Under the pieces are notes generated by a model. It saw only the letters and a program-made list of their open reading frames with translations, ran no database searches and was not told the DNA's origin. From Candidatus Thermoplasmatota archaeon (GTDB lineage Archaea; Thermoplasmatota; SW-10-69-26; JACQPN01; JAIVGT01): a stretch of DNA of 32,180 nt. A program made the position numbers and the translations under genes. Positions 1 to 32,180 of this stretch are shown here, one piece after another. Position 1 is the stretch's first letter; each line of letters starts with the position of its first letter. The stretch spans positions 1 to 32,180 of the forward strand of contig DATLFM010000037.1 of assembly GCA_035541015.1 (NCBI GenBank), given 5' to 3'.

Positions 1-1
1 G

Positions 2-1534
2 CGCGGCGCTCGTGGAATCGCCAAGCGATTCCCCGGCGCCGACGGCCCCTCCGAGCCCGTCGGTGGCAAGCTCATCGTCGTGGACCCGCGCCCGATCCCG
101 CTTGCGCGCCTGGCGTGGCTCCATCTCCAGCCCAATCCGGGCACGGACGTCGCCTTGTACAACGGCATGCTGCGGGAGATCCTCGCGCGCGGCCTTGCGG
201 ACGTCGAGTTCGTCCGCGACCACGCGGAAGGGTTCGACGAGCTCCGCCGGGCCGTCGAGCCCTACGACCTCGCGCGCGTGGAGCGGATCACGGGCGTCCC
301 GCAGGAGAAGATCGTGCAGGCGGCCGTCGCGTACGGGTCCGCCCGGCGCGCGGCCATCTACTGGGGCATGGGCGTAAGCCAGCACACGACGGGCAGCGAC
401 AATTCCTTCTGCCTCATCAACCTCGCCCTCGTGACGGGAAACGTCGGCCGTCGCGGCACGGGACTGAACCCGCTTCGCGGCCAGAACAACGTGCAGGGCG
501 CAAGCGACATGGGCTCGATCCCCATGTACTACCCCGGCTACCAGCGCGCCGACGATCCGGCCGTGCGCCTCAAGTTCGGAGAGGCCTGGGGCGTGGGCGA
601 GGGCCCGCCGCGCGGCCTCACCGTGACGGAGATCCTGAAGGCGGCCGAGCGCAGGGAGATCCGCGGCCTCTACGTGATGGGCGAGAACCCGGTCCTCTCG
701 GACCCCGACATGAATCACGTCGACCGTTGCGTGGCGGCGTTGGACTTCCTCGCCGTCCAGGACATCTTCCTCACCGAGACGGCCGAGTACGCCGACGTCG
801 TGCTCCCCGCCGCGACCGGCCTCGAGAAGGAGGGCACGTACGCCAACACCGACCGTCACGTGCAGATGGGCCGCGCGGTGCTTGCGCCGCCTGGGGAAGC
901 GCGCGAGGACTGGCGCATCGTGCAGGACCTCGCGCAACGCATGGGCTATCCCATGGACTACCCAAACGTGGCCGCGATCCAGGAGGAGGTGCGCTCGCTC
1001 GTGCCCGACTACGCGGGCATCACGCACGGGCGGATCGCGCGCGAGAACGTGCAGTGGCCAGCGCGCTCCACGGACGAGCCCGGCATGGCCATCTACGAAT
1101 CGATCCCCCGCGGCAAGGGCCTGCTGCGACCCGCCGAGTGGCTTCCGGCCCGGGAGCTTCCCGACGCCGAGTTCCCGTACGTCCTCAACACCGGGCGCGT
1201 GCTCGAGCATTGGCACACGGGCACCATGACGCGCCGCGCGCGCGTGCTCGACGAGCTCTCGCCCGACCCCTTCGTGGAGATGAACGAGGACGACGCGCTG
1301 CGCGAGGGCCTTCGCGACGGCGAGCGCGTGCGCGTCGCAAGCCGCCGCGGATCCGTCGAGCTTCGGCTCAAGGCCACGCGGCGCATGCTGCGCAACACGG
1401 TTTTCATTCCGTTCCACTTTCGCGAGGCGGCCGCAAATCTCCTTACGATCGACGCGCTTGACCCCTACGCCAAAATTCCGGAGTTCAAGTTCTGCGCCGT
1501 GCGAATCGAACCGCTTGGGCCCCCGAAGACCTGA
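2..1534 (+). CDS. fdhA: Formate dehydrogenase alpha subunit, C-terminal part (molybdopterin oxidoreductase)
   Basis: This is the catalytic subunit of a formate dehydrogenase of the FdhF/FdhA type, which oxidises formate at a bis-molybdopterin-guanine-dinucleotide Mo or W centre. The gene runs off the left edge. About 510 residues are visible, and the N-terminal iron-sulfur motif and the Cys/Sec metal ligand are outside the window. Family blocks are plain: the segment VVDPRPIPLARLAWLHLQ with PGTDVAL, then GQNNVQGASDMG, GENPVLSDPDMNHV, VQDIFLTETAEYADVVLPAA, NTDRHVQ and, in the C-terminal cofactor-binding domain, the HWHTGTMTRRA segment. The QNNVQGASDMG block is typical of formate dehydrogenases and argues against NuoG or arsenite or nitrate reductases. 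mobA, which finishes the cofactor, lies 2.8 kb downstream. The exact electron acceptor cannot be told, because the partner subunits would be to the left. Confidence 0.93.
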   Translation, partial: RGARGIAKRFPGADGPSEPVGGKLIVVDPRPIPLARLAWLHLQPNPGTDVALYNGMLREILARGLADVEFVRDHAEGFDELRRAVEPYDLARVERITGVPQEKIVQAAVAYGSARRAAIYWGMGVSQHTTGSDNSFCLINLALVTGNVGRRGTGLNPLRGQNNVQGASDMGSIPMYYPGYQRADDPAVRLKFGEAWGVGEGPPRGLTVTEILKAAERREIRGLYVMGENPVLSDPDMNHVDRCVAALDFLAVQDIFLTETAEYADVVLPAATGLEKEGTYANTDRHVQMGRAVLAPPGEAREDWRIVQDLAQRMGYPMDYPNVAAIQEEVRSLVPDYAGITHGRIARENVQWPARSTDEPGMAIYESIPRGKGLLRPAEWLPARELPDAEFPYVLNTGRVLEHWHTGTMTRRARVLDELSPDPFVEMNEDDALREGLRDGERVRVASRRGSVELRLKATRRMLRNTVFIPFHFREAAANLLTIDALDPYAKIPEFKFCAVRIEPLGPPKT

Positions 1535-1626
1535 CGCCCGCCCCCCGCCGCTTTGCCGTCGGATTCGGGGAGAAACCCTACTCTTTCTTAACGGCCGCCC
1601 GCTTACCTGCCACGAGGCGGGACCCA

Positions 1627-3348
1627 GTGAGCCTGCGGCGGGCCGACGCGCGTTTCCTAACGCTCCTTGCAGCCGGCCTTGCGCTTGCGCCTTTGGCCGC
1701 GGCGCAGGATTGGCCGATGCTCCACGGGAACGCCGCCCACACGGGGTCCCACGGCCTCTCCGGCGGGGCCGATGGGGCCGTCCTCTGGAAGTTTCTCGCG
1801 GCCGACGCGATCGAAGCGTCGCCGGCGGTGGCCGACGGGAACGTGTTCGTCGGCGATCGGGCGGGGCGGCTTTACGCCGTGAATGCTTCAGGCTTTCCGG
1901 TTTGGAACCGCAGCCTGGGGACCTCCATCTCCTCCTCGGCGGCCGTCGTCGGCGGCGTCGTGTACGTCGGCTCGGCGCAGGCGGGCGGCGCGGGGCGGTT
2001 GCACGCGCTGCGCGCGGCGGACGGCGCCGACGTGTGGCCGCCGTTCTCGACGCCAAGGATCGTGCACGCCTCGCCGGCCGTCGCCGAGGGGCGCGTGTAC
2101 TTCGCGCACGAGGGGGGCGAGGTCGTCGCGCTCGACGCCGCGACGGGCACGCGCGTCTGGAACCGGACGCTCGGTGGCGACGTGTATTCGTCGCCGACCG
2201 TCGCGGAGGGCCTCCTGTACGTGGGCGCCTACGACCACGCCGTGTACGCCCTCAACGCTTCGACCGGCGCCGTCGCGTGGCAGCGTTCGACGGGCGGCCT
2301 CGTGGACTCCACGCCCGCCGTGTCCGGCGGCGTGGTCTACGTCGGCTCGTGGGACCACCGGCTGTACGCGTGGGACGCGCAGACGGGCGCGCCGCGCTGG
2401 AACGTGTCCACCGGCGGCGCGATCGTGTCCGATCCTTCGGTGGCCGGCGGCGTCGTGTACGTGGGTTCCGGCAGCACGAAGCTCCACGCGTACCGCGCAA
2501 GCGACGGCGTGGAGCGGTGGTCGTTCGAGACGGGGGGGCTCGTGGCGACGTCGGCGGCCGTCTCGGGCGACACGGTGTACTTCGGCTCGGTCGACGATTG
2601 GGTCTACGCGCTCAACGCGACCGACGGGCGCCTACGCTGGTCGCGCCAAACGGGCGGCGACGTGTGGTCCTCCCCGGCCGTGGTGGACGGCACCGTGTAC
2701 GTCGGATCCTACGACCGTTCCCTGTACGCGCTCGACGCCGGGCAGGGCCAGGCGCCCACGCCACCGTCGGCCGCGTTTTTCGTCACGAACCTTTCCGTCG
2801 CGCCGGCCGTTCCGCGATTCCCCGAAGCGGTCGTCGCCTCGGTGCGGGTCGCAAACCAGGGCGCCGCCGACGGGACGGCCGTCGTCCGGCTGCGCGTGAA
2901 CGGCGAGCCTCTCGACGAGCGCAACGTCACGTTGGGGCCGGGCGGCTCGCAGCTCCTTTCGTTTGCGCCCTGGAATCCTCCGGCCGCCGGCCAGTACCGG
3001 TTCGAGGCCGCGTTCGACGAAGAAGGCCAGCGGTTCGAGCAGTGGGTCACGGTGCATCCTCCAAGCGACGACGGAGGCGACGACGGGGATCCGGGTTCCG
3101 ACGACGGCTCGGACGACGGGTCCGGCGACGGAACCGGGAACGACTCCACGGGCGACGGGGCCGGCGGGGGGCAAGGGCAGGACCGGGATGGAAACGGCAA
3201 CACCGAAGGCGACGACGGATCGTCGGGCACTCGCGGGCGATTCCGCCCGCACGACCTTCCACCGGAGACCGTGGGGCTCCTCGTGGCCGTCGTTCCGGTC
3301 GCCCTCGTGGGCGCGGCGGCCGTGGCGATCCGCGCCTGGCGCCGCTAG
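1627..3348 (+). CDS. Secreted, membrane-anchored PQQ-type beta-propeller protein with CARDB domain
   Basis: This is a 573-residue surface protein. Residues 1-27 form a signal peptide ending at AAAQ. Residues of about 28-380 contain eight propeller blades of the PQQ-like type, each with a VYVGS..D..LYALNA.TG...W pattern. Residues of about 385-475 form a CARDB-like Ig-fold domain (VANQGAADGTAVVRLRVNG). A long Asp/Gly-rich linker follows, and a C-terminal hydrophobic helix ends in RAWRR. The architecture suggests an extracytoplasmic scaffold or binding protein tethered to the membrane. Such propellers often lack the PQQ cofactor, so no enzyme activity is claimed. The GTG start at 1627 sits directly before the signal peptide; a weak TATA-like stretch (ctttcttaac) lies near 1583-1592. 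Its stop codon interlocks with that of the convergent protease gene in a CTAG. Confidence 0.88.
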   Translation: MSLRRADARFLTLLAAGLALAPLAAAQDWPMLHGNAAHTGSHGLSGGADGAVLWKFLAADAIEASPAVADGNVFVGDRAGRLYAVNASGFPVWNRSLGTSISSSAAVVGGVVYVGSAQAGGAGRLHALRAADGADVWPPFSTPRIVHASPAVAEGRVYFAHEGGEVVALDAATGTRVWNRTLGGDVYSSPTVAEGLLYVGAYDHAVYALNASTGAVAWQRSTGGLVDSTPAVSGGVVYVGSWDHRLYAWDAQTGAPRWNVSTGGAIVSDPSVAGGVVYVGSGSTKLHAYRASDGVERWSFETGGLVATSAAVSGDTVYFGSVDDWVYALNATDGRLRWSRQTGGDVWSSPAVVDGTVYVGSYDRSLYALDAGQGQAPTPPSAAFFVTNLSVAPAVPRFPEAVVASVRVANQGAADGTAVVRLRVNGEPLDERNVTLGPGGSQLLSFAPWNPPAAGQYRFEAAFDEEGQRFEQWVTVHPPSDDGGDDGDPGSDDGSDDGSGDGTGNDSTGDGAGGGQGQDRDGNGNTEGDDGSSGTRGRFRPHDLPPETVGLLVAVVPVALVGAAAVAIRAWRR

Positions 3349-4256
3349 CGTCGCCGGCTCCACAGGACGGCCGCAAGCCCCGCTGCGGCGAGGAACTCGA
3401 GCCCCGCCAAGGGCACGCGCGCCGTCGGATCGTCCCGTGGCGCGTTCGAGGGCGCAAGCGGCTCCTCCGGCCCGGGCGGGGTGGCGGTAGGCGGGGTTTG
3501 GGGCCTTGGAGACCCGCCCGGACCGGGTGAGGGGGATTTCGACTCGCTGGAAGGGGGCGCGCGTAGGCTCTCCATCACGCGCACGGGGTCCTCGCCCGCC
3601 AGCACGAGCCGCGCGTGGAGGCCCGATTCCCGCGCCAGCGCAAGGCCCGCGTCCAGATGCGTGCCTCCGTTCGTGTTGCCGTCGCTTGCCGCGCGCAGCG
3701 TGACGAGGACGCCAAGCGCCAGGCCCGATTCGTGCACCACGGGGCTTCCCGAGTCGCCGGGGACGCCCTGTCCCTTGAAGTAGAAGTCCGAAGCGCCCTC
3801 GCGCCAGGAAGGGCCGATGCCCTTGCGCGGCTGCGTCGTCGAGAAGTCGCCGAAGAGGACGCCTTGCCCGAAGAATCGGACCTCGTCGAGCTTGTCGCCC
3901 GGCTCGCGGTACACGCCGGTGGGACCGCCCCACGCGCGGATCTCGGACCGCACGATCGCGTGGTGGGCAGGGTCGACGAGGATGAGCGCGAAGTCGCGTC
4001 CCTCGGGGCCGTTTGAGGAGAACGCGGCGACGCCAAGGCGCCCGACGCCCTCGACGCGCGCCTCCTGACCGAGCTCGATGCAGTGGCCCGCCGTCGCAAA
4101 GTAGATGCCTTCGGGGCCCGCGACGACAAACGCAAGCGTGCAGCGCGCGCTGCCGGCGATCACGCGATCGCCCGGCTGGACGGAGGCCGCCTCCGCAGCG
4201 GAGGGAAGCGCAAGAAGCGCCAGCGCGGCGGCAACGGCGATGGCTCGCCCCTTCAT
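3345..4256 (-). CDS. Secreted trypsin-like serine protease with C-terminal membrane anchor
   Basis: This is a 303-residue extracytoplasmic protease of the chymotrypsin (S1) fold. Residues 1-22 are a signal peptide ending near AEAA. The catalytic triad is visible: His58 in ATAGHC, Asp88 in RDFALI, and Ser169 in GVPGDSGSPVV. After the protease domain comes a Pro/Ser-rich linker (ESKSPSPGPGGSPRPQTPP and following) and a final hydrophobic helix with a WSRRR tail, so the enzyme is probably held on the cell surface. The open frame extends upstream to about 4676, but the ATG at 4256 begins the signal peptide and lies about 25 bases after a good TATA box, so the shorter start is chosen. The target is unknown. 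The neighbouring PQQ-propeller protein has the same type of membrane tail. Confidence 0.9.
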   Translation of the reverse strand: MKGRAIAVAAALALLALPSAAEAASVQPGDRVIAGSARCTLAFVVAGPEGIYFATAGHCIELGQEARVEGVGRLGVAAFSSNGPEGRDFALILVDPAHHAIVRSEIRAWGGPTGVYREPGDKLDEVRFFGQGVLFGDFSTTQPRKGIGPSWREGASDFYFKGQGVPGDSGSPVVHESGLALGVLVTLRAASDGNTNGGTHLDAGLALARESGLHARLVLAGEDPVRVMESLRAPPSSESKSPSPGPGGSPRPQTPPTATPPGPEEPLAPSNAPRDDPTARVPLAGLEFLAAAGLAAVLWSRRR

Positions 4257-4277
4257 GTCGTTTCCGTCCGTGCGACG

Positions 4278-4287
4278 GCTTAAGTAG
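4278..4287 (-). promoter_or_regulatory. Archaeal TATA box for the protease gene
   Basis: Read on the minus strand this is ctacttaagc, 22-31 bases upstream of the protease ATG. That spacing fits an archaeal promoter giving a nearly leaderless mRNA. It lies in the 124-base divergent gap shared with mobA. Confidence 0.55.
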
Positions 4288-4348
4288 ATTGTGGTCGAAC
4301 CGTTTCGTCGTACGCGTCCTTTCGCGCAGGGATCGTCGAAACCAAAAG

Positions 4349-4357
4349 GTATTATCC
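4349..4357 (+). promoter_or_regulatory. Archaeal TATA box for mobA
   Basis: The sequence gtattatcc lies 24-32 bases before the mobA ATG at 4381, the spacing expected for a leaderless archaeal transcript. It is separate from the TATA box of the divergent protease gene. Confidence 0.5.
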
Positions 4358-4380
4358 GGCGGGGCGCATCGAAGGGCGTC

Positions 4381-4971
4381 ATGCAGATCAGCGGGATCGT
4401 GCTGGCCGGCGGGAAGGGCACGCGCCTGCGCGCGGACAAGGCGTGGGCGGATCTCGGCGGCAAGCCGCTCGTGCTTCGGGTGATCGAGGCCATCCGACCG
4501 GTCGTCAACGAGATCGTCGTCGTGACCAACGAGCCCGAGAAGTACGCGAAGCTCGACGTCCGCACGGTTCGCGACACGATTCCGGGCGAGGGCCCGCTCA
4601 TCGGGCTGCAGTCCGGCCTGAAGGCGGTCCGCAATCCGTGGGCCTTCGTGGCCACGTGCGACATGCCCTTCCTCACTCCCGACTTCGTGTACTTCCTCCT
4701 GCGTCAGACCACGCGCTTTGACGCCGTCGTGCCGGGCGACCTGAAGACGCGCTACCCGCTCTCGGCCATGTACGCGAAGGCCTGCGTTCCGGCCATCGAG
4801 CACGAGATCGGACGGGGAAGGCGCGAGGTCGTGAGCTTCTTCGAGAACGTCCGCGTGCGCTGGATCCCGATCAACGTGCTGAAGAAGGTGGTCGACGTCG
4901 ACCGCGTCCTCTTCGACGTGGACACGCCCGAAGACCTGGAGAAGGCCAAGGGCATGCTCAAGTCGAGCTAG
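4381..4971 (+). CDS. mobA: Molybdenum cofactor guanylyltransferase
   Basis: MobA transfers GMP from GTP to molybdopterin to make the guanine-dinucleotide form used by formate dehydrogenases. This 196-residue protein has the NTP-transferase signature GIVLAGGKGTRLRADKA at residues 4-20, the sugar-nucleotide-like loop GEGPLIGLQSGL, and the metal-binding ATCDMPFL block (DMP at about residues 99-101). Its length matches the archaeal family. The ATG at 4381 is chosen because it directly precedes the N-terminal beta strand and follows a TATA box at proper spacing; the open frame runs 90 bases further upstream without support. The product very probably serves the formate dehydrogenase encoded at the left edge. 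Its 3' end overlaps the end of the convergent regulator gene by 14 bases. Confidence 0.88.
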   Translation: MQISGIVLAGGKGTRLRADKAWADLGGKPLVLRVIEAIRPVVNEIVVVTNEPEKYAKLDVRTVRDTIPGEGPLIGLQSGLKAVRNPWAFVATCDMPFLTPDFVYFLLRQTTRFDAVVPGDLKTRYPLSAMYAKACVPAIEHEIGRGRREVVSFFENVRVRWIPINVLKKVVDVDRVLFDVDTPEDLEKAKGMLKSS

Positions 4972-6334
4972 AGCCGTTCGACCCGCCAAGGAGGCCCGCG
5001 CGCCGCAGCCGCGTCGCATGGAAGGCCACGGTGCTTCGCGCGATGCCCGTCGCCGCCGACAGCTCGTCGAGGGTCGCGTGCGGGGACGCTCGCATCGCCG
5101 CGAACACCGCGCGCGCCCGTTCGGTGGCCAGGACCACGGCCGAACGCCGGTCGACCTCGTCCACGCTGCCGGTCACGAAGTAGCGCACCTGGCCGCCGAT
5201 CCGCTCGGCCGTGAGGAGGCGCGATTCGCAAAGGACGTGCAGATGGTGGAGCACCGTGCGGCGGTTCAGGTCCACGGCGCGCGCGATGCCGCCGGCCGTG
5301 ACCCCGGGGCGCTCCTTCACGAGCTCGTGGATCGTGCGGCGCGTCGACTGCGCGAGCGCGTCGTGCCCCTCGAGCTTGCGATAGAGCGCCCACGCGAGGA
5401 GAAGGAAGGCCGCGAGCAGGAACGCGATGGCCGGCAGCGCGGCCGGCGGGACGGTCGCGCGGCCCTCGGCCAAGGCTTGCGCCGCGGCCAACGGCGACGA
5501 TCGCGCGCCGGCCTCGACCGCAAGCGCGTGCCCGACGGCGATGCCCGCGCTTGGCGCCGGGCTCTCCCGCCTCGCAAGCGAGCGCGACACGTCGACCGCC
5601 TCCTCCCGCACGTCCGACCCGACCTGGAGGCTCGCCGCGGCGCCGCCCGGCACGCAGCCGCGCCGCGGTCCCTCGCCGTTCCGAGGGGCGGGAAGTTCGG
5701 CCACGGCGTCGCGCGCCGTCTGCTCGAGGAACACAAGCGCCGGCGACAGCAGGGAGCCAGCTTCCTCGGCCACGACGTCGGGAACGACCGGCCCGTCGAG
5801 CGTGCGGTGGGCGGCGCGGCAAACGTGCGAAGGCGCGCCCTCGAGCCACCGGAAGGCGACTCCGGACCAGAACAGCGCCCAGCCTTGCGTGCGCCCGGCC
5901 GACGACTCGGCGAAGGCGGGCGCGTCGCGGCGCGCGTACTGCGCAAGCGCATCTCGCGCGTGGCCGGGGTATTCGGTCGCAAGGCCGCCCGCCCACGCGG
6001 TGGCAGCGGCGCCCGCCGGCTCGCTCGCGGCTTGCGCGCGGGCGACGGGATCGCGGGAGGGCGAGGATCCGGCCGCGTCCCCGTCGGGGACGTCGGCCGG
6101 GAGATCCCCGCCGCCGGGGCCGCTTGCATGCACGCCAAGCGGCGGCGCGGAGGGAACGAGGTCCGGAAGGGGAGGTTCCGAGAGCGGGATTCGCTCCAAC
6201 GGGTCGAAGGAATCCCATGGATTTGCGAGAGCGCCTGGACTTGGCGCAAGCAAGAGCGGCAGCACTGCCGCGACGCCTCCAACCGACCTCCACGAACGCA
6301 AGGTTCCCCGGGGGCGCTTCGCATTCCGAATCAA
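4958..6334 (-). CDS. Membrane-anchored regulator: signal peptide, outer domain, one TM helix, two winged helices
   Basis: A 458-residue protein with an unusual layout. The N-terminus is a signal peptide (GVAAVLPLLLAPSPGALA). About 250 residues of Ala/Pro-rich extracytoplasmic sequence follow, with no family I recognise. A TM helix lies at about 297-318 (LPAIAFLLAAFLLLAWALYRKL). The cytoplasmic end has one winged-helix domain (about 325-390, with RRTVLHHLHVLCESRLLTAE and wing RIGGQVRYFV) and a second (about 400-450, with ARSTVAFHATRLRRAGLL). It is probably a one-component signal transducer that binds DNA while tethered to the membrane; signal and targets are unknown. Start is TTG at 6334. An in-frame TTG at 6301, just before the signal peptide, is a good alternative, since a TATA-like ccataaact sits near 6338-6346. 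A paralogue lies at 12782-14152. Confidence 0.8.
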   Translation of the reverse strand: MIRNAKRPRGTLRSWRSVGGVAAVLPLLLAPSPGALANPWDSFDPLERIPLSEPPLPDLVPSAPPLGVHASGPGGGDLPADVPDGDAAGSSPSRDPVARAQAASEPAGAAATAWAGGLATEYPGHARDALAQYARRDAPAFAESSAGRTQGWALFWSGVAFRWLEGAPSHVCRAAHRTLDGPVVPDVVAEEAGSLLSPALVFLEQTARDAVAELPAPRNGEGPRRGCVPGGAAASLQVGSDVREEAVDVSRSLARRESPAPSAGIAVGHALAVEAGARSSPLAAAQALAEGRATVPPAALPAIAFLLAAFLLLAWALYRKLEGHDALAQSTRRTIHELVKERPGVTAGGIARAVDLNRRTVLHHLHVLCESRLLTAERIGGQVRYFVTGSVDEVDRRSAVVLATERARAVFAAMRASPHATLDELSAATGIARSTVAFHATRLRRAGLLGGSNGSSST

Positions 6335-6431
6335 GAAGTTTATGGTTGGTCTCTACGCGTCATCCAACGGAGTGTGGAACCTGGAGTGACGGGAAAAACC
6401 ACCGGCAACAGTTCCTACTGTACGCACCACG

Positions 6432-6440
6432 GTTATAAGT
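6432..6440 (+). promoter_or_regulatory. TATA box for the mqn operon
   Basis: The sequence gttataagt is the best TATA box in the gap. It is only 10-18 bases from the ATG at 6450 but 28-36 bases from the in-frame ATG at 6468, which suggests translation really starts at 6468. Confidence 0.55.
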
Positions 6441-6449
6441 CGGGTCCCG

Positions 6450-7595
6450 ATGTCTGACGGTTTGACCATGCGGGCGAGCCTGGCCGAGGAACGGAGCGTC
6501 GCGTCCCTGCTGGAGCGGGCGCGGCGCGGCGAGCGCATCGAGCTCGACGACGGCGTCTTCCTCCTCGAGCACGCCGACCCGCTTGCCCTGGGCCTTGCCG
6601 CCGACCGCATCCGCCGCAAGCGCCACGGCAACGCGGTGTACTTCCGAAACGACCTCAACCTCAACCCGACGAACGTGTGCGTCGCAAGCTGCGGCTTCTG
6701 CTCCTTCTACCGCAAGGGCCACGAGCACGACGCGTACACGTTCACGATCGACGAGGTGAGAGCCAAGGCGGAGGCCGCGGTCTCTCGCGGCGTGCAGGAG
6801 TTCCACGTCGTAGGCGGCCTGCACCCGGACCTTCCGGTCGCCTATTACGAGGATTTTTTTAGGACCCTAAAACAAGCTTCGTCGAACTGCCACGTGCAGG
6901 GGCTCACGGCCGTCGAGGTGGACTACCTCGCGCGCCTGGAGAAGACGACCCTAGGCTCGGTGCTGACGAGGCTTCGCGCCGCCGGGCTCGATTCGCTGCC
7001 CGGCGGAGGCGCCGAGATCTTCGATCCCGCGGTCCGCAAGCGCATGATGGCGACGAAGATCGGCGCCGACCGCTGGCTTGCCGTGCACCGCGAGGCGCAC
7101 GCCCTTGGCATCCGCACGAACGCGACGATGCTCTACGGTCACGTCGAGGAGCTTCGCGACCGCGTCACGCACATGGACCTCCTTCGCCGCCACCAGGACG
7201 AGGAGCTCGCGCGCGGGACCGTCGGCTACCAGGCGTTCGTTCCGCTCGCCTACAATCCCGAGAACAACGAGCTCGAGAGGCGCCACGCGCTTCTTGGCAC
7301 GACGGGCCTCGACGACCTTCGCACGGTCGCGTTTGCCCGCATCTTCCTCGACAACTTCGACCACGTGAAGCTCCCCTGGGTGACCGTCGGCAAGGCGCTT
7401 GCCCAGACCGCGCTCTCGTTCGGCTGCGACGACGTGGGCGGCGCCGCGTTTGAGGAGCGCATCCTGCAGGCGGCCGGCGGGCGGACGTGGGAGTACGTTG
7501 GCGACAGCGACCTTCCGCGCGCGATCCGCCAGGCGGGCTTCTCGATCCGTTGGACAAGCGGCGTCTACGACCGCCAGTGGAGCGTGCCCGCCTGA
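6450..7595 (+). CDS. mqnE: Aminofutalosine synthase (radical SAM)
   Basis: MqnE joins the 3-enolpyruvylbenzoate made by MqnA to the adenosyl part of SAM, giving aminodeoxyfutalosine, an early step of the futalosine route to menaquinone. The 381-residue protein has the radical-SAM iron-sulfur motif CVASCGFC (Cys77, Cys81, Cys84). It also shows the MqnE-type blocks HVVGGLHPDLP, GLTAVEV, SLPGGGAEIFDPAVRKRM and GYQAFVPLAYNPENNELE. The GGLHPDLP block and lack of the 'EILVDRVR' block separate it from MqnC, its paralogue two genes downstream. It could be confused with CofH, but the flanking mqnA and mqnC settle the assignment. The listed ATG gives the longest protein; the in-frame ATG at 6468 is better placed relative to the TATA box. 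Its last 19 bases overlap mqnA. Confidence 0.93.
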   Translation: MSDGLTMRASLAEERSVASLLERARRGERIELDDGVFLLEHADPLALGLAADRIRRKRHGNAVYFRNDLNLNPTNVCVASCGFCSFYRKGHEHDAYTFTIDEVRAKAEAAVSRGVQEFHVVGGLHPDLPVAYYEDFFRTLKQASSNCHVQGLTAVEVDYLARLEKTTLGSVLTRLRAAGLDSLPGGGAEIFDPAVRKRMMATKIGADRWLAVHREAHALGIRTNATMLYGHVEELRDRVTHMDLLRRHQDEELARGTVGYQAFVPLAYNPENNELERRHALLGTTGLDDLRTVAFARIFLDNFDHVKLPWVTVGKALAQTALSFGCDDVGGAAFEERILQAAGGRTWEYVGDSDLPRAIRQAGFSIRWTSGVYDRQWSVPA

Positions 7596-8404
7596 GCGAG
7601 GCGCTGCGCGTGGGCGTCGTCGACTTCCTCAACTCGAAGCCCATCGTCCACGCGATCGAGACCGGGCGGATCCCGCTTCCCCCGGGCGTGGAGATCGTGC
7701 GCGCGGCGCCGGCCCGGCTCAACGCGATGCTGCGCGAGGGGCTTCTCGACGCAAGCTTCGTCTCCTCCATCGAGTTCGCCCGCTCGCACAGGGACCTCGC
7801 CCTCCTGCGCGGCTTGAGCATCAACTCGCGCGGATTCGTCGACAGCGTGGTCCTCTTCCACGCCGGCCTTCCGGCGCTCGCGGGCGGCACGATCGGCGTC
7901 ACCGGCCGCTCGGCCACGAGCGACGTGCTGCTGCGAATCCTGCTTGCGCGCCGGTACGGGGTCGAAGCCCGCCTGGAGAAGGGCGTGGCGGACCTCGCCC
8001 GCGTGGGGAACGACCTCGCGGGCGTGCTCCTCATCGGGGACGAAGCGCTCGCCGCCCGCGATCGGCGGCCGGAGCTCTTGCGCGAGGATCTCGGGCACGC
8101 CTGGCACGAGCTCACCGGGCTTCCCATGGTGTTTGCGGTCTTCGCGGCGCGGCGGGACGCGCTTGCCGCGCGCGGGCGGCTCCTTCGCCTGGCGCACCGC
8201 GCGATCCTCACCTCGCGCGACTGGGGCATGGAGAACCTCGACGCGATTGCGCCCTCCCGCGAGGCGCGCGCGTACTTCGACCGGCTGGACTTCCGGCTCG
8301 AGGGCGACATCCTCGACGGCCTTCGGGCGTTCTACGAGCACGCGTACAAGATCGGCGAGCTTCGGGAGCTTCCGCCGGCGGAGGCGTTGCGTGACGAGCG
8401 TTGA
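7577..8404 (+). CDS. mqnA: Chorismate dehydratase
   Basis: MqnA removes water from chorismate to form 3-[(1-carboxyvinyl)oxy]benzoate, the entry step of the futalosine menaquinone route. The protein has a periplasmic-binding-protein-like two-lobe fold. Visible family blocks are RVGVVDFLNSKPIVHAIE at the start, the APARLNAMLREGLLDASFVSS segment, GVTGRSATSDVLLRILL and LLIGDEAL, and LGHAWHELTGLPMVFAVFA near the middle. The length of 275 residues matches the family. The GTG at 7577 is chosen because it gives the usual short lead into the first strand. It overlaps mqnE by 19 bases, and the gene's end overlaps mqnC by 14, so the three are translated from one mRNA. A start at GTG 7610 is possible but would clip the first strand. 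Confidence 0.9.
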   Translation: MERARLSEALRVGVVDFLNSKPIVHAIETGRIPLPPGVEIVRAAPARLNAMLREGLLDASFVSSIEFARSHRDLALLRGLSINSRGFVDSVVLFHAGLPALAGGTIGVTGRSATSDVLLRILLARRYGVEARLEKGVADLARVGNDLAGVLLIGDEALAARDRRPELLREDLGHAWHELTGLPMVFAVFAARRDALAARGRLLRLAHRAILTSRDWGMENLDAIAPSREARAYFDRLDFRLEGDILDGLRAFYEHAYKIGELRELPPAEALRDER

Positions 8405-9572
8405 GCGGCTGCTGTCGGAGTCGGCCGAGGGCCGGCGGCTTTCGCGGGACGAGGCCGCGCGCCTCTGGCGCGAGGCCCCCCTTGCCGAGCTTGCAGCCGC
8501 CGCGCACGCCGCGCGCAACCGGAGGACGGACCCCCGAACGGTCACCTACGTGGTGGACCGCAACATCAACTACACGAACGTCTGCAACGTCTACTGCAGC
8601 TTCTGCGCGTTCTACCGCACGAAGAAGGACGAGGACGCCTACACGCTCTCGACCGAGCAGGTGCTCGCCAAGGTCGAGGAGCTTGTCGCCATCGGCGGCA
8701 CGCAGGTTCTGCTTCAGGGCGGCTTGAACGAGGACCTCCCGCTCGACCACATGAAGTCCCTCTTCCGCGCGGTCCGCGACCGCTTCCCGCAAGTCGACCT
8801 CCACAGCCTCACGGCCACGGAGATCGAGTTCTGGGCCCGCAAGCACGGCATGACCTTCGAGGCCGTCCTGCGCGAGCTTCGCGACGCGGGCTTGAAGAGC
8901 CTTCCCGGCGGGGGCATGGAGATCCTCGTCGACCGCGTTCGGAACAAGGTGAGCCCGCTCAAGACGGACGCGCAGACGTACCTTGCGATCCACCGGGCCG
9001 CGCACGAGCTTGGCATGACCTCGACGGCCACGATGATGTTCGGAACGGTGGAGACGATCGAGGAGCGCATCGAGCACCTGGACGCGGTGCGCGCGCTGCA
9101 GGACGCGTCGAGGCGCGCGGGCCGCCGCGGGTTCACGGCCTTCATTCCGTGGAGCTACCAGCACGACGAGCGCGTCCCGCTCCGCGTGCCGCCCACCACG
9201 GCGGACGACTACCTTCGGACGATGGCCGTCTCGCGGCTGTACCTCGACAACGTCGAGCATCTCCAGAGCGGATGGGTCACGGAAGGGCCCAAGATCGCGC
9301 AGGTCGCGTTGCGGTTCGGGGCGGACGACTGGGGCGGCGTGCTCATGGAGGAGAACGTGATCTCGGCCGCCGGCACGGTCTTCTCGATGACGCCGCGCGA
9401 CGCTTGCCGCCTCATCCGGGCGGCCGGGCACGCGCCCGCCCAGCGCGACACGTACTACTCGATCCTGCGGCGCTGGGAGCGCGAGGACCCGCCGGAGGTC
9501 CGCATCCGGGCGCCCGAGCACGGCACGCCCGTCATGCCGACGGCGGGGACGAACGCGAGCTTCCGCGTCTGA
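8391..9572 (+). CDS. mqnC: Cyclic dehypoxanthine futalosine synthase (radical SAM)
   Basis: MqnC closes the ring of dehypoxanthine futalosine to give the cyclic form that leads to menaquinone. The 393-residue protein carries the radical-SAM motif CNVYCSFC (Cys65, Cys69, Cys72) and the MqnC-specific blocks QVLLQGGLNEDLPLDHM, SLTATEIEF, SLPGGGMEILVDRVRNKVSP and FTAFIPWSYQHD. The GTG start at 8391 overlaps the end of mqnA. Two enzymes expected between MqnE and MqnC, a deaminase and the hydrolase MqnB, and the later enzyme MqnD are not in this window, so they must lie elsewhere. Together with the formate dehydrogenase, these genes indicate a respiring cell using menaquinone. Confidence 0.93.
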   Translation: MTSVERLLSESAEGRRLSRDEAARLWREAPLAELAAAAHAARNRRTDPRTVTYVVDRNINYTNVCNVYCSFCAFYRTKKDEDAYTLSTEQVLAKVEELVAIGGTQVLLQGGLNEDLPLDHMKSLFRAVRDRFPQVDLHSLTATEIEFWARKHGMTFEAVLRELRDAGLKSLPGGGMEILVDRVRNKVSPLKTDAQTYLAIHRAAHELGMTSTATMMFGTVETIEERIEHLDAVRALQDASRRAGRRGFTAFIPWSYQHDERVPLRVPPTTADDYLRTMAVSRLYLDNVEHLQSGWVTEGPKIAQVALRFGADDWGGVLMEENVISAAGTVFSMTPRDACRLIRAAGHAPAQRDTYYSILRRWEREDPPEVRIRAPEHGTPVMPTAGTNASFRV

Positions 9573-9701
9573 CCGTCGATTTGCCGGCCCCTACGAGACG
9601 ATCTTGCGCCCTCGTGCGGAAGGACTTTGCGGCGCTACTCGCGACGGCGCCCTTGCGCGCGTATTTCCGGGCATACGGTCCTCGCGGCGCGGGTGAGCAG
9701 G

Positions 9702-10133
9702 ATGGTCCAGACGCAGACGCCAAGCGAAGTGTATCGCGAGATCGAGCAGACCTTCGGCACGGTGCCCGAGTGGGTGCGGGAGATCCCGCCGAGCGGGATC
9801 GCGCCCTTCTGGGGGCTGTTCCGCGACTTCTACCTCGCCGAGACGAAGATTCCAAACAAGTACAAGGAGCTCATCGGCCTTGCCGTCTCCGGCGCCACGC
9901 GCTGCCGTTACTGCACGCTCTTCCACACGGAGGGCGCGCGGCTGCACGGGGCCACGGACGAGGAGATCGCGGAGGCCAACTTCATGTCGGGCGTTACGAT
10001 GTTCGGCAGCACGTTCCTGAACGGCCAGCAGACGGACTACGACCGCTTCCGGAAGGAGACCGAGCAGATCGTGAGCTTCGTCAAGAGGAACGCCGCCAAG
10101 CCGACGCAGCATGCCGCCCCCGCACGACGCTGA
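9702..10133 (+). CDS. AhpD-like / carboxymuconolactone decarboxylase family protein
   Basis: This 143-residue all-helical protein belongs to the CMD/AhpD family, whose members often act as thiol-based peroxidases or reductases. The core motif CRYCTLFHTEGARLHGATDEEI (CxxC followed by His) is present at about residues 67-88. It begins 129 bases after mqnC on the same strand and may be part of that transcription unit. The ATG at 9702 is selected, with an in-frame GTG at 9693 as an alternative. The longer frame from 9627 is Arg-rich and looks non-coding. The substrate is unknown; a role in protecting quinone synthesis or redox balance would only be a guess from the context. Confidence 0.85.
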   Translation: MVQTQTPSEVYREIEQTFGTVPEWVREIPPSGIAPFWGLFRDFYLAETKIPNKYKELIGLAVSGATRCRYCTLFHTEGARLHGATDEEIAEANFMSGVTMFGSTFLNGQQTDYDRFRKETEQIVSFVKRNAAKPTQHAAPARR

Positions 10134-10431
10134 GAACCGCGACCGGATCCTCGCGCGCCTGTGCGAAGACGGCATCCTCCGGCGCGAGGGGGCGCGCTTC
10201 CGGACGACCCGGCGCTGGCAGGCCGCCATGATGCGGTCGGCCGCGCGCCTGGTCGCCCGGGGCGAGCGCGACGGCGACCTTCGGTTTCCCGTGGCCGAGG
10301 CGCTGCTGGAGCTCTACGGCGACGCGCTGTCGGAATCCGACTTCGTGGACGCGGTCGTGGCGATGACGGTCGTGGAGAACGCCGAGCTTGCGCCCGCGCG
10401 CGACGCGCAGGCCCCGATCACGCCGACTTGA
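10111..10431 (+). CDS. Small protein of unknown function overlapping the AhpD-like gene
   Basis: A 106-residue soluble protein that I do not recognise. Its start overlaps the end of the AhpD-like gene by 23 bases, and codon third positions are GC-rich like the neighbours, so it is likely a real gene translated with it. The N-terminal third (NRDRILARLCEDGILRREGARFRTTRRWQ) looks like a small helix-turn-helix followed by a wing, as in short winged-helix proteins; the rest is predicted helical with many acidic residues (ALSESDFVDAVVAMTVVENAE). No Cys pairs, signal peptide or TM helix are seen apart from one Cys. A DNA-binding or adaptor role is possible but unproven. Confidence 0.65.
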   Translation: MPPPHDAENRDRILARLCEDGILRREGARFRTTRRWQAAMMRSAARLVARGERDGDLRFPVAEALLELYGDALSESDFVDAVVAMTVVENAELAPARDAQAPITPT

Positions 10432-10434
10432 CGT

Positions 10435-10833
10435 CTAGTGGCCGCGTCCCTCGACGTGGATGTGCTCGGGCTTCGCGAGGTACTCCGGCCGAAGCGGCCA
10501 GATGCGGAGCACCCGATGGAGGTTGAGGACGACCTCCTTCAGGCGGATGATCTTCGTCTTGTCCTTCTCCTCGCTGATGATGCCGCGCATCGTGATGTAC
10601 TTCTCGACGATGCCGGACGAGACGGCGGCCTCCTCCCAACCGCGCAGGTTCTGCGCGGAGCCCTCCGTCACGTCGCTCAGGACGAGCCAGTTTTCGTCGA
10701 ACTCGATGAGCTTGCCCTTGTACGAGCGGTCGTCCTGCATGACGACGATGAGCTCCGCGCCGACGAGCGGCCGCAGGCGCTTCTCGAGGACCTCCTTCAT
10801 TGGAATCGGCCGTCCATCCCGCGCCATGCTCAT
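10435..10833 (-). CDS. Sm-like (LSm) domain protein with C-terminal extension
   Basis: A 132-residue protein with an Sm-like fold: RPLVGAELIVVMQDDRSYKGKLIEFDENWLVLSDV covers the Sm1 motif with its typical G...V...D.R.Y.G.L..FD..W.L pattern, and IITMRG-like sequence (KYITMRGIISEE) resembles Sm2. Archaeal Sm proteins form rings that bind U-rich RNA. This one is longer than the canonical protein of about 75 residues, with roughly 40 extra residues ending in HIHVEGRGH. Three in-frame ATGs exist, at 10833, 10827 and 10800. A TATA-like cgtttatgag overlaps the first, so the start at 10800 (MKEVLEKRL) is quite possible. It is convergent with the small gene at 10111, with 3 bases between their stops. 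Confidence 0.78.
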   Translation of the reverse strand: MSMARDGRPIPMKEVLEKRLRPLVGAELIVVMQDDRSYKGKLIEFDENWLVLSDVTEGSAQNLRGWEEAAVSSGIVEKYITMRGIISEEKDKTKIIRLKEVVLNLHRVLRIWPLRPEYLAKPEHIHVEGRGH

Positions 10834-10851
10834 AAACGATTCTGCCCGGCG

Positions 10852-11634
10852 TCAAGCGTCGGGGTGAAGGATGCGCCCCATCTCCTCGGCGCCTTCCACC
10901 ACGCGAGGGCCCGGGCGCCCGTAGACGCCCTCGTCGAGGAGGTGGATGCGGCCGGCCTTCACGGCCGGAAGCTCCGTCCAGCCCGCGCGCCCCGCGACGC
11001 GGTCCACGCTCTGCTTTCGCTGCAGCGTGCCGCACCAGCAGACGAACACGTGGTCGAAGCGGCGGGCGAAGACGTCCTTTGGGTCCACGGGCATGGACGC
11101 GCCGGGCGCGTCGGCAAAGACGTGGCGGCCGCCGGCGGCCGCGGCCAGGTCGTTCACCCACGTGTCGCGGGTGGGCACGATGGGGCCCATGCGTGGGCCC
11201 GGCGGCCACCATTCGAAGTAGAACGGCACGACGGGACGCCCCCGCGTGCGAGCCGCGACGACGGAGAGGCGCGACTGCATGGACTCGACGATCTCGCGCG
11301 CCTCGCGCGTCCGCCCGGTGCGCTCGCCCACGAGGCGGATCTCGTCGAGGATGGCCTGCCAGCCCCTCGCGTCCAGGACGAGCACGGGCAGCCGGCGTGC
11401 CCGGAGGCTCTCCACGACGCGCTCCATGCCGGGCACCGACAGGGAGGCCAGCACGAGGTCGGGCGCGTGGGATTCGACCTTCGCCGCGTCGATCTGCAGG
11501 TCCTTCCCGACGCGGGGCAAGTGCTGGACCTCCTTCGGGAAGTCGCTGTCGTCGTCGAGCGCCACGAGCTCGTCGGAGAGCCCAAGCGCGCAGGCGATCT
11601 CGGTGTTCGACGGGCAGACGGAGACGATCCGCAC
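10852..11634 (-). CDS. BtuF-like substrate-binding protein without signal peptide
   Basis: A 260-residue protein of the helical-backbone periplasmic binding family (COG0614; BtuF/FhuD type) that in transporters binds corrinoids, haem or iron chelates. It begins MRIVSVCPSNTEIACALGL, the typical first strand of the mature domain. The LPRVGKDLQIDAAKVESHAPDLVLASL block, the long connecting helix (AREIVESMQSRLSVVAARTRGR) and the second-lobe WWPPGP...TWVNDLAAAAGG segment follow. There is no signal peptide or lipobox and no permease gene nearby, so it is predicted to be cytosolic. Related signal-less BtuF-like proteins are known but poorly understood. The start at 11634 is supported by a TATA box 22-30 bases upstream. 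A link to the ECF system 5 kb away is possible but speculative. Confidence 0.8.
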   Translation of the reverse strand: MRIVSVCPSNTEIACALGLSDELVALDDDSDFPKEVQHLPRVGKDLQIDAAKVESHAPDLVLASLSVPGMERVVESLRARRLPVLVLDARGWQAILDEIRLVGERTGRTREAREIVESMQSRLSVVAARTRGRPVVPFYFEWWPPGPRMGPIVPTRDTWVNDLAAAAGGRHVFADAPGASMPVDPKDVFARRFDHVFVCWCGTLQRKQSVDRVAGRAGWTELPAVKAGRIHLLDEGVYGRPGPRVVEGAEEMGRILHPDA

Positions 11635-11655
11635 GACAAAACAGCGTCGCCGGGA

Positions 11656-11664
11656 GTATATAGG
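11656..11664. promoter_or_regulatory. Central TATA box, probably serving both divergent genes
   Basis: The nearly palindromic agtatatag reads as a TATA box on both strands. It lies 21-29 bases before the GTG of the dehydrogenase at 11685 and 22-30 bases before the start of the binding protein at 11634. No other candidate exists in the 50-base gap. Confidence 0.6.
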
Positions 11665-11684
11665 CGTGCCGCGATTTCGGGCAC

Positions 11685-12671
11685 GTGACGAGCTTCGAGG
11701 ACGTGCTCCTGACGCGCGTTCCGGCGAGCGAGGAGTCGATCGCGCGCGGCTTCTTGCCGGGCGCGCGCGTGCTTCGCGAGGGTCTTTCCGAGGCGACCTC
11801 CGACGTCCATTCCGACGTGCGCGTGCTGGCGGTCTCGGCCATGGACCGCGTCGAGCCGTCGGCGCTTGCGCGCATGCCCGCGCTCGTCGGCGTCGTGACG
11901 CGCTCCGACGGCTACGACCACCTGCCAGACGCCTGGCTCGTCTCCCGCGGCCTGCCGGGGCTCTCGCTCCACGGGTACGCGACGGACTCCGTGGCCCACC
12001 ACGCCGTCTCGATGATCCTCGCCCTCCTCCACCGCATGCCCGAGGGCGCGCTCCGAACGCGCGAGGGCTCCTGGAAACGAGAGGATCTTGCCGGACGCTC
12101 GCTGCTCGACGTCACCGTTGGCGTGCTCGGCGTCGGCCGCATCGGCTCGCGAGTCGCGCGCCACGTGCTTGCGCTTGGCGGGCGTGTCCTCGGGCACGAC
12201 CTCCGGCGCGACCCGACGCTCTCCGACGCTCCCGGCTTCCGGTGGGCGGGCTCCCTCGACGAGCTTCTGGCGGGAAGCGACGTCCTCACCGTCCACGTTC
12301 CGCTGACCGCGACGACCCGCGGGATGCTGGGCGCCCGCGAGCTTTCGAAGCTTCCTCCCGGAGCCGCGCTCGTGAACACGGCGCGAGGCGCGCTTCTCGA
12401 CGCGCCCGCAGTCGAAGCGGCGCTGCGCGGCGGCCGGCTGTCCGGCTTTGCCGCCGACGTGCTCTCCGGCGAGCCCGATCCGCCCGACCTTCGCCGCTTC
12501 GCGGACCTCCCAAACGTCCTCCTGACGCCGCACCTTGCCGCCTACGACGCGCGCACGATCGCCGCGCGCTACGAGCACACGGCCGCCGCGTGCCGCGCGC
12601 TCCTTGGAAACGACGTCGCGACCGTCGCGCGCCTTGCCGTCTGCGGCGCGCGGCCGAGGGCGGTCGCGTGA
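11685..12671 (+). CDS. D-isomer-specific 2-hydroxyacid dehydrogenase
   Basis: This 328-residue enzyme should interconvert a 2-oxoacid and a D-2-hydroxyacid using NAD(H). The Rossmann motif GVLGVGRIGSRVARH lies in the middle. The catalytic residues are in place: Arg in VNTARGALLD, Glu in SGEPDPP, and His in LTPHLAAYD. The segment TRSDGYDHL resembles the substrate loop of D-lactate dehydrogenase (LdhA) rather than phosphoglycerate dehydrogenase, and there is no ACT domain. The natural substrate cannot be told. The GTG at 11685 is chosen from the TATA spacing. Its stop overlaps the start of the zinc-ribbon gene (GTGA). Confidence 0.87.
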   Translation: MTSFEDVLLTRVPASEESIARGFLPGARVLREGLSEATSDVHSDVRVLAVSAMDRVEPSALARMPALVGVVTRSDGYDHLPDAWLVSRGLPGLSLHGYATDSVAHHAVSMILALLHRMPEGALRTREGSWKREDLAGRSLLDVTVGVLGVGRIGSRVARHVLALGGRVLGHDLRRDPTLSDAPGFRWAGSLDELLAGSDVLTVHVPLTATTRGMLGARELSKLPPGAALVNTARGALLDAPAVEAALRGGRLSGFAADVLSGEPDPPDLRRFADLPNVLLTPHLAAYDARTIAARYEHTAAACRALLGNDVATVARLAVCGARPRAVA

Positions 12672-12781
12672 ACGTCTCGGAGTTCGCCTGCGACCTCTGC
12701 GGCGCGCCGGGCATGGTCGAGTGGCACTGCGAGCTCCTCTGCCGGCGGTGCGGCTACCGGCGAGACTGCTCGGACCCGTGA
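12668..12781 (+). CDS. Very small zinc-ribbon protein (37 residues)
   Basis: A short frame starts with GTG at 12668, overlaps the stop of the dehydrogenase by four bases and encodes 37 residues. It has two Cys pairs typical of a zinc ribbon: CDLC at residues 8-11 and CRRC near residues 26-29, with two further Cys (CEL and DCS) that could also bind metal. The coupled start, perfect zinc-finger spacing and termination exactly one base before the convergent gene support a real protein. Such mini zinc ribbons are common in archaea and may bind DNA, RNA or proteins; no function can be assigned. Confidence 0.6.
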   Translation: MNVSEFACDLCGAPGMVEWHCELLCRRCGYRRDCSDP

Positions 12782-14152
12782 TCAGGCGCGTGCCGCCTCG
12801 GACGTCCCGCCGGGCCGTCCGCCTTCCAGAAGAGCCGCCGCGACGGCGTCGAGGGCCTCGGGCGCGATCGCGCCACCGCGGAGAAGCCCGAGGGCCGCAA
12901 GCTTGTCGAGGTGGAACTTGGCCGAGCTCTTGGGGACCCCAAGCGCGCGCGACGTGCCGGCAAGCCCAGCGCCGGGGTGGCGCAGAAGGTGCGCCAGAAC
13001 CTCGCGCGAGCGCGGATGGGCAAGCGCGACGGCCACGCGCTTCTGCTCGCGCCCGAAGGAGCCGCCGTTCCGGTAGTAGCGCAAGCGGGGTCCGATGCGG
13101 ACGGCCTCGAGGTAGTGGCCTTCGGAGAGAAGCCGCAGGTGGTGCGCGGCGGCGCGGTGGTCCATCGCCATCGCGCGGGCGACCGCGCCGGTCGTCGTGC
13201 CGGGATTCGCGAGGACGAAGTCGTGCACGGCGCGACGGGTCGGCTGCGAGAGGAGGTCGCACGATCGCAACCGGCGGTAGAGCGCCCACAGGGGCACGAA
13301 GGCGAGCACGGCGCCGGCCAGAAGGAGCCACCACGCCAGAGGAGCCGAAGCGGAGAGCGGCGCGCTCGCCGCCGCGCGCACGCCCGCCGGCTCGCCCGAC
13401 GAGGCAGCGGCGCCGCCGGGCGCGGATTGGGCGGGCACGGAAGCGGGCGCGATCGCGGCGCGGTCGACCTCCCGCAGGGACGCAAGCCTGTCGTCGGCGG
13501 GCTCCGCCGATCCGCCCGCGGCCGACGGAGGCGAGGGCGGCGGCGCCCGCGACGAGTCGCGGCAGACGCGCGCGGGCGGATCGCTCGCGTGGAGGCCCCA
13601 GCCGGCCGGAAGCGGCGGATTCGGGGCCCCTTCGGGCACGCGTTCCGGCGGCCCCACGAGGTTCCGGTTGCGCACGGTGTCGCATTCGAAGCCTTCGGCC
13701 ACGACGCCAAAAAGGATCGCGGCCGCCTTCGCGACCTCCGGAACCCGCCCGGGGTCGACGTAATGCGGGCTGCAGGGCGAGAGGGGCGAGTAGTGGTGAA
13801 CGAGATTGCACTTCGGGTTTGGCGAGGGAGAGTGCGCGTACAGCGGATTGCAAGGGCCCGGCGAATTGACGTGCGAAAGGCCGCACCCCTCGCTTGGGCC
13901 CGGCAGCGCGCCGACCGGCGGAAGGAGATCACTTGGCGACGGGGAAGCCAACGGCGTCGGCGGCTCCTCGGCGGCTGGCGCCAGCGGAACCGAAGGAGCC
14001 GGAGGCGCTTGGGCCGACGTTGCCTTCGAGGGAAGCGCGGACTTGCCCGGCGCGCCCAGGGGAAGGTGCACCGAGTCGGCCGCCGCCGTCGCCGAAATCA
14101 CGACGACGAGGGCCAACGCGACCGCAAGCGTCCTCAAGGCCAACTCTCCCAC
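12782..14152 (-). CDS. Membrane-anchored two-winged-helix regulator with outer Cys/His repeat
   Basis: A 456-residue paralogue of the regulator at 4958-6334. Residues 1-25 are a signal peptide. The outer part is Pro/Ala-rich and includes four short Cys/His units at residues 90-135 (starting CGLSHV, CNPLYAH, CNLVHH and CSPHYV). A TM helix spans about 272-296 (WWLLLAGAVLAFVPLWALYRRL). Inside are two winged-helix domains: the first with HRAAAHHLRLLSEGHYLEAV and wing RIGPRLRYYR, the second with PKSSAKFHLDKLAALGLLRG. The C-terminal half aligns by eye with the other regulator from the LYR.L segment onward. I infer a one-component sensor in which the Cys/His repeat may sense a metal or redox change. 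The GTG start at 14152 lies 19-28 bases after a TATA box. Confidence 0.82.
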   Translation of the reverse strand: MGELALRTLAVALALVVVISATAAADSVHLPLGAPGKSALPSKATSAQAPPAPSVPLAPAAEEPPTPLASPSPSDLLPPVGALPGPSEGCGLSHVNSPGPCNPLYAHSPSPNPKCNLVHHYSPLSPCSPHYVDPGRVPEVAKAAAILFGVVAEGFECDTVRNRNLVGPPERVPEGAPNPPLPAGWGLHASDPPARVCRDSSRAPPPSPPSAAGGSAEPADDRLASLREVDRAAIAPASVPAQSAPGGAAASSGEPAGVRAAASAPLSASAPLAWWLLLAGAVLAFVPLWALYRRLRSCDLLSQPTRRAVHDFVLANPGTTTGAVARAMAMDHRAAAHHLRLLSEGHYLEAVRIGPRLRYYRNGGSFGREQKRVAVALAHPRSREVLAHLLRHPGAGLAGTSRALGVPKSSAKFHLDKLAALGLLRGGAIAPEALDAVAAALLEGGRPGGTSEAARA

Positions 14153-14170
14153 CCCCGCTCGGAGTGCGCC

Positions 14171-14180
14171 ATCTTAAATC
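14171..14180 (-). promoter_or_regulatory. TATA box for the membrane-anchored regulator
   Basis: On the minus strand this reads gatttaagat, 19-28 bases before the GTG at 14152, so the mRNA would be leaderless. Confidence 0.6.
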
Positions 14181-14247
14181 TTGTGGGCGTCGACGGCCCG
14201 GCGTGCGAGAAAGTTGGAACGAATCTTGCGCGGCCCCCCGAAAATTA

Positions 14248-14263
14248 CTGCGCAATTGCGCAG
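14248..14263. promoter_or_regulatory. Perfect 16-base palindrome, operator or terminator
   Basis: CTGCGCAATTGCGCAG equals its own reverse complement. On the minus strand it lies 3 bases after the lhgO stop and is followed by taatttt, so it could end the ilvA-lhgO transcript. It is also about 70 bases upstream of the regulator TATA box and could be a protein-binding site. Confidence 0.5.
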
Positions 14264-14266
14264 GAA

Positions 14267-15499
14267 TCAGGCGGCGCGCGCAGGAAGCCCCGCAAGCTCG
14301 GCGGCGCGGGCGGCCACGTGCTCCCCAAACGGGAGCGAGGTCGTAAGCCCCGGGGACACGGCGTTCAGGACGTGGATCGACAGGCCACGCTCTTCGATCA
14401 ACAAGTCGTCCTCGAGCCGTCCGGAACGGTGCACGAGCTGCGCGCGGATGCCCGCGAAGGCCCGCACGCAATCGTCTTCGCGAAGCGAAGCCACAAGGCG
14501 CCGCGCCTCGGCCAGGAACGCCCGCTTCGACAGGCTCTTTCGCAGCTCCGCGCGCGCCACGGCGCGGAAGCGCGAGTCGAGGAAGAGACGCAGGAAGCCG
14601 GGGTTCGCAAGCGTCCGGACGGCCTGCAGCGGGCGGATCGAGCGCATGCGGTACGACTCGCGTCCGAAGGCGAGCACGGCGTTTGGGCCGACGATCACGC
14701 GCCCGTCGAAGCGCCGCGTGAAATGCACGCCCAAAAAGGGGAAGTCGAGGTCCGGTACGTGGTAGAGCATGCTGCGGCAGAGGAACCGCCGCGGCGGCCG
14801 AAGCTCCCAATACTCGCCGCGGAAGGGCACGATCGCGTGCTCGCGGCTTGCGCCCAGCTCCCGCGCGAGCGCGTCGGCGTGTAGGCCCGCGCAATTCACG
14901 ACCACGCGCGCCCGCACGGCCTCGCGCGGCAGCGAGACGACGTGGCCGCCTCGGTCCTCGGAAAGCGCCACGACGGGCGCGCCCGTTCGGATCGTGCCGC
15001 CGGCGCGCCGCGCGTCCTCGGCAAGCGCGTGCACGTACCCGACGGCGTCCACGCTTGCGCCCTGCGGCGAGTGGAGCGCCGCCACGCCGGCCGCGTGGGG
15101 TTCGCGGTGCCGAAGCTCGACTGCGTCGAGGAGGCGCAATCCTTCGACGCCGTTGGCCCGCCCGCGCGCGAGGAGGACGTCGAGCGTCCGGCGCTCGGCG
15201 TCGTCGAGCGCGACGACGAGCGTGCCCACCGGCGCAAGCGCCACGCCGCGCGCGGCGCAGTACGCGCGCATGCGGCGGTTGCCTTCGGCGGCGAAGCGGG
15301 CCTTGAGCGTGCCGGGCTTCTGGTTGTAGCCGCTGTGGACGACGCCGCTGTTGCGGCCCGACGTGTGGCGCGCAAGGCCGGTTTCCTTCTCGAGGAGCAC
15401 GAACCGGCCCCGGAAGCCCTCGCACAGGTGCTTGAGGACGCTTGCGCCGACGGCTCCGCCGCCGACGATCGCCACGTCGTAGCCGTCGCCCGCGGTCAT
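14267..15499 (-). CDS. lhgO: L-2-hydroxyglutarate oxidase/dehydrogenase family FAD enzyme
   Basis: A 410-residue FAD enzyme of the DAO family that matches LhgO, which oxidises L-2-hydroxyglutarate to 2-oxoglutarate. The N-terminal dinucleotide-binding motif is DVAIVGGGAVGASVLKHL; the RHTSGRNSGVVHSGYNQKPGTLKA segment is characteristic of LhgO and its close relatives. PFRGEYWELRP, VHFTRRFDGRVIVGPNAVLAF and the C-terminal FAD-contact segment (IHVLNAVSPGLTTSLPFGEHV) also fit. Its ATG overlaps the stop of ilvA (ATGA), so the two are one operon. Together they deal with 2-oxoacid chemistry, but no shared pathway is obvious. A related 2-hydroxyacid oxidase activity cannot be excluded. Confidence 0.88.
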   Translation of the reverse strand: MTAGDGYDVAIVGGGAVGASVLKHLCEGFRGRFVLLEKETGLARHTSGRNSGVVHSGYNQKPGTLKARFAAEGNRRMRAYCAARGVALAPVGTLVVALDDAERRTLDVLLARGRANGVEGLRLLDAVELRHREPHAAGVAALHSPQGASVDAVGYVHALAEDARRAGGTIRTGAPVVALSEDRGGHVVSLPREAVRARVVVNCAGLHADALARELGASREHAIVPFRGEYWELRPPRRFLCRSMLYHVPDLDFPFLGVHFTRRFDGRVIVGPNAVLAFGRESYRMRSIRPLQAVRTLANPGFLRLFLDSRFRAVARAELRKSLSKRAFLAEARRLVASLREDDCVRAFAGIRAQLVHRSGRLEDDLLIEERGLSIHVLNAVSPGLTTSLPFGEHVAARAAELAGLPARAA

Positions 15500-16707
15500 T
15501 CGACCAGCCGGAACCGCGCTGCCGCGACGGCCTTGCGCAGGCGGGCCGTGTGCTCGCGGCCCATCGTCTCGAGGTCGAGCTCCACCATCGCGCAGCCGGC
15601 GGGGACCTCGGGCGCGATGCGGTCGTGGTTGATGCTGATGACGTTCGCGCCCTCCTGCGCGACGACGTGCAGGAGGCGCTCGAGCTGCCCGGGCTTGTCC
15701 TCGAGGACGGCGGCGAGGTACGCGTAGCGGCCTTCGGCAAGCAGGCCCTGGAAGATGATCTTGCCCACCGTGTTGAGGTCGACGTTTCCGCCGGAGGCGA
15801 GCACGACGGCGCGCTTGCCGCGCACGTCCACGGCGCCGGAGAGAAGCGCCGCGAGGCTTGCTGCGCCCGCCGCCTCGACGACCATCTTCGCGCGCTCCAA
15901 ATAGAGCATCATGGCGCGGGCGATGTCCGCGTCGGAGACGGTGACGACGTCGTCGGCAAGCGCGCGGAGGATGGCAAACGTCGCCTCGCCGGGCCGCTTC
16001 ACGCTCACGCCGTCGGCGATCGTCATGGGCGACGGGATCGACGTGAGCGCGCCTCTGCGGAAGGAGAGGTGCATGGCGTTCGAGCCTTCGGGCTGGACGC
16101 CGACGATGCGCACGCCCGGGCGCTTGGCCTTGATGGCCGTCGCGGTGCCCGCGAGGAGGCCGCCGCCTCCCACGGGGCAGACGAAGACGTCGAATTCGGG
16201 AAGCTCGTCGAGGATCTCGAGACCGACCGTGCCTTGCCCGGCCATGACAAGCGGGTCCTCGAAGGGGTGCACGAACGTGCGGCCTTCCCGCTCGCAGAAG
16301 GATCGCGCGGCGGCGTAGGCCTCGTCGTAGACGTCGCCTTCGAGCACGACTTCGGCGCCGTAGCCCCGCGTGGCTTCGATCTTGGGAAGCGGCGTCGAAC
16401 GAGGCATGAAGATCGTGGCGGGCGCGGAGAGGAGCCTTGCGGCGTAGGCGACGCCTTGCGCGTGGTTGCCGGACGAGGCCGCGACGACCCCGCGACGAAG
16501 CGTCTCCGGGGGGAGGTTCGCGATTCGGTTGTACGCGCCGCGGATCTTGTAGGAGCCCGTCTTCTGGAGGTTCTCCTGCTTGATCCAGACCTCGCCGCCC
16601 GTCATGGCGCTGAAGGTGGCCGAGCGGATGAGGGGCGTCTGCAGGACGACGCCGGAGAGCCGTTTGCGTGCCTGCTCGATGTCCGAGAGGGCAAGCGGCG
16701 GGGCCAT
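15496..16707 (-). CDS. ilvA: Threonine dehydratase with C-terminal ACT domain
   Basis: A 403-residue PLP enzyme that deaminates L-threonine to 2-oxobutyrate, feeding isoleucine synthesis or threonine breakdown. The PLP lysine is Lys54 in KTGSYKIRGA. AASSGNHAQGVA contacts the substrate, GGGGLLAGTA holds the cofactor phosphate, and the SGGNVDL segment contacts the ring nitrogen. The last 80 residues (GRYAYLAAVLEDKPGQLERLLHVV and following) form a single ACT domain, so allosteric control by an amino acid is likely. Its size matches the short, one-ACT family rather than the 500-residue biosynthetic IlvA of enterobacteria. The ATG at 16707 is chosen because it follows a TATA box by 23 bases; the longer frame to 16797 has no support. 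Confidence 0.92.
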   Translation of the reverse strand: MAPPLALSDIEQARKRLSGVVLQTPLIRSATFSAMTGGEVWIKQENLQKTGSYKIRGAYNRIANLPPETLRRGVVAASSGNHAQGVAYAARLLSAPATIFMPRSTPLPKIEATRGYGAEVVLEGDVYDEAYAAARSFCEREGRTFVHPFEDPLVMAGQGTVGLEILDELPEFDVFVCPVGGGGLLAGTATAIKAKRPGVRIVGVQPEGSNAMHLSFRRGALTSIPSPMTIADGVSVKRPGEATFAILRALADDVVTVSDADIARAMMLYLERAKMVVEAAGAASLAALLSGAVDVRGKRAVVLASGGNVDLNTVGKIIFQGLLAEGRYAYLAAVLEDKPGQLERLLHVVAQEGANVISINHDRIAPEVPAGCAMVELDLETMGREHTARLRKAVAAARFRLVE

Positions 16708-16729
16708 GGGAGCGGGGAAGCGAACGGCG

Positions 16730-16740
16730 CTACTTAAAAG
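16730..16740 (-). promoter_or_regulatory. TATA box for the ilvA-lhgO operon
   Basis: On the minus strand this reads cttttaagtag, 23-33 bases before the ilvA ATG. Confidence 0.6.
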
Positions 16741-16796
16741 CGGAGGCGCCGACGGCCGGCTCGAATGAAGGCGATTGCAGTCGAAGCGGGCGGCCA

Positions 16797-16806
16797 ACCT
16801 TTAAGA
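16797..16806 (+). promoter_or_regulatory. TATA box for the putative corrinoid-uptake operon
   Basis: The sequence acctttaaga lies 54-63 bases before the first ATG of the operon at 16860. With a start site about 25 bases downstream, the mRNA would have a leader of roughly 30 bases, unlike most genes in the window. Confidence 0.55.
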
Positions 16807-16829
16807 AAGTGCTCCGGCATGAAAGCTGG

Positions 16830-16857
16830 CTTGACAAAAATCAAGTGAGGTTGATTT
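16830..16857 (+). promoter_or_regulatory. Leader element with two mutually exclusive stems around the ribosome site
   Basis: A 7-base inverted repeat (aaatcaa at 16838-16844 and ttgattt at 16851-16857) encloses gtgagg, the likely ribosome-binding site 10 bases before the ATG. The same tcaag can instead pair with cttga at 16830-16834. Either an operator or a small RNA switch is possible. Confidence 0.35.
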
Positions 16858-16859
16858 CC

Positions 16860-17660
16860 ATGAGATTGGTCCCCCCGCTCCTCTGCCTGGCCCTCGTCGC
16901 CGCGACCTTGCCCGCTCTCGCCGTTTCCGAACTGCCGGACCTTCGCGTCGAGCTTCTGGCTTCGGAGCCGGCGTCACCGTGGGCCGGAGACGCGACGACC
17001 TTCCACGCTCGGGTTACCAACGCCGGGACGGCCCCCGCGGGCCCCTTCGTCGTCCGCTTTGCGATGGACGGCGTGGCGCTTTCGCAGCAGGCCGTCGCCG
17101 GTCTTGCGCCCGGCGAGAGCGCGATCCTGTCCGGGACGTGGAGCGCGCGCGCCGGCTCGCACGAGCTTGCCGTCATGGCCGACGCCGACGAAGCCGTCGC
17201 CGAGGCGGACGAGTCGAACAACGCGGCGACGCTGCCGCTGGAGGTGCTTGCGCTCGTCACGTTGCGCGTCGCGCCCGAAGGCTTCGTCGTGCCGAACCAC
17301 TGGCTCGTGGGCAACCCGGCCGTGTGGATCGTGGACCCCGTCGCCGACCCGTCGTTCAACGGCCTCGACGGCGTGGCCGGCTGCGTGCTTGCCGTCGCCG
17401 ACGCAACGGGCGATTTCCGCGTGGACGGCGGCGAGGTGCTCGACGCGGCCGCCGCCAGCGGATGCGTCTCCGGCTGGGAGTTTGGCTCTTCGTCGTGCTG
17501 CGGGCGGTTCGTGACGAGCGTCGACGGGCTTGCAGAGGCGGGCTGGCCCGCGAGCTGGTGGCTCCTCCAGATCGACGGCTTTGGATCGTGGGTCGGCATC
17601 GACGACATGGACCTCCTGAGCGGGCAGAGCCTGGAGCTCGTGCACCTCGTGGGCCCCTGA
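16860..17660 (+). CDS. Secreted CARDB protein with transcobalamin-C-like (DUF4430) domain
   Basis: A 266-residue exported protein. Residues 1-22 are a signal peptide. Residues of about 25-115 form a CARDB domain (DLRVELLASEPASPWAGDATTF and following, with a typical EADESNNAATL ending). The rest resembles DUF4430: GEVLDAAAASG, GRFVTSVDGLAE, SWWLLQIDGFGSWVGIDDMDLLSGQSLELVHL match the pattern of a ligand-capping domain found at the C-terminus of animal transcobalamin. Four clustered Cys (GCVSGWEFGSSSCCGRF and an earlier GCVLA) may form disulfides. It is the first gene of the ECF operon, with three bases before the next gene. It may be a secreted or loosely attached partner of the binding proteins. 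The CARDB call is firm; DUF4430 is by motif reading. Confidence 0.75.
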   Translation: MRLVPPLLCLALVAATLPALAVSELPDLRVELLASEPASPWAGDATTFHARVTNAGTAPAGPFVVRFAMDGVALSQQAVAGLAPGESAILSGTWSARAGSHELAVMADADEAVAEADESNNAATLPLEVLALVTLRVAPEGFVVPNHWLVGNPAVWIVDPVADPSFNGLDGVAGCVLAVADATGDFRVDGGEVLDAAAASGCVSGWEFGSSSCCGRFVTSVDGLAEAGWPASWWLLQIDGFGSWVGIDDMDLLSGQSLELVHLVGP

Positions 17661-17663
17661 CGC

Positions 17664-20195
17664 ATGAGCGCCCGCCCGTACCTCGCCGCGGTCGCCGCCC
17701 TGGCCATCCTCCTTGGCGCGCAAGCCCACGGCGGCCTTCCCCTCGAACCGTCCGAAGCGCCCGTTCGCGAGGCCGTTGGGTTCCTTCGCGCCAAGCTCCA
17801 GCCCGACGGCTGCGTGGCGGGCGACTCGGGATGCGGGCACGCAACGACCTCGTGGGCCTCCTTCGCCGCCGCCTCGGCGGGAGAGGACCTCGACGCGTGG
17901 CGCCTCACGCCGTCCGCCGCCACGCCGCTGGAGGCGCTGCGCGATCGCCGCGGCGAGCTCTCGTCCTCGGCCACCGGATCGGGGCCCACGGACCATGCGC
18001 GGGCGATCCTCGCGCTCCTTGCCGCCGGCGAAGACCCGCGGCGGTTCGACGGCCACGACTGGGCTGCCTCGCTTGTCGCCTTCCACGGCGCCGTCCAGCC
18101 GAAGGTGATGGGCGATCCGAGCAAGACGCACCACGCGATCTGGGCCGCCCTCGCTCTTGCGCGACTGGACGAGCCGGCGCTCGGGCCCGTTCTCGACGAC
18201 CTGCTCGTGTACCTCCGCTCGGCGCAGGGCGCAAACGGGGGATTCGGAGCCGCGCCGCAGGCGTTCGTGGAGGCCGACACGACCGGCGCGGCGCTCATGG
18301 CCCTTGCCGCGCTCGGCCTGAGCCGGGGCGATCCGACCGTCGATCGCGCGCTTCTCTTCTTGGAGATGAACCAGCGGGAGAACGGCGGATTCACCAACGG
18401 CGCGACGGCGCACACGCAGAGCACGGCGCTCGCCGTCCAGGGCATCCTGGCCGTCGGCGAGGACCCGCTCGCGCCCCGGTACCGCAAGAGCGGCGGCGAC
18501 CCGCTCGCGTTCCTGCTCGCCTCCCGCGCGCCCAGCGGCGGCTTCGGATTCCAGCCCGGCGCCACCACCGCCAACGCGTGGGCGACGTCGCAAGTCGTGC
18601 CGGCGCTTCGCGGCATGCCCTTTCCCATCCTCGCCCCCCGCGCCAAGATCGCCTGGTCACCCCCGGAGCCGTCCACCGCCGCGCCCGTCGAGCTGCGGGC
18701 CGTTGCCCTCGACCCCGGCGGCGGCCCGCTGTCGTACCGCTGGCGGGTGGACGGCGCGGACGCGGGCGAAGGCGAGGCCGTCTCGCATCGCTTCGACCAT
18801 CGCGGGCCGCACGAAATCACGCTGACCGTGCGCGACGCGGATGGCCTCCTGAAGACCGCCCGCCAGACGCTTGTCGTGGGCAACGCGGCGCCCGTCCCCG
18901 CGCTTGCCGCGCCCGCGCGCGCGTTCCGCAACGCGACCGTCGAGTTCCACGGGCTTGCGTCCATGGACCCGGACGGAACCATCGTCGCATGGCGCTTCGA
19001 CTTCGGCGACGGGCACGCGACCCGCTGGACCGACGCGCCCGTGGCCGAGCACGCGTTCCGGTCGCTGGGCTCGTACACGGTGCGCCTCGCCGTGCGCGAC
19101 GCGGACGGCGCCGTCGCGACGGCCGCGCGCGGGATCGTCGTCGAGAACCGCCCGCCGCTTCTCTCGCTTGCGCCCGCGTGGACCGCCGACCGCGTCTCGC
19201 CGCTTCGCTTGCATGCCGAAGCGAGCGACGTGGACGGATCGATCGCGTCGTGGCGGTGGGACTTCGGGTCCGGCGACGTGTCGTCGGAGCCGTCGCCGGA
19301 ACGGCGATTCGAAAGCCTTGGCGCCCGCAGCTTCGTCCTCGCGGTGACCGATTCGGACGGCGGCGTCGCGACCGCGAGCGGGACCATCGAGGTCGCGAAC
19401 CTTCCGCCGCGCATCGCCGGGGTGACCGTCCTGCCCTCGCCCGCGCGGGCCGGGGCGCCCGTGCGCCTGACCGCGGAGGCACACGATCCCGATGGGCCGC
19501 CGCCGGTCGTCCGCTGGCGCTGGGGCGACGCGTCGTTCGAAGGCTCCTCGATCGAGGCGATCGCTCCGTCGGCGGGCGACACGGAGGTCCTTTTGGAGGT
19601 GGTCGACGAGGACGGCGCCCTTGCGCGCGCCGTCGCGCGTTTCCACGTCGTCGACCCGGCGAACGAAACGCAGGCGCCCTCCGAAGAGGCGCCCGCGGCT
19701 CTGGCGCAAGAGCCACCAGCCTCCCGACCCGCCGCCGGCCCCGCGCCGGCCGCCGAACCCGAGCGTTCCGGCGAGAACCGCCGCCCCGCGCTGCACGTGC
19801 GCTCGGCCACCGTCGACGGCGAGCGGGTCTTTGTCGAAGGACTCGCCACGGACGAGGATGGGGATGATATCACGGTCTTCGGGTGGCTGGACGGTCGCGT
19901 CTACGAAGCGCCGGGACCATCGTGGCGCATCGAAGCCTCGTTCGATCCCGCCCGGGGCGCGCGCCCCATGGTCTTGCGCGCGCTCGATTCGCAGGGATTC
20001 GGAAGCGACCTCGCGCGCGCGTGGCTCGATCCCGGCCGGCCGCTGACCGAACCGCTCGAGGAGGCGTCGGAGGCGATCACCCTGTCCGATCGGACGCGCG
20101 AGTCCGAGGGCGCGCAACCGGATCATGCAATCCCGATCCCGGCTGCAGCCTGCATCGCGGCGCTCGCGCTCGCCGCGCGCCGGAGGCGCGCATGA
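17664..20195 (+). CDS. Surface alpha/alpha-barrel (prenyltransferase-fold, transcobalamin-N-like) protein with PKD domains
   Basis: An 843-residue exported protein. After a signal peptide (residues 1-22), residues of about 30-325 form an alpha/alpha barrel with repeats typical of squalene-cyclase/prenyltransferase folds. Examples are TTGAALMALAALGLSRGDP, NGGFTNGATAHTQSTALAVQG and SGGFGFQPGATTANAWATSQVV. Transcobalamin and intrinsic factor use this fold for their N-terminal half. The catalytic DxDD of cyclases is absent, which favours binding over catalysis. Four PKD-type Ig domains follow (about 330-665), then a Pro/Ala linker, another beta domain (about 705-800) and a C-terminal hydrophobic tail with RRRR (IPIPAAACIAALALAARRRR). 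It is probably a membrane-anchored ligand-capture arm. Its stop overlaps the next start (ATGA). Confidence 0.8.
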   Translation: MSARPYLAAVAALAILLGAQAHGGLPLEPSEAPVREAVGFLRAKLQPDGCVAGDSGCGHATTSWASFAAASAGEDLDAWRLTPSAATPLEALRDRRGELSSSATGSGPTDHARAILALLAAGEDPRRFDGHDWAASLVAFHGAVQPKVMGDPSKTHHAIWAALALARLDEPALGPVLDDLLVYLRSAQGANGGFGAAPQAFVEADTTGAALMALAALGLSRGDPTVDRALLFLEMNQRENGGFTNGATAHTQSTALAVQGILAVGEDPLAPRYRKSGGDPLAFLLASRAPSGGFGFQPGATTANAWATSQVVPALRGMPFPILAPRAKIAWSPPEPSTAAPVELRAVALDPGGGPLSYRWRVDGADAGEGEAVSHRFDHRGPHEITLTVRDADGLLKTARQTLVVGNAAPVPALAAPARAFRNATVEFHGLASMDPDGTIVAWRFDFGDGHATRWTDAPVAEHAFRSLGSYTVRLAVRDADGAVATAARGIVVENRPPLLSLAPAWTADRVSPLRLHAEASDVDGSIASWRWDFGSGDVSSEPSPERRFESLGARSFVLAVTDSDGGVATASGTIEVANLPPRIAGVTVLPSPARAGAPVRLTAEAHDPDGPPPVVRWRWGDASFEGSSIEAIAPSAGDTEVLLEVVDEDGALARAVARFHVVDPANETQAPSEEAPAALAQEPPASRPAAGPAPAAEPERSGENRRPALHVRSATVDGERVFVEGLATDEDGDDITVFGWLDGRVYEAPGPSWRIEASFDPARGARPMVLRALDSQGFGSDLARAWLDPGRPLTEPLEEASEAITLSDRTRESEGAQPDHAIPIPAAACIAALALAARRRRA

Positions 20196-21112
20196 GGGAC
20201 CTTTGGGGCGCGCTTGCCGTGGCCGCGGTCCTAGCCGGCTGCTTGGGGTCCTCCGCCGACGCCCCGATGTCGGTCACGGTCGTCGTGACGCGCGACTTCG
20301 GCCAGACGCTCCTCCTCGAACGAGAGATCGCCATCTTCGGCGGCGCAAGCGTGATCGAGGCGCTCCAAGCGGTCGCCACGGTCGAGCGGTCCTACGGCGG
20401 AGGCTTCGTGCAAGCCATCGACGGCGTCGGCTCCGGCTTTGGCCGCGGAGAGCGGTTGGACTGGTTCTATTACGTGAACGGCCTGCACGCCAACGTGGGC
20501 GCGGCCGTTCTCGAGCTTCGCGACGGCGACGCCGTGCAGTGGGACTACCACTCGTGGGAATACAGCCTCATTTTCCCGGCCTTCACCGGCGCCTTCCCGC
20601 GGCCCTTTGTCCAAGGCCCCGTGCGTCTGCCGGTCGAAATCGGGCACGCCGCCGGTCTGGCCGAGCAGGCCGCCGCGCTCGCCGACGCGCTGCGGCAGGC
20701 CGGCACCCGGGCGCGCGCGCGTCCCCTCGCCGAGCTTGCGGCCGATCCCGTCGCGCGCTCCGGGGACGCTCATCTCATCCTGCTTGGAAGCTTCGCCGAT
20801 CCTCTGATCTCGGAACTGGGAGCGCCGCACGCCTCGCTCGGGCTCTTCGCGCGAGCGCACGAGGCGGGCGTCGAGCTTCTGGACGCGCGGGGCCGTCCCC
20901 ATCGTGTCACGGCGGGCGCCGTCGTGCAGACGACGCAGAATCCGTGGGCCGACGGCGGCGTCGGGGCCATGCGCGCGGCCGTGCTCCTGATCGTCGGCCC
21001 CGACCCCGATGCCGTGCGCGCGGCCGCGACCGTCCTCTCCGACGCGCCCGAACGGCTGCGGCACCGCCACTCCGTGGTCCTCGAGGGGGATTCCGTGGAG
21101 GCCCTGCCGTGA
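20192..21112 (+). CDS. DUF4430 (transcobalamin C-like) lipoprotein
   Basis: A 306-residue lipoprotein: the signal peptide ends in the lipobox LAGC with Cys17. Residues of about 25-125 match DUF4430 closely: GGASVIEALQAVATVE, FVQAIDGVGSGFGRGERLDWFYYVNGLHANVGAAVLELRDGDAVQWDYHSW. In animal transcobalamin this beta domain covers the ligand held by the alpha barrel. Residues of about 140-300 are a second, Rossmann-like domain (DAHLILLGSFADPLISELG, GAVVQTTQNPWADGGVGAMRAAVLLIVGPD), which recalls domains in some archaeal surface proteins; I am unsure of its family. The gene overlaps the barrel gene upstream and ecfT downstream by four bases each, so all three are translated together. Predicted role: surface receptor handing a vitamin to the ECF transporter. 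Confidence 0.82.
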   Translation: MRDLWGALAVAAVLAGCLGSSADAPMSVTVVVTRDFGQTLLLEREIAIFGGASVIEALQAVATVERSYGGGFVQAIDGVGSGFGRGERLDWFYYVNGLHANVGAAVLELRDGDAVQWDYHSWEYSLIFPAFTGAFPRPFVQGPVRLPVEIGHAAGLAEQAAALADALRQAGTRARARPLAELAADPVARSGDAHLILLGSFADPLISELGAPHASLGLFARAHEAGVELLDARGRPHRVTAGAVVQTTQNPWADGGVGAMRAAVLLIVGPDPDAVRAAATVLSDAPERLRHRHSVVLEGDSVEALP

Positions 21113-21924
21113 AGGGCCACCCCGCGCCGATCCTCGTCTGGGCGGCGGCGCTTGGCGTCGCATCATTCCTCACGGGCGATCCGGTCGTGCTGGCCGCGCT
21201 TGCGGCAGGGGCGTTGGCCGTCGTGCGGGCCGAGCGCGCCGGCGCCGCGTGGCGGGCCCATATGCGCATCGCGCTTGCAAGCGCGGTCGTCTTCCTGCTC
21301 CTCAATCCGTTCTTGCCCTTGGGACCGGGCCAGACGCTGTGGCGATCGGACTTCCTCTTGCCCGTCTTCGGGCGGCTCCAGGTGACGATCGAGTCGCTGT
21401 CGTTTGCCCTGGCCATGGGCCTCCGCATGGCTCTTGTCCTCACGGCCTTCGCGGTGCTCTCGCGCGCGCTCGACGCCGACGCCCTCGCCGGCGCCCTTGC
21501 GGCCCGGCTGCGTCCGACAGCGGTCCTTCCCTTTGCCCTGGCCGCGCGGTTCCTGCCGGTCCTGTCCTCGGACGCCCGGGCCATCGCCGACGCGCAACGA
21601 ACGCGGGGCGTGGCGTGGGACCGCGGCCCCTTCCTGGCCCGCGCCCGAGCCGCCGGCGCGTTGGCCATGCCTCTCCTCGAGACGTCGCTCGACCGCGCCG
21701 CCCGGCTGGCCGAGGCCATGGAGGCGCGCGGGTTTGGCGCCGGGCCCCGTACGCGTTGGCGCCCGGTCCGGCTGGGCCGCCGTGACGCCGCCCGCGCCTG
21801 CATGGCCATCCTTCCGGCGCTTGCGCTTGCGGCGGGGCCGTGGGCGGCGCTTGCCGCCGCGGCCGGGTCGCTTCCCTTCGCCGCGCTTGCGCGCGGACGC
21901 ACGAGCGTGGAGGAGGCTCCGTGA
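21109..21924 (+). CDS. ecfT: ECF transporter transmembrane component EcfT
   Basis: EcfT is the membrane scaffold of energy-coupling-factor importers, linking ATP hydrolysis to the S component. The 271-residue protein has N-terminal TM helices (for example ILVWAAALGVASFLTGDPVVLAALAAGALAVV) and the two coupling motifs that dock in the ATPases: DAQRTRG at about residues 161-167 and EAMEARGFG at about 202-210, both of the Ala-x-Gly/ARG type. The GTG start overlaps the DUF4430 stop, and its end overlaps ecfA (GTGA). Confidence 0.87.
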   Translation: MKGHPAPILVWAAALGVASFLTGDPVVLAALAAGALAVVRAERAGAAWRAHMRIALASAVVFLLLNPFLPLGPGQTLWRSDFLLPVFGRLQVTIESLSFALAMGLRMALVLTAFAVLSRALDADALAGALAARLRPTAVLPFALAARFLPVLSSDARAIADAQRTRGVAWDRGPFLARARAAGALAMPLLETSLDRAARLAEAMEARGFGAGPRTRWRPVRLGRRDAARACMAILPALALAAGPWAALAAAAGSLPFAALARGRTSVEEAP

Positions 21925-23375
21925 TCCGCTTCGAGGATTTCTCGTTCGCCTACGGCGAGTCTCCTCGTCGGGCGCTCCGGGGCATCGAGCTTGCGATCGA
22001 ACCGGGCGAGTTCGTGCTCGTGGCTGGGCCCTCCGGATGCGGGAAGTCCACGCTCCTTCGCGCCGCCTGCGGCCTCGTTCCGAACTTCCACGGCGGACGC
22101 TTCGACGGTCGCGTGCTCGTGGACGGCGCGGCCGCCGACGCGCTGCGCCCGCGCGACCTCGCCTGGCGTGTGGGTCTTGTCTTCCAGGACCCGGAGGACC
22201 AGATCGTCGCCCAGACCGTCGGGCGCGAGGTCGCCTTCGGACCCGAGAACCTCGCCCTCGATCCCGAAACGCTGGAGGCGCGCGTCCGCGAGACGCTCGA
22301 AGGGGACGGCCTTTGGGCCGAGCGCGACCGCGACGTGAACGAGCTCTCCGGCGGCTCCAAGCAGCGGCTCGCCGCGCTGTCGGTCCTCGCGATGCGCCCG
22401 CGCGTGCTTCTCCTCGACGAGCCCACGAGCGCTCTCTCGCCATCGGCCGCGCAGCGGCTCCTTTCCTTCCTGGACGCCGCCCGCCGCCGTACGGGCGCGG
22501 CCGTCGTCCTCGCCGAGCACCGGCTCGACCGCGTGCGCCCCTTCGCGACGCGCGCCGTCCTCCTCGCCGACGGGGCGATCGTCTACGACGGGCCGGCAAA
22601 CGGCTCGGACTTCGCGGCCACGGCGGGCGCCCTGGGGTTGCTGCTTCCGGAGACCCAAGCGCGCCGCCGGCACGCCGACCTTGCTTCGAAGCAGCCGGAC
22701 CTTCTCGTGCTGCAAGGCGTGCGCGCGGGTCACGGCGAGCGGCCGGTCCTCGACGGCGTGGACCTTCGCGTTTGCCACGGCGAGGTCGTAGCCCTCACGG
22801 GCGAGAACGGCAGCGGCAAGACCACGCTCCTCCGCGTGGCGCTGGGACTCCACGCGCCCGCGGACGGCTCCGTGCGCGTGGCCGGCCTCGATCCCGCGCG
22901 CGCCGATCCCGCCGCGATCGCCCAGAAGGCGGGCGCCGTCTTCCAGAACCCGAACGACCACCTGCTGGAGGACACGGTCGAGCGCGAGGTCCTCGCCGCC
23001 CTCTCCGCCCGCCGATGGCGTGGCGACGCAGCGCGCCGGGAGGCCGCGCGCGTCCTTTCGGGGCTGGGCCTTGCCGAGCTCGCCTCCGAGCACCCGCGCG
23101 ACCTCTCCGGCGGCGAGCGGGAGCGCGTGGCGCTTGCCGCGGCGCTGGCCGGCTCGCCGCCGCTCCTTCTCCTCGACGAGCCCACGCGCGGCCTCCACGC
23201 GGCCACGAAGCTCGACCTTTTCCGGCGGCTGCTTCCCTCCGCGCGCAAGGACGGCGCGGTCCTGTTTGCAACGCACGACCTGCCGCTTGCGCGCGCGGTC
23301 GCCGACCGCGTCGTCCGGCTGGACGCCGGAACCATTTCCGAGGAGCCGCCGGCGACCGTGGAGGTCCCCGCGTGA
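21921..23375 (+). CDS. ecfA: ECF transporter ATPase, two ABC domains fused
   Basis: A 484-residue protein with two complete ABC ATPase domains in one chain, doing the work of the usual EcfA1/EcfA2 pair. Domain 1 (about 1-240) has Walker A GPSGCGKST, Q-loop VFQDPEDQIV, signature LSGGSKQR and Walker B VLLLDEPTS. Domain 2 (about 245-475) has Walker A GENGSGKTT, Q-loop VFQNPNDHLL, signature LSGGERER, Walker B LLLLDEPTRG and switch His in FATHDL. The QDPEDQI/QNPNDHL Q-loops are typical of ECF ATPases. Domain 1 has VVLAEHRLDR, with the switch His in AEH. Both sites look active. The gene sits between ecfT and the S component with overlapping stops and starts. Confidence 0.9.
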   Translation: MIRFEDFSFAYGESPRRALRGIELAIEPGEFVLVAGPSGCGKSTLLRAACGLVPNFHGGRFDGRVLVDGAAADALRPRDLAWRVGLVFQDPEDQIVAQTVGREVAFGPENLALDPETLEARVRETLEGDGLWAERDRDVNELSGGSKQRLAALSVLAMRPRVLLLDEPTSALSPSAAQRLLSFLDAARRRTGAAVVLAEHRLDRVRPFATRAVLLADGAIVYDGPANGSDFAATAGALGLLLPETQARRRHADLASKQPDLLVLQGVRAGHGERPVLDGVDLRVCHGEVVALTGENGSGKTTLLRVALGLHAPADGSVRVAGLDPARADPAAIAQKAGAVFQNPNDHLLEDTVEREVLAALSARRWRGDAARREAARVLSGLGLAELASEHPRDLSGGERERVALAAALAGSPPLLLLDEPTRGLHAATKLDLFRRLLPSARKDGAVLFATHDLPLARAVADRVVRLDAGTISEEPPATVEVPA

Positions 23376-24169
23376 TCCGCGCAAGCGGCGCGGCGCTTGC
23401 AGCGGCGGTGGGACTGGGAGCGGCCGCCCTCGCGCTGCCGCTTGCAGATCCGAGCGTCTCGCTGTCCGGCGGCCCCGTCGTGGCGCTCCTTCTCAGTGGC
23501 ATGTTCCTCATGTCCGTCGTCGCGGCGGCGCTGCGCTTTGCCGAGGACGGCGCCACCGTCCGCGAGGTCTCGCTCGTGGCCATGCTGGGCGCTTTTGCCG
23601 CCGCCTCTCGCGTGCCCTTTGCGGCCATCCCAAGCGTGCAGCCCGTCACGTTCCTCGTCGTCGCCGCGGGCGCGACCTTCGGCGCGCCGGCGGGCTTCCT
23701 CGTGGGAGCCGTCGCAGCCGTCGCCTCGAACGTCGCGCTTGGCCAAGGGCCCTGGACGCTCTACCAGGCGTTCGCGTGGGGCCTTGCCGGCGCAAGCGGC
23801 GCGCTCGTTGCGCGGTGGCGCCCCGGGCCTCGCGCCTGGGCGGCCTTTGGCGCGGGCTGGGGATTTGCGTTCGGGTGGCTCCTTGACGTGTGGGTTTGGC
23901 TCGCCTTCTACGCGCCGCTTACGCTCTCGTCGCTTGCCCTCGTGCTCGCCCTTTCGTTCCCGTTCGACCTCCTGCACGCGGTCGGCAACGCCGTCCTCTT
24001 CCTCGCGTTTGGCCCCCGGGCGCTTGCCATCCTCGCCCGCCACCGGGCAAAGCTCGTCCGGCGGCCCCTGGAAACCGAGGAAAAACCGGCCTTGATAAGG
24101 GGGCCTCCGGCCGCCGGTACGCCCGTTGCCGAGGCCATAAACTCCCCGACGGCCCAGCCCCAAAACTAG
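23372..24169 (+). CDS. ECF transporter S component, probably for a corrinoid
   Basis: A 265-residue membrane protein with about six TM helices, the substrate-binding part of the ECF importer. The stretch REVSLVAMLGAFAAASRVPF, IPSVQPVTFLVVAAG, then AAVASNVALGQGPWTLYQ and FAWGLAG defines one recognisable S-component family, whose members I recall next to DUF4430 genes in Gram-positive bacteria. The specificity cannot be read from the sequence; cobalamin or another corrinoid is inferred from the transcobalamin-like partners. An unusual polar C-terminal tail of about 45 residues follows the last helix. The start GTG overlaps the ecfA stop. Confidence 0.8.
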   Translation: MIRASGAALAAAVGLGAAALALPLADPSVSLSGGPVVALLLSGMFLMSVVAAALRFAEDGATVREVSLVAMLGAFAAASRVPFAAIPSVQPVTFLVVAAGATFGAPAGFLVGAVAAVASNVALGQGPWTLYQAFAWGLAGASGALVARWRPGPRAWAAFGAGWGFAFGWLLDVWVWLAFYAPLTLSSLALVLALSFPFDLLHAVGNAVLFLAFGPRALAILARHRAKLVRRPLETEEKPALIRGPPAAGTPVAEAINSPTAQPQN

Positions 24170-24199
24170 AAGCCGGGGACGGTCTACGGGACCGTATCT

Positions 24200-24877
24200 A
24201 TGCTGCCGGTCATGGTCGACCCCCCCTGTTTCCTGAGCCTCGTGGAGAGCTCCATCGAGGTGTTCAACCGGGAGACGACCGGCATGCTCATCGGCCACCC
24301 GCGCAAGCGGACGATCCGCGGGAAGCCCGAACGGGTCATGGCCCTCGACGTGGCGTTCCCCATCCAGACGGCCGCCCGGCGCGTCTTCTCCGTGGAGCCG
24401 GGAAACGGCGCGGCCTTCCACCGGGCTCGCAGCGCCATCGACAGCCTGGGCTACCGCATCGTCGGCGAGTTCCACAGCCACACGAACAACCACGTGGCCC
24501 TCTCGCGGGACGACCTCGCCTACGCCCGGAACGCCCTCCTCGAGAGCGGCGCCGACGCCTGGCTCGAGCTCATCCTTGGCGTCCGCAAGAAGACGTACGC
24601 CTCGCCCAAGCGCGTGGGCTGGATCTGGCGCGACTACCACAAGAAGGCCGGGTGCACCGTGCGCATCACGGAGGACACGGGCTTCGACGTGACGATCGGA
24701 GCCTTCTGGGTCTACCACGATGCCGCAAGCGGCCGCGTGAAGTGGAGCGAGGAGACCGTGTTCATCCCGTGGGCCAAGCACTATTGGGTGGATCCCCGGC
24801 GCGCCGCGCGGAACGGGAACGGCTCGTTCCTCCACGCCTCGGGCGTGCGCATGCCCGCGGGCGTGTACGCGCGATAG
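24200..24877 (+). CDS. JAMM/MPN-domain metalloprotease-like protein
   Basis: A 225-residue soluble protein with a JAB1/MPN (JAMM) domain. The zinc motif is complete: Glu in ESSIEVFNRETTG and the full HxHx7SxxD core in GEFHSHTNNHVALSRDD, at about residues 89-105. Archaeal JAMM proteins remove ubiquitin-like SAMP modifiers; others cut different substrates. The second half (about residues 120-225) is an extension with many aromatic residues (WIWRDYHKK, GAFWVYHD, WAKHYWVDPRR) that I do not recognise, so the substrate may not be a ubiquitin-like protein. It starts 30 bases after the S-component gene and may belong to that transcription unit. Start ATG at 24200; the in-frame ATG at 24212 is an alternative. 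Confidence 0.85.
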   Translation: MLPVMVDPPCFLSLVESSIEVFNRETTGMLIGHPRKRTIRGKPERVMALDVAFPIQTAARRVFSVEPGNGAAFHRARSAIDSLGYRIVGEFHSHTNNHVALSRDDLAYARNALLESGADAWLELILGVRKKTYASPKRVGWIWRDYHKKAGCTVRITEDTGFDVTIGAFWVYHDAASGRVKWSEETVFIPWAKHYWVDPRRAARNGNGSFLHASGVRMPAGVYAR

Positions 24878-24902
24878 GGGCAAACTTCCCCTTTTGCCCC
24901 TA
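24875..24902 (+). terminator. Strong hairpin containing the JAMM gene stop codon
   Basis: taggggcaaa at 24875-24884 pairs perfectly with tttgccccta at 24893-24902, leaving an 8-base loop. The stem includes the stop codon TAG. It may end transcription or protect the 3' end. Confidence 0.55.
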
Positions 24903-24957
24903 GTGTCTGGTTTGACACCGTTTTTGACATCCCCGTTTTCGCAAATGGCATTTGCCA
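24903..24957 (+). promoter_or_regulatory. Inverted repeats before the small secreted protein
   Basis: gtgtc at 24903-24907 pairs with gacac at 24914-24918. Further on, gcaaat at 24941-24946 pairs with atttgc at 24950-24955, overlapping an alternative tggca/tgcca pair at 24946-24957. They lie upstream of the ATG at 24987 and could be operators. No clear TATA box is seen. Confidence 0.35.
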
Positions 24958-24986
24958 CTGTCGACAGAGGACCGCGGGGTGGTCCG

Positions 24987-25658
24987 ATGAGGAAGCTTCT
25001 GGGAGTCCTGGCCGTGTCCGCGCTCGTTTTCGTGCCCTCCGGGGGTCTTGCGAGCGAGGTCATCGTGTACAACTTCGACATCGCGCTCACGATCGCGCCC
25101 ATCCAAGTCAGCCTGCAGGGCCAAAACTTCTGGAACGCCACCATCCAAGGCGTCACCGGCCAGGACAGCGCGGGCCGCGCCGTGGGCGCGGGAAGCTGCG
25201 CCACGCAGCCCGGCGAGAGCAACAGCGGGCTTGCGTGCATCCCCGCCGGCAACATCACCTCCACGTTCCGCCACCAAGTCTTCCGCAACGGCAAGTGGGT
25301 CACCGAGACGCTCTCGACGAACCGCGTCCGCTGCAACATCACGTCCATCTGGGGCGAAAACGGCGTGTCGTGGCCCGGCGGCTCGGACAACGCGGCCGTC
25401 TACCTGGCCCAAGACATGGACGACGACCTTGCCATCAACGTCACTTCGCTCGAGAACGGCGACGTGGCCGTCGGCAAGATCTTCATGAACCATCCGCGCG
25501 GCCACAAGGTGCACGAGCAGGACGCCCGCATCGACACGAACCGGCAGCTTGTCGTCATCGCCTCGCACCCGAACACGACCGTGGACCCGCTCGTCTCGCC
25601 GCACCTGCGGATGCACGTCCAGTGCTGGATGTCGCAGGCCCAGCCCGGCGACGAATAG
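24987..25658 (+). CDS. Small secreted protein of unknown function
   Basis: A 223-residue exported protein. Residues 1-22 form a signal peptide (LLGVLAVSALVFVPSGGLAS). The mature part is beta-rich and contains many Asn-x-Ser/Thr sites (NAT, NIT, NVT, NTT) that archaeal cells could glycosylate. Four Cys (GSCATQ, LACIPA, RCNITS and QCWMSQ) may form two disulfides. I do not recognise a family. The preceding JAMM gene ends in a hairpin, so this gene is probably transcribed on its own. Confidence 0.78.
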   Translation: MRKLLGVLAVSALVFVPSGGLASEVIVYNFDIALTIAPIQVSLQGQNFWNATIQGVTGQDSAGRAVGAGSCATQPGESNSGLACIPAGNITSTFRHQVFRNGKWVTETLSTNRVRCNITSIWGENGVSWPGGSDNAAVYLAQDMDDDLAINVTSLENGDVAVGKIFMNHPRGHKVHEQDARIDTNRQLVVIASHPNTTVDPLVSPHLRMHVQCWMSQAQPGDE

Positions 25659-25686
25659 CCGGGCAAAGGCCCGCTGCGATTCGCGA

Positions 25687-25759
25687 TGGGTCCGCTGCGA
25701 TTTGAACGCAGGTCTAAGGCTCCCGAAGCCCCAAGGATACCAAGCTACCCCACGGACCC
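25687..25759 (-). tRNA. tRNA-Pro (anticodon CGG)
   Basis: The minus strand folds into a full cloverleaf of 73 bases. The 7-pair acceptor stem is GGGTCCG/CGGACCC with discriminator A. The D loop has A14, G15, GG and A21. The anticodon stem is ggggc/gcctt with two G-U pairs around loop TTCGGGA (anticodon CGG). The T stem CTGCG/CGCAG encloses ttcaaat. No CCA is encoded, as is usual in many archaea. There is a T-T mismatch at the inner end of the D stem. No intron is seen. No TATA box lies within 60 bases upstream; the nearest candidate is near 25888. Confidence 0.92.
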
Positions 25760-26322
25760 GACGAGGCGGCGGCGCCGCCGCCGCCGAGGAGGCGCCGGGG
25801 GAGCGCGAGCCGCGCGAGCGCTCCACGAGCGCCCGAGCGCGGGCCGCAGGCCCGCGCGAGCTTCGGAGAGGGGAAACAACTTCGCGGCTTAAAGGCTCCC
25901 GAAGCTCCGAGCGACGGCCGGAAGCCGATGCGAGCACGCAGCGGAGCGCGAAGCGCTCGGCGAAGCGAGCGCCGCAGGCGCGAGCGGGCGCCCGAGGCGA
26001 CGGTGTGGCCCGCGCCGAGCCTCGATCGTGGAAGCTGCGGGGCGATTCAGAGGCTTCCCAATGGACCACCAACGGCGCGCGCCTTCCGAAAAGCGCCCGC
26101 TTCACGGGCCTGGGCCAAGACCGCGAAAACTTGCGTTCCGGGTTCGCCTATAGGCTGGTCCGGGCTCCCCTGGACGGCCACCGCACGAGGCGCAACTTCA
26201 AGAGGCAAAAGCGCGCGCTGTTTGGTCGAGGGCTGCGATGATCATTCATCGCAAGCCGCTCCAACCTTCGTACGACCTCGCGAGGAAAAGCCAAGTATGC
26301 GGAACGCTCCTGTCGCGCCGAC
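25760..26322. other. GC-rich low-complexity stretch without a convincing gene
   Basis: Open frames here are Arg/Ala/Ser-rich in all phases, with no conserved-looking sequence. The first 170 bases are made of short gcgagc/gcgctc words that can fold, for example gcgcgggcc at 25837-25845 with ggcccgcgc at 25849-25857. A cctatagg box is near 26148-26155 and a hairpin (gcgatga/tcatcgc) is at 26235-26252. A structured RNA is possible but I cannot name one. Confidence 0.5.
25892..25905. repeat. 14-base copy of the tRNA-Pro anticodon arm
   Basis: The sequence aaggctcccgaagc is repeated exactly at 25716-25729, inside the tRNA-Pro gene. The distance between copies is 176 bases. Such tRNA-matching repeats can mark attachment sites of integrating elements, but no integrase gene is present. 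Confidence 0.45.
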
Positions 26323-26493
26323 ATGCTCGGCTCGCTCCGACTCTCCCGCCTGCGCCGGCGCCCCCCGCGCCGCCTCGCGCCCGACTTCCGCGAGGCCGAG
26401 CCTTCCATCGGCTACGACTATCCGATGCGCTTTCGCTCGGTCACGGTGGGTTGGCCGGGCGTCCGGTCCGAGAAGGGCCTTCTCGTCCGCTGA
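26323..26493 (+). CDS. Possible small protein of 56 residues
   Basis: A short frame starts with ATG at 26323 and ends with TGA at 26491-26493. Its codons end in G or C in most positions, as in the confirmed genes, and the composition is balanced in the second half (APDFREAEPSIGYDYPMRFR, then SVTVGWPGVRSEKGLLVR). The N-terminus is Arg-rich (SLRLSRLRRRPPRR). It is the only credible coding stretch between the secreted-protein gene and the MEDS gene. No family is recognised. It may equally be a chance frame in GC-rich DNA. Confidence 0.4.
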   Translation: MLGSLRLSRLRRRPPRRLAPDFREAEPSIGYDYPMRFRSVTVGWPGVRSEKGLLVR

Positions 26494-26505
26494 AGGCCTC
26501 GACGG

Positions 26506-27084
26506 CTATTCGTCTGCGACCACGATCTCCGTGTGCTCGGACTTCGCCTGCACGATCCGCTGGTCGCTTTTGAGGACGAGCCGGCTCACGTCGTAGGAGC
26601 AGAGGAGCTCGATACCCGAGGCGCGCACAGCGCTTGTCCAGAGGGATTCGAGCGCCGAGGCCGCGTCGAACTCCCCCTCCTTCCAGAGCAGGTCGACCAT
26701 CTCGCCCCAGGCGCGAACGGGTTTGTCGGGCGATCCCACGGCGCGTTGCAGGTCGCGCACGATCGGCATGACGACGACCTCGAACCGCTCGGCGCTGGGT
26801 TGGCCGCGCACGAGGAGCCGGTCCAAGGTCTCGCGCGCGTCCAGGAGCGCCAGACGGCCCGCGTCGAGGAACCGGTCGGGCTCGAGGCCCGAGAGCCGCA
26901 GTCCGTTCTTGAACTCGGCGCGGTGCGGCTCCGTCGCGACGACGACGGCGCCTCCGCCGACGCGCAGGCTGCGCTCGCACCAGGCCACGAGGGCCTTCAC
27001 CATGTGCCCCTCGTTTTGGTAGAACTGGACGGCGTGTCGGGGTTGAAGCCGGGCGAACTGGGCCGGATCGAACTCGACCACCAT
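26506..27084 (-). CDS. MEDS-domain sensor protein
   Basis: A 192-residue soluble protein made of one MEDS domain, the putative sensory domain named from methanogens and the methylotroph regulator DcmR. It begins RHAVQFYQNEGHMVKALVAWCERSLRVGGGAVVVATEPHR, the typical start (H..QFY.N......L..W...L..G....V..T), and later has KPVRAWGEMVDLLWKEGEFDAASALESLW and ELLCSYDVSRL. There is no DNA-binding domain in the protein, so it would need a partner. A second MEDS protein is at 30726-31451 and shares the RAWGEMV...LLCSY pattern. The ATG at 27084 fits the domain start. Only a weak TATA-like box is seen upstream. Confidence 0.8.
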   Translation of the reverse strand: MVVEFDPAQFARLQPRHAVQFYQNEGHMVKALVAWCERSLRVGGGAVVVATEPHRAEFKNGLRLSGLEPDRFLDAGRLALLDARETLDRLLVRGQPSAERFEVVVMPIVRDLQRAVGSPDKPVRAWGEMVDLLWKEGEFDAASALESLWTSAVRASGIELLCSYDVSRLVLKSDQRIVQAKSEHTEIVVADE

Positions 27085-27169
27085 GCAGGCTCGAAACGCG
27101 CTTCCAGCACAAAACGCTGTGTGCGCCGGAACCGGCCGGGGGCGGAACGTCGATTTGGATCCACCGAGA

Positions 27170-27177
27170 CCTTAAAG
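27170..27177 (+). promoter_or_regulatory. TATA box for enolase
   Basis: ccttaaag lies 24-31 bases before the enolase ATG at 27201, consistent with a leaderless mRNA. Confidence 0.6.
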
Positions 27178-27200
27178 GAGGGCGGACCGATTGGCCGCCC

Positions 27201-28442
27201 ATGTCCGCGATCGAGCAGGTCTTCCTCCGAAAGATCCTCGACAGCCGGGGCCAGGCGACCGTGGAGGTCGACGTCGTGCTCGCCGGGGGCGCCGCGGGTC
27301 GCGCGGCGGCTCCAAGCGGGGCCTCCACGGGCGCGCACGAGGTCGCGGCGTGGCCGGAGGGGGGCGTGGACGCGGCCCTGGCGGGCGCGCGCAAGATGCT
27401 TCCCTCCGCGCTCCTGGGCAAGGACGCCCTGCGGCAGCGCGAGGTCGACGAGGCTTTGGCCGCCGTGGACGGAACGCCGAACTTCCGGCGCCTGGGCGGC
27501 AACGTCGCGACGGCCGTCTCGCTGGCCGTCGCCAAGGCGGCGGCCGCGTCGATCCGCGCGCCGCTGTATGCGTATTTGGGTGGCCACCACCCGGCGCGCA
27601 TGCCGCACCCGTTTGGCAACGTGCTCGGAGGCGGCGCGCACGCGGTGGGCGGCACGGACATCCAGGAGTTCATGGCCGTGAGCCTGTCGCCGCGCGCGCA
27701 GGACAACGTCTTCTCCAACGCCTTCGTCCACAAGCGCGTGAAGGAGCTTCTCAAGCAGAGGCTGCCTGGCGCAGCCATCGGCAAGGGCGACGAGGGCGCC
27801 TGGGTGGCGCCCATCCCCGACGAGGAGGCGCTCTCCATCGTCGCCAAGGCGTGCGAGGAGGCCGAATCGCAGTTTGGTTTCCGCATCCGTCCGGCGCTCG
27901 ACGTGGCCGCGACGGAGCTGTACAAGGAGGGCAAGTACCGCTACCGCGACGGCGCGAAGTCGACGGGCGAGCAGGTGAAGTTCCTCGCCCGGCTCGTCGA
28001 GGAGTTCGATCTCTACAGCGTGGAGGACCCGCTTGCGGAAGACGATTGGGACGGCTGGATCGAGCTCACGCGCGCCGTGGGCCGGCGTTGCCACGTCGTC
28101 GGCGACGACCTGTTCGTCACGAACCTCGCGCGCCTGAAAGTAGGCATCGAGAAGGGCGCGGCCAACGCGATCCTCATCAAGCCCAACCAGATCGGCACGC
28201 TCACGCGCACCATCGACACGATCCGGCACGCGCACGCCAACCGCTACGAGACGGTCGTGTCGCACCGCAGCGGCGAGACGACGGACGAGACGATCGCGCA
28301 CGTGGCCGTCGCCTTCGGCTCGCTTGGCATCAAGACGGGCGCCGTGGGCGGCGAGCGCATCGCGAAGCTCAACGAGCTCATCCGGATCGAGGAACGGCAC
28401 GGCCGCTCCGAGACGGGCGGAAGCGCGATGGCGAGCAGGTAG
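27201..28442 (+). CDS. eno: Enolase (phosphopyruvate hydratase)
   Basis: Enolase interconverts 2-phosphoglycerate and phosphoenolpyruvate in glycolysis and gluconeogenesis. The 413-residue protein has all the landmark residues: GASTGAHE for the mobile loop, KGDEGAW with the catalytic Glu, the three metal ligands in ALDVAATELY, VEDPLAEDDW and VVGDDLFVTN, the catalytic Lys in LIKPNQIGT and SHRSGETTD. Archaeal genomes often place enolase just before the uS2 gene and mevalonate kinase; here a lipoprotein gene stands between eno and rpsB. The length is normal for archaea. The ATG at 27201 follows a TATA box at the right distance. Confidence 0.96.
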   Translation: MSAIEQVFLRKILDSRGQATVEVDVVLAGGAAGRAAAPSGASTGAHEVAAWPEGGVDAALAGARKMLPSALLGKDALRQREVDEALAAVDGTPNFRRLGGNVATAVSLAVAKAAAASIRAPLYAYLGGHHPARMPHPFGNVLGGGAHAVGGTDIQEFMAVSLSPRAQDNVFSNAFVHKRVKELLKQRLPGAAIGKGDEGAWVAPIPDEEALSIVAKACEEAESQFGFRIRPALDVAATELYKEGKYRYRDGAKSTGEQVKFLARLVEEFDLYSVEDPLAEDDWDGWIELTRAVGRRCHVVGDDLFVTNLARLKVGIEKGAANAILIKPNQIGTLTRTIDTIRHAHANRYETVVSHRSGETTDETIAHVAVAFGSLGIKTGAVGGERIAKLNELIRIEERHGRSETGGSAMASR

Positions 28443-28485
28443 TGGTTTCGTCCGCTGCGCGCCGTCAAAAAACCCACGAAACCAC
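28442..28485. terminator. Inverted repeat after enolase
   Basis: gtggtttcgt at 28442-28451 is the exact reverse complement of acgaaaccac at 28476-28485, with 24 bases between. It starts at the last base of the enolase stop codon and ends just before the TATA box of the next gene. It may be a terminator or a regulatory site for the lipoprotein gene. Confidence 0.4.
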
Positions 28486-28489
28486 CACA

Positions 28490-28499
28490 AGGATTATCG
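28490..28499 (+). promoter_or_regulatory. TATA box for the BNR-propeller lipoprotein
   Basis: aggattatcg lies 24-33 bases before the ATG at 28523. Confidence 0.45.
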
Positions 28500-28522
28500 T
28501 TGCTCCGAAGCCCCCATCGTCG

Positions 28523-29941
28523 ATGGCAGCCCACGCGTCGAGGGGCCGCGCCGCAGCAGCGGCCGGGCTCGCTCTGCTTCTCGCAGGATGCCTTGCCCCG
28601 CCGCCTGCCGGCGGCGAGGAAGGGGTCGACCTCGCCGAGCTCCCCCCGGCGCCTGAGGTCCCCGCACTTTCCGCGCTCGCCTTGTACACCGGCGCCGTCG
28701 CCTTCGAGCCCACGATCGGCGCGACCCCCGATGGCGTCCTCTACGTGAGCAGCCTCGCCAAGAGCCTGCGCGCGCCCGATCCCTCCCTCCGGCTGCTCTC
28801 CCGAAGCCGCGACGGCGGCCTTTCGTGGGAGGACGCCACGCCCCGCGTGGGCGGCGCGGCGTTTCCGCCGACAAGCGGCGACCCGTACGTGCACGTGGAC
28901 CGGGCGACGGGGCGCGTCTTCGTGAGCGACCTTCAGGTGCTCGTGTGCAGCACGCTTAGCTTCAGCGACGATGGGCAGGCCTGGACGCACAACCCGCTTG
29001 GCTGCGGGCATCCCGTGGGCGCGCAGGACCACCAGACGATCTTCACTTCGAAGCCACGCCTCCTTCCCACGCTTGGCTATCCCAACCTCGTCCACTACTG
29101 CGTGAACCGCCTGGCCGACACGGCCTGCGCCGCAAGCGCCGACGGTGGGCTCACGTTCGGAGCGCTGCGGCCCCTCGTCTACCAGGGCGTTTCCCCCTCC
29201 GGGTTCTGCAGCGGCCTCTCGGGTCACGGCGTGGCGTCGCCCGAGGGCATCCTGTACCTGCCCCGGGCCCACTGCGGCGTGCCGTCGGTCGCGATCTCGG
29301 AGGACGACGGCCTCACGTGGACGGTCGTCGCGATCGACAAGGAGCGCGTGACGGGCCACCACCTGAACGGCATCCGCGACGACGAGGTGTCGATCGGCGT
29401 CGCCGACGACGGCTCCGTGCACGCGCTCTGGATCGCCAAGGACCGAAAGCCCTACCTCGCGTCGAGCTTCGACGGCGGGCGCACGTGGACGCCGGCCGTG
29501 AACGTCGCGCCGCCCGACGTGGGGACCGCCGCGTTCCCGGCGCTTGCGGCCGGCTTTGGAACGATTGCGGCCGTGTACTACGGCACGGCCGCCGACAAGG
29601 AGTACGGAGCCATGAACGACGAGGACGCATGGCACGTGTACCTCGCGCGCATCGAGGCGGAGCCGGGCGGAGTCGCGCGCGTGGAGACGATGCGCGCAAA
29701 CGATCCGTCGGATCCCATGGCGCGGGGCGTCTGCGGCGGGTCCCGCTGCGCGGCCCGGGAGCGCTCCGGCCCGATCGCCGGCTTCGACGGCGCCGTGGGC
29801 GACTTCATCGACATCGCAATCGGGCCCGACGGACGGCCGTGGGCGGCCGTCGTCGACGTCTGCACGGGCCCGTGCGCAAGCGGCCAGGCGCAAAACAACG
29901 ACGCGCAGGGCGTCGTGGCGACGTGGCTTGCGACGGGGTGA
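28523..29941 (+). CDS. Lipoprotein with sialidase-like (BNR) beta-propeller
   Basis: A 472-residue surface lipoprotein. The signal peptide ends with the lipobox LAGC (AAAAAGLALLLAGCLAPPP). The body is a beta-propeller with Asp-box-type repeats: SRDGGLSWEDAT, SDDGQAWTHN, SADGGLTFG, SEDDGLTWTVV and SFDGGRTWTPAV. Asp-box propellers occur in sialidases but also in many binding proteins; the catalytic Arg triad of sialidases is not evident, so no enzyme activity is assigned. Several Cys near the C-terminus (RGVCGGSRCAARE, VDVCTGPCASG) may form disulfides. It has its own promoter and sits inside the normally tight eno-rpsB pair, suggesting later insertion. Confidence 0.83.
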   Translation: MAAHASRGRAAAAAGLALLLAGCLAPPPAGGEEGVDLAELPPAPEVPALSALALYTGAVAFEPTIGATPDGVLYVSSLAKSLRAPDPSLRLLSRSRDGGLSWEDATPRVGGAAFPPTSGDPYVHVDRATGRVFVSDLQVLVCSTLSFSDDGQAWTHNPLGCGHPVGAQDHQTIFTSKPRLLPTLGYPNLVHYCVNRLADTACAASADGGLTFGALRPLVYQGVSPSGFCSGLSGHGVASPEGILYLPRAHCGVPSVAISEDDGLTWTVVAIDKERVTGHHLNGIRDDEVSIGVADDGSVHALWIAKDRKPYLASSFDGGRTWTPAVNVAPPDVGTAAFPALAAGFGTIAAVYYGTAADKEYGAMNDEDAWHVYLARIEAEPGGVARVETMRANDPSDPMARGVCGGSRCAARERSGPIAGFDGAVGDFIDIAIGPDGRPWAAVVDVCTGPCASGQAQNNDAQGVVATWLATG

Positions 29942-29991
29942 CGCAAGACCAGCCGCGAAAGCCCGCCGCTCTTGCTCCCGCGCCCCAAACG

Positions 29992-30064
29992 CTTAAAAAG
30001 GGGAATCCCTGTCTTGGCGCTGCTTTCCCGCCGCCTTGGCGCGGCCTCACCTCACGATAAAAAT
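29992..30064 (+). promoter_or_regulatory. Two TATA-like boxes before rpsB
   Basis: cttaaaaag at 29992-30000 would give a leader of about 50-60 bases, while gataaaaat at 30056-30064 would place the transcript start near the in-frame ATG at 30088. Two promoters for a ribosomal protein gene are plausible. Confidence 0.45.
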
Positions 30065-30075
30065 CCGGTCACCGG

Positions 30076-30729
30076 ATGGCGAACACCATGGCGCAAGACG
30101 CGATCGAGGAAACCCAGACCCAACTGCCCCGCGACTACGAACCGCTCGTCCCCGAGGACATGTACCTCTCCTGCGGCATCCACATCGGCACGCAGGCCAA
30201 GACGGCGGACATGAAGCCGTTCATCTACAAGGTCCGCAACGACGGGCTGTACGTCCTCGACGTCAAGAAGACCGACGAGCGCATCCGCGCGGCGGCCAAG
30301 TTCCTCGCGCGCTTCCCCGCCGACAAGATCATGCTCGTCTCGGCGCGCCAGTACGGCCAGAAGCCCATCAAGGTTCTCTCCAAGCGCGTGGGCGCAAACG
30401 CGATGGCGGGCCGCTTCATGCCCGGCACGCTCACGAACCCCAACACCTCGCAGTTCACCGAGCCGCGCGTCATGGTGCTAAACGACCCTTCGGGCGACGT
30501 GCAGGCCATGCGCGAGGCGCTCAACGTCGGCATCCCCATCATCGCGCTGTGCGACACCAACAACGAGACGCGCAACGTCGACCTCGTCATCCCGACGAAC
30601 AACAAGGGTCGCCGGTCGCTCGCGCTCGTGTACTGGCTCCTGACGCGCGAAATCCTGCGCGCCCGCGGCGAGCTCGACAACCCGGACACGTTCGATCTGA
30701 AGATTGAGGATTTCGAGGCTTCGCTCTAG
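30076..30729 (+). CDS. rpsB: Small-subunit ribosomal protein uS2
   Basis: Ribosomal protein uS2 of archaeal type, 217 residues. Typical stretches are [98 protein letters not shown] and [20 protein letters not shown]. Archaeal uS2 genes lie next to enolase in many genomes. The listed start is the first ATG; the fourth codon downstream (ATG at 30088, giving MAQDAIEE) fits the nearer TATA box better and is a fair alternative. Its stop codon interlocks with that of the convergent MEDS gene in CTAG. Confidence 0.95.
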
Positions 30730-31451
30730 GATCCGCCGTCGTCCGAGGACCCGACCTTCACCAAGGCCGCCCCGGGCTCCGGCAGGCCCGCGGCCACCGA
30801 CGCGTGGCCGAGCGCCATCCAGAAGGCCGGCGCAAAGGGGCCAAGACGCAGGGCCTCGGTCACCGATTCGTTGCTTTCCTGAAGCAGGTGCGAGTGCGTC
30901 TCCAGCAGGCGGCGGAAGGGCGCGCTGCCGTACGGATCGCGCGCGTCGGCCTGGTACGAGCACAGAAGCTGCAAGCGGGAGCGGTCGATCAAGCGATTCC
31001 ACGCCCCCTCGAGCACGTGCGCCTCCTCCGGGTTGCCGCGGGAGGCAAGGAGGTTCACCATCTCGCCCCAGGCGCGCAGCGGCCGGCCCGGCAGGGCGCG
31101 GGCCATCCGATCGACGATCGCGCCCGCGACGCGGTCGAAGGTCTCAACGTCGACGCGGCCGTTCACCATGAACAAGGGCATGAAGTGCTCGGCGTCAAGC
31201 GCGACGAAACGGCCCTCCCGCTCCGCCTCCCGCAACGGCAGGCCCCGGTGCTCAAGCCGCGTTCGGACGGCCACGAGGTTGGCCGCCGAGCCGATGAGGA
31301 TGACGCCGCCTCCGTCCTCGACCGCCTGCTCGGCCCACAGCGCAACGGCTTCGTGCAGGAAGGGGGAGCTTCGGTAGACTTGCACCACGTGGTTCGCGCC
31401 TTCGCGCAGCATGCTCGACCAGGGGCGCTCGATCGCCAGTCCCTGTGTCAT
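30726..31451 (-). CDS. Second MEDS-domain sensor protein
   Basis: A 241-residue protein with a MEDS domain at about residues 19-190. It begins [41 protein letters not shown], and later has [29 protein letters not shown] and [11 protein letters not shown]. The final 50 residues ([24 protein letters not shown] and following) are an extra, mainly helical part missing from the protein at 26506. No HTH is present. The ATG at 31451 ([11 protein letters not shown]) is chosen; the frame stays open to 31706 but is Arg-rich there. The two MEDS proteins flank the eno-rpsB block and may work in the same signal circuit. Confidence 0.78.
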
Positions 31452-31714
31452 CGAACCGGAGCGCCTTTGCGCGCTTCTGAAAGGTGCGCCAAGGATGTCC
31501 CTGTTCGCAAGGCGGCCGCGCGTCGCCGTCAGCGTTGCGCAAGCACGCGCGCCCACCGGCCGCCGTCGGGTCGCGCTCGCCCGGCTTGGGCCTCCGGGCT
31601 CGGCTTGCGCGCGCGCTCGGAGGGGGACGCGGTTGCCATGCGTGGGGGATGCCCGCGCGGAGGCATCGTGTTTGCGCCAAGCCTTGATGGCGAAGCGCCG
31701 CAGCACTCCGGTTG

Positions 31715-31723
31715 CTTTTTAGT
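31715..31723 (+). promoter_or_regulatory. TATA box for mevalonate kinase
   Basis: ctttttagt lies 23-31 bases before the GTG at 31746. The remaining sequence between the MEDS start and this box (about 260 bases) holds nothing I recognise. Confidence 0.5.
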
Positions 31724-31745
31724 CCCGTGCCCGCTTGCTACTCGC

Positions 31746-32060
31746 GTGTCGGTCGCAAGCGACGTCGCGCAAGCCGGCTTCGCGGCGGGTCGTCCCGTCG
31801 CGTCGGCGTCGGCGCCCGGGAAGTGCATCCTCCTTGGGGAGCACGCCGTCGTGTACGGCGAGCCGGCGATCGCGGTGGCCATTCCGCTTCGCACGAAGGT
31901 GACGGCCGGGCCATCGTCGTCCGGGTTCACGACCGTGAACGGGCAGCCGCTCTCGCCGCACGCGCACGCCTACGTCAAGCAGGCGCTCGAGCTTTGGTGG
32001 CGCGGGGGCCCGCTCGACATCCGCGTGACGCCGGGCCTTCCAAGCTCGTGCGGGCTTGGA
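31746..32060 (+). CDS. mvk: Mevalonate kinase, broken by the end-of-sequence fold-back
   Basis: Mevalonate kinase phosphorylates mevalonate for archaeal lipid synthesis. Only about 105 residues are genuine. ASAPGKCILLGEHAVVYGEPAIAVAIPL is the first GHMP-kinase block (GEHAVVYG), and the sequence stops in GLPSSCGLG, just where the ATP-binding motif should continue with SSA. After that the DNA turns back on itself and the frame reads into the reverse copy. The missing two thirds must lie beyond the window. The GTG start follows a TATA box at normal spacing. The position after enolase and uS2 matches the common archaeal gene order. Confidence 0.88.
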
Positions 32061-32180
32061 AGGCCCGGCGTCACGCGGATGTCGAGCGGGCCCCCGCGCC
32101 ACCAAAGCTCGAGCGCCTGCTTGACGTAGGCGTGCGCGTGCGGCGAGAGCGGCTGCCCGTTCACGGTCGTGAACCCGGAC
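31919..32180. repeat. Perfect 127-base inverted repeat at the right end, probable artefact
   Basis: Bases 32054-32180 are the exact reverse complement of 31919-32045, with an 8-base spacer. It lies inside the mevalonate kinase gene and reaches the end of the sequence without a mismatch. The turn point falls on a natural small hairpin, ccaagc/gcttgg. This is what a strand-switching or assembly fold-back would make. Confidence 0.9.

Follow-up and report, generated by a model that had tools for sequence, protein, structure and literature searches.

A probable CbrT-type cobalamin importer with putative transcobalamin-like surface proteins in a Thermoplasmatota archaeon

The operon at positions 16860-24169 (+) of the window, the whole 32,180-nucleotide stretch analysed here, is a real and conserved locus that encodes a probable cobalamin importer of a known, mostly predicted type. 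Judging from sequence comparison and structure models, its surface proteins are most likely transcobalamin-like receptors. We consider it quite likely that the six genes form a CbrTUV-type ECF importer of cobalamin (cobamide) in an archaeon that uses B12 and is apparently unable to make it. The genes, numbered 1 to 6 in this order, are the following.

16860-17660 (+): predicted secreted protein of 266 aa with a CARDB domain (1e-19), a C-terminal DUF4430-like domain and a hydrophobic N-terminus
17664-20195 (+): surface toroid-PKD protein of 843 aa, assigned from domain searches, a structure model (pLDDT 91.0) and a fold search
20192-21112 (+): DUF4430 lipoprotein of 306 aa (DUF4430 3e-14; model pLDDT 92.9) with an LAGC lipobox and a BcsB-like C-terminal domain
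21109-21924 (+): EcfT of the CbiQ family (Pfam, 1e-21), CbrV-like
21921-23375 (+): EcfA with two ABC cassettes in one chain (ABC_tran 7e-55), CbrU-like
23372-24169 (+): S component, CbrT-like (phmmer to 6fnp_A, E 6e-10; alignment A2)

The stop codon of gene 1 (17658-17660) is followed by the ATG of gene 2 at 17664, leaving a gap of 3 bases. The junctions 2/3, 3/4, 4/5 and 5/6 are 4-base overlaps (ATGA or GTGA) at 20192, 21109, 21921 and 23372. The place, order and strand of the genes and their coupled or nearly coupled junctions, as given in the preliminary description, were thus confirmed from the sequence. The gene set is beyond chance, because distant relatives keep the same genes together. 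No riboswitch was found in the window at gathering thresholds. Directly downstream of the operon, without overlap, lies a gene for a JAB-domain protein (24200-24877, +; Prok-JAB 4e-8).

The importer core is typical of ECF systems. The CbiQ/EcfT match of gene 4 identifies it as the ECF membrane protein, and both cassettes of the fused EcfA are complete, each with Walker A, LSGG and Walker B motifs. The match of gene 6 to the Pfam ECF S component model (ECF_trnsprt) was weak and below the cut-off (7.9e-5). Among all PDB sequences (E up to 5), the only S component that gene 6 matched was CbrT (6FNP), over residues 63-214, and the stretch QPVT...SN..LG.G.WTL.Q is common to both. The sole other match, an amino-acid oxidase at E 0.012, was taken as chance. 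Gene 6 therefore groups with a cobalamin carrier, and not with an S component of another known substrate. ECF-CbrT of Lactobacillus delbrueckii (6FNP) has been proven to bind and import cobalamin and cobinamide (PMC5997447). It belongs to the same S component family, and the ECF mechanism is assigned to the archaeal system by homology. The predicted B12 importer carries the name CbrUVT in the literature; the assignment of the double ATPase as CbrU-like and of the T protein as CbrV-like is our own. The Lactobacillus cbrT gene lies in an nrdJ-cbrS-cbrT-pduO cluster without toroid or DUF4430 surface proteins (PMC5997447), whereas the window has a dedicated T protein and double ATPase in the same operon.

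To examine relatives, the S-component alignment was scanned against one genome per species, which gave 80 loci. Since the loci were picked by the S component only, their surroundings provide independent evidence. Sixty loci offered 8 kb or more of upstream sequence; EcfT and EcfA were present in all of them, DUF4430 in 56 and a toroid in 52. A single chain combines the toroid with DUF4430 at 42 of the 80 loci, and other loci have the two apart. Separate genes alone were seen at 16 of 80, a count that is approximate because of a 9-kb limit; in L060, L107 and L119 a fused gene is present beyond that limit. A cobalamin riboswitch (Rfam RF00174) precedes the operon in all eight bacterial loci checked, which had been preselected by a crude B12-box regular expression used only for choosing loci for Rfam. 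Two Dehalococcoidia loci (L072 and L077) share the order of genes 2-6 of the window, namely a long-tailed toroid, a DUF4430 lipoprotein, EcfT, fused EcfA and the S component. Their toroid tails are MgtE_N/CARDB-like or BACON/InlB-repeat, whereas the tail in the window is PKD, and unlike in the window no gene for a CARDB protein with a DUF4430-like domain was found in front. In a quick S-component tree with long branches, from which we claim no direction of gene transfer, the S component of the window clusters with those of its class relatives (SH-aLRT 95), within a group rich in Bacillota. The split toroid/DUF4430 form is thus one arrangement of a widespread system. The novelty implied earlier for the split set is not supported: bacteria commonly have the toroid and DUF4430 in separate genes, and the operon type was described in 2007, archaea included.

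The host genome encodes the B12-binding subunit of methylmalonyl-CoA mutase and a PduO-type cobalamin adenosyltransferase. It also carries a heptaprenylglyceryl phosphate O-acetyltransferase gene, which marks the host as archaeal; from the position of named relatives in the S-component tree, its phylum appears to be Thermoplasmatota. CbiD, CobS and CbiB were not found in the host or in six class relatives, while control genomes gave matches, and a BtuC-type permease (FecCD) was not found in the host genome; this genome is 96% complete in a draft of 114 contigs, so these absences are not final. With the mutase and adenosyltransferase present, and the synthesis genes and BtuC-type permease not found, the simplest reading is that the host is a B12-dependent auxotroph in which the ECF system is the one B12 importer recognised. 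Taken together, the CbrT match, the riboswitches of the bacterial relatives and a B12-using host without its synthesis make a corrinoid the most likely substrate in the host, in support of what had been claimed at the outset. Elsewhere in the window (10852-11634, -) is a gene for a BtuF-like binding protein (Peripla_BP_2 4e-26; BtuF model 1e-14), whose frame starts at the mature domain, without a signal peptide. In a genome of the same order (G001), the homologue of this gene is directly followed by a cobalamin adenosyltransferase gene. The BtuF-like protein may be a cytosolic corrinoid-binding protein.

Profile searches of PDB sequences with the gene 3 and toroid profiles did not find transcobalamin, and structure models were then used for the surface proteins. 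Gene 3, a secreted protein with a beta-grasp DUF4430 domain (Pfam), was modelled as a single chain from 27 sequences. The top fold match of the model was the beta domain of human transcobalamin (5no0), with a TM of 0.72 on the target and an rmsd of 2.3, and haptocorrin and intrinsic factor were also among the matches. The lipoprotein was as first described, except that its C-terminal domain of about 160 residues, which resembles BcsB of cellulose synthase in the fold search, had been overlooked. Gene 3 can be aligned with 26 relatives, archaeal and bacterial, over its full length and not just across DUF4430.

Gene 2 consists of a predicted signal peptide, an alpha/alpha toroid at about residues 30-316, PKD domains (9e-43) and a short hydrophobic C-terminus. 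Pfam matches to the squalene-cyclase/prenyltransferase toroid were weak (5e-5 and 3e-4), and NCBIfam gave SCO2321_fam at 3e-15. The barrel and PKD stalk of the preliminary description stood, while its anchor comes down to a short hydrophobic stretch before RRRR that scores as no clear transmembrane helix. The toroid was modelled as a good alpha/alpha toroid. Its nearest fold matches were terpene cyclases, and intrinsic factor came at rank 26. The modelling thus supports a toroid fold, which taken alone is no pointer to cobalamin. The fold searches of both models support the proposal that each of the two folds is also present in transcobalamin-family proteins. A structure search without transcobalamin and an S component of other known substrate, two outcomes that the preliminary description had named as refuting, did not occur.

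In gene 1, DUF4430 reached 20.9 bits in the Pfam protein scan, against a cut-off of 23.8, and 23.9 bits in the whole-genome scan, with neighbours in the frame included. The domain scored 26.9 bits in a same-class relative of gene 1 (L037). At the sequence level, a DUF4430 domain in gene 1 appears borderline.

Within the phylum, toroids occur in 25 of 390 genomes, including six of the seven of the class, and DUF4430 in 202 of 390. A genome of the same class but another family (G006) keeps the order DUF4430-like gene, toroid, DUF4430, EcfT, EcfA and S. G001 keeps the toroid and ECF genes, and DUF4430 was not detected in its genome. There, beside the EcfA and toroid genes, one frame encodes EcfT followed by an S-component-like domain (L038:8103-9449, -); joining T and S in this way would restrict how freely the S component can dissociate. 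In other parts of the phylum, DUF4430 often has a PQQ-type beta-propeller protein nearby or as a fusion partner. In L045, L048, L050, L051 and L055, PQQ_2 beta-propellers, some fused to DUF4430, adjoin S-component or DUF4430 genes and take the toroid's place. The S-component profile also picked up the membrane family DUF6580, which in three genomes precedes DUF4430 in single chains, at L042:6796-7893 (-), L043:7025-8116 (-) and L044:7207-8235 (+), with no EcfT or EcfA found near these three fusions. DUF6580 genes also adjoin DUF4430 genes in L048 and L052. These fused or adjacent genes suggest a common ligand for DUF6580 and DUF4430.

From these features we propose how the system might work. 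The DUF4430 lipoprotein and the toroid protein, predicted to lie on the outer face of the membrane, would capture scarce corrinoid, probably holding it between the toroid and DUF4430 by analogy with transcobalamin. They would then deliver the corrinoid to the CbrT-like S component, which would move it inward once joined to EcfT and the fused ATPase. In the cytosol, an adenosyltransferase would then make adenosylcobalamin for methylmalonyl-CoA mutase. Several observations speak against this reading: terpene cyclases are the best matches of the toroid, the sequence profiles of the two surface proteins missed transcobalamin, no riboswitch was found in the window, and G001 has toroid and ECF genes but no DUF4430 that could be detected. 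That the separate toroid and DUF4430 close on cobalamin and hand it to the S component, as a dedicated multi-part extracellular receptor, has in our estimate an even chance of being right. The ECF system could also carry a corrinoid with no single clamp formed by the two proteins. In that case DUF4430 would bind the corrinoid by itself or together with gene 1, leaving the toroid protein to act as a store, an adhesin or a binder of its own. This possibility, to which we give less credence, is favoured by the excess of DUF4430 over toroids in the phylum (202 against 25 of 390 genomes), most of which has DUF4430 without a toroid. The beta-propeller protein often found in the toroid's place and the separate chains in the window point the same way. 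Against it, the 42 fused loci of 80 join the two domains in one chain, like the animal carriers.

Known routes for using corrinoid precursors need CobS and CbiB. Neither of them, nor CbiD, was found in the host and its class relatives, and the mutase and adenosyltransferase are present. This argues against a scavenged ligand other than a complete cobamide, which might be cobinamide, another precursor or, as Burroughs et al. suggested for archaea, a distinct metabolite (PMC1796856). We regard such a ligand as unlikely, even though CbrT takes cobinamide too (PMC5997447) and the 2007 paper remarked that archaea with DUF4430 (SLBB) proteins often make B12 (PMC1796856). Across the phylum, in a departure from that remark, DUF4430 is negatively associated with CbiD: the two occur together in 3 genera, where 10.5 would be expected (Fisher p 3e-4, without correction for kinship).

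A secreted terpenoid-cyclase-like enzyme, standing beside the importer for another reason, is a very improbable reading of the toroid protein. Squalene-hopene cyclases and drimenyl diphosphate synthase are indeed what the toroid matches best in sequence and fold, and DxDD[TS] occurs in 18 of 43 toroid relatives, in which D-x-D-x-T is nearly invariant. However, the window toroid reads EADTT where DxDD aligns and so does not carry the type II terpene cyclase motif. The protein also has a signal-like N-terminal stretch and PKD domains, and its relatives occur fused to DUF4430 and in operons with a cobalamin riboswitch. A cobalt or nickel importer of the CbiMNQO kind, suggested by the match of EcfT and EcfA to cobalt-transporter models, is hardly credible and was rejected, as the S component matches CbrT and neither CbiM nor NikM, and no corrin synthesis that would need cobalt was found in the host.

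Much of the system, read as a corrinoid importer, had been foreseen. Burroughs et al. (2007) described secreted DUF4430 (SLBB) proteins with toroid fusions, naming archaeal members, in operons with a CbiO-like ATPase, a CbiQ-like protein and often a second DUF4430 paralogue, and proposed B12 scavenging for these transcobalamin-like operons (PMC1796856). The window shares with these operons the secreted DUF4430, the toroid, the CbiO-like ATPase and the CbiQ-like protein. It differs in that the toroid and DUF4430 are separate chains, a gene for a CARDB protein with a DUF4430-like domain comes first, the toroid carries PKD domains and a link to CbrT is made for the S component. In the literature searched, mostly outside subscription journals, we found no experiments on prokaryotic toroid or DUF4430 surface proteins. 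What the analysis adds is the apparent auxotrophy of the host, the CARDB protein with its DUF4430-like domain, the negative association of DUF4430 with CbiD and the fusion of DUF4430 to the S-like DUF6580.

The animal B12 carriers are single chains of a toroid and a beta domain, taken up by endocytosis. Human transcobalamin, intrinsic factor and haptocorrin share both folds, the DUF4430/beta domain and the alpha/alpha toroid, with the window. In contrast to the animal proteins, the window has the folds in two chains from separate genes (17664-20195 and 20192-21112), beside an ECF importer and with no sequence-profile match.

ECF transporters are usually pictured as capturing their substrate through the S component alone, a view from which a multi-part receptor, if present, would depart. 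Lactobacillus ECF-CbrT functions in proteoliposomes without such a surface protein (PMC5997447), and receptors are therefore not required in every system. Should the S component indeed receive B12 from the surface proteins, true extracellular binding proteins would exist for ECF transporters, and the split transcobalamin would be a working prokaryotic counterpart of the animal B12 carriers. Hand-over could be tested directly with compact gene sets such as that of the window or those of the Dehalococcoidia and Moorella loci.
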